Below are positions 1 through 64,000 of a stretch of 64,000 nt of DNA, in pieces (the stretch's first letter is position 1; the number at the start of each line of letters is the position of its first letter). Made by a program: the position numbers and the translations under genes. This stretch comes from Saprospiraceae bacterium. Its GTDB lineage: Bacteria > Bacteroidota > Bacteroidia > Chitinophagales > Saprospiraceae. The notes beneath the pieces were generated by a model. It ran no database searches. It saw only the letters and a program-made list of their open reading frames with translations, and had not been told where the DNA came from. The stretch covers positions 1 to 64,000 of the forward strand of contig JAIXOO010000026.1 of assembly GCA_027486765.1 (NCBI GenBank), in the 5' to 3' direction.

Positions 1-399
1 ATGGCACCGAATGGCACCCGTTTTGGCGGCTGGCTACTCAATACCTTTGACAATCGAATTTGGGCCGCAGCCGACTTTGATGGCGACCGCCGCGACGAAC
101 TCCTGATCACCAGCCCTTGGGGAATCGGCGTACTCGCCTGGACAACTGCGGGGATCACCAGCGTCATGCTTCAGCCCAACGGTACCCGTTTTGGTGGCTG
201 GCTGCTCAATACCGCCGACAACCAGTTCCGCAGCTTCCAAGATATGACTGGGACTGGCCGTGCTGGCATCCTGGTTGAAAGCCCTTGGGGTATTGGCATC
301 ATGGACCTGCAAGGAGCAACTTTTCAGGTACCCACCATGGCCCAAAATGGTACCCGTTTGGGGAGTTGGGTATTGAATACACATGACAATATGTTTTGA
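1..399 (+). CDS. C-terminal part of a VCBS/FG-GAP-like repeat protein (probably 5'-truncated by the window edge)
   Basis: Three copies of a ~57-aa unit with NGTRFGGWLLNTxDN...SPWGIGI; the ORF runs off the left edge. Confidence 0.6.
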   Translation: MAPNGTRFGGWLLNTFDNRIWAAADFDGDRRDELLITSPWGIGVLAWTTAGITSVMLQPNGTRFGGWLLNTADNQFRSFQDMTGTGRAGILVESPWGIGIMDLQGATFQVPTMAQNGTRLGSWVLNTHDNMF

Positions 400-418
400 T
401 TTTTGGCTATTCAATTTG

Positions 419-455
419 ATGGCGGCGGGGCAAGGTTGTGTCGCCGCCATTTTTA
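419..455 (+). terminator. Rho-independent-type hairpin downstream of the 1..399 CDS
   Basis: ATGGCGGCG / CGCCGCCAT 9-bp perfect stem followed by TTTTT. Confidence 0.6.
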
Positions 456-511
456 AGCTCAATCCGGATAATGAAGTGGCGAAGGAGAAGTTGAAGAAGT
501 TGATAGCGTGA
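443..511 (+). pseudogene. Relic of the 3' end of a TPR-type gene
   Basis: Frame starting at 443 reads AAIFKLNPDNEVAKEKLKKLIA*, typical of a terminal TPR helix; no upstream body in frame. Confidence 0.4.
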
Positions 512-626
512 AATTTTCTTTAAATTAACGGATTATACATTGAATACAACCATTTGAAATGATACCTCGTTAAATTCAACATAACAACGTATTTTAGCTG
601 CGTCAATCGTACAAAACCCAAAGCAA

Positions 627-1172
627 ATGGAAGTAATTCAACATTCCCCTACAATTTGGTCCATTGATCATTTTCTTTCCACCGAAGAATGTGCTGCGTT
701 AATCAAAATGAGTGAAGAACTCGGGTATGAGGAAGCAGAAGTGAGTGCCCCTGGAGGTGCCCGAATGATGAAGGGCTTGCGCAACAATTATCGATTGCTT
801 TACCTGAATGAAGTCCTTGCAGATCAATTTTGGCAAAAACTAAAAGATCATTGCCCCGACTTTATTGAGAACAACCAGGCTGTGGGTTTGAATGAACAGT
901 TCCGTTTTTACAAGTACGAATTCGATCAACGCTTCAAGCGCCATATCGATGGCAGATTTCGTCGCAATGACCAAGAGGAGAGCCGCATCACTTTTATGAT
1001 TTACCTCAATGAAGATTTTGAAGGTGGCGAAACAAATTTTGATCAGGTGAAAATCCAGCCTAAAACAGGCAGCGCCTTGTGTTTTATTCACGAACAAAAA
1101 CACGAAGGATGCCCGGTCACTAAAGGGATTAAATATGTGTTGCGTTCAGATGTGATGTATAGAAAAATTTGA
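627..1172 (+). CDS. 2OG-Fe(II) oxygenase (prolyl 4-hydroxylase-like)
   Basis: HxD motif (RHIDGRF), NEDFEGGETNF, and distal His/Arg region HEGCPVTKGIKYVLRSDVMY typical of the P4Hc domain. Confidence 0.85.
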   Translation: MEVIQHSPTIWSIDHFLSTEECAALIKMSEELGYEEAEVSAPGGARMMKGLRNNYRLLYLNEVLADQFWQKLKDHCPDFIENNQAVGLNEQFRFYKYEFDQRFKRHIDGRFRRNDQEESRITFMIYLNEDFEGGETNFDQVKIQPKTGSALCFIHEQKHEGCPVTKGIKYVLRSDVMYRKI

Positions 1173-1304
1173 ATGTGGAAGGTTGTTATGCTTAACCCAT
1201 GGTCTTGCAACACCTCATCACGTCCAAATTTGATCAAACAACGGATGTTAGATCAGGACATGGAAGTTGAAAGGACTATTAATTCTGGTTTTTCACCCAA
1301 CGGA

Positions 1305-1479
1305 AGACCCGCTAGGGGCGCGATATGGGTAGAAAACAACAGCCCCGAAATTTCCCCGAGTCCCGTAGGGACGTAATGTGGGTATCTGGAGGGGTATAAT
1401 ACCCACATTTCGTCCCTACGGGACTCGGGGAAATTTCGGGGCTGTTGTTTTCTACCCATATCGCGCCCCTAGCGGGGCT
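1305..1479. repeat. Long palindromic intergenic element, family A copy 1
   Basis: 75-nt arms 1311-1385 and 1399-1473 match at 74/75 positions around a 13-nt loop; contains GCTAGGGGCG..ATATGGGTAG and GAGTCCCGTAGGGACG words. Confidence 0.95.
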
Positions 1480-1579
1480 TACAGAACGCGACCTACCCCC
1501 CATTTTTTCTGTCTTACCCACTGAAAACTAGTTTTCGATAAGGAATAATGCTCATATCAAACACCTAAAAACCACCACC

Positions 1580-2197
1580 ATGCTTTTCATCTTCATTTTG
1601 CTGATCAGCTACATTTTGGTCACAGGAACCCTGTTCAACCACCTCTTCAAACCCGTTCAACCAGACTTCTCCCACTATTTCAGCCCCAACCAGAAATTTG
1701 TGAGCCAAATGGAAGGGCTGTGTCTGATCATCAAAAAAGTTGAAAACGACTGGGCCTATTGCCGCGCTGAACTAAATGCCTTTGCCCCCGGCCCCCCTGA
1801 ACACATCCACGAACACTTTGATGAAAGTTTCACCGTGGCAAAAGGGACCGCTTCCTTTTTAGTCAATGGCGAAAAAATAATCGTGCAGGCGGGCGAAACC
1901 ATCGTCATCCCCAGAGGAGTACCCCACAAACCTTTTAATGAAACCGCCGAGCTGCTCATCATGGACGATGTTACCAATCAACACCCCTCCATGACCGCCA
2001 GTTTTGCCTATGGATTGGCCAATATTTATTCAGCCATGGATAAAATCGGGAATCCTCGTTCCATCTTAAACCTGCTCGCTTTGGCCGCACAAGGGAATGA
2101 TTTTGATACCTGGGACAGCAAAATTCCACTGGGAGTACAAAAAGCTTTGCGCTGGATTTTGGGGCCAACTGCCCGTTTGTTGGGGTATGAAAAATGA
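1580..2197 (+). CDS. Cupin domain-containing protein with N-terminal hydrophobic segment
   Basis: PGPPEHIHEHFDESFTVAKGTASFLVNGEKIIVQAGETIVIPRGVPHKP cupin motifs. Confidence 0.85.
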   Translation: MLFIFILLISYILVTGTLFNHLFKPVQPDFSHYFSPNQKFVSQMEGLCLIIKKVENDWAYCRAELNAFAPGPPEHIHEHFDESFTVAKGTASFLVNGEKIIVQAGETIVIPRGVPHKPFNETAELLIMDDVTNQHPSMTASFAYGLANIYSAMDKIGNPRSILNLLALAAQGNDFDTWDSKIPLGVQKALRWILGPTARLLGYEK

Positions 2198-2310
2198 TTG
2201 CCTTTTTACACCCCTTGCCAAAAATCACCCACCACCCCTACCAAAAATCATTGCCCACGCCGCCACAACCCCCGACCTTTGGAGTACTAAAAAACAAAAA
2301 CAGTACTACC

Positions 2311-2496
2311 ATGAGTTTCGAACCAAATCTCACTATTGGCGAATGTGTCGTAAGTTATTTCCTGATGATGGCCGTAATTCTTGCTGGCGGGTTTATTGGC
2401 CAGTGGTGGATTGCAGGTTTTGGCTTGCTGTTCTTCTTGCGGGGAGTTACCGGGTTTTGTGCCGTTAAGGCGATGATGTCGGCCCAGAAAGCTTGA
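2311..2496 (+). CDS. Small membrane protein, DUF2892/YgaP-TM-like
   Basis: Internal ATG of ORF 2194..2496; MSFEPNLTIGECVVSYFLMMAVILAGGFIGQWWIAGFGLLFFLRGVTGFCAVKAMM, two TM helices and a TGFC motif. Confidence 0.55.
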   Translation: MSFEPNLTIGECVVSYFLMMAVILAGGFIGQWWIAGFGLLFFLRGVTGFCAVKAMMSAQKA

Positions 2497-2524
2497 AGCT
2501 ATTTCCTGTTTCTCTGATCTCACC

Positions 2525-2641
2525 AAAGCGACATATTTTCACAAAGGACACCAAGGCAGCACAAAGGACACAAAGTTAGACGTTGACAAGCGCCTTGCTT
2601 TGCATCCTTTGTGCTGCCTTTGTGCTTATAAATGTCGCTTT
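2525..2641. repeat. Long inverted repeat, family C copy 1 (AAAGCGACAT...CAAGGCAGCACAAAGGACAC)
   Basis: AAAGCGACAT..ACAAAGGACACCAAGGCAGCACAAAGGACACAAAG with inverted counterpart CTTTGCATCCTTTGTGCTGCCTTTGTGC..ATGTCGCTTT; second copy at 56408. Confidence 0.9.
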
Positions 2642-2797
2642 AAGTCTTTGAGATGCGGCATCAGGGTATGTCACAGATCAGCAAAACGCCATTACGCGAC
2701 AGTATTAATGAGTGCAGTTAACAATAGTTATGCTAAAATGGTTATTTTACAAGGGTGACCCTAATTAAACATTCACACACCCAAATAACCATTAAAC

Positions 2798-4225
2798 ATG
2801 AAAAAGAATCTACTGCTCATTGCTCTCCTAAGCAGCATTTGGACCGTCCTTTTTTCAATAGTCAGTACCAACACTTTCGCCCAACCTAATATCGCATTAA
2901 GCCCAGTGCTTAGCTCGGGGCTCAGTGCACCGATGCAATTGGTCAACGCCGGTGACGGCAGCAAACGGGTTTTTATTGTCCAAAAAGCGGGTACCATTCG
3001 AGTCTATGATTCGGCGTTTCAATTCCTGGCCACTCTGGTAACCGTGCCCAACATCACCAGCAGCGGTGAAAGGGGCTTATTGAGTATGGCCTTTCATCCC
3101 AACTACAAAAGCAATGGCTTTTTTTACGTCTATTACACCAATGCGGCGGGGGATTTGGAGATTTCCCGCTACCGAATAAGCGCCAATGACGCTAACGTTG
3201 CCGATCCCAATTCGAGGGTCATCCTCATTACCATTCCACACCCGAATTTCAGCAACCACAATGGTGGGGAGTTGCATTTTGGCAAAGACGGCTTCCTCTA
3301 TTTGTCTACTGGCGATGGGGGTAGTGGCGGCGACCCCAATGGCAATGCCCAGCGGACGACATCCTTACTCGGTAAAATTTTGCGCTTCAACGTCAACACA
3401 TCCATAACGCCACCTTATTACAGCATCCCTGCCGGAAACCCTTTTGGCAATGAGGTGTTCGCCCTGGGTTTGCGCAACCCATACCGCTGGAGCTTCGATC
3501 GCCAAACCGGCGACATGTGGATCGGCGATGTCGGCCAGGATTCGTTTGAAGAAATCAATTTCCGCGCGGCCAATGCCCTCACTGGCACCAATTATGGGTG
3601 GCGCTGCTACGAAGGCAATGCCACCTTCAATACCAATGGTTGTGCCGCAGCATCCACCTATGTGTTCCCGGCGCATGCATATGTTTCACAAAACCCTGCA
3701 GCCAGCATTACTGGCGGCGTAGTTTACCGGGGTACGGATTATCCAGCCTTGCAAGGGTGTTATGTCGCTGCCGATTTTTATTCCGCCATTTTTTACAAAA
3801 TCATCCCCAATGGTGCAAGCGCCTGGACGGTCGCGACCCAAACCCTCTCGCTTACCGGGGTAGTGGATTTCGGCGAAACCGAGGATGGAGAAGTGTACGT
3901 GGTGTCCAATACCCGGAACAGTGTTTCCCGACTGACTTCAGTGGGAACTACTTCCAGCAAGAACCCTCAGGAAGCCAAGGCCCTGGCCCGTATTTACCCT
4001 TCTCTGGTTAGTGATGGTTTTGTAAAAGTTGAAATGTACGCCCCGACCTTTTATCAATATTTTGAATTGATTGACATGAATGGGCGACGGCTATTAACAA
4101 CCGACCTTTCCAAACAAATGGGCACCCGTACAATCCCGTTGAACCCGAATTTAGCTACAGGGATGTATGTGGCGAAAGTAAGCAGCAACCTGGGCGTGAC
4201 GGTGCAGAAAATATACGTTCAATAG
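2798..4225 (+). CDS. PQQ-dependent sugar dehydrogenase (glucose/sorbosone dehydrogenase-like) with T9SS-type C-terminal domain
   Basis: Signal peptide; ERGLLSMAFHPNYKSNGFFYVYYTN, HNGGELHFGKDGFLYLSTGDGG, GLRNPYRWSFDRQTGDMWIGDVGQ; C-terminal YPSLVSDGFVKV..MYVAKVSSN sorting-like tail. Confidence 0.9.
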   Translation: MKKNLLLIALLSSIWTVLFSIVSTNTFAQPNIALSPVLSSGLSAPMQLVNAGDGSKRVFIVQKAGTIRVYDSAFQFLATLVTVPNITSSGERGLLSMAFHPNYKSNGFFYVYYTNAAGDLEISRYRISANDANVADPNSRVILITIPHPNFSNHNGGELHFGKDGFLYLSTGDGGSGGDPNGNAQRTTSLLGKILRFNVNTSITPPYYSIPAGNPFGNEVFALGLRNPYRWSFDRQTGDMWIGDVGQDSFEEINFRAANALTGTNYGWRCYEGNATFNTNGCAAASTYVFPAHAYVSQNPAASITGGVVYRGTDYPALQGCYVAADFYSAIFYKIIPNGASAWTVATQTLSLTGVVDFGETEDGEVYVVSNTRNSVSRLTSVGTTSSKNPQEAKALARIYPSLVSDGFVKVEMYAPTFYQYFELIDMNGRRLLTTDLSKQMGTRTIPLNPNLATGMYVAKVSSNLGVTVQKIYVQ

Positions 4226-4242
4226 ATTGAAGGCGCATCTCT

Positions 4243-4327
4243 TCTGAGGTGTATCTATGGTGTCTAGATGGTTTAAATAAAACATGTTCGTTTTTGAACC
4301 ATCTCAGATACCTTAGAAACACCTCAG
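4243..4327. repeat. Hairpin repeat, family B copy 1 (CTGAGGTG.../...CACCTCAG)
   Basis: CTGAGGTGTATCTATGGTGTCTAGATGGTT versus inverted AACCATCTCAGATACCTTAGAAACACCTCAG; lies between convergent genes. Confidence 0.8.
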
Positions 4328-4376
4328 GAGTAATACATCTATGATACTTTGATAGTTAGAACTTGCGACTTGGCGC

Positions 4377-5177
4377 TCACATATGCTGAACCAACAACTC
4401 CTCCAATTCCTCCTCCCCCAAATCCTGCGTCAATACCCCATCATAAGCCCAACTGATTTGCCCGGTTTCTTCCGAAACCACGATGGCTGCTACGTTCAAC
4501 TGCTCGCTCGCTCCCACGGCTGCCCGGTGGCGCAAACCTACTTTGGGCGGAAGATTTGAACTTTCAGAAAGTGGCAACACCCCACCTGCCGACAGGATTT
4601 TTCCTTTGCGCAGCATCACTGCTCCATCGTGCAAGGGACTGGTTTTGTTGAAAATACTCTCCAACAATTGTTCGCTGATGTTGGCATTGATGGGAATACC
4701 CGGATAGGCCAGGCTGTTCATGTTGGTGTCTTTGGTCAGAATGATGAGGGCCCCGGTTTGGTTGGCACTGAGGTGTAGTAAGGCGGTTTTGACCGCTTTT
4801 AGCTCTTTTGATAGATCCTTTTGTGGCTCTGCGTCAGTCCGACCCAGCAGGAATTTGACCAAAAAACTGGAACGTTGTTGCAAGGTGTTTTTGCCCAACA
4901 ACAACAAAAAATTGCGCACCTCCTGCTGGAAAATGATCACGATCACGATTACACCTACACTCACAAACTTGTCGAGTACTGCCGAAAGCAATTGCATTTC
5001 CAATTGGCGTACCAACCAGTAAAACACATACAACGTGAGCACTCCAATGAAAATATTGAAAGCGATATTGCCCCGCAAGAGGCGATAGATGAGGTAGATC
5101 AAATACCCTACGATCAAGATATCCAATAAGTCCCAAATTCGGATCGGTAAAAAGCCTATTTTAAAAATTAAGAGCAT
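4377..5177 (-). CDS. cdaA: Diadenylate cyclase (membrane CdaA type)
   Basis: Three N-terminal TM helices then DisA_N domain: LHDGAVMLRKGKILSAGGVLPLS, GLRHRAAVGASE. Confidence 0.92.
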   Translation of the reverse strand: MLLIFKIGFLPIRIWDLLDILIVGYLIYLIYRLLRGNIAFNIFIGVLTLYVFYWLVRQLEMQLLSAVLDKFVSVGVIVIVIIFQQEVRNFLLLLGKNTLQQRSSFLVKFLLGRTDAEPQKDLSKELKAVKTALLHLSANQTGALIILTKDTNMNSLAYPGIPINANISEQLLESIFNKTSPLHDGAVMLRKGKILSAGGVLPLSESSNLPPKVGLRHRAAVGASEQLNVAAIVVSEETGQISWAYDGVLTQDLGEEELEELLVQHM

Positions 5178-5298
5178 ATTTTTTGTTGACCATGCAAAAA
5201 TGATACAAATAGCGCAAGTTGTCCACTTTTTACGGGTGAATTATCGTTATTTTTGTGGTCGTTCACCGTCCCAATTAGCGAAGCTATTCACGCGCAGT

Positions 5299-6450
5299 AT
5301 GAAAACACATGTATTACTAGTCATCTCGGTCTGTTTTGCCTCGACTTATTTGTCGGCACAAGTCATTCGTCAAAATGCACATGGCGAGAAGATTATTGTC
5401 TACCCCGACGGTACCTGGAAGTACTTCAACGAGAAAAAAAGTGGGGGAGGCAGCGACTATCCCGTATACGAAGCCTCGGTAACTCCTTTTGACAACCCGG
5501 TGCTCATTACCGAACAGGATGCCCTCAAAATTGCTACGCGGCGAGCACAGCTGGCACGAGAAGCTACCGATATTGCCCTGGATAGAGCCAGTAAGGCGAC
5601 CGAACAGCGCTTGAAATTGGAGCAAGACCTCACTACGGCTTCCAGCCGTGAGGCTGCTGATAGCGAAAACCTGCGCCGCCTCAACATCCGCCTTAGTGCG
5701 GCCCGCAAAACGGAGGTAGAATCCAAAAATGAAGCCTTGATTGCCCAACAGGAATTGTCCAAAGCCGATGAGCTGACGAAAAAAGGCAACATCCTGGACG
5801 TATTCAAAGCTGCTGAAGCGACCCGCAAAACCCAAACCTACTACCCCAGAGCCGATGCGCTGTCGGCCGATTTTTTCTCCTCCATCAACCCCACTACGCC
5901 GTATTACCAGGATTTTGTCAAAAGCAATCCTTATTACGGTTTGGAAAAACAGGCACAGTGCAAATTCAAATTCAATGGCAAAGACCCCAGCAATGGGCGC
6001 ATCCGCAAAGAATTGGACGCCCAGCACCTCTTCAGTTTTACCGACGAAAAACTGCGTATCTTCCTCAAAGACAAAGAATACCTGAGTTGCAAAGGTTTTC
6101 TGAGTAGCCTGGACGGAGGGTATCGATTTTTGACCCTGGAATTCACTTTTTCTACCCCCAATGCCAAAGAAGCGTATGGTTTTATTGAAAAAGGGAGCAT
6201 CCTGACCATCCGCCTGATCAATGGCGACTTCATCAACCTGAAATCGGGCACCATGGATCGGGGTAGTTATGACACCCGGGAAAACCTGCTGACCTACCGC
6301 GTGCACTATGGCATTGCTTCGGATCAGTTGGGCTTTTTGGAAAAAAGTGAAGTAGATAAAATCCGGGTCTTTTGGAGCAGTGGTTACGAGGAATACGAAG
6401 TGTACCAACTGGATTTTTTCATAAAACAACTGGCTTGTTTAGACAAATAA
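5299..6450 (+). CDS. Secreted protein with coiled-coil segment, function unknown
   Basis: Internal ATG at 5299 gives signal peptide MKTHVLLVISVCFASTYLSAQ followed by GEKIIVYPDGTWKYF. Confidence 0.65.
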   Translation: MKTHVLLVISVCFASTYLSAQVIRQNAHGEKIIVYPDGTWKYFNEKKSGGGSDYPVYEASVTPFDNPVLITEQDALKIATRRAQLAREATDIALDRASKATEQRLKLEQDLTTASSREAADSENLRRLNIRLSAARKTEVESKNEALIAQQELSKADELTKKGNILDVFKAAEATRKTQTYYPRADALSADFFSSINPTTPYYQDFVKSNPYYGLEKQAQCKFKFNGKDPSNGRIRKELDAQHLFSFTDEKLRIFLKDKEYLSCKGFLSSLDGGYRFLTLEFTFSTPNAKEAYGFIEKGSILTIRLINGDFINLKSGTMDRGSYDTRENLLTYRVHYGIASDQLGFLEKSEVDKIRVFWSSGYEEYEVYQLDFFIKQLACLDK

Positions 6451-6456
6451 CCCGTA

Positions 6457-7068
6457 ATGAAAACCCTTCTACTGATTGATTTACAAAACGATTTTTGCCC
6501 CGGCGGTGCCTTAGCCGTTGATGAAGGCAACTTGCTGATCCCGATTGCCAATGAACTCATGCCTAAATTTGACCTGGTACTGGCAACCCAGGACTGGCAC
6601 CCCGCTACCCACGGTAGTTTTGCCGCCAACCACCCCTGGCGCAGACCCGGACAAGTGATCGACCTCAACGGTTTACCTCAGGTATTGTGGCCGATTCATT
6701 GTGTACAGGAAAGTTTCGGAGCAGAATTTGTCAAAGACCTGAATACCATAGGCATTCACAAAGTGTTTGTCAAAGGGACCGATCCAGAAATTGACAGCTA
6801 CAGCGGTTTTTTTGACAATGGCCACCGCAAAGCCACCGGCCTGGGTGATTACCTCAAGGCACAAGGGGTGACCGAACTTTGGGTGATGGGTATTGCTACC
6901 GATTACTGTGTGAAATTCACGGTGCTAGACGCACTGGAGTTGGGCTTTACCGTCAATTTGATCGAAGATGCCTGCCGTGGTGTGAACCTGCAAGCAGGCG
7001 ATGTGGCTCAGGCGGTAAGTGACATGCATAGCAGAGGAGCAAACTTAGTACAGTCGGAAGACATATAA
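6457..7068 (+). CDS. pncA: Nicotinamidase/pyrazinamidase
   Basis: LLIDLQNDFCPGGALAV, TQDWHPATHGSFA, WVMGIATDYCVKFTVLDA isochorismatase-fold motifs. Confidence 0.93.
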   Translation: MKTLLLIDLQNDFCPGGALAVDEGNLLIPIANELMPKFDLVLATQDWHPATHGSFAANHPWRRPGQVIDLNGLPQVLWPIHCVQESFGAEFVKDLNTIGIHKVFVKGTDPEIDSYSGFFDNGHRKATGLGDYLKAQGVTELWVMGIATDYCVKFTVLDALELGFTVNLIEDACRGVNLQAGDVAQAVSDMHSRGANLVQSEDI

Positions 7069-7168
7069 GTTTCCTTCAGTTATGTTAAAATTTTATAAAT
7101 TTCTCCCTTTATTGGGTTAAAACTGTAGGGTAAAACGTTGGATCATGCATCCAATTATTTGGTCTACA

Positions 7169-7284
7169 AGGGGCGACAAAAAAATAAGTGTTCATTTTGC
7201 TACAGGATTAGATAATTAAATGGTTCATTTCAAATGTATTAGCTGATCCTGTGGCCTGAAAAAAATGAACACTTATTTTTGCCC
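7169..7284. repeat. Inverted repeat of ~40-nt arms, MITE-like or terminator-like
   Basis: GGGGCGACAAAAAAATAAGTGTTCATTTTGCTACAGGATTA versus inverted TGATCCTGTGGCCTGAAAAAAATGAACACTTATTTTTGCCCC. Confidence 0.75.
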
Positions 7285-7358
7285 CACTATCAAGACATAA
7301 GTGCTAGTTTCTTATCACGAATTGGTACTTGAATCCCTAAACGGATAATCAAACAAAG

Positions 7359-10300
7359 ATGATGACCAAAAAGGTTCTTTTGTTGCCTTTACTGCTGTTG
7401 TGCTTCCTTTCCCTTCACGCGCAGCAAACAGCGGTGTACACCGAAGCCAACCGAGCTTTCAAACGCGGCGTAACGCTGTACGAACAAGGCGTTTTGGCCA
7501 AAGCCAAACGTGAATTTCAAAAAGCCATCGACCTGAGCCTGCCCGTCAACGAAACCGTTGCAGAAGGCTTTCGGACCCGGGCGGCTTTGTACATGGCCAA
7601 ATGTGCAGTAGAATTGCGCCAAAAGGAAGGAGAAATCATGACCATGGATTTCATCCGCTCCTACCGCCCCGACCCTGAATACCAGGAAGCCTTGATGGAC
7701 ATGGGCAACTATTACTTCAACGTGGCCGATTACGCCAAGGCACTGGAGTTTTACAATGAAGTCCCCACCTTGGGGATGTCCAAAAGTACTCTTACTCAGA
7801 TGCGTTTCCGCCAGGGGTATGCCAATTTTGCTTCCAAGGAATTCAACCTGGCCAAGTCTTTCTTCCGCGATGTGATTGCAGAGGCTGATGGTGAATATTA
7901 TGCACCAGCCAATTATTACATGGGTTTGAGCTCTTTTTTTGAAGGAGACTATGCCCAGGCGGCAACCTCCTTGCAAATTGTGGAGAACAACCCAACTTAT
8001 CGGCCTTATATTCCTTTTTATTTGACCCAAATCCTGTTTGCACAGAAAAAATACCAGGACGTAATCGCTTACGCCGAGCCCAAGGCCAACGACAAAGGGA
8101 TTCGCGACCTGAAGGAAATTCAGCAACTGGTGGGCCAATCCTATTTCGAATTGGGCAATTACCAGCGGGCGCTGCCTTACCTGGAATATTACCAGGAGAA
8201 CTCCAAAAAGCTGCGCGAAGAAGAGCTGTACCAAATTGGTTATACCCAATACCAAACGGGCAATTTCCAAAAGGCGATTCAGACCTTGAAGCCCTTGTCC
8301 GGTGCCGAGTCGCCAATTGGCCAAAACGCCATGTTTTATCTGGCCGACTGTTACCTGAAAGTCAACCAAAAGAACAACGCTTTGAACGCCCTGGCCGCAG
8401 CCAAACGTTTGAATTTTGATCCGCTCATCAAGGAAGAAGCGACTTTCAACTACGCCAAGTTGGCTTATGAGTTGAACCAACCCCGCGAAGCAGTAGCCAA
8501 CCTTACTGATTTCGCGCCCAACTCCCGCTACTACCAGGATGCACAACGCCTCCTGGCCGATGTATTGCTCAACTACCGCGATTATCAACAAGCATTGGAG
8601 ATCATCAACGATATCCGCCGCCGCAATGGAGGTGGTTTGCAGCCTCAAATGCAGGCGACTTACCAAAAAGTGGCCGTAAATCGGGGTTTGCAATTGTTGC
8701 AAAACAACGAAAACCAAGCTGCACGGGAGATTTTGCAAAAATCACTGGAGAACCCGATAGACATGAGTGTTCAAGCCGTTGCCCTGTTTTGGTTGGGTGA
8801 CGTTGCCCACCGCGAAAAGAACTACCAGGAAAGTGCCCAATACCTGGATCGTTTCCTCGGTCTGTCCCGTAGCATCAGCAATTTGCCCGAAGAATCTTCA
8901 GTAGCAACTGCCAACTACATCCAGGGCTACAACCTGATCAAACAAGACAACTATGAGCGTGCACGCGGTTTCTTCCAAGCTACGGTAGACGGCATCAACC
9001 GCAACCGCAGCCAGTACCGCAACGACAAAGTGGCGAACAATGTACTGGGCGACGCTACCTTGCGCCTGGGTGACTCATACTTCAAGTTCAACCAATACGA
9101 CAACGCTTTGCGTTATTACAACGAAGCGATCGACCGCAAATACGGCGGTTTTGATTACGCGATTTATCAAAAAGCCATTATTGAAGGTTTGCGTGGCCGC
9201 AGAACGGAAGAAATTGCTGCACTGGAGCGCCTGACCCGTGATTTTCCTGGCTCTGAATTTGCCGATGACGCCCTCTTGCGCATTGGACAAACCTACCAGG
9301 AAATTGGCCGCGCCAACGATGCCATCCCGCATCTGCAAAATTTGGTCACCAAGTACCGGGGTAAATCGCCGCTGGTCAATCAGGGTTTTCTGGCCCTGGG
9401 GTTGATCAACTACAACGCGGGCAACTACGATGGGGCTATCAACTACTACAAACAGGTGTTTAAAAATAGCCCGGAAGCCAATGAAGCCAATCTGGCTCGT
9501 GCTTCGCTGGAAGAAATTTACGTCAAAGACCTGGGTAAACCCGGCGAATACTTCGCCTTCCTCGAAACCATTCCCGGTTACAAGGTGGACAACCTCAAAC
9601 GCGACTCGGTCAATTTCCGCGCTGCCGAAATCAAGTTTGAAAACGCAGATTATCCCCGCGCCATCGAAGGCTTTACCAGTTACATCCGCTCCTTCCCACA
9701 AGGTTTGTATTTGACAACGGCTTATTTTCACCGGGGTGATGCTTACGTGGCAACACAGCAATACAGTCTGGCTTTGAAAGATTACGATTGGATCATCCAG
9801 CAAGGTGCAGGTAAATTCTACGTAAAAGGTTTGGAAAAAGGTGCGGTAATCGCGTACAACCACGAGTTGGATTTCAACAAGGCTTACAAGTATTATTCTG
9901 ATTTGGAAAAGGCAAGCACGGATGAAAACGTCATCTTTGAAGCCCAACTCGGCGCCATGCGTAGTGCATATCGGGCTGGCAACAAATCAGCAGTGGCTGC
10001 CTTGGCCCAAAAAGTAGCCAGCAACCCTCGCGCCAATGCTGCTCAAGTTTCGACTGCCAATTTCTACATTGGCAAGCAGGCTTTTGACAACAATGACTTT
10101 ACCAACGCCTTGCCCGCCTTGCAAAAAGTGGTACAAACCAGCGACAACGAACAAACCGCAGAAGCCCGCTACCTCATCGCGTTTATCAACTACAAACAGC
10201 GCAATTTGGACCGCGCGCAACAATTGTGTTTGGAAGCCAACCAAAAAAGCTCCGCTTATCCATTTTGGGTAGCCAAGAGTGTACTCCTGTTGGCAGATGT

Positions 10301-10502
10301 ATTTGCGGACAAAGGGGACTTGTACAACGCCAAAGCAGCATTGGAAGCATTGCTGGAAAACTTTGACGATGACAAAGATTTGGTAAATACCGCTAAAACC
10401 CGTTTGGCCCAAATCAACAAACAAATTGAAGCCAGTTCGCCGCTGAACAAAACTCCGGAAAGCAATGTGTTGGAGTTCCAGAAGAGTGGCGGCGGCAATT
10501 GA
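7359..10502 (+). CDS. Large exported tetratricopeptide-repeat protein
   Basis: Signal peptide and many TPR units (e.g. YAKALEFYNEVPTLGMSKSTLTQMRFRQGYANFASKEFNLAKSFF); followed by an outer-membrane barrel gene. Confidence 0.88.
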   Translation: MMTKKVLLLPLLLLCFLSLHAQQTAVYTEANRAFKRGVTLYEQGVLAKAKREFQKAIDLSLPVNETVAEGFRTRAALYMAKCAVELRQKEGEIMTMDFIRSYRPDPEYQEALMDMGNYYFNVADYAKALEFYNEVPTLGMSKSTLTQMRFRQGYANFASKEFNLAKSFFRDVIAEADGEYYAPANYYMGLSSFFEGDYAQAATSLQIVENNPTYRPYIPFYLTQILFAQKKYQDVIAYAEPKANDKGIRDLKEIQQLVGQSYFELGNYQRALPYLEYYQENSKKLREEELYQIGYTQYQTGNFQKAIQTLKPLSGAESPIGQNAMFYLADCYLKVNQKNNALNALAAAKRLNFDPLIKEEATFNYAKLAYELNQPREAVANLTDFAPNSRYYQDAQRLLADVLLNYRDYQQALEIINDIRRRNGGGLQPQMQATYQKVAVNRGLQLLQNNENQAAREILQKSLENPIDMSVQAVALFWLGDVAHREKNYQESAQYLDRFLGLSRSISNLPEESSVATANYIQGYNLIKQDNYERARGFFQATVDGINRNRSQYRNDKVANNVLGDATLRLGDSYFKFNQYDNALRYYNEAIDRKYGGFDYAIYQKAIIEGLRGRRTEEIAALERLTRDFPGSEFADDALLRIGQTYQEIGRANDAIPHLQNLVTKYRGKSPLVNQGFLALGLINYNAGNYDGAINYYKQVFKNSPEANEANLARASLEEIYVKDLGKPGEYFAFLETIPGYKVDNLKRDSVNFRAAEIKFENADYPRAIEGFTSYIRSFPQGLYLTTAYFHRGDAYVATQQYSLALKDYDWIIQQGAGKFYVKGLEKGAVIAYNHELDFNKAYKYYSDLEKASTDENVIFEAQLGAMRSAYRAGNKSAVAALAQKVASNPRANAAQVSTANFYIGKQAFDNNDFTNALPALQKVVQTSDNEQTAEARYLIAFINYKQRNLDRAQQLCLEANQKSSAYPFWVAKSVLLLADVFADKGDLYNAKAALEALLENFDDDKDLVNTAKTRLAQINKQIEASSPLNKTPESNVLEFQKSGGGN

Positions 10503-10605
10503 TATTTCGGAATTGCGATTTCGGATTTCGGTAGCTTTCAGGCTTGGAACTTTCCGAAATCTCGAAAGCTGCAATTGAATGTTCATTTTTAAAGTGTAAA
10601 CAATC

Positions 10606-12237
10606 ATGTACAAACAATATATTTTCCTGGCCGCCTTATTCTTTTGCTTCGGCAGCGCCAGCATGGCTCAAAAAAACTTGCCGACCGAATCGGTCGACGT
10701 CATCAAGCAGTTCAATGCCCGTTTGATCGACGCGGAGCGCTTTGTGGTACCACCCGTGCTGCCCCCAATTGATACTGCCAATCGTCGGCAGTTCTACAAC
10801 ATCCTGGCCAAACCCTTGAACGTCAATTACCCCGCGCCCAAAATCCGCCCGCTGGAGTGGCGTACCGATCCTAAAGCGGATTTGTACAAGACCTATTTGC
10901 AAGGTGGGATGGGTTTCCCTCGGGCTTTCTATTTTGATGGTTCGCACGACTTCGTCGCTACGGACAACCTGACGGTGGGCGTCGACCTGAATCACTACTC
11001 CGCAGACAACAGCAAGAAAGTAGAAAACCAGCGCTTCAGCACCACTGAAATCAATGGCAACGCCACATATAAAACCGACAAAGGTTTCTCCTTGATGGGG
11101 GATCTGGGATTTAAAACCAACACCTTGCATTTTTATGGCTACAACGACCTCGACGATGATTTTCCTACCCAGCTGAGCTACGATGCCAAAGATGTCAAGC
11201 AGCGCTTCAATACCTTCTATGCCAAGGCTAAAGTGTACAACAGCGAACCAACCGTTGCGGATTTCAACTACAGTGCCAGTGTGGATTTGTACGCCATGGA
11301 AGACAACTATGCGGCTCGGGAAACGGGCTTCGATCTGGCTTTGACCGGTACCAAATGGTTTGATAAAAAGCACCCACTGAGTGTTACGCTGCAAACCGAC
11401 TTCACGGGTTATGAGGACACGACCAGCCAAAGTTTGAACAACTTTTTCCTCAAACCCAATTTTGGATTCCATTCTGATCGTTTTCGCTTCAAAGTGGGGG
11501 CCAATATCGCTTCTCACGCCGATGAGTATTACATCTATCCTGATGTCGAGGCATCGGTCAATGTAGTGGACAACCTGATCACTGCTTTCGCGGGGATTGA
11601 AGGAGGGCTGCAAAAGAACAATTTCCGCAACATGACCGATTACAACCCATTTTTGTCTTCCCGGGTGGACATTCGCAACTCCTTTTATTACAACTTCTTC
11701 GGGGGGATCAAAGGGGAGTTCAAGGGTGTCAAATACCGCGGACAAGTTGGCTATAAAACCGTAGATAACCTGGCCTTGTACGTAACCAATGGGGATTCTA
11801 TTCCCCGCTTCAATGTATTGTACGACACGGCCAACATCGTCACCATCAGTGGAGAAATTTCGACTCAGCTGTTTGACAACCTGGGTTTGATTGCGGCTTT
11901 CAGCCAAAATGTATTTAACCTGCAAAGAGAGGATAAACCTTGGCACTTGCCCGCTTTGACTTTAAATGTCGGCGCAGTGATGAGGTTATTGGATGAAAAA
12001 CTGAAAGTGCGCGCAGATTTATTCCTGCAAAACGGAGTCCCTGCCCGCACCACCAACAACGAGTCACGTAGTTTGAATCCGCTATTCGACGTGAGCGCCG
12101 GTGCCGAATACCAATTGACCGATAACATTGGCCTTTTTGCCCGCCTCAATAACTTGCTGGACAACCGCCGCCAACGCTGGCAGCATTACCCAGTGCTGGG
12201 CATGAATGGCCTGGTGGGTTTGACGGCAAGGTTTTAA
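10606..12237 (+). CDS. TonB-dependent receptor-like beta-barrel protein
   Basis: Signal peptide, alternating barrel-strand pattern, C-terminal LFARLNNLLDNRRQRWQHYPVLGMNGLVGLTARF. Confidence 0.75.
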   Translation: MYKQYIFLAALFFCFGSASMAQKNLPTESVDVIKQFNARLIDAERFVVPPVLPPIDTANRRQFYNILAKPLNVNYPAPKIRPLEWRTDPKADLYKTYLQGGMGFPRAFYFDGSHDFVATDNLTVGVDLNHYSADNSKKVENQRFSTTEINGNATYKTDKGFSLMGDLGFKTNTLHFYGYNDLDDDFPTQLSYDAKDVKQRFNTFYAKAKVYNSEPTVADFNYSASVDLYAMEDNYAARETGFDLALTGTKWFDKKHPLSVTLQTDFTGYEDTTSQSLNNFFLKPNFGFHSDRFRFKVGANIASHADEYYIYPDVEASVNVVDNLITAFAGIEGGLQKNNFRNMTDYNPFLSSRVDIRNSFYYNFFGGIKGEFKGVKYRGQVGYKTVDNLALYVTNGDSIPRFNVLYDTANIVTISGEISTQLFDNLGLIAAFSQNVFNLQREDKPWHLPALTLNVGAVMRLLDEKLKVRADLFLQNGVPARTTNNESRSLNPLFDVSAGAEYQLTDNIGLFARLNNLLDNRRQRWQHYPVLGMNGLVGLTARF

Positions 12238-12239
12238 GG

Positions 12240-12350
12240 AAAAGTTGAGAAGTTGAGCGGTTGAGGAGTTGAGGCTACCGCGAGCGTTTTTGACATTGTC
12301 AGTGTCTAAGTCGCTCGTGGTAGCCTCAACTCCTCAACTCCTCAACTTTT
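12240..12350. repeat. Inverted repeat of an ~8-nt word (GTTGAGGA), between convergent genes
   Basis: AAAAGTTGAGAAGTTGAGCGGTTGAGGAGTTGAGGCTACCGCGAGCG versus CGCTCGTGGTAGCCTCAACTCCTCAACTCCTCAACTTTT. Confidence 0.9.
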
Positions 12351-13248
12351 AATGCCCCTCACCATACCTTTTCTCTCCCGCCTGTATCGCCACATTCAAC
12401 ACATTCTGCGTCGGAGGAAGTGGGCAAGTCGCAAATTCTGTAAACGCACAAGGAGGATTGTACGCCTTGTTAAAATCCAAAATGACCGTATTGCTACCCG
12501 CTGCAGGTTTTTGCGCGTATAAAAAACGCCCCGATTGGTAGGTATGCTTTGCATTGGTTTTGTCGCCAAATAAAATGAAAAATTGATCCCCTTCATCAAT
12601 GGGATCCAAACGGTAAGTTTTCCCTTTGAGTGTAAAGACCAGGGCTCCTGAGGAGGGCTGCATGCTCGTTTGCCCCAGTACATCCGTAATCGCAATCTTT
12701 TTTTCTTCCGGGAATTTTTCCAATTTGGCTTCGACCCTCCATTTGGCGTCAATAGCGTAGGATTCGATGCCGGTAAAATGACTCAAATTAGGGTGCTCTA
12801 GGTCGCGCAAACGGATGCCGTATTTTTCGCCCCGTTTGATCACAAACCAACGCAAGGAGCCGTGGCGCAATACCAAAGGTGCATTGCCCGGACTGTAGAT
12901 TTTCAACTTTTCCACCCGGTTTTCTCCTTGCCATACTTCGGCTTCGGGCTTACTTTCTACCCAAACTTCACCATTTTCCAAAATCAAACTCCCCAATTGA
13001 GCCGCACTTTTGCCTTTGGGAAAGACGAGTTGGTTCCCAACTTCGGCCCCGAAGGTATTGCTACCCGGCCTCAACCAATACAAGCCTGCCAAATTCAGCC
13101 AGCCATCTTCTTTTTTCAAAGATTCGACGCGCTCTTTTTGCCAGTTTTTGATTTCTTCTACATATTTTGGGTCGCTGCCATAGCTGAAGCTCAGCAAAGT
13201 TAGGCTAAGGGCCCAAAGCCCTGTATTGTACATCTTGGATTGGAACAT
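12349..13248 (-). CDS. DUF1684 domain-containing protein
   Basis: WQKERVESLKKEDGWLNLAGLYWLRPGSNTFGAE and C-terminal NPPCAFTEFATCPLPPTQN; likely start at 13248 or 13233 giving a signal peptide. Confidence 0.82.
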   Translation of the reverse strand: MFQSKMYNTGLWALSLTLLSFSYGSDPKYVEEIKNWQKERVESLKKEDGWLNLAGLYWLRPGSNTFGAEVGNQLVFPKGKSAAQLGSLILENGEVWVESKPEAEVWQGENRVEKLKIYSPGNAPLVLRHGSLRWFVIKRGEKYGIRLRDLEHPNLSHFTGIESYAIDAKWRVEAKLEKFPEEKKIAITDVLGQTSMQPSSGALVFTLKGKTYRLDPIDEGDQFFILFGDKTNAKHTYQSGRFLYAQKPAAGSNTVILDFNKAYNPPCAFTEFATCPLPPTQNVLNVAIQAGEKRYGEGH

Positions 13249-13315
13249 ACCTTGGTCTTTTGGGTAAAGATAAAAAACCCATCGATTAAGTAGTGTTTCA
13301 ACAAAATAGCTGCTC

Positions 13316-14587
13316 ATGAAGTTGTTCAACAAACGCCAATTTTTACAAACCATCGCCACGCTCAGCGGGGGAGCCATACTTCCAACTAAACCTATGGAAT
13401 CATTTTTTCAGGAAATCGAACACATCCAGCCGCAGGAATTGGCAAAAGATGATGCTTTTTGGCAGAAAATCCGTGCAGCCTATGGCGTGACCAAGGACTT
13501 TCTCCACCTCGAAAACGGCTATTACTCCCTGGCAGCCAAGGAGGTACTGGACAACTACATCGAACACATTCGGAAGGTCAATGCCGTTTCCTCTTACTAC
13601 ATGCGCACCCGGCAAGGGGAGGACAAACTGGCTTCCCGGCAAGCCCTGGCACGTTTGTTGGGTTGCCCGATCGAAGAGCTCATCATCACCCGCAATACCA
13701 CCGAGTCGCTCGATACCATCATCGCAGGCATCGACTGGAAGCCCGGCGATGAAGCCCTCATGGCCGAACAGGATTACGGGGCCATGCTGGACATGTTCAA
13801 ACTTCAGGCGCGGCGCTATGGTATTGTCAACCGTATAGTATCAGTACCCCTAAATCCCGCTTCAGATGAAGAAATTGTAAGCCTCTACGAAAAAGCCATT
13901 ACGCCGAAAACCCGTTTGTTGATGATTTGCCACCTGATCAACATCACCGGACACATTTTGCCCGTGAAAAAAATTGTGGACATGGCGCATCGGCATGGGG
14001 TAGAAGTGATGGTGGACGGGGCGCACGCCTTTGCTCATCTGGACTTTAAAATCAGCGATCTGGGTTGTGATTATTACGGTACTAGTTTGCACAAGTGGCT
14101 GGGCAATCCACTGGGGGCGGGCATCTTGTACGTGCGCAAGGAGAAAATTGCCAAAATCTGGCAACTCTTCGGCGACATGGGTTTTGCCGACGACGACATC
14201 CGCAAACTCAACCATACGGGCACCCATCCGGTTGCCACCGACCTGGCCATTCTGGATGCCATCCGCTTTCATGAAATGATTGGCATTCAGCGCAAGGAGG
14301 CGCGCTTGCGCTACCTGCAACACTACTGGACGGATCAGGTGCGCAACCACCCCAAAATACTACTCAATACGCCCGCCGACCCCCAACGTTCCTGCGGCAT
14401 CGCCAACGTAGGCATCCAGGGCATCAAACCAGCTGATCTGGCGAAAACCTTGATGGATAAATACAAGATTTTCACCGTGGCGATCGATTATGCGAACGTA
14501 CACGGGGTGCGGGTGACGCCGCATTTGTACGTGAGTACGAAGGAGTTGGATGTGTTTGTGGGGGCGTTGAAGGAGTTGGCGGGATAA
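13316..14587 (+). CDS. Aminotransferase class V-fold PLP-dependent enzyme (isopenicillin-N epimerase-like)
   Basis: ITRNTTESLDTIIAG, VMVDGAHAFAHLDFKISDLGCDYYGTSLHKWLGNPLGAGILYVRKEKI (PLP lysine). Confidence 0.9.
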   Translation: MKLFNKRQFLQTIATLSGGAILPTKPMESFFQEIEHIQPQELAKDDAFWQKIRAAYGVTKDFLHLENGYYSLAAKEVLDNYIEHIRKVNAVSSYYMRTRQGEDKLASRQALARLLGCPIEELIITRNTTESLDTIIAGIDWKPGDEALMAEQDYGAMLDMFKLQARRYGIVNRIVSVPLNPASDEEIVSLYEKAITPKTRLLMICHLINITGHILPVKKIVDMAHRHGVEVMVDGAHAFAHLDFKISDLGCDYYGTSLHKWLGNPLGAGILYVRKEKIAKIWQLFGDMGFADDDIRKLNHTGTHPVATDLAILDAIRFHEMIGIQRKEARLRYLQHYWTDQVRNHPKILLNTPADPQRSCGIANVGIQGIKPADLAKTLMDKYKIFTVAIDYANVHGVRVTPHLYVSTKELDVFVGALKELAG

Positions 14588-14589
14588 TG

Positions 14590-15978
14590 CTATACCGCAA
14601 TCTCCTTCCACTTCCCTTTCCTAAAAATCAGAATCAAAACCACTGCCAACAAACTTTCACTGGCCGGCACGGCAATACAAATGCCCATCACCTCGAAATC
14701 CATGGTTATTGCAAGAAAATAGGCCAGCGGAATTTCAACCAGCCAAAAGCAGATGAAATTCGCAATCATTGGGGTACGAGTATCACCAGCACCGTTGAAA
14801 GCCTGACTGATCACCATCCCGAAGGAGTACATCACGTTGCCAATACTGAGGATGCGTAGGGTCATCACGCCAATCTTGGTCACCTCGGGCAGGTCAGTGA
14901 AAAAGGTCATAAAAAAGGGCGCAAAAACAATACATACCGCTGAAACGCCTAGCAAAAATATGGTATTGAAATATCCGGCGCGCCAGGCGGATGTTTCCGC
15001 TCGATCGGGCTGTTTCGCCCCCAGGTTTTGGCCTACCAGCGTAGCGGCAGCATTCGCTAGCCCCCAGGAAGGCAACAGCGCAAAAATGATCACCCGGATG
15101 CCAATGGTATAGCCCGCCACCGACTCGCTGCCAAAACGGGAAATGATGCGCATCAAAAAAATCCAGCTCGCCGAAGCAATGATGAACTGAATGGCACCAG
15201 AAACCGATACCTCCAACAAACGTTTGATGATGCCCAGGTCAATTTTCATCATCTTGTGCTTAATCTGAATGGCCCCCTTGCCCCAAAACAGGTTGTACAA
15301 CTGGTAAAGTACCCCAATGCTGCGGCCTGTAGTAGTTGCAATTGCAGCACCCGTCAAACCCATTGCCGGAATCGGGCCCAGACCAAATATAAAAATCGGA
15401 TCCAAAATGATGTTCAGTCCGTTTGCGAGCAGGAGTGTGCGCATGGCAATGGCTGGATCACCCGAGCCCCTGAATACCCCATTGAGCAAAAATAGCAGCA
15501 GGATCACCACATTGGAGCCAAACATGATGCGAACAAAGTTGATGCCTGTCTTCAAAACTTCCGGGCTAGCACCCATAAAACGCAGGATGTCTTCGGCGAA
15601 AATGACGCCAAGAATCCCGGTTACAATCCCAAAAATCACCCCAACCATCAAGGCTTGAAAAGCCGTAAAAGAGGCCGCTTCAGGATTTTTTTCACCAATG
15701 CGCCGTGCGACCAGGGCAGTAGCGCCAGCACTACACCCAATCGCAACCGAATAAATGAGGGTGAGGATCGCTTCGGTGAGCCCAATGGTGGTGACTGCAT
15801 CCACACTCACCTGGGAAACAAAAAAGATGTCGACCAGCGCAAACAAGGATTCCATAAACATCTCAATGACCATGGGAATGGCCAGAATGAAGAGGGCCTG
15901 GTTTAAATTACCAGTAGTGTAATCGCGCTCTTTGCCTTTGATCGCGTCGAGAATAACAGTCAGAGTTGAATCTTGCAT
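14590..15978 (-). CDS. MATE family efflux transporter
   Basis: Two-fold 12-TM layout; LAIPMVIEMFMESLFALVDIFFVSQVS, SQAFNGAGDTRTPMIANF. Confidence 0.93.
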   Translation of the reverse strand: MQDSTLTVILDAIKGKERDYTTGNLNQALFILAIPMVIEMFMESLFALVDIFFVSQVSVDAVTTIGLTEAILTLIYSVAIGCSAGATALVARRIGEKNPEAASFTAFQALMVGVIFGIVTGILGVIFAEDILRFMGASPEVLKTGINFVRIMFGSNVVILLLFLLNGVFRGSGDPAIAMRTLLLANGLNIILDPIFIFGLGPIPAMGLTGAAIATTTGRSIGVLYQLYNLFWGKGAIQIKHKMMKIDLGIIKRLLEVSVSGAIQFIIASASWIFLMRIISRFGSESVAGYTIGIRVIIFALLPSWGLANAAATLVGQNLGAKQPDRAETSAWRAGYFNTIFLLGVSAVCIVFAPFFMTFFTDLPEVTKIGVMTLRILSIGNVMYSFGMVISQAFNGAGDTRTPMIANFICFWLVEIPLAYFLAITMDFEVMGICIAVPASESLLAVVLILIFRKGKWKEIAV

Positions 15979-15993
15979 GGTTGAAAAACGTTA

Positions 15994-16125
15994 GGGTTCC
16001 AGGGGTAGGAGGTTCCAAAGTTCCTGGGCTCCAGAGTTCCAAGGTTCCAGAGTTCCTGGGTTCAACGGTAACTCGATCTGGCACTTCGAACCCAGGAACT
16101 CTGGAACCTTGGAACTTTGGAACCC
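15994..16125. repeat. Inverted repeat of an ~8-nt word (GGTTCCAGAGTTCC)
   Basis: GGTTCCAAAGTTCCTGGGCTCCAGAGTTCCAAGGTTCCAGAGTTCCTGGGTTC versus GAACCCAGGAACTCTGGAACCTTGGAACTTTGGAACCC. Confidence 0.9.
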
Positions 16126-16202
16126 TTTGTCAGTTGTTTCCGTTCCATTCGTCGCCTAATAAATTTAGATTAGACAGAATTTTTTATTTTTCCGATTCAC
16201 AA

Positions 16203-18971
16203 ATGAAGCCAAATATGTCCAGACTTTTACTGTTGTTGTTGTTCTTTTTCCCATTGGTGGTGTTTGCCCAAACACCCGCCAAACGGATGTTGGAGCATGC
16301 CGACATCGCCAAATGGAAAAGCATTGAATCCTCCAAAATATCTGGAGATGGCCGTTGGGTCGGCTACGTGGTCAAACCGCTGGAAGGAGATGGCGAGCTG
16401 CGCCTGTACGATGGGCAAAGCGATAAAACGCTAAATGTGCCCCGGGCCGAAAACCTCAACTTCAGCCAGGACAGCCGGTACCTCGCCTTCATCATCAAGC
16501 CCTTTCGCGACAGCACCATGAACATGCGACGGCGCAAGGTCAAAAGAGACGATCTGCCCAAAGACACCCTCGGCGTTTACGACTTGCGCACGATGAAGCT
16601 GAGCAAATACGCCGGGGTGAAATCCTACCAAATGCCCGAAAAATGGTCGGGTTGGTTGGCTTATTTGCGCGAACCTGCGAAAGCTTTACCGAAAGACACC
16701 TCCAAATTTGTTTGGAAAAAGGAGAACGAAGAAAATGGCAGCCGACTGGTTTTACTCGAATTGAGTGCCAATCAAGAACGGCTGATTGGGTATGTCAAAT
16801 CCTACCAACTGGCACGCGACAAAGCGCGGGTTGCCTGGTATACCACTGGTGGCGACCCCGAGCAAAAGCCTGGTGTATACGTTTTTGATGGTGAAACCCG
16901 TCAAACCAAACACGTACTGGCTCAAAAAGGCAACGTCAAACAACTCACTTTTGACCGCCCCGGTACCCAATTGGCTTTTGTGGCGGATGTGGATACCACC
17001 AAGGCTCGGGTTCGCCCATTTGGTTTGTACCATTGGCAAAGCACGGCAGATAAAGCTCGTTTAGTCCTTGGTAAAGGCGCTAGTTTTTTACCCAAAGATT
17101 GGTTGCCCAGCGACAACGGAAACCTCTCCTTTGCCAAGGACGGCTCTAAGCTCTATTTTGGCATTGCCCCTCCACCCATCTTGATGGATACCATGCTGTT
17201 GGAGGAAGAAATTGTAAACCTTGAAGTCTGGTCTACCTCCGACGAGCGGATTTACCCCATGCAAAAAGTACAGTTAGAGCAGGACCGCCGGCGCTCCTAT
17301 ACCTGCGTCCTACACGTTGCTGATGGCAAACTGGTACAATTGGGCAGCCTGGATGTACCCGAAGTCCGCCTGAGCAATGAAGGTAATGGCAGTCAGGTGC
17401 TGGGTGTTTCCAACAAACCCTACCGCATCCAGATGACCTGGGACGCCGAACCCGTTAACGACATTTACCTGATTGATGTACAAAATGGTAAGAACGAAAA
17501 AATTGCTACGGCTGCACACGGTAATCCGAACCTTTCGCCCATGGGCAAGTACGCCTATTGGTACAGTTTGACCGATAGTGCCTGGATGGCCTGGAACATC
17601 GCTAAAAAGAGCCTGGTCAAATTGAGCAACAACGACAAGGTGAAATTTTACGATGAACTAGCCGATAGCCCGGAAAACCCTAACTCCTACGGTTTTGCAG
17701 GCTGGAGCAGTGAGGACGATTATTTCCTCGCCTACGACCGCTATGACATCTGGATGCTTGACCCCACTGGCCAACTCAAGCCGACCAACCTGACCAATAT
17801 GCGGGCGGAAAAAACGGAAGTACGCTACGTCCGTACCGATCCCGAAGAACGGTCGATTGAAGAGGTAAAACCATTACTGTTGCACCATACCAACGAGCTG
17901 ACCAAAGAAGAAGGTTACATGTGGTACGATATCCACAGCGGCAAAAAACGCCCGCTGCAAAAGGGTGCCTACACCTACTCTTCACAGGTACAAAAGGCCA
18001 AAAACGCCGATCGTTGGATCTTCACCCGTGAAAACTTCCAAACGTTCCCGGACATCGTTTATTCGACCGACCTGCAAAGTGTAAAAACCATCAGCCAGGC
18101 CAACCCGCAGCAAGCAGAGTTCTTCTGGGGTACTTCTGAGTTGACTGAATGGACGGCGATGGATGGCCAAAAGTTACAGGGTATTTTGATCAAACCCGCT
18201 GGTTTTGACCCGAAGAAAAAATACCCCATGATCACCTATTTCTACGAACGCATGACCGATCAGCTGCACCACCATTGGACGCCAGGCTACAACCGCAGCA
18301 TGCTCAACTTTGCTCAATTGGCCAGTCGCGGGTTTTTGGTTTTCATTCCGGATATTCCCTATCGCATTGGTTACCCAGGCGAAAGTGCACAGAATTCGAT
18401 CATCTCTGGTGTGACTGCATTGGTCGATAAGGGCTTCGTGGACAAAGACAATCTGGGTGTGCAGGGCCACAGTTGGGGTGGCTATCAAATTGCATATTTA
18501 GTAACCAAAACGAATATTTTCAAGTGCGCCGAATCGGGAGCACCGGTGGTGAACATGGTGTCAGCCTACGGCGGGATTCGTTGGGAAAGTGGCATGAGCC
18601 GCATGTTCCAATACGAGCACACTCAAAGCCGGATTGGTGGTACCCTCTGGGAAAAACCGCTGCGCTACATGGAAAACTCCCCCATCTTTTTCCTCGACAA
18701 GGTGAGCACTCCACTGCTGATTATGGCCAATGACAAAGATGGAGCAGTTCCCTGGTACCAGGGCATCGAATTTTACATGGGCCTACGCCGCCTGGGTAAA
18801 CCCGCCTGGATGCTGAACTACAACGAGGAAGGCCACGGCCTGGTCAAACTGCAAAACCGCAAGGATTTCCAATTGCGCATGTTGCAGTTTTTTGAGCACT
18901 ACTTGAAAGGTGCGCCGAAGCCGGTGTGGATGGAGAAGGGGGTTGCGGCGATTGAGCGCGGCGTGAAGTAA
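16203..18971 (+). CDS. S9 family prolyl oligopeptidase-like peptidase
   Basis: Start at 16203 gives a signal peptide; GHSWGGYQIAYLVTKT nucleophile, NDKDGAVPWYQGIEFY and GHGLVKLQNR active-site regions. Confidence 0.92.
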   Translation: MKPNMSRLLLLLLFFFPLVVFAQTPAKRMLEHADIAKWKSIESSKISGDGRWVGYVVKPLEGDGELRLYDGQSDKTLNVPRAENLNFSQDSRYLAFIIKPFRDSTMNMRRRKVKRDDLPKDTLGVYDLRTMKLSKYAGVKSYQMPEKWSGWLAYLREPAKALPKDTSKFVWKKENEENGSRLVLLELSANQERLIGYVKSYQLARDKARVAWYTTGGDPEQKPGVYVFDGETRQTKHVLAQKGNVKQLTFDRPGTQLAFVADVDTTKARVRPFGLYHWQSTADKARLVLGKGASFLPKDWLPSDNGNLSFAKDGSKLYFGIAPPPILMDTMLLEEEIVNLEVWSTSDERIYPMQKVQLEQDRRRSYTCVLHVADGKLVQLGSLDVPEVRLSNEGNGSQVLGVSNKPYRIQMTWDAEPVNDIYLIDVQNGKNEKIATAAHGNPNLSPMGKYAYWYSLTDSAWMAWNIAKKSLVKLSNNDKVKFYDELADSPENPNSYGFAGWSSEDDYFLAYDRYDIWMLDPTGQLKPTNLTNMRAEKTEVRYVRTDPEERSIEEVKPLLLHHTNELTKEEGYMWYDIHSGKKRPLQKGAYTYSSQVQKAKNADRWIFTRENFQTFPDIVYSTDLQSVKTISQANPQQAEFFWGTSELTEWTAMDGQKLQGILIKPAGFDPKKKYPMITYFYERMTDQLHHHWTPGYNRSMLNFAQLASRGFLVFIPDIPYRIGYPGESAQNSIISGVTALVDKGFVDKDNLGVQGHSWGGYQIAYLVTKTNIFKCAESGAPVVNMVSAYGGIRWESGMSRMFQYEHTQSRIGGTLWEKPLRYMENSPIFFLDKVSTPLLIMANDKDGAVPWYQGIEFYMGLRRLGKPAWMLNYNEEGHGLVKLQNRKDFQLRMLQFFEHYLKGAPKPVWMEKGVAAIERGVK

Positions 18972-19085
18972 GTGAAAAGTGAATAGTGAAAAGTGAAAAG
19001 CAGATACACCATTTGGATTTCACCGTTTGGTAAATTTTTTTCACTTTTCACTTTTCACTTTTCACTTTTCACTTTTCACTTACTT
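18969..19085. repeat. Opposed GTGAAAA / TTTTCAC heptamer arrays, between convergent genes
   Basis: AGTGAAAAGTGAATAGTGAAAAGTGAAAAG ... TTTTTTCAC(TTTTCAC)n; the right array includes the stop codon of the 19069..20079 CDS. Confidence 0.93.
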
Positions 19086-20079
19086 TCAACACCAATTTCC
19101 CCATTTTCTCCCCAGTAAACAACCTCAAGAAAGTCTCATAAAAGTTCTCAATCCCCTCGTAAACATCCTCGCGGGTTTTGAGCTTGCCTTCCTGAATCCA
19201 TCCGGCCATTTCGCGGGCGGCAGTTCCGTAATCTTTGGCGTAATCAAAAACCACCATACCTTCCATCCGTGCCCGATTGACGAGCAGCGACAGGTAATTG
19301 CTGGGCCCAACTACGGGTGTGGTATTGTTGTATTGGGAAATCGCACCACAAATCACCACCCGGGCTTTGAAGCGTAGCCGAGTTAGTGCGATGTCGAGGA
19401 TTTCGCCACCGACATTGTCAAAATAAACGTCTATACCTTCCGGGCATTCCCGTTTCAGCCCTGCCCTTACATCTTCGTTTTTATAGTCGATGGCCCCGTC
19501 AAAGCCCAGCTCGTCCAAAATGTAGCGGATGTTTTGTGGGCCACCCGCAATGCCGACCACTTTACAACCTTTGATTTTGGCGATTTGCCCCACCACACTG
19601 CCTACAGCACCTGCTGCACCGGACACCAGCACCACATCACCCGCCTTGGCCTGACCCACGTCCAGCAAACCATGATAAGCCGTTTGACCAGGCATCCCAA
19701 GCGTGCCAATGTAGGTAGGTAACGACGCCAGGGTAGGGTCTACTTTGAACCAACCTTTCCCTTCCGTAATGACATACTGCTGTACGCCACCATTGCCCGA
19801 TACGTAATCGCCTACGGCTAAGGTGGGATGTTGATTGACAGCAATCACCTGGCCTACTGAGCCTGCGCGCATCACCTCGCCGATGCCTACGGGCGGAATG
19901 TAAGACTTGCTATCATTGAGCCAACCCCGCATGGCAGGGTCGAGTGAGATGTAATGCTGCTGAATGAGAACTTGACCTTCGGTAAGTTCAGGTACAGGCT
20001 GTGCCTCCAATTTCCAGGTATCAGCTTTGGGTAATCCAACTGGTCGTTTAACCAGGATGAGTTGTTTGTTTGTCATCAT
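19069..20079 (-). CDS. NADP-dependent oxidoreductase (MDR; CurA/YncB-like)
   Basis: YISLDPAMRGWLNDSKSYIPPVGIGEVMRAGSVGQV, GAAGAVGSVVGQIAKIKGCKVVGIAGG, DVYFDNVGGEILDIAL. Confidence 0.92.
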   Translation of the reverse strand: MMTNKQLILVKRPVGLPKADTWKLEAQPVPELTEGQVLIQQHYISLDPAMRGWLNDSKSYIPPVGIGEVMRAGSVGQVIAVNQHPTLAVGDYVSGNGGVQQYVITEGKGWFKVDPTLASLPTYIGTLGMPGQTAYHGLLDVGQAKAGDVVLVSGAAGAVGSVVGQIAKIKGCKVVGIAGGPQNIRYILDELGFDGAIDYKNEDVRAGLKRECPEGIDVYFDNVGGEILDIALTRLRFKARVVICGAISQYNNTTPVVGPSNYLSLLVNRARMEGMVVFDYAKDYGTAAREMAGWIQEGKLKTREDVYEGIENFYETFLRLFTGEKMGKLVLKVSEK

Positions 20080-20314
20080 GCCTTAGGTTTTGTAGCAACT
20101 GGCTGCTACATGGAAAAAACCTTTTCCACTTCGAAAGTTAGCTAAATTTAAATGAATGTAAAGATTGATCTGCTTATTCTGCCAGTAATGAAGGTATGAT
20201 ATAGTGACTACGTCTCAAACAGTGCGTCTCTAGAACGTATTTTTTCAAAAGAGCTTTGTAGCCAATCTACATATTCCCTCTAATCATTTCTAGGACTTTT
20301 TAATCTTTCAATCC

Positions 20315-21955
20315 ATGAGAAAAACTACACTTGTAGGTCTTTTATGGGCACTACCGTTTATGGTGATGGCCCAACAACCCAAAAATGTTCCCTCCCTGGC
20401 TAAAGAAACCTGGAACGCTGGTTTGTTTTTGGGGTATTCCAATGTTTTGGGCGATTTGGTTGTGCCCAAATTTACGTTCAACAACCCGAACTTTGCCTAT
20501 GGTTTTTTTGTAAGTCAAGATTTGACCAATCGGCTTGCCTGGAGAGCAAATTTTTATTCCGGACGCTTGAATGCATCTGATGCAGATTACGATGAAAACC
20601 GAGTGCGAAATACTGATTTCTCTACAGCCCTGATTGAGCTGGGATTTAATGGAGAATATAGCCTGATTAAAAAAACACCTGCGCCTGCTTATGGTGCACC
20701 CTTTAAACTTCGACTGGTTCCATACCTGACGAGTGGTTTGGGGCTTGGGTTCATCAACCCTTCGGTTTCTTATGGTGGAGTACTGAAAACTGAAGAAGCA
20801 CAGGACAAGGCAGCTAATAAACCAAAAACAAACCTGGTGATCCCCATTGGAATTGGAGTAAAAGCTGACTTGAACAGGAATATTTATCTGGGACTTGAAT
20901 TTGGTTATCGCCTTACTTTTACGGATTACATTGATGGTGTAAAGGTGTCTGGCGATCCGAAAGATAAAGATGCATACAATATTGGTGGCCTTTCCCTGGG
21001 TTTCCATTTGAGTGAAAAAGATACTGACCGGGATGGGGTAGTGGATACGGAAGACAAATGCCCTACTATTGCGGGAACGGCTGCTTTGCAGGGGTGCCCC
21101 GATGCGGATGATGATGGGGTGGCGGATAAAGCCGATAAATGCCCCGATGTCGCGGGGTTGAAACACTTGGGGGGCTGTCCTGATCAAGACGGCGATGGCA
21201 TTGCCGATGCGGAGGATACCTGCCCAGATGTAGCTGGGTCAGTCCGTTTTTCCGGTTGCCCGGATACCGACGGCGATGGGATTCCTGACAAAGAAGACAA
21301 ATGCCCAACTGTGGCTGGAATAAGTGCCCAACAAGGCTGTCCAGACAATGACGGCGATGGTGTGACCAATGATCAGGACCAGTGCCCTGATCAGGCTGGC
21401 CCTGCGAGTATGAATGGCTGCCCCGACCAGGATAAAGACGGTGTTGCAGACAAGGACGATGAATGCCCGACTGTTGCTGGCTGGAAACAATTCAATGGTT
21501 GTCCAGATTCTGACAACGATGGAATTGAAGACCGCAAAGATAAATGCCCAAACACCTTTGGTTTGCAGTCAAACAATGGTTGCCCAGAAATTAAGGCAGA
21601 AGATAAAGCTGTATTGGCTTTTGCTATGAGCAACGTCAATTTCGAAACCAACAGTGCTAAGCTACTACCTTCTTCATTGGAGGTTTTGGACAAAGTGGCG
21701 GAAGTAATGCGGCGTTATCCAGAATTTAAATTAATGATTGAAGGCCATACTGATGATGTTGGGGATGCGGCTGCAAACCAACGTTTGTCTGAAAACCGGG
21801 TGCAAACTTGTGCACTGTACCTTCAAAGCAAAGGCATCAACGCAGCGAATCTGCGTACTCAAGGATTTGGAGAAAGCAAACCGATTGCCGACAACCGCAC
21901 TCTTGCAGGACGGAAACAAAACCGTAGAGTTGAGTTTCGGGTGGAGCAACAGTAA
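20315..21955 (+). CDS. OmpA family protein with seven thrombospondin type-3 repeats
   Basis: Signal peptide, N-terminal barrel, D-x-D-x-D-G..D..DxCP repeats (about 21020-21591), C-terminal OmpA motif IEGHTDDVGDAAANQRLSENRVQTCALYLQSKGI. Confidence 0.94.
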   Translation: MRKTTLVGLLWALPFMVMAQQPKNVPSLAKETWNAGLFLGYSNVLGDLVVPKFTFNNPNFAYGFFVSQDLTNRLAWRANFYSGRLNASDADYDENRVRNTDFSTALIELGFNGEYSLIKKTPAPAYGAPFKLRLVPYLTSGLGLGFINPSVSYGGVLKTEEAQDKAANKPKTNLVIPIGIGVKADLNRNIYLGLEFGYRLTFTDYIDGVKVSGDPKDKDAYNIGGLSLGFHLSEKDTDRDGVVDTEDKCPTIAGTAALQGCPDADDDGVADKADKCPDVAGLKHLGGCPDQDGDGIADAEDTCPDVAGSVRFSGCPDTDGDGIPDKEDKCPTVAGISAQQGCPDNDGDGVTNDQDQCPDQAGPASMNGCPDQDKDGVADKDDECPTVAGWKQFNGCPDSDNDGIEDRKDKCPNTFGLQSNNGCPEIKAEDKAVLAFAMSNVNFETNSAKLLPSSLEVLDKVAEVMRRYPEFKLMIEGHTDDVGDAAANQRLSENRVQTCALYLQSKGINAANLRTQGFGESKPIADNRTLAGRKQNRRVEFRVEQQ

Positions 21956-22033
21956 TGGATAAGCTAGGATGAGAATGTAATTGTAGCTATGCCTTTGGCG
22001 CGTTCGGCACTACCGAGCTTAATACCTGCACTT

Positions 22034-22143
22034 CTGAGGTGGCCCCTAAGGTAAACTAAAGTGTCTAAGGTGGTGAAAAAGAAAAAAGCCCTGCGCAGCA
22101 AGGCGGCCTCTCACCACCTTAGACACCGTAGGGGCGACCTCAG
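22034..22143. repeat. Hairpin repeat, family B copy 2
   Basis: CTGAGGTGGCCCCTAAGG..GTGTCTAAGGTGGTGA versus TCACCACCTTAGACACCGTAGGGGCGACCTCAG, loop GCCCTGCGCAGCAAGGC. Confidence 0.9.
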
Positions 22144-22145
22144 AA

Positions 22146-22290
22146 TTATGTGCCATCATCGACTACCCCATTCCCATAATCCAAAAGAAACTTTTTATCC
22201 AGCGGATGCCCCGATTGTTTCAGGGGCAGGGTAAACTGTTCGCCTACATTACGACCTTTGGAGGCTGAAACATCTACGATGTAGACTAAA
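22146..22290 (-). pseudogene. Candidate 3' gene relic of unknown family
   Basis: Start-less frame reading LVYIVDVSASKGRNVGEQFTLPLKQSGHPLDKKFLLDYGNGVVDDGT*, butted against and overlapping the end of the SpxH-like CDS. Confidence 0.3.
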
Positions 22291-23170
22291 TTACTCGCCA
22301 GAGGTTGCCGGTTTTGCTGGATAATTTTTGAAGTTTGCCTTGCAAAAAAGTGTTTTCCAATTCCAGCTCTGCAGCCTGAAAATCACGCTCGGTCAGGAGG
22401 GCAAACTCCTTGGTGGTCAAACTGGGATAGTGCTGAAAAACCTCCCTTGGATCAATCGACTTTTTGCTAGCTTGAGGGTGAAGTTTGAGCAAAGTTTGTT
22501 CAAATAAATCATAAGGCCGAAACCCATAAACCGTCAAACGATTGAGTTCTGCATCCGTAAAAAAGAAGGTAGGAAAACCCCTGACCCCCATTTGGCGGGC
22601 AAAAGTCAAATCGGCCTGAAAAAGATCCTGCGCTCTGCCTTCGTAATCGTTTTTGAACTGGTCCAGATCCAGACCGGTTTCCAGGGCTGCTTGTGCCAAA
22701 TGTTCCCAGCGGGTGATGTTCTTTTTTTCCAAAAACACTTTTTCACGAATGTTGCGCAGGAAGTTTAAAGCCAGGGCTTCGCCTTGCAGTTGAGCCGCTT
22801 TAAAAGCTATCGAAGGCGGGTAAGAAGAGGGTAGGGGGTCTTCCAGCCAAACATCACCATCAATGGGCATCTCATAATGCGCACTCACCTCGTCCCAATG
22901 CGGCGCTACATCACTGGCCTTACTGATACCCCCGCTGTTGTATATCTCCCAGGAGGGCAACAAACCGCCCATAAAATACTCAATGTCGAAATAATCACCG
23001 TATTCCAGTCTGAGTTTGCGCAGTTGGGGTTCAACGCACCAGCAGGTGGAGCAAATGGGGTCGGTAAAGTAGGTGATGCGGATGGGTTTAACTACTTTTG
23101 CAGGGATTTCACAAACCCCTGTTTCCGGGTCGCACAGCATGGCATTTGTTTTAATGGTTTCGATGGCCAT
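22286..23170 (-). CDS. DsbA family protein, SpxH/YjbH-like
   Basis: YFTDPICSTCWCVEPQLRKLRLEYGDYFDIEYFMGGLLPSW and QMGVRGFPTFFF thioredoxin-fold motifs. Confidence 0.85.
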   Translation of the reverse strand: MAIETIKTNAMLCDPETGVCEIPAKVVKPIRITYFTDPICSTCWCVEPQLRKLRLEYGDYFDIEYFMGGLLPSWEIYNSGGISKASDVAPHWDEVSAHYEMPIDGDVWLEDPLPSSYPPSIAFKAAQLQGEALALNFLRNIREKVFLEKKNITRWEHLAQAALETGLDLDQFKNDYEGRAQDLFQADLTFARQMGVRGFPTFFFTDAELNRLTVYGFRPYDLFEQTLLKLHPQASKKSIDPREVFQHYPSLTTKEFALLTERDFQAAELELENTFLQGKLQKLSSKTGNLWRVI

Positions 23171-23232
23171 CGTAGAATAACTTTTTGCAAAGGTCGGTTG
23201 TTAAGTTTTGCATCACAAGAAGTCAAAAAAAT

Positions 23233-23550
23233 ATGACTACCCAAAATCAAGAGAATAGTGAAGAAGCCTGTCCCGCCGAAGGACTACTCAAACTTTTGGC
23301 GGGCAAATGGAAAGCGCAGATTTTTCGTCTTGCCTTAGAGCATCCCTTGCGCTTCAATGCCTTACTGCGGCAACTGCCAGAAGCGAACAAACAGTCTATT
23401 GCCCTAGCACTAAAGGAGTTGGAAGAAGCGGAATTGTTGGTCAAAACCACGATCAAGCAAAAACCATTACACATCGAATATTCCCTGTCTGAAAAGGGAC
23501 TGGCATTGGTACCGATATTCAGAAACCTGGAACAGTTGGCCAATATTTAA
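23233..23550 (+). CDS. HxlR family winged-helix transcriptional regulator
   Basis: N-terminal Cys-Pro followed by LLKLLAGKWKAQIFRLALEHPLRFNALLRQLPEANKQSIALALKELEEAELL. Confidence 0.9.
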   Translation: MTTQNQENSEEACPAEGLLKLLAGKWKAQIFRLALEHPLRFNALLRQLPEANKQSIALALKELEEAELLVKTTIKQKPLHIEYSLSEKGLALVPIFRNLEQLANI

Positions 23551-24944
23551 ATTTTTTCAATCAAAATATCCAGCTTAATCCCTGCTGGGCTGAGTTTGGC
23601 TTTCGTCTCCGTAATGGCATTGAGTGCCTCCTGCCGACTCGGGTACAAATCTTCCAAAAACAAGATGTAATGTTTGCCTTTTGGAAAAAAACAAGGCCCC
23701 CAAATGCCATTGACGGGCACGCCCAATTTTCGAAAACGCCCAATGGCCCGTTTGAGTAAATCGCTGTCGTAAAACACACCCATGCGCACCATAAAACGTT
23801 GATCACCGACGCTGTGCAAACGGCTGCATGGATAGTGTACAAAACCTTTCGGCGTGTACACGACAATTTTTTCACGGGTGTTTTTCGCCTCTTCTGGTGT
23901 CAAAATCGACTCTGGGCGGTAGATGTATGGAAAGGTGTTTTTTATAAAAGGCTTGATGTCTGCTGAGTCCAATACAATGTCCTGGATCAAATTTTCATTG
24001 CCGTACAAGCGCTGCATGTAGGTGGTCATTTGTTGCTCGTAAGTGGCTTCATCGACATACCGGATGGGCTTCTTTTTGAATTCACGCGCCAAAACCAGGG
24101 TCATGGCGCCGATGCAGGCCAGAATAAGCCCCATTTGTTTGTACACCGGGCGCTCAAAACGCAGCAAATTGTTGAGGTTTTGGCGCAGTGGCAATTTGTT
24201 GAGCCAGTCCACAAACTGAGCCCACCAATCGCGGCTACTGATGTTCCTCTGTACAAATTGGGTGAAATCATTTTTGGTAAAAAACTGCACCACTCGCCGT
24301 TTGAGTTGGAATTCAGGATCATCAATCGAAGGGGCCATGTGTAGTTTTACCGCAAGGTCTTCACCCACTTCGACCATCCCAAAACCATTGTGGATACACT
24401 GTCGCCGCAATTCTTTGTAATAGGGATCTTCATAGCCCGAAAACACATCGTGGGCATAAGCCACCCACTGGTCATCGGCAAAATATTGGTTGAATTGCAC
24501 AATGGCGTAGATGTAGCGGTAACGTGGTAGTGCGCGCAATAGGTAATACCAGATGAACCCAAAGGAAAAAATCAAAACTTGTAGGAGTAGTACACCTCCC
24601 CAAAAGTAGTGCGGCAACAAAGCCAGCCATTTTTGGACATGGGCCAGAATAAACAACAAAGCGACCGTCAGGTAGGCCATCGCCGCAGCATCCCAATAAA
24701 TCAACTGTTTGAGAATGGTAAAACGCAGTTCATCGCGCCGATGGTAATCCGTAGCTTCGAAAGTGATGATAAAATTACGGCCATCTTCCTCTTTAAAAGC
24801 CAAAAATCCATCGGCCACAATCCCCCCAACTCCGCGCAAGTCTGAACTGACTTCAATATCACTAGCCCGCGGGCGACTCTTGTAATATCCCCGCAAAAAC
24901 TTCAGTACCTCCTTCTTGATTTCGTCCTCAGTTACCTGATTCAT
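23547..24944 (-). CDS. Membrane protein: N-terminal alpha/beta domain, TM pairs, C-terminal SPOR-like region; function unknown
   Basis: GGIVADGFLAFKEEDGRNFIITFEATDYHRRDELRF then TM segments; C-terminal QRFMVRMGVFYDSDLLKRAIGRFRKLGVPVNGIWGPCF..KGKHYILFLEDLYPSRQEALNAI. Confidence 0.55.
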   Translation of the reverse strand: MNQVTEDEIKKEVLKFLRGYYKSRPRASDIEVSSDLRGVGGIVADGFLAFKEEDGRNFIITFEATDYHRRDELRFTILKQLIYWDAAAMAYLTVALLFILAHVQKWLALLPHYFWGGVLLLQVLIFSFGFIWYYLLRALPRYRYIYAIVQFNQYFADDQWVAYAHDVFSGYEDPYYKELRRQCIHNGFGMVEVGEDLAVKLHMAPSIDDPEFQLKRRVVQFFTKNDFTQFVQRNISSRDWWAQFVDWLNKLPLRQNLNNLLRFERPVYKQMGLILACIGAMTLVLAREFKKKPIRYVDEATYEQQMTTYMQRLYGNENLIQDIVLDSADIKPFIKNTFPYIYRPESILTPEEAKNTREKIVVYTPKGFVHYPCSRLHSVGDQRFMVRMGVFYDSDLLKRAIGRFRKLGVPVNGIWGPCFFPKGKHYILFLEDLYPSRQEALNAITETKAKLSPAGIKLDILIEKI

Positions 24945-24950
24945 CTCCTG

Positions 24951-25010
24951 CTATTCACTTTTCGCTATTCACTTTTCACTTTTCGCTTTTCACTTTTCGC
25001 TTTTCACTTT
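24951..25010. repeat. One-sided GTGAAAA/GCGAAAA heptamer array in a co-directional gap
   Basis: About eight TTTTCAC/TTTTCGC units between the stop of the YdcF-like CDS and the start of the next CDS. Confidence 0.9.
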
Positions 25011-25764
25011 AAACGTAGCCCTTCATCGCATACACCAACATCCCCAACCATTCCTTGAATAACCCTTCCCAATCGCTCAATACACCCGGTTCAAACTGAA
25101 CCCAGGCCCAGCCGCCCAAGTTGGTTCTTTTGTAATCGGTGCAGTAATAGTCAAACTCCAAACCAGCCTTGCGGAAACAAGCCTGAGCTCGCCGCATGTG
25201 CCAGGCTGAGGTGATCAAGACACAAGTTGCTTGTGGGTATTTCTCTTTGATGATTTTTGCAGAGTTCAGCGCATTTTCCCAGGTATTGCGGGCTTGAGGT
25301 TCCACGATGACTACCTTGCGATCGATCCCCATGTCTTCTACAAAATCAACCACTTCCTGTGATTCCAACTTGCCTTTAGTAATGATGTTCGAAGAACCTC
25401 CTGTGAGCAAAATATTCTTGATTTTGCCTTGCTGGTACAATTCCAGTGTTTGGGTAAGTCGATTTACACTGGCATTGAAGTGATGCCGCCCGTCCTGGGG
25501 GTAACCATTGGAATTGCTGTAGCCTCCCAACAAAATCCCAATATCATAAGATTGGGTTAATTTTTGCGGCGGCAACTCCCATAAGCCACAGACTGCTTCA
25601 TACAAACCCTTGTTGCTGAAAAAAATCAAAAACAACAGCATGATCAACGCATAACGCCGCCGCCGGGCTGCTCGTTTGCTGATGAAAGCCAGAAAGGCCA
25701 ACACCAGCACCCAGAACATCGGGCGAATCAAAAACAATAAGGCTTTGGATAGGAAGAAGAACAT
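25009..25764 (-). CDS. YdcF/ElyC/SanA-like DUF218 family protein
   Basis: YDIGILLGGYSNSNGYPQ, ILLTGGSSNIITKGKLESQEVVDFVEDMGID, SARNTWENALNS-like EPQARNTWENA, LITSAWHMRRAQACFRKAGL. Confidence 0.9.
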   Translation of the reverse strand: MFFFLSKALLFLIRPMFWVLVLAFLAFISKRAARRRRYALIMLLFLIFFSNKGLYEAVCGLWELPPQKLTQSYDIGILLGGYSNSNGYPQDGRHHFNASVNRLTQTLELYQQGKIKNILLTGGSSNIITKGKLESQEVVDFVEDMGIDRKVVIVEPQARNTWENALNSAKIIKEKYPQATCVLITSAWHMRRAQACFRKAGLEFDYYCTDYKRTNLGGWAWVQFEPGVLSDWEGLFKEWLGMLVYAMKGYV

Positions 25765-25766
25765 AT

Positions 25767-26390
25767 TTAAAATGTAAAATAACTTTGAAAAATAATGCTC
25801 AAAACCTCAGGTCGCGTTAATTTCAGTAGGCTGTACACAAAAATAACCCCGTAGAGTCCACCCCAAAAATGCGCACTGTGTCCAATGTTGTCATTGCCAT
25901 AACGATCCATGTAAGCGGAGTAGGCCAGGTAGAGCACACCGTAAATACCTGCCGGAATGATCCAAAACACCCGATCCCAGGGGTTCATAAAGATATAGCC
26001 AAAAACCACCGCGGATACCCCTCCCGAAGCCCCTACGGCCCGGTAACCCGGATTGTCTTGGTGCCGGAAGTAATCGGGCAAGGCCGATAGTACGATGCCA
26101 CTGAAATACAACAGAATATACAAAATAATACCAACCTGAGGACCGAAATAAGCCTTGAAATAGTATTCTATGCCCACTCCAAACATCCACAAAGTGATCA
26201 GGTTAAACAACAAGTGATTGACATCCACGTGTACCATTCCGTGAGTGAGGAAACGGAAATAATCGTTTTGCCGCTTCATGTCGTAGGGAATAAACATGAG
26301 CTTTTGGTACATGTCAGGCCGACTAAAGGCTTGCCAGGAAACCAGGCCGGTCAGCACCAACAAGGCCAAGGTAAAGTTCAATTGCTCCAT
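25767..26390 (-). CDS. Rhomboid family intramembrane serine protease
   Basis: MVHVDVNHLLFNLITLWMFG, GASGGVSAVVFGYI (Ser), GHSAHFWGGLYG (His). Confidence 0.93.
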   Translation of the reverse strand: MEQLNFTLALLVLTGLVSWQAFSRPDMYQKLMFIPYDMKRQNDYFRFLTHGMVHVDVNHLLFNLITLWMFGVGIEYYFKAYFGPQVGIILYILLYFSGIVLSALPDYFRHQDNPGYRAVGASGGVSAVVFGYIFMNPWDRVFWIIPAGIYGVLYLAYSAYMDRYGNDNIGHSAHFWGGLYGVIFVYSLLKLTRPEVLSIIFQSYFTF

Positions 26391-26395
26391 TGCAG

Positions 26396-26869
26396 TTAAC
26401 TGTTGTGATATGGTTCATTGCGCAAGATAGTCATCGCGCGGTACAGTTGCTCTAAAAAAAACAAACGAATCATCTGGTGGGAGAAGGTCATAGCGGACAG
26501 GGAAAGTTTATAATTGGCTCGTTGGTACACCGCTTCGGAAAAACCAAAAGCCCCACCCACCTGAAAAACGAGGCGTTTGTAGGGGGCTTGAAACCATTGA
26601 TCCATGTTGGCAGCAAATTGCTCGGAGCTGTACTGCTTGCCTCGTTCATCGAGCAAAATGAGGCAGTCGTCATTTTTGAGGCGCTGGAGAATTTGCTCCC
26701 CTTCTTTGATTTTGAGTTGTTCTGGATCGAGTTTGCCACCGTTTTTGATGTCGGGAATCAGCACGGTTTCATAAGACAAATAGTGCTTCAGGCGGCGTTC
26801 GTAAATGCTGCAGCCCTCTTCGAGGTATTTGTCGGCGGTTTTGCCGATGTAGGAGAAGGTGGTTTTCAC
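26396..26869 (-). CDS. rlmH: 23S rRNA (pseudouridine1915-N3)-methyltransferase RlmH
   Basis: LLDERGKQYSSEQFA, FQVGGAFGFSEAVYQRANYKLSLSAMTFSHQMIRLFFLEQLYRAMTILRNEPYHNS. Confidence 0.96.
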   Translation of the reverse strand: MKTTFSYIGKTADKYLEEGCSIYERRLKHYLSYETVLIPDIKNGGKLDPEQLKIKEGEQILQRLKNDDCLILLDERGKQYSSEQFAANMDQWFQAPYKRLVFQVGGAFGFSEAVYQRANYKLSLSAMTFSHQMIRLFFLEQLYRAMTILRNEPYHNS

Positions 26870-26910
26870 GGTGGTACCTAATTGAGTCTTATTAAAACAT
26901 TAATATAATT

Positions 26911-27042
26911 TCTTAGGTGAACCCCTAAGGTGTACTAAGGTGTCTTAGGTGGTGAAAATAAAAAATGCCCTGCGGAGCAGGGCTAATGTTCACCACCTTA
27001 GACACCTTAGACACCTTAGTTCACCTAAGGGGGCACCTAAGA
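26911..27042. repeat. Hairpin repeat, family B copy 3
   Basis: TCTTAGGTGAACCCCTAAGGTGTACTAAGGTGTCTTAGGTGGTGAA versus TTCACCACCTTAGACACCTTAGACACCTTAGTTCACCTAAGGGGGCACCTAAGA, loop GCCCTGCGGAGCAGGGC. Confidence 0.93.
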
Positions 27043-27062
27043 GTTTTTGGCGTTCAGTACAA

Positions 27063-28370
27063 TCACAGGGAAGTAGTCTTCTCAATCACCAATTCCCCCA
27101 CTTTCTCCCCTTGTTTCTGCCCATTCGTAATCGCGTCCATGAAGTGAATCCCCCCATACAACCTGGAAATCCCCGCCTCAGCCGCCGCCTGTTTGAAGGA
27201 AGCAAAAGACCGCTTTTTTAAGCCAAAGCGCTCTTCCACCGTATCCGTATAGGCAAAATTGTCACCAAAAAAATGGGTCAAAATGGTCGCCGCCGCCGAA
27301 GAAATGGTGGAGTGCCCACTGAGGTATTCCGGGAACGGCGGGGTTTGCAAAAATGGTTTCCATTTTGGATCGATGTACTTGCGGATGGCCGTTTCCGGGC
27401 GAATGCGGTTGCTGCGGTATTTTTCATCCCAGCAGCAGTAGAAGCCGTCCATTAGGCCGATGGCTACCGTGGTGTAGACCTGAATGGTTTTGGCTACACT
27501 CGCCTTATTTTGTTGGCAAGCAATACCCGCAATGCCCATCCAGTGCGCACCTGGGGAGATTTTTTTCATGCCCACCATCAAGTGCCCGTTGTCTTGTAAG
27601 GCAAAGGGGTTGCAATCCCAAAAGGCGGCGATTTCCTGTTGCGCTGCGGTCAAATCCTGGGCATACACTTCTTGCATTTGAGCGTAAAAACCAGATTTTT
27701 TATCACTTGAAAAAGGCTCAGGAGCTGCGGGTTTAAATTGCGCCGCTGAGTCCAGGGTAAAGGGGCGGATGGTATTGAAATTGGGCTCCACTGGCGCAAA
27801 ATACCCCGGTGGCGTGGGGTACCAGGAACCTTCCGTGCCCAATGGCGTATAACGCGGATAATTGCTGATGCGGTTGTAACGATCGGCTTTGGCATAAGCC
27901 AGGATTTGGGCGCTGATGGCTTGGGCAAAAGCAAGGGCATTGTCCAGTTGAATAGGGTCAACGCCTGCTATTTTTAGGGAGTCTAGCCATTTTTTTTCTA
28001 GCGTATCCAGCCTTGGGCCGGAGGGTTGGAGCTTTTTGGCGGTTTCGTACATGGCCAGGGTGGCCGCCAGTTGGAAGTCATATTCGCCAGTAATGTTTGG
28101 CTTTTCGATTTTTGGAAAATCGTTCAATTTGCCGTGCATGGAAGGGAATTCCGCTTCGTGCAAGGAGATGACCTCGTAGGCTGCCAGACAGGTATACGAA
28201 AAAAAACGCGCGGCCAGCGGTGGATTGCTCACGTCGTGGATCATCACGTCGGTCATTTGGGTAATAACTTTGGAGATGTCTTTGGCGCTGATTTCGGGGC
28301 TAATTGGTGCCTTTTCCTTACAAGCAAATAAGCTAAAAAGCAATATGCAACTATAAATGTACTTCCGCAT
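27063..28370 (-). CDS. PAP2 / vanadium-dependent haloperoxidase-like lipoprotein
   Basis: Lipobox LFAC; complete motif set KYRSNRIRP (K-x6-RP), SGH, SRLYGGIH (SR-x5-H). Confidence 0.9.
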   Translation of the reverse strand: MRKYIYSCILLFSLFACKEKAPISPEISAKDISKVITQMTDVMIHDVSNPPLAARFFSYTCLAAYEVISLHEAEFPSMHGKLNDFPKIEKPNITGEYDFQLAATLAMYETAKKLQPSGPRLDTLEKKWLDSLKIAGVDPIQLDNALAFAQAISAQILAYAKADRYNRISNYPRYTPLGTEGSWYPTPPGYFAPVEPNFNTIRPFTLDSAAQFKPAAPEPFSSDKKSGFYAQMQEVYAQDLTAAQQEIAAFWDCNPFALQDNGHLMVGMKKISPGAHWMGIAGIACQQNKASVAKTIQVYTTVAIGLMDGFYCCWDEKYRSNRIRPETAIRKYIDPKWKPFLQTPPFPEYLSGHSTISSAAATILTHFFGDNFAYTDTVEERFGLKKRSFASFKQAAAEAGISRLYGGIHFMDAITNGQKQGEKVGELVIEKTTSL

Positions 28371-28480
28371 GAGTGGTGAATTGTTTATAGAAATTTCATG
28401 CGCTGAATGCCTATGTGTGCTGTTTTTTTATAACCCAGACCCCTGAAGGCGTGGTCGATTGCTTCCATTTTGCGCAACGC

Positions 28481-28657
28481 GAGCCCCGCTAGGGGCGAAA
28501 TATGGGTAGCATATTGCGAGAAACCCAGGATTTTTCGAGTCCCGTAGGGACGAAATGTGGGTATTGTATCGATTTTGATACCCATATCACGTCCCTACGG
28601 GACTCGGAAAAACGTTGGGCCTGTAATTCTACCCATATCACGCCCCTAGCGGGGCTC
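28481..28657. repeat. Long palindromic intergenic element, family A copy 2
   Basis: GAGCCCCGCTAGGGGCGAAATATGGGTAG...GAGTCCCGTAGGGACGAAATGTGGGTAT and its inverted counterpart ending GCCCCTAGCGGGGCTC. Confidence 0.93.
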
Positions 28658-28754
28658 GCATTGGGGGAAATAGAATCAATTGATTCCAATTATCCAGCCG
28701 TTCTGGAACAAACATAAACTAGCACATTCAACGACTAAAAAAGCTTACTAATCA

Positions 28755-31700
28755 TCAAAACTGATACGCCTTAACTCCCTGCTGGTTTACCCCAATTACC
28801 ATCTTGTTCTGCACCAGCAACACACTCCTTACATCCCCAATCAGCCGCAAACCCGCCTGTTTTTGTGGAACTGTGCTGAAGGTGCCTTTTCCATCACCCC
28901 GCAAGATCAAGCCATAATTCGCATCGTATTTACCAAACTTCAAACGCGCCTTGCTGATGTTTCCTCCCAGGAACAAATCCTTTTTCCCATCTTGATCAAA
29001 ATCCAGGCTGCTGATGGCAAAAATAGGGGAAGCCTGTACTTCTAAGGGCAACTCTTTTTCCTGAAATTTACCTTTGGCATCAGCAACAAACAAGGCCGTT
29101 TTGAGGAAATTGGCTTCCAAACGGGTGGCACCTTTCAACTCCTCAGCAGTGAAAACTTCCTTCAAAGTTGCATCTGAGTAACTTTTGTAATCCGGGAAAC
29201 GCCCCCGCATGATGCTCATTTGATCCAACAGCTCATCACGGGTGACGTAAGGATAACTTTTGCCCTGTTTGAAAAAACAGAGGATGGGATCCACGGCGCC
29301 ATTGTCGTCAAAATCTTTGAAATACAACTCTGCGGGTTCCTGCTCACTGGCTTTGAGCTGGGAGTTTTGCCCCAGGTTTCCGACCAGCAGATCCATTTTT
29401 CCATCGCCAGTTAAGTCTTCGAGGAGCAGTTTATTCCAACAACCCGCGTATTTTTTGTCAAAATAATCACTTGTCACATCGGACCATTTTCCACTTTTTT
29501 GACCCCAAACCGTGATCGGCATAAACTCACCAACCAGGATCAATTCCACTTTTTTATCCCCATTCAAATCGTGCCAGACGGCGTCGCTGACCAGGCCAAT
29601 GGTCGCCAGGGTAGGAGCGAGGCTGCTGGTTTGGTCTTTAAATTGACCCTTGCCATCGTTGATCAGGAGGTAGCTGCGTGGGATTTCGGGATAACGCCCG
29701 GGCACCACCCGACCACCGACAAACAAATCCAGTTTCCCGTCGCCATTCACGTCTGCTGCACGGACACAACTTTTGCTGACCAACATCTTGGGCAGAGCAT
29801 TGGCACTTTTGCTGAAATTGCCTTTGCCATCGTTCAGGTACAGGCGGTCTTGCAAGGCTGCGTCGTCGGGCAGGAAGTTGGCGTAACCTCCGCTGCACAC
29901 GTACAAGTCTGCTGACCCATCGCCATTGGCGTCGAAGAACAGGGCATCGGCATCGTCGCTGGCTTTGTCAGCGTCAAAAGCGGCCTGATTTTTACGTGTG
30001 AACGAGCCATTTTTATTTTGCAAAAATAGAGCTCCCGCTTGGCCACTGCCACCTCCAACGTACACGTCTTCTAAGCCGTCGCCATTTGCATCACCTTTGG
30101 TCATACATGGCCCAACTTGCGAAAGGGGGTTGCTGAGCAGAGGTTGGCGTTTAAAATCATTGAGGGCATTGGTGGGGGAGGAGTAAGCGATTGGACTGGC
30201 TACTTCTTTAAAAATGGCCGGACTGGTTGGTGTTTTTGAAGCTTGGGTGCCTGCATTTTTTTCGCTCAAAGTCAATTGTTGATCCGTTTTTACCTGGCGC
30301 AACACTTCGGTTTTGCCACTCAGCCAGGTGATTTTGAGGCTATCGATGGAGCTACTTTGTCCCAATCCAAAATGCAAAACAGGCGTGACACTGGATTGAT
30401 ACCCGCGGGTTGGCATTTGTTCCAGGTACTGCATTTTATCACCTTGGAAAATCGTCACTTTGGCACCCAGGCCCAGTTTATTTTGCCCATCGCCTTCCAG
30501 TTTAACCTTGAGGTAATGGTGTTTAAAACGTTTATCCGCTTCGTTTTGATAGATGGCCGCCGCCAAATTGATGTTGTTCACCACCAGATCCAGGTCGCCA
30601 TCATTGTCCAAATCGGAGTAGGCGGCACCATTGCTGTTGGAGGGCTGGGCGATGCCCCAAGCCTGGCTCTGGTTTTCAAAACTCAGTCCATCCTTGTTTT
30701 TGAAGATATAGTTGCTGAGATTGGAAGCCGGGATTTGTTGTACCAGTTCCAACACATTCTGGCGCTGGATATTGCCCTGGTTGTTTTGGACGTAGTCGCC
30801 CATGTATTTCAGGAAGTCGAGGTTGGTGTAGTCGCGCAGGTAGCCGTTGGTGATGTAGAGGTCTTTCCAACCATCATTGTCGTAATCGGCAAAAAGGGCG
30901 GCCCAGCTCCAGTCGGTACTGGAAATACCTGCCAATTGCCCCATTTCAGAAAATGTCAAAGCGCCATTGACCAGTCCCTGGTTGATTTGGAGCATGTTGC
31001 GCATGTATTGGTGACCAAAGCCTACGCGGAGGTTGAAGTCAAATTTTTCGTAGTTGTCGGGAGCCATCAGGAGTTTCTGGCGGCGATTGTCTTCGGGCAA
31101 CATGTCGAGGGTGAAAATGTCCACCAGACCGTCGTTGTTGACATCGGCGGCGTCGCTACCCATCGAGAAGTGGGAAGTATGCCCGATACTGCTGTTGATT
31201 TGATTGACAAAACCACCTCGCTGGTTATTGAGGTACAAAAAGTCGGGAATGGTGTAATCGTTGGAGATGTACATGTCGATCCAGCCATCGCCGTTGTAGT
31301 CGGCCATAGCGGCACCCAGGCCGTAAGAAAGAGCAGAACTGAGCAGTCCGGCTTGTTGGGTAATGTCTTGAAATAAAGGTTGCCCATTCGGGCCTTTATC
31401 CTGGCGAAACAGGCGCATGCCATTTTCAGGGTCGTCCACTTTGAGGATTTCGGCGGTGGTGGCCTCATCCAGCACCGGGAGCGAGCGAGGATTGTGGTTG
31501 AGCAAAAACATATCCAAGTCGCCATCCTTGTCGTAGTCAAAAAAGGCAGCCTGGGTGCTGGTGGCGGGGCTATTGAGGCCATATTCGGCGGCTTTTTCTA
31601 CAAAACTGGGCTGACCATTGGTGGCCACACCTTGGTTGATGAACAACTGATTGGCCCGTTTTTCGGGGGATAAACTCCCGGAATAACTAACGTAGATGTC

Positions 31701-32150
31701 CAGCAGGCCATCACCATTGACATCGGCCATGGTGGTTCCAGTTTTCCAGGGGCCATCTCGGCCCGTCACCCCGGCAGCGACAGTGATGTCTTCAAAAACC
31801 ATCTTGCCTTTGTTCAAGTAAAGGCGATTGGACTGCATGTTGCTGGTGAAATACAAGTCGTCGAGGCCATCGTTGTTGAGATCCCCTACGGCTACGCCGC
31901 CACCGTTGTAAAAGTATTCGTACATCAGGACGTTGGTATTGAGACCTTCGGTGATGACGTTTTGGAAATCGACGCCCGTTTTGGTGGGATCGAGCAGGGT
32001 AAAAAGGGCGTCAGCGGGAGCATTCCCGGGGGCAGCAGTTTTTTTGCATTGCAAAAAGAACAAAAGGAGAAAGAGGAAAGCACTTACTTTCAAATAGGTA
32101 TAGATGGCGCTCATTGTTGGCATTGTTTCAAAAGGTATAGTGGTAGGCAC
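28755..32150 (-). CDS. FG-GAP/VCBS repeat lipoprotein with ASPIC/UnbV-like domain (CRTAC1-like)
   Basis: Repeated DxNxDGxxD motifs (GDLNNDGLDDLYFTSN etc.); ASPIC/UnbV-like LGLGAKVTIFQGDKMQYLEQMPTRGYQSSVTPVLHFGLG; lipobox before C. Confidence 0.93.
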   Translation of the reverse strand: MPTTIPFETMPTMSAIYTYLKVSAFLFLLLFFLQCKKTAAPGNAPADALFTLLDPTKTGVDFQNVITEGLNTNVLMYEYFYNGGGVAVGDLNNDGLDDLYFTSNMQSNRLYLNKGKMVFEDITVAAGVTGRDGPWKTGTTMADVNGDGLLDIYVSYSGSLSPEKRANQLFINQGVATNGQPSFVEKAAEYGLNSPATSTQAAFFDYDKDGDLDMFLLNHNPRSLPVLDEATTAEILKVDDPENGMRLFRQDKGPNGQPLFQDITQQAGLLSSALSYGLGAAMADYNGDGWIDMYISNDYTIPDFLYLNNQRGGFVNQINSSIGHTSHFSMGSDAADVNNDGLVDIFTLDMLPEDNRRQKLLMAPDNYEKFDFNLRVGFGHQYMRNMLQINQGLVNGALTFSEMGQLAGISSTDWSWAALFADYDNDGWKDLYITNGYLRDYTNLDFLKYMGDYVQNNQGNIQRQNVLELVQQIPASNLSNYIFKNKDGLSFENQSQAWGIAQPSNSNGAAYSDLDNDGDLDLVVNNINLAAAIYQNEADKRFKHHYLKVKLEGDGQNKLGLGAKVTIFQGDKMQYLEQMPTRGYQSSVTPVLHFGLGQSSSIDSLKITWLSGKTEVLRQVKTDQQLTLSEKNAGTQASKTPTSPAIFKEVASPIAYSSPTNALNDFKRQPLLSNPLSQVGPCMTKGDANGDGLEDVYVGGGSGQAGALFLQNKNGSFTRKNQAAFDADKASDDADALFFDANGDGSADLYVCSGGYANFLPDDAALQDRLYLNDGKGNFSKSANALPKMLVSKSCVRAADVNGDGKLDLFVGGRVVPGRYPEIPRSYLLINDGKGQFKDQTSSLAPTLATIGLVSDAVWHDLNGDKKVELILVGEFMPITVWGQKSGKWSDVTSDYFDKKYAGCWNKLLLEDLTGDGKMDLLVGNLGQNSQLKASEQEPAELYFKDFDDNGAVDPILCFFKQGKSYPYVTRDELLDQMSIMRGRFPDYKSYSDATLKEVFTAEELKGATRLEANFLKTALFVADAKGKFQEKELPLEVQASPIFAISSLDFDQDGKKDLFLGGNISKARLKFGKYDANYGLILRGDGKGTFSTVPQKQAGLRLIGDVRSVLLVQNKMVIGVNQQGVKAYQF

Positions 32151-32177
32151 AAATTTAGCATAAAGGCCCTAAAAGCA

Positions 32178-32223
32178 AAGCAAAGGGGCACAAAAGACTG
32201 TTCGTTCTCTTGCGCCCCTTGCA
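32178..32223 (-). terminator. Hairpin between the SusD-like and FG-GAP genes (attenuator or terminator candidate)
   Basis: GCAAAGGGGC...GCGCCCCTTGC stem in the 99-nt intergenic gap. Confidence 0.35.
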
Positions 32224-32249
32224 TTTACACTAGTTGAAAAACTTCAGGA

Positions 32250-34091
32250 TTAATACCCTGGGTTTTGCACCAGTTTATTGTTCCGGTTGATCTCATCGCG
32301 ATGGATCGGCAGATAGTACTGTTTGTCCAACCATGCCCGGTTTTCCTTACCTGGGTCGATCTCGAACACCTTGTAAGTATAGTCGTAGTTCGTTGGATCG
32401 TACTTGTACAGTGCAACGTTTTTACCCGGCTTGAGGGTACCATTGATGTTGATGCCATTGGCTTTGCGACCCAGGGTCGTAGGCGCAATCATCCAGCGGC
32501 GGGTATCGTGGTAGCGCTGCTCTTCCATGTACATTTCGATGCGCTTTTCGTTGCGCATGCGTTGCTTGAGTGCATCACCTGATTCAGTCAGTGCAGGCAT
32601 ACCTGCGCGGAAACGAATCTTGTTGAGCCAGGTACGGGCAGTAGCGTCGTCACCCAATTCAATCAAAGCCTCAGCGTAGTTGAAGATGGCTTCGGTGTAG
32701 CGCAAAGTAGGCCAAGGAATTTGTTGCCAGGTGTTCTGGTCAACAATCGCTGGGTTTGGATCAATGAACTTGCGCACATAATAGCCAGTGTAGCTGCCAT
32801 TCCAGTCTTCCACGGTGCTCTTACGGGTGTCCAAACCAAAGTGTGGCACTTTGCTGGAACCATTCATTACTTCGTAAGTACCCGTTTGAATTTGGTTGGC
32901 CGGATCTTTTGAGGCTACATCGGAAGTACGAGGCTTCCAGTTTGCACCATCGTACAGGATTGAAGCGTAGAAACGTGGGTCACGATTGGTGTAAGGAGCA
33001 GCAGCATGGGTTGGGTTGGTCCAATCAAATTTGCTGCCATCCATCATTTCGTAATCGTCGATCATCAGCTGAATGGGGGTGTTACCCGCCCAGTTGTGGT
33101 AACCGTTAGGACCATTGAACAGACCTTGACGGCCGCCACCTTCCTGTTTGGCATTGATGAAATAACGCGCCAGGATCAATTCCTTTTCGCCACCGTTTTG
33201 AGACAAAGAGGCGTTTCTGTAATTGTTCACCGCATCGGCCTGTGCGGCTGGAGCAGACAAACCGAGTTGGAAGCCAAAACCTGGCAGATCCACTACCGCT
33301 TTGGCCGCATCGCGGGCTTTTTCCCAACGGGCTTTGCGGTCACCACTCACGTAGCCAATCAATTCAGGCTTGGCATAGGCAGCAATTACACTTGATTTTG
33401 CTTTGGCAGTTGGAATGTCGTGCAGGTCACTAGCTGCGTACAACAACACCCGAGACTTCAACGCCAGTGCAGCTGCTTTGGTTGCACGACCCGCTACCAG
33501 CGTTTTTCCGTCCAACAAAGCTGCAGCTTCGTCACAATCTTTGACGATGAAATTGACCACTGCTTCATAAGAAGCTCTCTCAGATAAAAAGTCAGTATCA
33601 CTCAATAGGTAAGGCTTGTCCACAATTGGAACGCCACCGAAGTAGCGGAGCAATTGCTGGTAGTAATAAGCCCGCATGAACTTGGCTTCACCTTTCAAAC
33701 GATCTACCAGGGTAGGGTTGTTGAATTGGGGTGCTTCCAGGTTGCTCAGTGCCAGGTTTGCAGCACGGATGCGCAAGTACATGTTCCCCCAGCTCAAAGT
33801 GCCATTGATCCAACCTGGATCGGCTGGGTTGGAACGTGACTCGGTAATGGTCGTGATGTTACGGCCAGGGTGGGTGAAGATGGTTTCATCGGTCAACGAA
33901 GCGTTCATTTGTTCGTCGAAACCACCATTGCCTAATCCGGCGTAAATTTCTGAAACAAAGGCTTCCGCCAAAGCCCCGTCCGTCCAAACCGCAGTTTGGG
34001 CGAGCTGGTCCAAGGGTTGTGTATTGACGAAGTCGTCATTACAACTGTTGATGAACAAAACTGCAATTAATCCTATAATGATGTTTCTCAT
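32250..34091 (-). CDS. RagB/SusD family nutrient-uptake outer-membrane lipoprotein
   Basis: Lipobox INSC; LKGEAKFMRAYYYQQLLRYFGGVPIVDKP, LRYTEAIFNYAEALIELGDDATARTWLNKIRFRAGMP, EEQRYHDTRRW. Confidence 0.95.
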   Translation of the reverse strand: MRNIIIGLIAVLFINSCNDDFVNTQPLDQLAQTAVWTDGALAEAFVSEIYAGLGNGGFDEQMNASLTDETIFTHPGRNITTITESRSNPADPGWINGTLSWGNMYLRIRAANLALSNLEAPQFNNPTLVDRLKGEAKFMRAYYYQQLLRYFGGVPIVDKPYLLSDTDFLSERASYEAVVNFIVKDCDEAAALLDGKTLVAGRATKAAALALKSRVLLYAASDLHDIPTAKAKSSVIAAYAKPELIGYVSGDRKARWEKARDAAKAVVDLPGFGFQLGLSAPAAQADAVNNYRNASLSQNGGEKELILARYFINAKQEGGGRQGLFNGPNGYHNWAGNTPIQLMIDDYEMMDGSKFDWTNPTHAAAPYTNRDPRFYASILYDGANWKPRTSDVASKDPANQIQTGTYEVMNGSSKVPHFGLDTRKSTVEDWNGSYTGYYVRKFIDPNPAIVDQNTWQQIPWPTLRYTEAIFNYAEALIELGDDATARTWLNKIRFRAGMPALTESGDALKQRMRNEKRIEMYMEEQRYHDTRRWMIAPTTLGRKANGININGTLKPGKNVALYKYDPTNYDYTYKVFEIDPGKENRAWLDKQYYLPIHRDEINRNNKLVQNPGY

Positions 34092-34114
34092 CGTTTTATT
34101 GATTTTTATGGGTG

Positions 34115-37100
34115 TTAGAATGTAACCGTTAAACCACCATTGATTACCCGCTGTTGTGGGTAAAACTGGCCAGTAGCACTGCTAGATTCTGGGTCAAACG
34201 CATCGAAATCGGAAAGGGTAAAGAGGTTCAAACCATTCAAATAAACTCGGAAGCTAGTTATACCTGCTTTTTTGATGATGTTTTCAGGAAGTGCATAACC
34301 AATTTCGACGTTTTTCAAACGGATGTAATCGGTACTTCTGAACCAATAATCGTTGCCACCAGAAAAATACTGGTCACTACGATTGGCAATCCGTGGGTGT
34401 ACACTGCTGGGGTTTTCCACCGTCCAACGATCAGTATACATACTCAGCAGATAGTTACCGATGTTGCCCATTTCACCGGGGCTCACGTACTGCTTAGCAC
34501 CTGCTGAACCTTGGAAAAGGATGTTCAAATCAAAGCCTCCATAGCTGGCAATTACACTCAAACCACCTTGGAAGGTTGGCGTGTTGTTGAAGTCGGTACG
34601 TACACGGTCGTCAGGAGTGATTTTTCCGTCACCGTTGAAGTCTTTGTACTTCATGTCACCAGGACGCAGGGTGTTGACGATGGCTTTGTAATTGATGGTT
34701 TCAGCATCGATTTCTGCCTGAGTCGCGAATACACCATCATACTGGTAAACTTGCTCGGTAAACATTGGGCGGCCAGTGGTGCGTTGCCATTCTGGAGCAC
34801 CAGGAGCTTCGTCCCAGAACAGGATTTTGTTCTTGGCATAACCCCCGTTTACACTTACATTCAACTTCAGTTTGCCGATATTGGTGCGGTAGCCAATCAA
34901 GGCGTCAAAACCTTTGTTCTCTACTTCGCCGATGTTTTGGGCTGGCAGGGTCAAACCAGTGGACTGAGGCACGGATGCGTTTTTGGTCCACAAGATGTTG
35001 GTCCGCTTGTTGTTGAAGTAGTCAAATTCAAAGGTCACCTTGTCGTTCAAAATCGATCCTTCCAAACCAATGTTGGCATTGGTCGCAACTTCCCAAGTGA
35101 TCAGGTCGTTGGGGATACGTGCTTCAAACAAGGTTTTGGTTTCCACATTGCCCAAAATGTAACTTCTGAAGCCATAGGTAGAAAGGTACTGGTAAGTAGC
35201 GATTTGGTCGTTACCCATCTGACCCCAGGATCCTCTCACTTTCAGGTAGTTGATTGCAGGGATGGCATCCATGAATTTTTCTGAAGATACGACCCAACCA
35301 CCCATCACGCCAGGGAAGAAGCCATAACGAGTTTCTTCAGGGAAGATATCTGAGCCATCATAACGCCATAGGAACTCCAGGAGGTATTTTTCCTTGAAGT
35401 TGTAAGCAACCCGGCCAAAGTAGTTCAAACGTGCACGGGTAAAAGCACCACCGCCATTGTTTTTTTCCAAATCGCCACCTGCAAATAACTGATCAAGTGC
35501 TGGGGAAATGAAGAAACGACGGAAAGCGTTGAAGTTGGTACCTTCGATGGTTTCGCGGTTGGTTCCCGCCAAAACGGTCAGGTTGTGGTCACCAAAGGTT
35601 TTTTCATAAGTCAAAACCCCGCCCAACAGTACGTTCAACTGAGTGCTGTTGAACAGGTTCAGGTTTGGTTCGGCTGGACCACGTTTGGCTGCAACCAACT
35701 TAGGTGTAACCCCATCGGCTTCAAAACCGGTGCCACGCTCATACAAAGTCCATGGTGTTTGCCAAACTTTGCGGTTGGTATTGAGTTTGTCAATAGCCGC
35801 AGTACCCGAAAATTTCAAACCTTTGATGCCGGGGATTTTGATGTCCAAGGTACCATTGCTCTGAAAATAGTCACGCTTATCTTGGTCATAACCCGTTTGA
35901 TTGGTCGTGATAACCACGGGGTTTTCACCGTTCTCGATGTCTGGACCAGGGCGTCCGTCAGGCCAGTAAGCTGGCTGTTGTGGTTTGCCCCGGATCAACA
36001 TCCGGAAGATGGCGCCTGCTCCCCGAGTAGGGAAGAAGCGGTATTCCTGACGGCCCAATATCCCAAAATTCACATTGATGAACTCATTGATTTTGGCGTC
36101 CAGGTTGATGCGCAGGTCGTACTGCTTGTAACCAGTAGCAGAGTTGATGTACACCCCATCCTGATTCTGGTAGCCCAAAGACGCGAGGTATTTGAGGTTC
36201 TCAGTACCCCCGGTCATTTGCAGGTTGTGGCGCTGTTGAGGTGACCATTCCTTGAGGGTCGCTGCATACCAATCGGTATTGGGGTGGCCCCAAGGATCAG
36301 AACCATCGCGGTACTTTTGAAAGTCTTCTGGTTGGAATGGTGCTTTGCGCACCTGACCATTCGGACGAGTGTAAGTACCAGCAGTTTTGTAAGCAGTAGT
36401 TGCCGCAGCCCATTCGCTGGCTGGCAAACCGTAAATGTCCAAATCGTTCAACATTTCGGTGTACTGTGCCGCATCAGCCACTTTGGGTAGTTGAGTGGGC
36501 TGGGTATACCCTTGGTTGAAAGAATAGGACAATTCAGGCTTGCTGATTTGCCCCCGTTTGGTGGTGATCAGGATAACCCCGTTGGCTGCACGAGAGCCAT
36601 AGATGGCTGCTGATGCATCCTTCAATACCGAAATTTTTTCGATATCGTTGGGGTTCAAACGATCCAAGCCCCCTGCACGAGCAGGAATACCATCGATTAC
36701 GATCAAGGCATCGTTGTTGTTCAGGGTGTTGGAACCCCGAATGCGGATACCGGAACCATCGTAACCAGGCTCACCACTGCGGTTTACTGCTACTACCCCG
36801 GCCATGCGGCCAGCAATAGAGTTGGAAACGTTGACAGCGGGAGATTTAACCAAGTCGGAACCTTTTACACTGGATACTGCTCCAGTTACGGTTTCCTTTT
36901 TTTGTACACCATAACCTACAACTACTACTTCACTGAGCAGTAGGTTGTCGACGGTCATAGTGACGTCAAGATTTGTGCGACCAGCAAGGGCTATTTCTTG
37001 CGTGGCGTAGCCGGTGTAGGATAAAACTAGTGTAGCGTTTGCATCTGGTGCATTTAAAGTAAAACCGCCGTCAATGTCAGTAACCGTACCTGTGGTGGTG

Positions 37101-37255
37101 TTTTTAACCAGGATACTTACGCCGATGAGCGGTCCGCTATCCTTGTCAATCACTTTACCAGAGATTTTGGTTTGTGCAAAAGCACCTGGTGAGAGACACG
37201 CTCCTGCCATACATAAAAAGAGTATTAGCAAGTTGCGTAAATTGGTTTTTTTCAT
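34115..37255 (-). CDS. SusC/RagA family TonB-linked outer-membrane protein
   Basis: Carboxypeptidase-like regulatory domain, TonB box VVVVGYGVQKKETVTGAVSSV, plug IRGSNTLNNNDALIVIDGIPA, AAIYGSRAANGVILITTKRG. Confidence 0.97.
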   Translation of the reverse strand: MKKTNLRNLLILFLCMAGACLSPGAFAQTKISGKVIDKDSGPLIGVSILVKNTTTGTVTDIDGGFTLNAPDANATLVLSYTGYATQEIALAGRTNLDVTMTVDNLLLSEVVVVGYGVQKKETVTGAVSSVKGSDLVKSPAVNVSNSIAGRMAGVVAVNRSGEPGYDGSGIRIRGSNTLNNNDALIVIDGIPARAGGLDRLNPNDIEKISVLKDASAAIYGSRAANGVILITTKRGQISKPELSYSFNQGYTQPTQLPKVADAAQYTEMLNDLDIYGLPASEWAAATTAYKTAGTYTRPNGQVRKAPFQPEDFQKYRDGSDPWGHPNTDWYAATLKEWSPQQRHNLQMTGGTENLKYLASLGYQNQDGVYINSATGYKQYDLRINLDAKINEFINVNFGILGRQEYRFFPTRGAGAIFRMLIRGKPQQPAYWPDGRPGPDIENGENPVVITTNQTGYDQDKRDYFQSNGTLDIKIPGIKGLKFSGTAAIDKLNTNRKVWQTPWTLYERGTGFEADGVTPKLVAAKRGPAEPNLNLFNSTQLNVLLGGVLTYEKTFGDHNLTVLAGTNRETIEGTNFNAFRRFFISPALDQLFAGGDLEKNNGGGAFTRARLNYFGRVAYNFKEKYLLEFLWRYDGSDIFPEETRYGFFPGVMGGWVVSSEKFMDAIPAINYLKVRGSWGQMGNDQIATYQYLSTYGFRSYILGNVETKTLFEARIPNDLITWEVATNANIGLEGSILNDKVTFEFDYFNNKRTNILWTKNASVPQSTGLTLPAQNIGEVENKGFDALIGYRTNIGKLKLNVSVNGGYAKNKILFWDEAPGAPEWQRTTGRPMFTEQVYQYDGVFATQAEIDAETINYKAIVNTLRPGDMKYKDFNGDGKITPDDRVRTDFNNTPTFQGGLSVIASYGGFDLNILFQGSAGAKQYVSPGEMGNIGNYLLSMYTDRWTVENPSSVHPRIANRSDQYFSGGNDYWFRSTDYIRLKNVEIGYALPENIIKKAGITSFRVYLNGLNLFTLSDFDAFDPESSSATGQFYPQQRVINGGLTVTF

Positions 37256-37431
37256 GTGTTCTGCCGTGTTTGATAGGTTATTAAAGAATTAGGAGAATTC
37301 GCGATAAATGTAGAGAATACTTTTATAGATTTTGAAAAAAATTTAATAAAAAAAGAAAATTTTGTGAATTTAGTAAATCCTGGAATAAAACAGAGGATTT
37401 CAATTGAGTTAAATTGTATTGTGTAAAAAAA

Positions 37432-37464
37432 AAGACTGCCGAGCACAAAAGCCTCGGCAGTCTT
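37432..37464 (-). terminator. Rho-independent terminator of the tricorn-like gene
   Basis: Perfect 12-bp stem AAGACTGCCGAG/CTCGGCAGTCTT, 9-nt loop, U-tract on the minus strand. Confidence 0.85.
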
Positions 37465-37491
37465 AAGCAATGAAAAACGGGTTTTAACCCT

Positions 37492-40400
37492 TTATTTTAG
37501 TTTTTCTAAAATTAAATCTATTGCTTTATCTAATTGAGGGTCTTTTCCTTCGAGGCGATCTTTAAATGTGTTTTTCACGTAAACATCTGGTTTAACTCCC
37601 GTGATTTCCAGGTCCTTCCCATCCAAGGAATAACAACCCCAGGAGGGCAAGCGGTAAAAAGAGCCGTCGACCAAACCTTTGCCACTGGTGAAAATGATCC
37701 AGCGGTAAGTTTCAGTACCCACTACGGTCCCGAGCTTGAGGCGTTTGAACCCTTCGGTAGTCATTTCGGCATCGCTTAGGCTTGGTTCATTCACCAACAA
37801 CACGATGGGTTTGGCCGCAGGGGTGAAGTTCGGCTGAGGTGACAGTTGCCCTTCGCGGTATTTCCACTGTAGATAAGGTTTTTGCGAAAGAAATTGCAGT
37901 ACCTTATCGTGTACATTGCCCCCGGTGTTGTAACGCAAGTCCAGGATCAGGGCATCGCGTTGCCAACCTTCACTCACCATTTGTTTGAGGAAGTGATCCA
38001 GTGCGCCACCGCCCATGTCCTTCATGTGTACGTAAGCAATTTTTTTGCTGCTGCGCTCGTCAACCCGTTTTTGGCAACCCGCTTCCCATTCGTCGTACAA
38101 CAAGTCGTTGATGACAAAAGTACTGGTCGGGTGAATTTTGACGCTATGCTCGGCTTGGCCCCGCATAAAGGTCAGGCTGATTTCTTCGTCCAAGGAAGGT
38201 TGGATGAGGTATTGCTCGCGGTTGTTGCGGGGCACTATCGTGGTGCCATTTACTTTGATCAAACGATCACCGGGACGAATGTCTTTGTCGGTGCGGTCGG
38301 CGGGGCTGCGCGCCACAACCCGCTCCACTCGGTAAGGGTCATCATTGGCAAAAAGGATGCCGGTACCTGCACTGCGGCCTTTGTAAAAAATCTCTTCCTC
38401 GCTGCCACTGGAGTTGAAGCCCAGGTGGGAAGCATTCAACTCGCCCAGCATCTCGCCCAACAAGAGCCGCAAATCACTACGCGTATTGAGCTGGGGTAAA
38501 AAAGCTGCGTAACGATCCCGGATGGCCTTCCAGTTTTTGCCGTGAAAGGTTTCGTCGTAAAAGTTCTGCTCGATGTTGGCCCATGCTTCGTAAAACATCT
38601 GCTCAAACTCGGCGGAGAGCTTTTTGCGGAAGGTGTAGTCCATGGCGATGGTTTCGGTTTTGTTGCCATCAACGTTGAGCGTAGCAATGTTGCCACCTAT
38701 TAATATAGAGTACTGGTTTTTGGCTACACTGATTTCAAAGCCAAACCCGGTGGCGCCTTGAATCATCTCCGTTTTGGGCCGTTCGAAGGGTTCGAGTACT
38801 AGTTTCCACAAATTGGGCTTGCCCTCGTCGTGGTTGGAGGCAAACAGCAGGGTGGTTTTTTCACCAACTTGGATCACATAAGGTGCAGACTGATTGCCCA
38901 AAGTTGGCCCAAGTTGTTGGATGCGTTCGCTCAAGTAGGCTTCATCGATCTGGATCGGAGTCTTTTTGGCGGTAGAATCTTTGGCGGCGGGTTTATCCGT
39001 TTTTTTCTCTTCCTCCTTGAACAATTCCTTCACCTTATCCGAACGATAGGGCGGATCGTAAGCCCGCAGCGACATGCTGTATAGATCGGCATCGCCCAAA
39101 CCAAAAGGGTAGGAGGGCTGGGTCAGGTTGCCGTTGAAATAAATGCTTTTACCATCCGGAGACCAGCGCGGTGCCGCTTCAGTTATGCCTGTATTGGTCA
39201 GGTTTTGGATTTTTTTGGTATCCAGGTTGTACACAAAAATGTCGCGTTCAAAATTGCGGTAGGCGGTGTAGAGGATGTGTTTGTCATCGGGACCAAAATG
39301 GGGCTCATCGCTGCCAATGTCCCAAAACTCATCTTTGAGCAAACTGCTGCTGGCCATGGTACTCAAATCCAGCAGGCGCATTTCCTGCCGCCCGGCGATG
39401 TACACCGCTTTGGTTTTGTCGCTATTGAAGGTTAAGTTGCGGTTGTTGTGCTGGTCCTGGGTGATTTGTTTTTCAACCCCGCTTCCATCCGCAGGCAGGG
39501 TAAACCAGTTTTGATAACCCCCAACGGTTTGGGTAAAGAGTAAGGTTTTGTTGTCTTTCAACCAATGAATCTCTAATGCACGTCCCTCGGACCGGGTGGG
39601 CAAGTGTTGGATGAATTTACCCTTGACATCCGACACAAAGACCTGACCACGGGCAATGAAGGCCATCTTTTTACCATCATCAGACACGTTGAAGGCGGTA
39701 ATGTTGCCCTTAACATTGAAATCCTGCAACTGATCCAGGGTCACGTTTTGGGGAATGCGGATGGCAACGGTTTCCGCCCGCTTTTTCTTGACATCGTACA
39801 CCTGGATTTGGTAATCGCGGCGGAAAGCCACTTTTTCTCCATTGGCACTCACCTGCGGGTACCAGATCGAAGTGTTGAAGTCGGTCAACTTCACTTTGCG
39901 GTCTTTTTCCAGGGTGTACAGGTTGTATTCGCCATTGGCCTCATCGGAAATGAAATAAAAATTGCCCTGGCGATCGAAGGTTACGCCAAAATCCTTGCCT
40001 GCCCAATTGGTGTATTGTTTGAACTCACCCGAGCGGGGATTGTAGGATTGGATCTCAGGATTGTGATCCCCCTTGTAACCCTTGCGGGTCATGGCCGTGA
40101 AACTTTCCCAGGATTCGTTGAAGAAAATTTCGCCCCCACGTGGGTGTTCGGCAATGTCGTTGACGGTGTGGTGGTAATGGGGAAACAAACGCATCGGCGT
40201 GCCGCCTTCAATCGAAACCTTGTAGCCACTGAAGCGATTGTAGCGCGAAGAAGTGAAATAGATAAAGCCACTGTCCCAAGACCAGGAGCTGACCAAGTCA
40301 TTGGCGTCGTGGTAAGTCAATTGGCGGATTTCGCCACCTTCCAGGGGCAGCAGGTAGACATCGGTATTGCCGTATTGCTGGGCGCTGAATGCCAGCCATT

Positions 40401-40710
40401 TGCCATCGGGCGAGGGGCGGGGAAAACGTTCATCGCCTTCCATTGCAGTGAGGCGGGTAGCGAGGCCACCAGCGCTGGGCACTTTCCAGATGTCGCCAGC
40501 ATAGGTGAAATACAGGGTGTTGCCGTCGGGCGAGAGGCTGGGATGGTCGCTGAAGCAGGCGCCAGCTTGGTTTTGGGCAAAGACAGTGAATGTCATCATC
40601 AAAATGAACAACACCGTAGGGGCAACCCTCGCGGTTGCCCAATTGTGAAACAGCCAGGTTGATTTTGTAGGGGCAACTCTTGCGGTTGCCCTGACGAGAT
40701 GTCGAAGCAT
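37492..40710 (-). CDS. Tricorn protease-like protein (PD40 propeller + PDZ + S41 protease domain); start codon uncertain
   Basis: PD40 repeats (FSDHPSLSPDGNTLYFTYAGDIWKVP), PDZ, S41 region LVNEPSLSDAEMTTEGFKRLKLGTVVGTETYRWI; N-terminus is repeat-encoded. Confidence 0.9.
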   Translation of the reverse strand: MLRHLVRATARVAPTKSTWLFHNWATARVAPTVLFILMMTFTVFAQNQAGACFSDHPSLSPDGNTLYFTYAGDIWKVPSAGGLATRLTAMEGDERFPRPSPDGKWLAFSAQQYGNTDVYLLPLEGGEIRQLTYHDANDLVSSWSWDSGFIYFTSSRYNRFSGYKVSIEGGTPMRLFPHYHHTVNDIAEHPRGGEIFFNESWESFTAMTRKGYKGDHNPEIQSYNPRSGEFKQYTNWAGKDFGVTFDRQGNFYFISDEANGEYNLYTLEKDRKVKLTDFNTSIWYPQVSANGEKVAFRRDYQIQVYDVKKKRAETVAIRIPQNVTLDQLQDFNVKGNITAFNVSDDGKKMAFIARGQVFVSDVKGKFIQHLPTRSEGRALEIHWLKDNKTLLFTQTVGGYQNWFTLPADGSGVEKQITQDQHNNRNLTFNSDKTKAVYIAGRQEMRLLDLSTMASSSLLKDEFWDIGSDEPHFGPDDKHILYTAYRNFERDIFVYNLDTKKIQNLTNTGITEAAPRWSPDGKSIYFNGNLTQPSYPFGLGDADLYSMSLRAYDPPYRSDKVKELFKEEEKKTDKPAAKDSTAKKTPIQIDEAYLSERIQQLGPTLGNQSAPYVIQVGEKTTLLFASNHDEGKPNLWKLVLEPFERPKTEMIQGATGFGFEISVAKNQYSILIGGNIATLNVDGNKTETIAMDYTFRKKLSAEFEQMFYEAWANIEQNFYDETFHGKNWKAIRDRYAAFLPQLNTRSDLRLLLGEMLGELNASHLGFNSSGSEEEIFYKGRSAGTGILFANDDPYRVERVVARSPADRTDKDIRPGDRLIKVNGTTIVPRNNREQYLIQPSLDEEISLTFMRGQAEHSVKIHPTSTFVINDLLYDEWEAGCQKRVDERSSKKIAYVHMKDMGGGALDHFLKQMVSEGWQRDALILDLRYNTGGNVHDKVLQFLSQKPYLQWKYREGQLSPQPNFTPAAKPIVLLVNEPSLSDAEMTTEGFKRLKLGTVVGTETYRWIIFTSGKGLVDGSFYRLPSWGCYSLDGKDLEITGVKPDVYVKNTFKDRLEGKDPQLDKAIDLILEKLK
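40616..40691. repeat. Two copies of a palindromic GTAGGGGCAACYCTYGCGGTTGCCC repeat (40616-40640 and 40667-40691)
   Basis: Direct reading; each copy is a hairpin and is translated as ATARVAPT in the 37492..40710 ORF. Confidence 0.93.
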
Positions 40711-40817
40711 GGTTAGTAAAAGGTTAGTGAAAGGTTTGGGTGATTAAATGAGGACTAAATTTAGTAGAAATTTTGAATTTATCCCCGGAGGCTTCGTAAT
40801 GTGATGCCCTCTGGGCC

Positions 40818-41022
40818 AGCCCTGAAGGGGCGACATCTGCCAAGAATGGGCACAACCCATTCAAGGTCGAGTAATGAATGTCTTAAGTTAGTAAGCCCTG
40901 AAGGGGCGACATCATGCGGTGTGATGATGCCGCCCCTTCAGGGCTGGTGGTGTGAATAGATCTGGGCTGTTGGGTCGAATGGGCTTCACCCATTCTTAAT
41001 GAGATGTCGCCCTTTCAGGGCT
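40818..41022. repeat. Nested palindromic cluster of AGCCCTGAAGGGGCGACAT words
   Basis: Two direct copies (40818-40836, 40894-40912) and two inverted copies (40931-40945, 41004-41022), with GAATGGGCACAACCCATTC / GAATGGGCTTCACCCATTC inside. Confidence 0.93.
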
Positions 41023-41044
41023 TAACTGGTCGGATGACAGTGCA

Positions 41045-42094
41045 TTACCTAAAGCGTCGAATATCCACCTCCCCATCCATCGCCTTTCCATCGAGCATCA
41101 CCTCACTCAAATGCCTCGACCAAAACGGTGCCAAGGAAGCCCCTTTAGTACCCAATCCATTAAAAATCCATAAGGCTGGAAACTCCGAATGCTGCCCCAA
41201 AAAAGGCCGCCGATCCTTCACCGTAGGCCGGATAGCCGCCCAGTGATCCACCACTTTGAAGGGCAATTTTACCACCGTTTTTAAACGCTCCAGAAGCTCC
41301 TCTCTCGCCTGTTCAGTTGGCTGATCGTCGGCAAATTGCCAGGCGTAGGTGGCCCCCACCCAGTACAGGTCATTGCCCAAGGGGGCGAGAAAGGTATTGT
41401 TTTGTTTGACGATGCGCTCAAAACCCGCGCCGGGAATTTCAACGATTAGCACTTCCCCCTTGTCACCACGGAAGGGGAGATAGTTGAAAAAGGGATTTTT
41501 GACCCCGCCATAACCTTCACAAAAAACCACTTTTGAAGCCTCGATATCGCCATAAACGACCCCGTCTGGGGTAATGACAAGATCATCGTAATGAAAATAG
41601 TTTTTACTCAGTTGATTTTTTCCCATCAACTGCTTTTGGAAAAAATCCAAAAAAACGCTGACGTTCAATTGCGCACTTTGGAGGGTTTGACCGTAGGCGA
41701 GGGTAGGGTAGAGGAGCGGTTCGAGTGGCTCCTTATCGGCGTGGTCGCCCATATAGGCCTGATAGCCAGGGTCACCTGCGCGGGCAAGCCAGTCGTTTTC
41801 TTCTTTGGCGGAAGTGAGGGCGCGGAGAATGGTTCGTTCGTGGAAAAACGAGCCGCCGAGTACTTGCTCCAACTCCCGGTAAGTTTGTCGGGCAAAAGGA
41901 ATGAGTTCGTCCACCCGCCAGGATTTGACGAAGTAGCGCCCGGTGACTGGATTGATCAAACCGGCAGCGCGCCGGGAAGCGGAACCAGCACCGTCGGGAT
42001 CGATGACGTAAATGGATGCACCAGCTTTTTCTAGAAAATACGCAAGGAGCGAGCCAGCCAGGCCCTGGCCGACGATGAGGTAGTCAATTTTCAT
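41045..42094 (-). CDS. FAD-dependent oxidoreductase (DAO family)
   Basis: DYLIVGQGLAGSLLAYFLEKAGASIYVID Rossmann motif; AAGLINPVTGRYFVKSW; DRRPFLGQH..LWIFNGLGTKGASLAPF. Confidence 0.9.
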   Translation of the reverse strand: MKIDYLIVGQGLAGSLLAYFLEKAGASIYVIDPDGAGSASRRAAGLINPVTGRYFVKSWRVDELIPFARQTYRELEQVLGGSFFHERTILRALTSAKEENDWLARAGDPGYQAYMGDHADKEPLEPLLYPTLAYGQTLQSAQLNVSVFLDFFQKQLMGKNQLSKNYFHYDDLVITPDGVVYGDIEASKVVFCEGYGGVKNPFFNYLPFRGDKGEVLIVEIPGAGFERIVKQNNTFLAPLGNDLYWVGATYAWQFADDQPTEQAREELLERLKTVVKLPFKVVDHWAAIRPTVKDRRPFLGQHSEFPALWIFNGLGTKGASLAPFWSRHLSEVMLDGKAMDGEVDIRRFR

Positions 42095-42273
42095 GGGAGT
42101 GGGTTGGAGGAGTTTTTGTACATTTTACGGTAGCCTGAGAACCCCCGACCCCTAAAGGGGAGTACAGTTTCGGGAGGTTTGGTCGACTACTATTTTTATC
42201 AAAAGAAAGAACGCTAAGTTTAAAATATCCATTTAGTAAAAGGTGAATTGGCTCTTTTTTGTCGCACAAGGGG

Positions 42274-42450
42274 AGCCCCGTTAGGGGCGTAACATGGGTA
42301 GAAAACAAGAGCCCCGATGTTTTCCCGAGTCCCGTAGGGACGTGATGTGGGTATCTGGAGGCGTACAATGCCCACATCACGTCCCTAAAGGGACTTTGGA
42401 AACTCCGAGAATCACCATTTTCTACCCATCTTTCGCCCCTAGCGGGGCTT
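42274..42450. repeat. Long palindromic intergenic element, family A copy 3
   Basis: AGCCCCGTTAGGGGCGTAACATGGGTAGAAAACAAGAGCCCC...GAGTCCCGTAGGGACGTGATGTGGGTAT with degenerate inverted arm. Confidence 0.92.
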
Positions 42451-42585
42451 ATCGCCATGCCCAAACTAGAACCAATCCATCTTAATTTTAGGTATTGAGG
42501 GTTCTGAAGTAAAGCACAATCTTGCGCTGAATCCACCGATAAACCTTTACTTATTGATACATAAAACTCCATACCATTCTCTATT

Positions 42586-42948
42586 TTACCCCAACCCCTC
42601 CAATTCCGCCTTCAACTTCTTCGGTAAACTTTCCACCACCAGTTGATACGAATGATCGATCAGCTCCTGTAGCAATTTATTGCTCAACCCAGCTTCACAA
42701 TGCACGGTGTTCCAATGCTTTTTGTTCATGTGGTAGCCGGGTAAAACGTCGTCGGGGTGTTCTTCCCGCAAATCGATGGCGCGTTCGGGGTCACACTTGA
42801 GGTTGATGGTTTGCATATCTACATCCAAGGGAATCAGGGCAAATATTTTGCCCATTACTTTAAGCACCATGGTGGTTTCACCAAAAGGGAAACTTTCTTC
42901 CACCCCTGTTTTTGCCAGGCAATAGGCGCAAACTTCTTCGACGTTCAT
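42586..42948 (-). CDS. MmcQ/YjbR family protein
   Basis: GVEESFPFGETTMVLKVMGKIFALI, NLKCDPERAIDLREEHPDDVLPGYHMNKKHWNTV. Confidence 0.92.
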   Translation of the reverse strand: MNVEEVCAYCLAKTGVEESFPFGETTMVLKVMGKIFALIPLDVDMQTINLKCDPERAIDLREEHPDDVLPGYHMNKKHWNTVHCEAGLSNKLLQELIDHSYQLVVESLPKKLKAELEGLG

Positions 42949-43022
42949 AGCGTTATGTTCTGATTAGTGCGGCTAAATTTATGAAAAATTCCGCCTACTT
43001 TGCACACAAAACACGGATATAC

Positions 43023-43982
43023 ATGCAAACCCAAAAGCTCATTCAGGGAATCCACCACGTTACCGCTACGGTAAACGACGCACAGGAGGATTACGATTTT
43101 TATACCCGCGTGCTGGGGATGCGTTTGGTGAAAAAAACGGTGAACTTTGACAATGTACACGTATACCATTTTTATTACGCGGATGAATTGGGTACACCAG
43201 GAACCGTTTTTACCACCTTTCCTTACAAAGGCCAACCCAATGTTAAACAGGGGACCGAAGGCTCGGGCATGATCCTGACCACTACATTGTCCGTACCTAC
43301 TGATGCCTTGCCCTTTTGGGAGCAACGCCTGCATACACACGGCGTTTTGTTGACCCACGGCGAACGTTTTGGGCAGCCTTTCCTTTGGTTTCGCGATCCA
43401 TCGGGGCTGCAAATTGAGTTGATGGGAGATGATAGCGACACCCGTGCCCCCTGGCTGAATCCCTCCGAGCCTGAAATCACTGCAGATTTTGCCATTCGGG
43501 GTATCCACCACGTGATGCTGTCGGTTGCGCCGGAACATTGGGTGTCCATGATTGATTTTTTGACTGCTGAAATGAACATGGTCGTAGCGGCAGAGGAAAA
43601 CAACCGCGTCCGCCTCAACGTCAACGGGGGCGGGGCTGGCCATTACCTGGAAATGCGCCGCGATGCCTATAGCCACAAGGGTCGCAATGGCATTGGCACC
43701 GTACACCACGTGGCCTGGAAGGTGGCGGATGATGAGGCACTAATGGCCATGCAAGCACGGATCGCGGAATTGGGTCTGAATCCTACCGAATTCAGAGACC
43801 GCAAGTATTTCCACTCGGTGTATTTCAAACCTTCTGCAGGCATGTGGTTCGAAATGGCGACCATGCAACCGGGCTTTACCGTGGATGAATCGCGGGAAGA
43901 GTTGGGTACGCATTTGCATCTGCCGGAATGGGAGGAGCCGAAGCGGGCGGAGATTGAGGCGGTGCTGCCGCAGTTGAGCTAA
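43023..43982 (+). CDS. Ring-cleaving dioxygenase / VOC (glyoxalase) superfamily protein
   Basis: IQGIHHVTATVNDAQEDYDFYTRVLGMRLVKKTVNFD, GIHHVMLSVAPEHW, GTVHHVAWKVAD; internal ATG at 43023 preferred. Confidence 0.9.
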   Translation: MQTQKLIQGIHHVTATVNDAQEDYDFYTRVLGMRLVKKTVNFDNVHVYHFYYADELGTPGTVFTTFPYKGQPNVKQGTEGSGMILTTTLSVPTDALPFWEQRLHTHGVLLTHGERFGQPFLWFRDPSGLQIELMGDDSDTRAPWLNPSEPEITADFAIRGIHHVMLSVAPEHWVSMIDFLTAEMNMVVAAEENNRVRLNVNGGGAGHYLEMRRDAYSHKGRNGIGTVHHVAWKVADDEALMAMQARIAELGLNPTEFRDRKYFHSVYFKPSAGMWFEMATMQPGFTVDESREELGTHLHLPEWEEPKRAEIEAVLPQLS

Positions 43983-44011
43983 AGGACTTATAATTTAGGA
44001 ACTAACACTTT

Positions 44012-44105
44012 CTAAGGTGACTCTTAAGTGCCTGAGGATTCTTAGGTGGTAAAAAAACATTATTTCACCACCTAAGAATCCTCAGGCACTTAAGGTACAC
44101 CTTAG
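44012..44105. repeat. Hairpin repeat, family B copy 4
   Basis: 39-nt arms CTAAGGTGACTCTTAAGTGCCTGAGGATTCTTAGGTGGT / ACCACCTAAGAATCCTCAGGCACTTAAGGTACACCTTAG, 16-nt A-rich loop. Confidence 0.95.
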
Positions 44106-44117
44106 TTAATGAAGACC

Positions 44118-44936
44118 ATGAAATCAATATCGATCTGTTTACTTTTAATGTTCAATGTATTTGCTGCACAAACGCAAAACCTGAGCAAAGCTTTGCACCT
44201 CAACCAGCAGGAACATTTTCGAGGCGCACTCCCTGTAACCGAAATCAAGGAAACCCACCAGAATCTGCAAAGCAAAAAGCAGACCCGCACCCATGCGCGT
44301 TACGATGCGGAACAAAAAATCATCCTCAAAGCGGTATACGAAAACGATCAACTTCGGGCCAAGGACACCATCACTTATCAAAATGCGGTAGGGGGCAAAA
44401 AGGCCACCATTTTTGAAACCTGGGCCGCTGATGGCACCTACAACCGTCGTACCGAGAACTACATCTATGATACCCGTGGCTTTTTGGTGCGCATCCGGGA
44501 GTTCAGCAAAGATGGTTACCTGCGTTTTGAAACCCGCATCAAAAACGTCGGCCGGGGACAACCTTACGTGATAGATAAGTTTGACGACGACGACAACATC
44601 ACGGGCAGCACTGAAGAAGCGGAGTATTTGCCCGATCAAAACCGCTATGTCATCAAAAAAATCAACATGCTGGGCAAAGAATCTTCCCGAGATACTTTTG
44701 TCCTTGACCCACAGCAAGCCGCGGCCTTTCCCGCCAAGGGCGAAACCTACAATGAAAAGGGAGACTTGATCAAAATTGCCACAGCCAAGGAAAACAGTAG
44801 CTATGAATTTCGCTATGATGAACAAGGAAATTGGATTGAAAAAAAACGCTTCCAGGTAGAAGTAGAAAAAGGCAAGGAAAAGCGGGTTTTGCTGGAAAAA
44901 TGGGAGCGGAAGATCAGCTACAAACCCAAACCTTGA
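44118..44936 (+). CDS. Secreted protein of unknown function, RHS/YD-like strand pattern
   Basis: Signal peptide MKSISICLLLMFNVFAAQT; YDAEQKIILKAVYENDQL, YDTRGFLVRIREFSKDGYLRFE, EFRYDEQGNWIEKKRF. Confidence 0.6.
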   Translation: MKSISICLLLMFNVFAAQTQNLSKALHLNQQEHFRGALPVTEIKETHQNLQSKKQTRTHARYDAEQKIILKAVYENDQLRAKDTITYQNAVGGKKATIFETWAADGTYNRRTENYIYDTRGFLVRIREFSKDGYLRFETRIKNVGRGQPYVIDKFDDDDNITGSTEEAEYLPDQNRYVIKKINMLGKESSRDTFVLDPQQAAAFPAKGETYNEKGDLIKIATAKENSSYEFRYDEQGNWIEKKRFQVEVEKGKEKRVLLEKWERKISYKPKP

Positions 44937-45020
44937 AGCGATTAAAAGCCGCATGGTTCAATTTTATCAACTCGTCAATTATCTTTGTCGCCAGTATCCA
45001 AACAAATAAAGTAACACAAA

Positions 45021-46100
45021 GTGGCAGGAAGTATTTTTGGCAGTGCCTTTCGCATCAGTACCTTTGGAGAATCACATGGCAAGGCCATTGGGGTCATTAT
45101 CGATGGTTGTCCAGCGGGACTGGATATTGATGAAGTGTTCATCCAGGAGGAATTGGATCGACGCAAACCCGGCCAATCGGCCATCGTTACCCAACGCAAA
45201 GAGAGCGATACGGTACAAATCCTCTCAGGGGTTTTTGAAGGAAAAAGCACCGGTACACCCATCGGTATGCTCATTCCCAACGACGACCAGCGCTCCCACG
45301 ATTACGGCCACATCGCCGATAAATACCGCCCTTCCCACGCAGATTTTACTTATCAGGAAAAATACGGTGTTCGCGATTACCGGGGCGGCGGCCGCTCTTC
45401 CGCACGTGAAACGGCAGCCCGGGTAGCTGCTGGCGCCATCGCCAAATTGTTTTTGGCGCAGCATGGGGTAAACATCCAAGCTTACGTCAGCCAGGTAGGC
45501 CCGCTGATTTTGCAAAAGAGTGCCGATGAATTGGACCTGAACCTCACCGAATCCAACGATGTACGCTGCCCCGACCCCGAGATGGCCGTGCAAATGATCG
45601 ACCTGATCAAAGCGGTGCGCAAGGATGGGGATACCATCGGTGGCGTGGTGAGTGCGGTGATTAAGGGTTGTCCGGTAGGCCTCGGTGAGCCAGCTTTTGA
45701 CAAACTCCATGCCGATCTGGGCAAAGCGATGCTCAGCATAAATGCCTGCAAGGGTTTTGAATATGGCTCGGGTTTTGCTGGAGTAAGCATGCGTGGCTCG
45801 GAGCACAACGATGCTTTTTACCATGAGGATGGCAAAATTAAAACCCGAACCAATCACTCCGGTGGCATCCAGGGCGGCATTTCCAATGGCATGGACATCA
45901 CTTTTCGCGTAGCATTCAAACCCGTTGCAACCATCATTCCCGCTCAGGAATCGGTCAATGTGCAAGGCGAAAGTGTGGAGGTAACTGGCCGTGGTCGGCA
46001 TGATCCCTGTGTGTTGCCTCGGGCAGTGCCGATCGTAGAATCAATGGCGGCATTGGTGCTGGCGGATCATTTGTTGCGGCAGAGAATGACGAAAAAGTGA
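45021..46100 (+). CDS. aroC: Chorismate synthase
   Basis: [77 protein letters not shown]. Confidence 0.97.
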
Positions 46101-46590
46101 AAAGTGAAAAGTGAAAAGCGGATCGGCAGCCTAATTTTTTACGGTTTTGATTGAGGATACTAGCATAGCGATCAATTCTTTGCAATCAGAAATGAGGCTA
46201 TCAAAGATTTTTTGTTCTAAATAGCCAGTGTCTTTTAAAAGATGAATCCAATAGTCTGTTTCATTGGCTTCTTTTAATGCAATACTGATTTTACTGGCAA
46301 AATCAGCTTTGCTTTGACCGAATTCAGCTTCGCGATACAAGGCTCCTATCGCTGTGCCACTGCGTAGCACTTGATTGCTCAATGTATATTCCTTCTTTTC
46401 TGTTTGGAGAAACTGTGACAATTTCACAATTCGAATGGCAAAAGCATAGCTCTTGGTTTTCAATGAACCCTTATTCATACAAGCAAACTTTATAGGGCGA
46501 AAAACAAGATGTAATGCAAATTTAAAACTAAAATATTATTCTTTTCACTTTTCACTTTTCACTTTTCACTTTTCACTTTTCACTTTTTTC
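46094..46590. repeat. Opposed GTGAAAA (46097-46118) and TTTTCAC (46541-46587) arrays enclosing one ORF
   Basis: Direct reading; the left array contains the aroC stop codon, the right array the stop codon of the tamB-like gene. Confidence 0.9.
46131..46478 (-). CDS. Four helix bundle protein (23S rRNA-intervening-sequence/IVP family)
   Basis: SYAFAIRIVKLSQFL...LSNQVLRSGTAIGALYREAEFGQSKADFASKISIALKEANETDYWIHLLKDTGYL is the family hallmark. Confidence 0.9.
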   Translation of the reverse strand: MNKGSLKTKSYAFAIRIVKLSQFLQTEKKEYTLSNQVLRSGTAIGALYREAEFGQSKADFASKISIALKEANETDYWIHLLKDTGYLEQKIFDSLISDCKELIAMLVSSIKTVKN

Positions 46591-49500
46591 TCCCCCGCTT
46601 TCCGTTTAAAACTCCGAATAAAATCTGCAAAAGAGTCGTACTCCTTTCTAAAACTCAAGCCTGTGCCTACCTGAAACCTGCGCCCGCCCACGTCGGGTTG
46701 TAGCTTTTGGAAAATGCGCAGTTTGAGGTTGCGGTCGGGCGTGATGGCGTATTCGATGACTACGTCGGTACCCACAAAGGTGTTGACCTCGGTGCCTGGT
46801 ACGTTGTTTTGGATGTTGCCACCCACTTGTACCGAAAGACGATCTTTCAGGAAGTAAGGTTTGAGGCTGAATTGAAATTCGTTGTTGCCGCTGCTGGTGA
46901 GGGCTTGCCGCACGTTGAAGTTGATGTCAGAAAGCACCCCTTCGCCAACCAGGTCTTTTAGCAACTCAGTGACCATCAAGGACACCTGATTGGACACCAA
47001 TTCACTCACCGAATTGAGCGCAAAGGCGCGGGCCTGGTTGCCCAAGGCGAAGTCGGCGGGCAGGAATTGACCAAAGAGGATCAAACCCGATACCTGTTTG
47101 TTCAATTCGTTTTGATCCTGTTTGAGGATGCGTATTTTGCTTTCAGCAAAACTTTGCAGCTCACCCCGTAGGTTGGGAAAGGACAGGTCAAAATCGATGG
47201 TGGGTTTGAGCAGGTCTCCGCGCAATTTCATGCGCAGATCGATGTTGGTGTTGGAGTTGGCAGCGGCTTTTAATTCATCAGAAGCGGCCACGAGGTATTC
47301 CTGAATGAAGCTGAAAACGGACGCACTCAGGTCGCGGTATTCGGCTTCCAGATTGATGATGGCACCAAAAGGGTCGCCATTCCAGGTGAGGGTACCCCCT
47401 TCTTTGACTCGGAAGCCTTTGTTGAACAGGTTATAGAGTGTAAAAAGGTATTCGCCCTCGTCGATCACAATTTCGCCAAACATCTTAAAGTCGCCACCCC
47501 GAGGTACTGAGATTTGTACAGCACCCCGTCCAGCCCCTTTGATGACATCGCCCGACTGCTCGTTAAAAATGATCTGCATTTCAGCACCACGTTGTACCGT
47601 AATGTCGAGGTTGATGCCCACGCCGGTAAGCTCCCGCTCATCTTTGGTTTTTTCTGCCTTTGGGGTTTTTTCTACAAAACGGACGAAATCCAATTGCCCA
47701 ACTTTACGTTCGTTGCTCACCGGAATGACCAGGCGAGAACCTTCGCCCACCGCGGCATTGACGGAAATATCTGGCCTTTGGAAAGAGCCCGAAAAATTGA
47801 TTTTACCCATACCTATGGCCTGACCGTAAAACTGCTCATTGTCGCCTTTTTTGGTATCGAGCGCCAGGAAGGGTTCGAGGGTATTTAAGCTGGCGTTGAA
47901 GCCAAAATCTTTGAGGTGGTTGTGGCGAATACCGCCATCCAGGCGGGCACGGTTTTTTCGCTTGTCGTACAAAACCATGCCTGACAGGTCAAAAAGGAAG
48001 TTATCTACCTCCACATTTGCGCGCTCAAAGGTGTAATTTGTTTTGAGGTAGTCCACCGTCATTCCACCTTTCATCAGGTACATATTGCCGGAAATGTTGG
48101 GCTTGCTGAAATCTCCATTGACGTGTATGTCCGTGTCAAAATAGCCGTAGAGGTTTTTAAAAACATCCCCTACGAAATAGTCGGCAATGTTGAGCGGATA
48201 AGAATGGATATTGAGGTTGGCGTCGAAGTAGCGGGCTTGTTGCTCGGTACTTTCACCAAAAGTGCTCAGGTTGTAATACCCTTCCACGAGCAACTGGGCA
48301 GTGTCTTTGGTGAGTGAAAAATAAGCGGCCAAGGGGTGCTGTCGGTCTTTCATTTTTACATCCAGGCGCATCAGCCCCCAATCGTCCTGATTGATGAAAA
48401 GGGTATCACTGACCAGCGACAAGCTAAGGTCTTTTAAACTGAGCACGTCTTCCACCCGCGCTTCCAGGTTGCAACGCCCGCCAAACTCCATTGGCTCAAA
48501 ATTGAGGTAACCATTGATCAAGCCCAGGTCCATGTTGTTCATGGCCAGTTTGACGCCTTTGCGCCCCAAACGATCAAGGCGAATGGCTTTTTTTCCGTCC
48601 TGCAACACAAAGTCTTGTACATCAATAAAGTCTTTGCCAAAAACGATGGAGTTGCGCGGATTGATGGACCAGTTGGTGTTCAATAGGTGCAAATCGGAGT
48701 TGCTCAGGCGCATCAGCATGGTGCTGCTGTCACGGATGTAAAAACGCCCATCGAGGTTGACTTTGGACAAAACCTTGGAAGACTTGTCGGCATAGGTGAG
48801 GCCAAAGTCAATCGTATCGCGATCCACCGAGGTTTGTAAGGTAATGTTGGGCAGTTTTTGTTTGTCATTGATGCTCAGGGAGGCTGTGTTGAGGGTGATG
48901 AAACCCTGGCCATGGCTAAGGTCAATCCGCAACCCCAAATCGGTGGCAGCTATGGTCCCAAAGCGAAATTCCGGGGCATCCAGTTTTGTGATCAATTTTG
49001 CAGTGAGGTTGTCAAACTCGCCAGTCAAAGTGAAGTTTTTCAGCGGACCCAACTGGGCGTTGAGCAATTCGTGCAACCCGCCACTATCTTTGATTTTGAT
49101 GTCATACTTGAATTGTTGGGGGCGTAGTAGGGAGTCGATTTTATTCATCTTAAAGCGCTGGGCAAAACCAGGAAAATTGTCATAAATAAAAAGCTGAAAA
49201 GCCGCTGGGATTTTTTCGATGTCAAATCGGCCATTCAGGTGGGCGTCCATCACGTCGGAAGCAATGTCCAGTTTACGATTTCCCGTGCTATCCAGCGTAG
49301 AGGCAATGTCTACAATCTTGAAGTGGTAAGTTTGATCATCTTTGTTGATGTCGAAGTCTTTGAATTGGGCCTTACCTACCAAATCTACCAGGGTTTTGGC
49401 TTTGAAGTTGACATCCACATTGCCGGTCAATACAATCTCCTCTTTGCTAAAATTGAGTTTTTGCAAATTGAGTTTGTTGATGGAGGAGAAGAAGTTGTAC

Positions 49501-51431
49501 TCGGGCACATCTTTGGAAAGGTCAACTTTACCGGTAAAATTCAGGTCGATATTGTCGTCGGCAATGACCAGGTTCCCGTCGAATTTACGGGATTTGAGTT
49601 CACCCTGCATTTTGGCGTTGGTGTACTTGTAGCCCTTGAACTCAAAACTTTTGATGTCGGCACTGAGTTTGGCACGGGCATTTTTACCCGCCAGGCCGTA
49701 CCCATCGCCTTCGCCTACTTTGGCCAACAGGCTGATTTTTCCAAAATTGCGGTTGTCGGTCCATTTACCCAGGTCAAAATTATTGAGCAACACTGTTCCT
49801 GAATAAGAGGAACGTTCGGGGCGCTCGGTATTTTTGAGTGACACGTTCAGCTCAGCACTCCCGATACTGGTGGACAACTGCCCGATGGTGGTGAAGCTGT
49901 TGAAAAAACCGATGAAATCACCCCGGTATTCCAGTTTACCCAGTTTGTCAAAATTGCGGGGTAAACTAAAATTGGGCAACAAATCCCGCAAGGTGCGCAT
50001 GCTGGTACTGAGCTGATCCATCCGCAATTCAATGGATTCGTTGTCTTTTACGGCCAGGTTGCGGGCATCAAAACGACCTTGCAGGAAGGTTCCATCGGGC
50101 AGCAGCAGTCTGAATTTGCGGCCATTCAGGTTGTTAACCAGGCCATAAATGCGGCCATCGAGCGAAAGGGTCGTTTCTTTGTTTTTACGGAAAAAGGGAT
50201 TCGTGGTCAAATCTGAAGCAAAGGCCATGATGTCGCGCATGGCAATTTGAGCGCCATTGAAACGATTGTCCATCCGCACCAGATTGGGGAAATCCGCGAA
50301 ATCGTCAAACGAATCAAATTTCAGTTGGATGGTGTCACCAATGTTGGAGTTTGGTGTGACGAGTGCTGCCCCATTGAGGGTAATCTCTTTGGAACTGACG
50401 ATGGCTTCTTTGGCGGCCAAGCGAGACAACTCGAATCCGCTTTTTTCACGGAGTGAAATGTTGCCCAGGTTGCCCGAAAACACATCGTTGCTGAGTTTGA
50501 AGTTTTGGATTTTGATGTCGATGTCGCGTACTTCCATGTGGGCAAAATCGATGGTATCGCGGGCGACCTTGATTTTAGGCGATTTGCGGTAATTGTGTAC
50601 ATTAAGAGCAGACTCGGAGAAATCAATTTCAGCCACATCGATTTTCCAACGCGTTGTATCTGCTGCACTCGTATCCACAGGCACCAGTTCTTCCATTTCG
50701 GTCAAGGACTCCTCATAACCAGGGCCATAATTCAGCTCATCAATCAGCACTTTAGCCCCTTTGAATCGAATGTATTTGGCTTTGATCGTTTTGGCCGGGA
50801 GGTTCATCTTATCGATGGCGATCCGACCTCGGTAAATGTTGATTTCCATCCTTTGCCCCCGATGGAGGTCATTTTTCAGAAAGATGACCTTGTCCAGGTT
50901 CAGCCTTTTGATGGCCAGGGCAAAGGGCTTTTTTTCTTTTTTAGGACTATCCGGTTGAGGTGGAAAAAGCCGTTGCAACAAAATCTCCAGGTTGTTCATT
51001 TCTGAAGCCGGCGCTTTTTGAATGTTGAAGCGCCCTTCAGCGATGCTCAATTCCTCAAAAACCAGACCTTCGCGGATTAAAGTGATGGGGCTGAGTTTGA
51101 TTTGGGCACTCAGGCTTTTGCAAAACAACAGTGTATCGCCTTGGTCGTCTTCAATGTACACATCTTTAAGCACCACTTGATTGAAAAAACTCAAGCGGAA
51201 ATGGCCTACTTCAGTGCGGGTATGGGTGGTTTTGGAAATGGCTTTGGTGACTTCATCGATGACCCATTCCTGAATGATGGGGATCTGAAAAAGCAGGAAT
51301 AAAACAGTAACGCTTACTGCCAACACAGTAAGCGTTACCCGCAGGGTGGCAGCAACCCGACGGTATATTTGCCAAAGCACCCACCGGATTTCGCGCCAAT
51401 TTTGCTTCGTTTTTGGTTCCTGGTTCTCCAT
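46566..51431 (-). CDS. Translocation/assembly module TamB-like (DUF490) protein
   Basis: N-terminal TM, AsmA/DUF490 beta repeats, C-terminal RGAVQISVPRGGDFKMFGEIVIDEGEYLFTLYNLFNKGFRVKEGGTLTWNGDPFGAIINLEAEY and LILFGQFLPA; start at 51431 preferred. Confidence 0.9.
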   Translation of the reverse strand: MENQEPKTKQNWREIRWVLWQIYRRVAATLRVTLTVLAVSVTVLFLLFQIPIIQEWVIDEVTKAISKTTHTRTEVGHFRLSFFNQVVLKDVYIEDDQGDTLLFCKSLSAQIKLSPITLIREGLVFEELSIAEGRFNIQKAPASEMNNLEILLQRLFPPQPDSPKKEKKPFALAIKRLNLDKVIFLKNDLHRGQRMEINIYRGRIAIDKMNLPAKTIKAKYIRFKGAKVLIDELNYGPGYEESLTEMEELVPVDTSAADTTRWKIDVAEIDFSESALNVHNYRKSPKIKVARDTIDFAHMEVRDIDIKIQNFKLSNDVFSGNLGNISLREKSGFELSRLAAKEAIVSSKEITLNGAALVTPNSNIGDTIQLKFDSFDDFADFPNLVRMDNRFNGAQIAMRDIMAFASDLTTNPFFRKNKETTLSLDGRIYGLVNNLNGRKFRLLLPDGTFLQGRFDARNLAVKDNESIELRMDQLSTSMRTLRDLLPNFSLPRNFDKLGKLEYRGDFIGFFNSFTTIGQLSTSIGSAELNVSLKNTERPERSSYSGTVLLNNFDLGKWTDNRNFGKISLLAKVGEGDGYGLAGKNARAKLSADIKSFEFKGYKYTNAKMQGELKSRKFDGNLVIADDNIDLNFTGKVDLSKDVPEYNFFSSINKLNLQKLNFSKEEIVLTGNVDVNFKAKTLVDLVGKAQFKDFDINKDDQTYHFKIVDIASTLDSTGNRKLDIASDVMDAHLNGRFDIEKIPAAFQLFIYDNFPGFAQRFKMNKIDSLLRPQQFKYDIKIKDSGGLHELLNAQLGPLKNFTLTGEFDNLTAKLITKLDAPEFRFGTIAATDLGLRIDLSHGQGFITLNTASLSINDKQKLPNITLQTSVDRDTIDFGLTYADKSSKVLSKVNLDGRFYIRDSSTMLMRLSNSDLHLLNTNWSINPRNSIVFGKDFIDVQDFVLQDGKKAIRLDRLGRKGVKLAMNNMDLGLINGYLNFEPMEFGGRCNLEARVEDVLSLKDLSLSLVSDTLFINQDDWGLMRLDVKMKDRQHPLAAYFSLTKDTAQLLVEGYYNLSTFGESTEQQARYFDANLNIHSYPLNIADYFVGDVFKNLYGYFDTDIHVNGDFSKPNISGNMYLMKGGMTVDYLKTNYTFERANVEVDNFLFDLSGMVLYDKRKNRARLDGGIRHNHLKDFGFNASLNTLEPFLALDTKKGDNEQFYGQAIGMGKINFSGSFQRPDISVNAAVGEGSRLVIPVSNERKVGQLDFVRFVEKTPKAEKTKDERELTGVGINLDITVQRGAEMQIIFNEQSGDVIKGAGRGAVQISVPRGGDFKMFGEIVIDEGEYLFTLYNLFNKGFRVKEGGTLTWNGDPFGAIINLEAEYRDLSASVFSFIQEYLVAASDELKAAANSNTNIDLRMKLRGDLLKPTIDFDLSFPNLRGELQSFAESKIRILKQDQNELNKQVSGLILFGQFLPADFALGNQARAFALNSVSELVSNQVSLMVTELLKDLVGEGVLSDINFNVRQALTSSGNNEFQFSLKPYFLKDRLSVQVGGNIQNNVPGTEVNTFVGTDVVIEYAITPDRNLKLRIFQKLQPDVGGRRFQVGTGLSFRKEYDSFADFIRSFKRKAGEKKVKSEK

Positions 51432-51498
51432 TCTGCAATAAAAACCCAAAACTAAGGCAAAATGACAGGTTTGTGCCTTACATTAACAAAATTTTAGT

Positions 51499-52386
51499 TT
51501 AATTATAACTCACCCATTCTGCAAATCCCTCGTGAAAAGCAACAAAGGTGGTATTCTCACGAGCCTGATGAGTAGTTTGGTGTTTGGCTAGTTGCCAGAC
51601 CATGCCATCTTCACCCGTACAATGAAAATAGGCCCAGGCATGAAACAGCTCATGGGTAGCAGTATTTGCATTAAATTGGTCTTCCTTGAGGTAGATGTTG
51701 TTGTTCAAGGGATTGCAATAGGATGAGGAACTGCCACTATTGCTTCCAACGCCCATGGGATATTTCAGGGTGATTTTTTTGCCAAAAGCAAAAACATTGC
51801 CATAGCTGTTCATTTCACTGAAAATTTTGTTGTACAAAAACCAGATATCCGCGTGTTTTTTGACAACTGTACGAGTGATCATCACATCTCCAAGGTCAAT
51901 TAATCCAGCTTTGCGGCCATCCTGTATACCTTTGTCTTCATCGTTGTGGATCAAGTGCCAGTCCTTGTCACTCAGGTCAATGTCGACATCGATGGGGAAA
52001 CCCTGGCTGTTCAGGCCAATGGAAGTCTCCTGGCCTTCTTTGATGCGCAGTGCATCAGAGTCAAACAATATTTCTATCTTGAATTGGCGTCGGTCAGAGC
52101 CATGCTCTTCCGAAAAGCGGAAGCTACCATCTGACCCCGTCCTGATCACACCCCAGGAGTTCCAGGTTCCCCAGGCCCCCAGTACATTGGAACGAGCATG
52201 AAGGCGAACCTGAATGCCTGCTAAACCATTGCTGGGTCCAAAGGCTTGTTGTAATTCAGGTATCAGGTGGGCTACTTTTACCTTGCCGGTTACTGTCCAT
52301 TTTTCATTGGCTATTGACAGCTCAGAAAAGCTAAAAATAGCCACAAATAGGGCGGCCAATCTGGCCAATTGATAGGTGTTCATCAT
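51499..52386 (-). CDS. Exported HExxH metallopeptidase-like protein, probably 3'-truncated
   Basis: Signal peptide from start 52386; THELFHAW and HEGFAEW motifs; the ORF stops three residues after EGFAEW. Confidence 0.55.
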   Translation of the reverse strand: MMNTYQLARLAALFVAIFSFSELSIANEKWTVTGKVKVAHLIPELQQAFGPSNGLAGIQVRLHARSNVLGAWGTWNSWGVIRTGSDGSFRFSEEHGSDRRQFKIEILFDSDALRIKEGQETSIGLNSQGFPIDVDIDLSDKDWHLIHNDEDKGIQDGRKAGLIDLGDVMITRTVVKKHADIWFLYNKIFSEMNSYGNVFAFGKKITLKYPMGVGSNSGSSSSYCNPLNNNIYLKEDQFNANTATHELFHAWAYFHCTGEDGMVWQLAKHQTTHQARENTTFVAFHEGFAEWVSYN

Positions 52387-52506
52387 TTTGATTTTTAGTG
52401 AATTGATGAACAAATGTTTCTGGATTTTGCTACACTCTGCCTCACCTGTTTGGGTGATTTTGAACATTATGAAGTACTTTTAGATTTCCTTAACAATTCA
52501 TTATCA

Positions 52507-53550
52507 ATGCTTGCTGCTTACTTTGAACAATTCCGTGGCCCAATCCAAGTGGCCACTCTGCCAGACCCTACACCTCGACCCGGTGCGGTGGTCATTCGTG
52601 TGCGCGCCACAGGCATTTGCCGCAGCGATTGGCACGGCTGGCAAGGTCACGATTCGGATGTACACCTGCCGCATGTGCCGGGCCACGAACTGGCCGGAAC
52701 AATTGAGGCGATCGGGACCGGGGTGAAAAAATGGAAACCCGGCGATCGGGTCACCGTGCCCTTCTGTGTTGGATGTGGCGACTGTCCACAATGCCACCAA
52801 GGACAACAACAGATTTGCGACCACTATTTTCAGCCGGGTTTTACGGCCTGGGGTTCCTTTGCCGAATACGTGGCCATCGATCATGCTGACCACAATCTGG
52901 TGCGCTTGCCGGATGAAATGGATTTTAGCACGGCTGCTGTTTTGGGTTGTCGCTTCATCACTGCCTGGCGCGGGGTTACGGCCCAAGGGCGGGTTCGCGG
53001 CGGAGAATGGGTGGCAGTGTACGGCTGTGGAGGCGTGGGTTTGTCGGCGATTATGATTGCTGCTGCGTTTGGTGCGCAGCCAATTGCGGTGGACATTGAT
53101 GAGGAAAAACTGGCTTTGGCCCTTTCGCTGGGGGCGGTGGCTGCGGTCAATGCGCGCAAAACGCCAGACGTAGTTGCAGCGGTGCGCGAGATCAGCAAGG
53201 GGGGCGTCCAACTTTCGGTAGATGCCCTGGGCAGCCATGAAACCTGCAAAAACTCCATCCTCAGCTTGCGCAAGCGAGGCCGTCATGTACAAATGGGTTT
53301 GTTGGCGGGTGATCAGGCGAATCCGCCGCTGCCCATGGGAGCAGTCATTGGCAACGAATTGGAAATCATTGGGAGTCACGGCATGCAGGCGCACCAGTTT
53401 CCCAGCATGTTGGACATGATTGTTACTGGAAAAATACAACCCCAGCGGATGTTGGGCAAAGTTGTTTCGCTGGAACAGGGGATACAGGAATTGATGGATT
53501 TGAACTCGTTTCGGGGAAATGGGGTGACGGTGATTGGGTTTCCGGGTTAA
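52507..53550 (+). CDS. Zinc-dependent alcohol dehydrogenase family protein
   Basis: GICRSDWHGW, PHVPGHELAGTIEAIG, CVGCGDCPQCHQGQQQIC structural zinc site, YGCGGVGLSAIMIA. Confidence 0.94.
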   Translation: MLAAYFEQFRGPIQVATLPDPTPRPGAVVIRVRATGICRSDWHGWQGHDSDVHLPHVPGHELAGTIEAIGTGVKKWKPGDRVTVPFCVGCGDCPQCHQGQQQICDHYFQPGFTAWGSFAEYVAIDHADHNLVRLPDEMDFSTAAVLGCRFITAWRGVTAQGRVRGGEWVAVYGCGGVGLSAIMIAAAFGAQPIAVDIDEEKLALALSLGAVAAVNARKTPDVVAAVREISKGGVQLSVDALGSHETCKNSILSLRKRGRHVQMGLLAGDQANPPLPMGAVIGNELEIIGSHGMQAHQFPSMLDMIVTGKIQPQRMLGKVVSLEQGIQELMDLNSFRGNGVTVIGFPG

Positions 53551-53593
53551 GCCAAGGGCAATTTTGTTTACTGGAATCGAAGAAAATGAATCG

Positions 53594-53613
53594 CCACGTG
53601 CTTTAGCGCGTGG
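53594..53613. repeat. REP-like hairpin CCACGTGC-TTTA-GCGCGTGG
   Basis: 8-bp stem (one G.T pair), 4-nt loop in the gap after the ADH gene. Confidence 0.6.
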
Positions 53614-53657
53614 ATCGGGATTGCCTTCTATTTCCTAGCGAAAGGGCGGTGACTCAA

Positions 53658-54277
53658 TTACCCCTCGGCATTCTCTTGCTTCAATAATTCCAGAACATAT
53701 TGCGCTTCGACCCCCATCATTTCTGCGATGTTTGATACAGGAAGCTGCATGGCATCGTGGAGATAGTAAATCAATCTGTTGAGGCGTTGACGTTTCTCTT
53801 CCTCGCGATGCAAGGCCTCTTCCTCACGATGTAGGGCTGCTATTGCACGTTGACGTTCTTCCTCTGCACGTTGGCGTTCTTCCTCTGCACGTTGATGTTC
53901 TTCCTCTGCGCGCTGGCGTTCTTTGGCCGTACGTTGCCGCTCCTCAGCTAGGAGGCTGTCTGCCTGGTTTTTTACCTCTTCGATTATTTTCTCGTAAGTA
54001 CTCATCGCTGCCTTGTTTAGTGCTTTGGGTAATATCTCTATAAATTCACGAACCTGTGCTGGTGCAAGTTCGGTGTTTTTTACAAAATCAAGTCAGAAAA
54101 ATACTCTTGTAGTGCCTTGGACACGAAAGAACCATTGACTCGGGTCAGCTTACTGGTATCCAATTCCGTCACTAAATCTGCTAGCAGCATCTTCTGCACA
54201 TAATCCAGCGCGATTTCCAAACGACCAAAAGTGGCCTTGAAAAATTCATCATGCGGTTTGGATGGCTTTTTAGGCAT
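53658..54277 (-). pseudogene. Internally deleted Rpn/PD-(D/E)XK transposase-family gene
   Basis: N-terminal fragment PKKPSKPHDEFFKATFG..EYFSDLIL* and, in another frame, DFVKNTELAPAQVREFIEILPKALNKAAMSTYEKIIEEVKNQADSLL plus C-terminal coiled coil. Confidence 0.75.
53844..53948. repeat. 21-bp tandem repeat, five units, in the Rpn-family coiled coil
   Basis: TGCACGTTGRYGTTCTTCCTC units at 53844, 53865, 53886, 53907, 53928; encodes (E)RQRAEEE. Confidence 0.9.
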
Positions 54278-54445
54278 TTCTTTTTTTGCATAAAGATAAA
54301 ATAAGTGTTAAATTATTTAAAATAAAATTAAAAGTTTTTAAATAATTGGTTTTCGTGATGATTTTACAGATAAGGATACAATTAACCTCCACTCAACTTT
54401 TATTTAACATGAGTAAAGTATTTTTGGAGCTTAAATGATCTACTC

Positions 54446-56353
54446 ATGAGAATATATCTTTTTTTTCTCTTATTCCTACTGAATACAGGATTCATTTCAG
54501 CGCAAAATAATGCAGCTGAATCCAAATTTTTGGTGCAACCCTACCTGCAATTTTCCACCCAAAGTGGCATGTATGTGCTCTGGGAAACCAAAGAACCCGC
54601 CAGTACCCTGGTGCAGTTTGGTGAAGCGCGGGCCAAAGCTGACCAAGTTGTACTAGACCGCGAAGCCCGCCTGGAAGGTAGCCGCTTGATGCACGAAGTA
54701 TTGCTCGATAACCTGAAACCCGAAACCAATTATTTCTGGCAAGTGACCACCGTCACCCAAACTGGCGAAAAGATTCAATCGCCTGTCTATACTTTTAAAA
54801 CAGCAGTAAAAGATAGTAGCGCATACTTGTTTGGCCTGGTTGGCGACACCCAACGCAACAACCGTACGCCCTGGGCTTGGGGAAAAATTGCTGAAAAACT
54901 GTGGCAGGATCGTCCCAATTTTGTGGTTCACGCTGGCGATGTGGTGGATCAGGGTATGGATAAAAATGACTGGGTAGACAATTTTTTCCCGAATGGTCAA
55001 ATTCTGATGAGTCGGGTACCTGTGTATACTGCCATCGGCAACCACGAACAAGACGCTCCTTATTATTACCAGTACATGGTGGCACCTGCCCCGGAATACT
55101 ACTACACCTTCAAATACGGCAACGCCCAGTTTTTCATGATCGACTCCAACCGCGACCTCAAGGAAGGCTCCGAGCAATACAACTGGTTGGAATGGGAATT
55201 GTCCAAATCGACGGCCACCTGGAAGATTGCTGTACACCACCATCCGCCGTATTCCTCTGATTCGGATGATCATGGCAACACAGCCAAGGAGTTGTCTGCA
55301 TTGGGTGGAAGCAATGCCCGCAACCTGGTGCCTTTGTATGAGCGCTACGGCCTGGATTTTTGCCTCTTTGGCCATACGCACCTCTACGAGCGCAGCTGGC
55401 CTCTCAAGGAAAACCGGATCAACATGAAAGATGGGGTCGTGTACATCAACTCCGGTGGGGCAGGGGGTGGCCTGGAAGAATTTGCGCCAACCCGCAGTTG
55501 GTTTACGACGGACTTACAAATTGTGCACCACTACTGCACTTTCGCCATTTTTGAAAACAACCTGGTGTTTAAGGCCATCGATCACGAAGGGCGCTTGTTT
55601 GATGCCTTTCAAATGCAAAAAGATGCTGCCAAAGGAAAGACGGCAAGTGTAATCCAGCCGCCTGCGCCGCAAATTAGCACGGCTGCTACCTTGTTTCAGG
55701 ACCAAACAAAGGTTGCTTTATCGGCTGCTTTTGAAGGATTACAAGTGCGGTACACTCTGGATGGTTCGGAGCCCACGCTAAACAGCACTTTGTACAAGCA
55801 AGAATTGATCATTAGGCAAAATACGGTGTTAAAAGCTCGCGCGTATACGCAGGATGGTCGGGCCAGTCGGGTAATGAGTATGGATTTGCGGAAAATGGCC
55901 GCACAGCCAGCGCAAAAAGTCAAAAAAACGGAAAAAGGACTCAAGTTCAGCTACTACGAAGGAGACTGGACCAAACTCCCGGATTTTAAAACCTTAACAC
56001 CAGTGAAAACGGGCATCAGCAATCAAGTGGGTTTGGCAGAAATTGGCCACCGCGACAACCTATTTTCAGTGGTTTTGGAAGGCTACATTGAGGTGGCAGA
56101 AACGGGTGCAAAAACCTTGTACCTCAGTGCCGACAATGGCGCCAAACTTTACCTCAATGATGAACTGATGATTGATCAAACTGGGGATCATCCCTCCGTC
56201 AAAAAAATGGCTCAAACCTTATTGGCGGCAGGGAAACACAAAATCCGCATTGAGTATTTTGAGTTGAGTGGCTCGCAGTTTTTGCAGGCAGGTTGGTGGG
56301 AGGATAAGGTGGGGGCAGTGCCGTTTACTCCGTTTCAGTTACACCATGAGTGA
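54446..56353 (+). CDS. Purple acid phosphatase-like metallophosphoesterase with C-terminal PA14-like domain
   Basis: GLVGDTQRNN, HAGDVVDQG, AIGNHEQD, VHHHPPYSS, FGHTHLYERSW; PA14-like LYLSADNGAKLYLNDELMIDQTGDH. Confidence 0.9.
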   Translation: MRIYLFFLLFLLNTGFISAQNNAAESKFLVQPYLQFSTQSGMYVLWETKEPASTLVQFGEARAKADQVVLDREARLEGSRLMHEVLLDNLKPETNYFWQVTTVTQTGEKIQSPVYTFKTAVKDSSAYLFGLVGDTQRNNRTPWAWGKIAEKLWQDRPNFVVHAGDVVDQGMDKNDWVDNFFPNGQILMSRVPVYTAIGNHEQDAPYYYQYMVAPAPEYYYTFKYGNAQFFMIDSNRDLKEGSEQYNWLEWELSKSTATWKIAVHHHPPYSSDSDDHGNTAKELSALGGSNARNLVPLYERYGLDFCLFGHTHLYERSWPLKENRINMKDGVVYINSGGAGGGLEEFAPTRSWFTTDLQIVHHYCTFAIFENNLVFKAIDHEGRLFDAFQMQKDAAKGKTASVIQPPAPQISTAATLFQDQTKVALSAAFEGLQVRYTLDGSEPTLNSTLYKQELIIRQNTVLKARAYTQDGRASRVMSMDLRKMAAQPAQKVKKTEKGLKFSYYEGDWTKLPDFKTLTPVKTGISNQVGLAEIGHRDNLFSVVLEGYIEVAETGAKTLYLSADNGAKLYLNDELMIDQTGDHPSVKKMAQTLLAAGKHKIRIEYFELSGSQFLQAGWWEDKVGAVPFTPFQLHHE

Positions 56354-56407
56354 GAGAAATTTCATGCGAAAACATTTCGAAACAAGTAACCCAAACCTAA
56401 GTCTGCC

Positions 56408-56580
56408 AAAGCGACATTTTTTATCACAAAGAACACCAAGGCAGCACAAAGGACACAAAGTTAGACGTTGACAGGTTCTAATGCTAAGATTATCTGTGAA
56501 ACTTAGGCAGAAGCCTTGTCAAAATCTCGTCCTTGTGTCCTTTGTGCTGCCTTGGTGTTCTTTGTGCCAAAAAAATGTGT
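56408..56580. repeat. Long inverted repeat, family C copy 2
   Basis: Shares ACACCAAGGCAGCACAAAGGACACAAAGTTAGACGTTGACA with the 2525 copy, including loop sequence. Confidence 0.93.
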
Positions 56581-58983
56581 TTACAGTTTAACAATGAGCG
56601 TCGTCGTGAACGACCTTCCATCCGAAGGCCAAACCCCCGGCCCAGGATAAATCGTAGGCCGCTTGGTGAAATACTGCGTATCGGTAAAATTGCTCACACT
56701 GGCACGTAGCGAGAAATGTTTATTGAAACGATAGGTCGCATTGAAGTCGAACAAACCGTATGCAGGCACCGTACCTTTGGAGCCATTGGGACTTGGGTTA
56801 ACCGTATTTTCAGGATCAGAGTAACTCATGGCTACCCAGCTGTACTGCAAAGCCGCACTAAGTTTGTGGTAACGGCCTTGTATTCCATTTCGCGTCATCC
56901 ACTCTGGCGTAGATTCGATCCGATTGCCTGCGATTTCGGTGATTTTTCCTCCCGTTACTAGGGTCCCTTGTACATAACGGGCATCAAAGTAAGAGGTAGA
57001 GGTAAAGACGCTGATGCTGGAGCTTTTGGTTTGCAGGACATTCACCTCGGTATAAAACTCTACTCCACGGGTGATGGTATTGCCTAGATTGGTTTTGAAC
57101 ACCAGAGATTGACCATTCTCCTGAATGATGGTGCTGCCCATGCGGTTGTTGTAGTGTAGGGCAAAAACGGACACATCAAAATGTACGCGGTTGCGCCAGT
57201 TACCCCGGATACCCAGTTCAGCGTTGAATCCTTTGGCGTCCAAAAGGTTGGTATCAATTTTCTCCAGTGAATTGGCAGGAATCACGTCAGCAAAAATGAC
57301 CGGGCGGTAAGCCTCTGAAATCCCGGCGTACAAGCTGGCAAAGCCATTCAGTTTGTACTGTGTGCTGGCTCCAAACAAGGGGAAACGGTGCATGATTTGA
57401 TTGGGTACTTTAGCCGGAGCCAGATATGAAATCGTACCCGTCATATCAGTGGTGCCATTTTCTACCCGCATGCCACCCGACACAGACAAACGTGGATTCA
57501 ACTGCAACAAATGCTCGGCAAATACAGCGATGTTACCCGTGCGGAACCACAAATCCCGACCATAGCCGGGAGTGACTAAGCTCAAGTCGTAATCCAAACC
57601 GGCGGTACCTTTGCCAATTTGTTGGCGGTTCAGGTCATTGTTGATGTAGCGTACACCAGCAATGGTGGTGTGCTTGATGCCGGCCGTATTGAATTGGTGT
57701 TTGAAACGCGCTTCGGCAGTGAAACTATTAAAATTATCGATGTCTACCTGGCGATTTGAATAAACGCCTGCTGCGTTGGGAACGTCTTGTCTGTCGGCAA
57801 AACCAATAAACATCACACTATTGCGGGTCCCATACAGGCCATTGGCAATAACGCTGAGCTGGGTGCGAGGGCTGATTTTCCAATCCAAATTGAGGGAAGG
57901 CACCCAAATGTCTGGAGCGTAATAGTTGCGTGCGCGGGTAGCTTGTCGTGGATTGTCGTAAAACAAAGCATCAGAAAGCGGACCAGGGATGTGGTAGTTG
58001 TAGTAGGAATGGGCGACTTCCGCCTTGAGGGTCAAGTTGGGTGAAAAAGCATAAGCCAGAGAAAGGAATTGCCCATTGGATTTGCTGTCGCCGTTGTCGC
58101 GGTATCCATCCGAAGCACGATTGTGTGCATAGGCGTAATAGCTAAATTTGCCAATTTTGCCACCAATAGCGTGGTACATGCTGCGGGTGTCAAAGGAACC
58201 GTAATTGAACTGGCCTTCATAGGATATTTTACGCGTAGTATCAGCAGTTTTGGTCACGTAGTTGATCATCCCACCAAAAGTAGCACCGTACTGCAAAGAA
58301 GCCGTTCCACGGATCAGTTCCACCTTTTCCACACTCTCCATCGGTGCGCTGAAGTGGCTGGCTGGATAGCCGTACAAGTCGCTGTTGGTCATCACCCCAT
58401 TGAGTCGCACGTTGTACTCCCAGGAGCGGTGTGGGTCGAGGCCACGGGTGGCAATATTGATTTGGTTGCCAGAGCCATCCATGTCGTACACAAAAACGCC
58501 GGGGACTTTGGCAAACAATTGGCGACCGGTTTTGTCGGCCAGGTTGACATCCATATCGGCGATTGAAATCACCTCGTTCTTTTTGCCTGAGGCGATGTAG
58601 GTGCCGACTACTTCTGGTAAACGTTCGATTACAGTTTGTTGCTGGCTTAATTCTCGTACCGTGAAGGTATTGAGGTCAATACTGGTAGGGGTCAGGCTTA
58701 CCTCTACGTAAAGATCGGATTTGACGGCTACTTCCTGAGGTAGGTAACCAAGCAATGAAATGGACAAGATTTGTTGCTGTCCGGGTTGGGCAGCGATTTC
58801 AAAGCGCCCTTCAGCGTTGCTTTCCACCCCGGTATTGCTTCCTTTCCAGAGGATAGCTGCCCCTTTGAGCGGCTGGTTTTGTGCGTCGATGATGCGTCCT
58901 TTTACCATTTGGCCTTGGGCCAAAAATGGTAAAAGGCACAACAGGCCGAGTAAGTACTTGGACATAGGATTAAAATTTTTCAA
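56581..58983 (-). CDS. TonB-dependent receptor (FecA/siderophore-like) with carboxypeptidase-like regulatory domain
   Basis: GRIIDAQNQPLKGAAILWKGSNTGVESNAEGRFEI, plug NIATRGLDPHRSWEYNVRLNGV, VEKVELIRGTASLQYGATFGGMINYVTK, C-terminal barrel. Confidence 0.93.
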   Translation of the reverse strand: MKNFNPMSKYLLGLLCLLPFLAQGQMVKGRIIDAQNQPLKGAAILWKGSNTGVESNAEGRFEIAAQPGQQQILSISLLGYLPQEVAVKSDLYVEVSLTPTSIDLNTFTVRELSQQQTVIERLPEVVGTYIASGKKNEVISIADMDVNLADKTGRQLFAKVPGVFVYDMDGSGNQINIATRGLDPHRSWEYNVRLNGVMTNSDLYGYPASHFSAPMESVEKVELIRGTASLQYGATFGGMINYVTKTADTTRKISYEGQFNYGSFDTRSMYHAIGGKIGKFSYYAYAHNRASDGYRDNGDSKSNGQFLSLAYAFSPNLTLKAEVAHSYYNYHIPGPLSDALFYDNPRQATRARNYYAPDIWVPSLNLDWKISPRTQLSVIANGLYGTRNSVMFIGFADRQDVPNAAGVYSNRQVDIDNFNSFTAEARFKHQFNTAGIKHTTIAGVRYINNDLNRQQIGKGTAGLDYDLSLVTPGYGRDLWFRTGNIAVFAEHLLQLNPRLSVSGGMRVENGTTDMTGTISYLAPAKVPNQIMHRFPLFGASTQYKLNGFASLYAGISEAYRPVIFADVIPANSLEKIDTNLLDAKGFNAELGIRGNWRNRVHFDVSVFALHYNNRMGSTIIQENGQSLVFKTNLGNTITRGVEFYTEVNVLQTKSSSISVFTSTSYFDARYVQGTLVTGGKITEIAGNRIESTPEWMTRNGIQGRYHKLSAALQYSWVAMSYSDPENTVNPSPNGSKGTVPAYGLFDFNATYRFNKHFSLRASVSNFTDTQYFTKRPTIYPGPGVWPSDGRSFTTTLIVKL

Positions 58984-59267
58984 GAGTTAGAGTAAAAAAT
59001 GTGTGTTAGAGTAAAAAGAAAATATAAGTACCCGTAGACTTGAGAGCAAAGATACCTTGCGCTCAAAAAGCCTAAAATGACAAATGTTAGATAATCCCTT
59101 GTTAGTGAAGTTGTATGTAGATAGGAATGCTCCCTTGCATGGGGCAAAAGTAACAAAGTAGAGGTGAAAATAAAAACGCAAGGAAGGATTTTAACGCATT
59201 TTAAGCACTTTTTAATGTTATGAGCGGACTTGTCTGACAATGAAGAGCGAGAACATTAACAAAAAAA

Positions 59268-59296
59268 GGTTGCAGGCAACTCAAATGCTTGCAACC
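59268..59296 (-). terminator. Rho-independent-type terminator after the 59328..60362 gene
   Basis: GGTTGCAGGCA...TGCTTGCAACC stem with U-tract on the minus strand. Confidence 0.7.
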
Positions 59297-59327
59297 CATA
59301 AAATCGGACTTCATACGATTAGCCAGC

Positions 59328-60362
59328 CTAATTGTTTTTTACCACTTTAACGAGAGCGTATTTACCATCACTTTTCACTTTGACCAATAAAACTCCCTTG
59401 TAATCCAGATTTTGGATTTGTACAGTATGCCTATTCGTAACATGGGATGATTTAACCACCCTCAATACTCTGCCCAAGGCATCATTGATTTCGACTTCAA
59501 GTGAATTGGGTTTTTCCAGCTTCACTTCGATGTTCAATACTTCATTGAATGGATTGGGATAAGCATAAACGACTGGCTTAATGTCTTCCAGGCTGTTGGT
59601 TGATACAATATTGCCAACGAAGGGGTACAAGTTGAAGGATTGACCATCAAAATAGGCCAATCTGCTTGGGATTGTTTGAGTAATCTTATTGAAATCCGCC
59701 GTTGATATTTTTGAAGCCCTGTATTTGACCATCAACCAAGGCAAAAAGCTTTCAGCAATATCTTCCCTGGTAGGATTATCCCGTGCATAAGTAGAAATAA
59801 AATTTCCATCCTTACTTTGAGCGGTTTTCCAACCAGAAGAAGCTGCATGAGCAAAATCCAAGGAGGTATGCGCTGCTTCATGAACTAAAGTTTCTTCAAT
59901 AATTCCAGAAGCTTCATAAGCAGCTGATTGTCCTGTATGAATGAGTATGGAATTATTTCCTCCACCAAATGGTTGCACACCTTGATGTATCCAGATTTGA
60001 TCCACATCTAATCTCAAGCAAAAAGGTAGCTGACCAATTAAACGGGCATATTTTTCTGCTTCAACTTTTGCTAATTCAAGCGTTCCAAATTCTGGATTAA
60101 CTATGGCTTCTGAAAATACACCATCTTTCCATACCACATCAAACAAATAGGCATTAATATTTATCCAGTTGTTTACTCTTCTATCATAAACTTGTCGCTG
60201 ACCGCGCCCTGTATAGGTCGTACTTTGAATAGAAGATGAGTCTGAGGAGGTGATAATGTCAGGGTCAATAAAAATAGTTCCGGAATAGGGTGGAGTCTGA
60301 GCGTCCATTTTGATAAAACTCAGTGCTAAAAAAACTGCGACAAAAAAAATATATAGTCTCAT
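59328..60362 (-). CDS. T9SS-sorted exported protein with HEAAH metallopeptidase-like motif
   Basis: Signal peptide; EETLVHEAAHTSLDFAH; C-terminal YAYPNPFNEVLNIEVKLEKP...VKVVKNN. Confidence 0.7.
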   Translation of the reverse strand: MRLYIFFVAVFLALSFIKMDAQTPPYSGTIFIDPDIITSSDSSSIQSTTYTGRGQRQVYDRRVNNWININAYLFDVVWKDGVFSEAIVNPEFGTLELAKVEAEKYARLIGQLPFCLRLDVDQIWIHQGVQPFGGGNNSILIHTGQSAAYEASGIIEETLVHEAAHTSLDFAHAASSGWKTAQSKDGNFISTYARDNPTREDIAESFLPWLMVKYRASKISTADFNKITQTIPSRLAYFDGQSFNLYPFVGNIVSTNSLEDIKPVVYAYPNPFNEVLNIEVKLEKPNSLEVEINDALGRVLRVVKSSHVTNRHTVQIQNLDYKGVLLVKVKSDGKYALVKVVKNN

Positions 60363-60407
60363 GACAACGCGTTTACAATGTTTTTAAAGATCAGTTAGCA
60401 GCTTCAT

Positions 60408-60450
60408 GTAGCGCATAGGGTTCCCAAACAGGAGCAACCCTTTGCGCTGC
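60408..60450 (-). terminator. Hairpin between the two T9SS protein genes
   Basis: GTAGCGCATAGGGTT...AACCCTTTGCGCTGC 15-nt arms, one or two mismatches; no clear U-tract. Confidence 0.45.
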
Positions 60451-60464
60451 ATTCAAATGGTAGG

Positions 60465-63188
60465 TTAATTTTTCAAAACCTTCACCATACCATATTTGCC
60501 ATCACTTTTTACTTTGACAAATAGAATTCCCTTATGATCCAGGTTTTGGATCTGGAAAAAATGTTTGTCCGTAACATTGGATGATCTAAGCACCCCTAGT
60601 ACTCTGCCCAGCACATCGATGATTTCAACTTCAAGAGCATTAGGTTTTTCGAGGGCTACTTCGATGTTTAAAACTTCATTAAAGGGGTTGGGATAGGCAT
60701 TGATTGAATAAATGGGTAAAATATCATGGGTGGGGGTGGTTGCAGATGGAGAACCAGAGGGGTTGTATCCATTCAAGCGTAAATCCACCGGGGGCATCCA
60801 GGTATTGTCTCCATTGAAGATTTTTTTCATAAAATTAGCCCGCTGAGTACTGGTGATGCCAGGTGACTGAAACCATTCCACGGCTCTCGGCCCAGGGTAG
60901 GTATAAGTACTAAAACGACTATTGAACCAACTTTGCAAATCGTAACAGAAACATTCAGAGCTTCGGCCCCTTTCGGCATCACACATGTTGTTGGCGTCAA
61001 TTATTGGAATCCAACCAGCCAAATCCATTAACGCATGACCAAATTCATGTACACCATGATCAAATTTTCTGAATTCCGTGTCCAAGGGACGATTCGTAAT
61101 TCCGACCTTGTTGGTAAGCTCTTCAGATACCAAAATCCATTTTTTAAAGGCTCCATAACCAGATGAACCTCTCAAGCGGGCAACGCTAGAACTACTAAAA
61201 CCCGTTGTGAAAAATTGATTGGGGACAGCGCTATTCAGGTCATTTTTATTGATGAGAATCAAACTTTGGCCCTTCATGGCGGCGAGTGTTTTAACCAGGT
61301 TTGGATCTACTTTAGGGTCGGAGGGTTTGGGCGCAACGACGGCATTCATCATGTTGTTGATGACAAAATAATAATTGACGATCACCCAGTCGCTGCTGGT
61401 ATTGGTTGCAAAGAAGGTGACGCCATTGAGCCCTTTTAGGAATTTGTTGTACGTTGCAGCTATAGTGCTTGCAAATATATTTAAGTTGACATTGGGGTTG
61501 TCTACATAATACAAATCAATGTTAGCCTTGGTGGGTAGAGGCAGGAAATAATCTCTAAGCATCTGATTAAACTGGAACACCCAGGTCTGGTTTTTATTGC
61601 CAGTAGCAGGGCTTTCCGTTTGCACCCCAGTACTGAAAGACAGCGCTTTGGTGGCAGTGGCCCCGATCAATTGGAAGGCATTGGTGCCAAACTTGTTGAC
61701 ATCCGATTGTTTCACTTCCCATTCCCGCACGCCTTGACCCGTTGAAAAGGTAAGTGTGCCTGAAGCAGAAAGCAAAAGTGGGAAATTTTCCCCTTTGGCC
61801 TTGTTGATCAATAGTCGTTTTCCGCCTCCAAGGTCTTGGCATCTCCAAAGGAATCGATCACAATTGCCGGTCGAAGGGATGAGCTCCATCAGCAGCTTGT
61901 CATTGCTGTCAAAGGTAAGCGCCTTTTTTTGGTCAACTTGTATTGCTGTACTCTCCAGGAGTATTTTGGATTGTATAAAAAACCAGAACCCATCATCGGT
62001 CATTTCCGGACTTACGCCGGTATACTTTGGGGTTAAATTGGACCAACTGGTGCCATTCCATCTTTGGTAAGCCCCCTGGAGGTCAATTTTGATGAGTTGA
62101 TTGTCATTGTCTTGCAACAATTTCGCACTGCTGCCGATTAATGTTGCCTGGTTTCCAGTTCCACTTAGTGCCCAAACGCTGTTGTCTGATTGTTTAATGT
62201 AGTAGGTCTTGTTGTCTATAGTGATGATTTGCAGGATATCCAGCCAATTGTTGGTGCCAAGGCTGCTGTAGAGTTTGATCTGGCTATCATTTTGATGCGC
62301 AACGATTTGCCCGTTTTCGCACCGAAGTAAATCACAACCTGAAAGTATTTGGTTGGAACCATCAAACACCAAATCTCCAGATAAAGAGAGTGTCTTCTGC
62401 TGACAAAAGAGCATTTGTTTTAAATAGTCAGTATCAAAATTTTCGTTGAGAAAAATTTTATGCCGGGCTTGACCAGTTTTTTTAATGGCCAATACGTCTT
62501 GTTGTTGGCCCGCACCAGTATTGGTATTGGTTACATAGCCAAAATATTTATTAAAAGCTTCCACACCCGTAGTGATCACCTTGGGCGTTGATCCGGTTTG
62601 TTCGTATAAGGTGTTGTCCTGGAGGTAAAAATTCCGGGTGACATTATTGATGGATATGCTGGTAGATTGTAGGACTAGCAGGTCGTAAGTACCCTTGGCC
62701 AATTGCCATCCATCTACCACAATGTAGTAAGTGCCGGGGTCCAAATACCGCTTGATCGTAGATTCTTTTAGGCCTGAATTCCCGCCTCCCGAGTCAACAA
62801 AATCATTGTTGTTGCAGGACCTGAGCAGGATAAGATCCAACGCAGCGGATTTATTGCTGAGTTTGATTGAAACATCGCCGCCAGACCATTCCAGCTTGTG
62901 GACAACTTCTGGCCCGGTCAATTGCCACCAAGGGTCGTTGTTGTAGGTTGAAATGTTGCTTTTACCATTGGTGCTGGTATTGCCCTGGATGGTTTTTCCA
63001 ATGGTGACCAGGGGAGCATTGGTGCAGTTCAGTTGGGCAAAAATTTCTACGCTATTGAGGAGTAATAAACCTGCATATAACATTTTCAGGTTGTGCTTGA
63101 CAAACAAGCGGTACAAGTTGGATTTTTTGTTCGGGCTCAAAAGACTAGTTAGCGGTTGCATGGCTTTTAGGTGTTTGGATTTTACCAT
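60465..63188 (-). CDS. T9SS-sorted exported protein with HEFGH metallopeptidase-like motif
   Basis: FDHGVHEFGHALMDLAGW; C-terminal NAYPNPFNEVLNIEVALEKP...VKVLKN; N-terminal pre-peptidase-like beta domain. Confidence 0.7.
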   Translation of the reverse strand: MVKSKHLKAMQPLTSLLSPNKKSNLYRLFVKHNLKMLYAGLLLLNSVEIFAQLNCTNAPLVTIGKTIQGNTSTNGKSNISTYNNDPWWQLTGPEVVHKLEWSGGDVSIKLSNKSAALDLILLRSCNNNDFVDSGGGNSGLKESTIKRYLDPGTYYIVVDGWQLAKGTYDLLVLQSTSISINNVTRNFYLQDNTLYEQTGSTPKVITTGVEAFNKYFGYVTNTNTGAGQQQDVLAIKKTGQARHKIFLNENFDTDYLKQMLFCQQKTLSLSGDLVFDGSNQILSGCDLLRCENGQIVAHQNDSQIKLYSSLGTNNWLDILQIITIDNKTYYIKQSDNSVWALSGTGNQATLIGSSAKLLQDNDNQLIKIDLQGAYQRWNGTSWSNLTPKYTGVSPEMTDDGFWFFIQSKILLESTAIQVDQKKALTFDSNDKLLMELIPSTGNCDRFLWRCQDLGGGKRLLINKAKGENFPLLLSASGTLTFSTGQGVREWEVKQSDVNKFGTNAFQLIGATATKALSFSTGVQTESPATGNKNQTWVFQFNQMLRDYFLPLPTKANIDLYYVDNPNVNLNIFASTIAATYNKFLKGLNGVTFFATNTSSDWVIVNYYFVINNMMNAVVAPKPSDPKVDPNLVKTLAAMKGQSLILINKNDLNSAVPNQFFTTGFSSSSVARLRGSSGYGAFKKWILVSEELTNKVGITNRPLDTEFRKFDHGVHEFGHALMDLAGWIPIIDANNMCDAERGRSSECFCYDLQSWFNSRFSTYTYPGPRAVEWFQSPGITSTQRANFMKKIFNGDNTWMPPVDLRLNGYNPSGSPSATTPTHDILPIYSINAYPNPFNEVLNIEVALEKPNALEVEIIDVLGRVLGVLRSSNVTDKHFFQIQNLDHKGILFVKVKSDGKYGMVKVLKN

Positions 63189-63286
63189 AGTTTTCTATGC
63201 ATAAAAATAGCCCCTTCCCCCACCTGCATTTGCTTTGCGTAGGGCGATGTTCTAAACGGTAGCCACTATGTTCTGAATGGTAGTTT

Positions 63287-64000
63287 TTACTTCATCTTGA
63301 TGCAGCGCACATGGTTCCCAACCCGGGTATCCTGCCCTTTGATTTTGACAATACCCAGGTTATTTACTTCGAAGGTATAAGCCTCCTTCTTAGGTGAGTG
63401 TGTAGCCAGGTCAGTGCTCCACCAAAATCCAATGGCATTTTGTAAACCCGAGCCATAACTGTCAATGCGGCCATTCAAGGTTGCGTCAAAGCCACTGCCC
63501 CCACCGGTGAGTAGTCTTTTGCCCGCCACACTCCATCCGCCGAGTTGTTTGATCAACACTTCCCAATCCGCTTTAGTAGGAATCCTGAAACCATCCGGGC
63601 AAATGGTGCAGTTTTGAATAACCCTATAATTGTAAATGATCCCGTTGTTTCCCAAATTTTTATTGTTGTAAAAAGCATAATGCGGAAGCGTATCATAAAA
63701 AGCAACGCCCGGGCCCCGTTCCAGGCCATCTGAAAAGATAACTTTTAGGTCATTGTCACATTCGATTTTGCTGTTCCGCAAGTCCTCTGCCATCCAGGTT
63801 TGGGTGCCTATTTTGATGGTTTTGTAACTGTTTCCTGCCTTATCGGTGCAAAGACCAACTGGTGATTCCTTTGCCTTGGAGGTATTCCCAGCTTGTTGTG
63901 GGGAGTCTGTTGTACAACTTGTTGGAAGAAGGTTACTGGCTAGGATTCCGGTAAAAATGACAAGACGGACAAGTATTGTAATGATTTTCGGCAATTTCAT
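63287..64000 (-). CDS. FISUMP (Fibrobacter succinogenes major paralogous) domain lipoprotein
   Basis: Lipobox LLPTSC; GNSYKTIKIGTQTWMAEDLRNSKIECD, NCTICPDGFRIPTKADWEVLIKQLGG, GFWWSTD, VRCIKMK. Confidence 0.9.
   Translation of the reverse strand: MKLPKIITILVRLVIFTGILASNLLPTSCTTDSPQQAGNTSKAKESPVGLCTDKAGNSYKTIKIGTQTWMAEDLRNSKIECDNDLKVIFSDGLERGPGVAFYDTLPHYAFYNNKNLGNNGIIYNYRVIQNCTICPDGFRIPTKADWEVLIKQLGGWSVAGKRLLTGGGSGFDATLNGRIDSYGSGLQNAIGFWWSTDLATHSPKKEAYTFEVNNLGIVKIKGQDTRVGNHVRCIKMK

Follow-up and report, generated by a model that had tools for sequence, protein, structure and literature searches.

A composite REP-like palindrome of Saprospiraceae, its likely association with Y1 HUH transposases of the subclass 1.2 type, and a rewritten arm

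The long inverted repeat at positions 1304-1480 of the window, i.e. the whole 64,000-nt stretch of a Saprospiraceae bacterium contig (JAIXOO010000026.1) analysed here, is quite probably a non-autonomous composite REP element, a doubled doublet of four units which has been spread by a Y1 HUH transposase of the subclass 1.2 type and survives in this genome as relic copies; in the copy at 1304-1480, one arm has evidently been rewritten from the other. This reading is built on the architecture of four units common to the copies, the pairing of these units with transposase genes in related genomes, differences in cassette and presence at orthologous sites and the substitution pattern of the right arm.

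The two arms (1304-1385 and 1399-1480) are 82 nt long, 98% complementary and separated by a loop of 13 nt, the residual mismatches being 1307/1477 and 1374/1410. The single-strand folding energy is -166.5 kcal/mol as compared to -62.9 +/- 4.5 for shuffled sequences (z = -22.9), and the near-perfect inverted repeat of the original prediction, placed at 1305-1479, is thus real. Its true span is slightly wider, though, and is accompanied on both sides by a degenerate outer frame, on the left together with a linker (1275-1303, forward strand; cognate to CAGGGTCGATTGGTTCTGTTTTTTCGCGCAACGGG in other copies) and on the right as ACAGAACGCGACCTACC (1481-1500, reverse strand; cognate to CAGAACCAATCGACCCTGCC). 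The two further copies predicted for the window, at 28482-28656 with the order A-B-B'-A' and at 42274-42449, are equally genuine, both keeping the outer and inner words while differing in their spacers; allowing up to three mismatches, the inner word has five matches in the window (0.2 expected by chance) and the outer word seven (0.45 expected). All window copies are intergenic. The copy at 1304-1480 lies downstream of a gene for a 2OG-Fe(II) oxygenase (627-1172, forward strand, Pfam PF13640) and upstream of one for a cupin-domain protein (1580-2197, forward strand, Pfam PF07883); at the orthologous place in the same-genus genome G003 (JAIYAV, Saprospiraceae bacterium E1_MAG_00014), the element and the sequence immediately around it are preserved, while neither gene region (527-1290 and 1508-2216) has a match there.

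Alignment of the copies from this genome and from same-genus genomes resolves the element into four REP-like units in the fixed order A-B-loop-B'-A', about 175 bp in all, rather than one hairpin, an order found at 24 of 32 G003 loci as well as in the window and other own-genome copies. Each unit consists of a 5-bp hairpin with GGGTA 9 nt further on, the sequence after the hairpin being CGnnATRTGGGTA. The stems are GCCCC/GGGGC in A and GTCCC/GGGAC in B, a C-G to T-A difference which preserves pairing, and pairing is complete at all five stem positions in 240 of 290 units. The tails distinguish the units as well, with GGGTAG in 45 of 46 outer units and, T replacing the final G, GGGTAT in 65 of 69 inner units. 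In the copy studied here, outer unit A (1306-1332, forward strand), conserved in all copies, has its stem at 1306-1310/1315-1319 (GACCC/GGGGC, one mismatch), the loop GCTA, a linker of 9 nt and GTAG at 1329-1332; it is followed by a left spacer of type L, AAAACAACAGCCCCGAAATTTCCCC (1333-1357, forward strand), and by inner unit B (1360-1385, forward strand) with the stem GTCCC/GGGAC, the loop GTA and a tail ending in TGGGTAT. Beyond the central 13-nt loop (1386-1398) come the inverted inner unit B' (1399-1424, reverse strand) and the inverted outer unit A' (1452-1478, reverse strand; CTAC at 1452-1455, linker and stem GCCCC/GGGGC). As a lone 5-bp hairpin folds only modestly, it is recurrence and not stability that makes up the evidence for the unit.

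One reason proposed for the high arm identity was selection acting on the long or branched structure as a whole. The other copies do not support this, as most of them carry different, non-complementary spacer types in the two arms, and conservation is thus confined to the small hairpins and their tails. The same observation bears on the explanation that the element is a functional RNA or a control element of transcription, such as a terminator or an mRNA-stabilizing hairpin, selected as one long hairpin. Although the fold is very strong, the element lies between co-directional genes and each arm holds a terminator-like stem, we consider this explanation improbable, as the long hairpin is not conserved between copies with unrelated arm spacers, Rfam has no match in the window, the terminator-like hits owe their T-rich tail to the spacer, which varies between copies, and orthologous sites are empty or occupied by unrelated elements. 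A stable stem directly followed by a T run and conserved between copies, as expected of an intrinsic terminator, was not found.

Across copies the arms are typically only about 70-88% alike, since in most of them the two A-B spacers are of different types, e.g. GAAAACAACRGCCCCGATGTTTTCCC and GTAAATGGTGATTTCCGGAGTTTCCC. In the G003 orthologue of the window copy (L265) the left arm is the same, but the right side carries a normal right-type spacer. Compared with this right arm, all 15 of 15 substitutions in the right arm of the window copy equal the complement of its own left arm and fall into one tract, 1411-1463; the right arm has thus evidently been overwritten recently from the left arm, and the recent arm correction that had been suggested is borne out. 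The converted spacer CCCCGAAATTTCCCC matches the left arm of the same copy and, among the other full copies compared, only the left arm of the orthologue; with the copied sequence absent from the other paralogous copies compared, the source is most likely internal. Ectopic gene conversion from another copy, for which the many paralogous copies could provide donors, has therefore very little probability. That the arm identity is an artefact of assembly, a fold-back consensus, is also very unlikely: palindromes are error-prone in assembly and the genome is a draft of 514 contigs, but the arms are still unlike at 1307/1477 and 1374/1410, the rewritten stretch is limited to 1411-1463 and flanked by right-side sequence kept in G003, and a similarly rewritten copy in G003 (L097) has been changed in the reverse direction, with the right type on both sides and an arm identity of 0.96. 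The overwriting from the own left arm would have occurred in one tract through a replicative template switch, as quasipalindrome correction by template switching is known from E. coli and eukaryotes (PMC7202029, PMC8604942, PMC8794818) and the substitution pattern of the right arm carries its signature.

A Y1 transposase gene bordered by matching termini, which had been proposed as a partner, exists in the same-genus genome G003 and in other genomes, while none was found in the genome of the window. In this draft assembly, in whose 514 contigs repeats can break contigs, none of six Y1_Tnp genes is bordered by an A or B unit; the own-genome copies hence look non-autonomous. Inverted units surround a Y1 HUH transposase gene in G003 and four other genomes. 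In G003, a 153-aa Y1 gene (L134) has several inverted unit copies on either side, and a second gene, 95% identical (L176), is flanked by inverted type-1 units. The subclass 1.2 type genes L103 and L062 show such flanks as well, and so do L145 and L147, though their matches are looser. These proteins hold the HUH motif DHVH and Y...Q..HH, the latter reading YIQEQETHH in L134; among 70 such genes collected from relatives, 67 have Y---Q--HH. The NCBIfam IS200/IS605 model gives a match above cut-off, and the nearest solved structures are the transposases 2xm3, 2xma and 2xo6 (ISDra2 TnpA). By motif, phylum and low copy number, the predicted proteins agree with TnpA subclass 1.2, which is defined by Y---Q--HH and is chiefly known from Cyanobacteria and Bacteroidetes (Quentin et al., 2018; PMC6006769).

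Of the 65 genes (out of the 70) with enough flank, 36 (55%) are enclosed by matching inverted repeats, as compared to 1.2% of mismatched pairs; a clear inverted flanking repeat is absent in 45% of these genes. In a tree of 67 proteins the type of unit clusters strongly with the protein, with 11 changes versus a mean of 21.8 after shuffling (0 of 200 shuffles as low), unit types being set by loose patterns, with L195 possibly misassigned; transposases with type-2 units form one clade with support of 100/99. A search of plasmids gave two distant Bacteroidota records only, of which Bernardetia NZ_CP147018 shows a hairpin GTTGCAGCGCAAC + ACAATATTT followed by GTAG in the upstream flank, in line with a tag on the 3' side. 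The genome of the window also holds a broken gene of the subclass 1.2 type (L174, G000:C295:4582-4794) with hairpins of another family alongside; with 56% identity over its second half it resembled the lost cognate gene, but it was rejected in this role since its flanks hold the different hairpin family GCGGCATAGCCGC...GTCGGTAG. A different REP-associated transposase (L024, G000:C24:4524-4742; NF047646 above cut-off, motifs NHIH and YIHQNP), resembling subclass 2.6, is flanked by inverted CTTGCGTCTTGAAGACGC hairpins, and other subclass 1.2 type genes (L021, L023, L150, L154, L155) have in their flanks hairpin families of their own with 3' GTAG tails.

According to pattern and BLAST searches there are about 10 copies of the element in the genome of the window and about 40 in G003, all same-genus genomes except G002 being drafts of many contigs. 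B-type units, searched as a pattern with up to two mismatches, number 11 in the own genome, 11 in G001 (JAAFHQ), 2 in G002, 79 in G003 and 0 in G004, and a further 56 genomes from the family and order add only 2 matches. Unit number thus tracks the gene, with 79 in G003, which has the cognate transposase, and 0-11 in same-genus genomes without it. In named genomes, exact matches come almost exclusively from Bacteroidota (Saprospiraceae, Cytophagales, Prevotellaceae, Flavobacteriales, Emticicia and Imperialibacter), with one Planctomycetaceae record outside this phylum. Three of about 10 own-genome copies lie within 41 kb in the window (contig C327), more than expected from even spacing. Further repeats in the window are an inverted, high-copy CACCAAGGCAGCACAAAGGACACAA family at 2520-2645, where dozens of dispersed matches exist in G001-G003, and at 56417-56574, the words CTAAGGTG and CACCTTAG that form inverted repeats in at least three places (4241-4330, 26922-27032 and 44012-44105), and the inverted tandem words GGTTCCAAGG and AAGTGAAAAGTG at 15993-16126 and 18966-19085.

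Many copies sit between inverted frame arms, CAGGGTCGATTGGTTCTG...CAGAACCAATCGACCCTG, and one such frame, of a near-constant total length of 234-245 nt, encloses three different cassettes. The type-1 cassette is the four-unit element described above. Type 2 has four hairpins, ACCCCGAAGGGGT + GACATGATTATAG, of which again just the outer pair bears the TAG tail; its unit flanks its own subclass 1.2 type genes in G002, and the transposases L149 and L203 are among those bordered by it. For type 3, CGACGACGCGACG..., no transposase flanked by its units was found. Two of the three window loci have unrelated cassettes or nothing in relatives: at 28482, G003 has the same type-1 cassette and G001 and G002 the unrelated type 2, while the intergenic region at 42274 is occupied by type 3 in G003 and by another repeat in G001, with nothing similar there in G002 and G004. 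Cassettes may have been exchanged in place or inserted independently into a preferred frame. The gaps of G002 and G004 at 42274 come without a precise junction in the alignment from which insertion ends could be read, and, with the elements embedded in a larger shared palindromic frame, neither exact element ends nor a target rule are definable. The shared inverted frame CAGGGTCGATTGGTTCTG... around three cassettes and the total of 234-245 nt would also suit a MITE-type element mobilized by a double-strand (DDE) transposase, whose terminal inverted repeats would then be the frame. We judge this unlikely, as the transposase genes are flanked by the internal units and not by the frame and are of the Y1 HUH type, and as the frame is unrecognizable on one side in several copies.

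Returning to the composite REP element, the transposase would bind the small hairpins in single-stranded DNA, probably of the lagging-strand template, and would cut the outer units at their displaced GTAG tail or close to it, and the composite might then be moved or copied between intergenic sites. The cognate gene would have been lost from the lineage of the window or never been present in it, which would leave the copies here as relics. An evenly balanced proposition is the wider one that TnpA subclass 1.2 represents a second, separately derived REP-associated lineage with a displaced 3' GTAG, which mobilizes fixed four-hairpin composites, with at least three unrelated cassette families of nearly equal length interchangeable in this genus within one conserved palindromic frame, so that orthologous intergenic sites differ in their cassettes by species. 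The findings give an orphan HUH protein class a probable DNA partner whose geometry can be tested, and class 1 (IS200-like) enzymes would be linked to the spread of REPs. Furthermore, a near-perfect long palindrome in such a family can be the mutational product of arm rewriting and not a sign of selection for a long hairpin. For comparable intergenic palindromes in Bacteroidota genomes, the element offers a concrete default explanation.

The position of the tag is the feature by which the element can best be set against known systems. Among the 256 tetramers GTAG ranks first by side asymmetry, being found 6-9 nt 3' of the hairpin at 24 loci versus 9 on the 5' side; the two sides were compared with each other since control positions drawn at random from these repeat-filled flanks are uninformative. 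Within 5-10 nt it occurs at only 28 of 70 loci, and at the canonical position, 0-2 nt from the 5' foot, at 5 of 70; in the window element it sits 9 nt 3' of the stem.

With the REP/BIME/REPIN elements and their TnpA-REP (RAYT) proteins, of the E. coli and GTAG families, the element shares short intergenic palindromes in inverted groups and the GTAG tag (PMC3733652, PMC6006769), as well as the tie of each family to its own low-copy Y1 transposase with inverted flanking units, here outside the own genome, and the presence of several families per genome. In contrast, GTAG lies 0-2 nt 5' of the hairpin foot in those systems but about 9 nt 3' here, where the hairpin has only 5 bp, the spreading unit is a fixed four-unit composite and the protein is class 1-like (subclass 1.2) instead of class 2. 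GTAG repeats have been described from Proteobacteria, Cyanobacteria, Chloroflexi and PVC bacteria, Bacteroidetes not being listed (Di Nocera et al.; PMC3733652). In A. variabilis, GTAG-15 dimers likewise place REP groups inside a longer conserved palindrome, and the target palindrome is not found alone (PMC3733652), but the palindromic frame described here is shared by at least three unrelated cassettes. Hairpins with a nearby tetranucleotide and the match to the NCBIfam model are common ground with IS200/IS605 elements (IS608, ISDra2); here, however, the dispersed element is gene-free, several inverted units lie in the transposase flanks and the gene has not multiplied as a unit, the gene-free elements of about 175 bp in G003 numbering about 40 versus 2 cognate genes, and not a multicopy, near-identical unit with tnpA inside. 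Closest is TnpA subclass 1.2 itself, with the shared Y---Q--HH motif, occurrence in Bacteroidetes, low copy number and proximity to IS200 transposases (PMC6006769). Its members were described as generally devoid of typical terminal secondary structures, and no partner DNA was described (Quentin et al., 2018; PMC6006769), nor was a later paper giving them one found in the open-licence literature, whereas the genes found here are accompanied by specific flanking hairpin repeats which are also dispersed in the genome.
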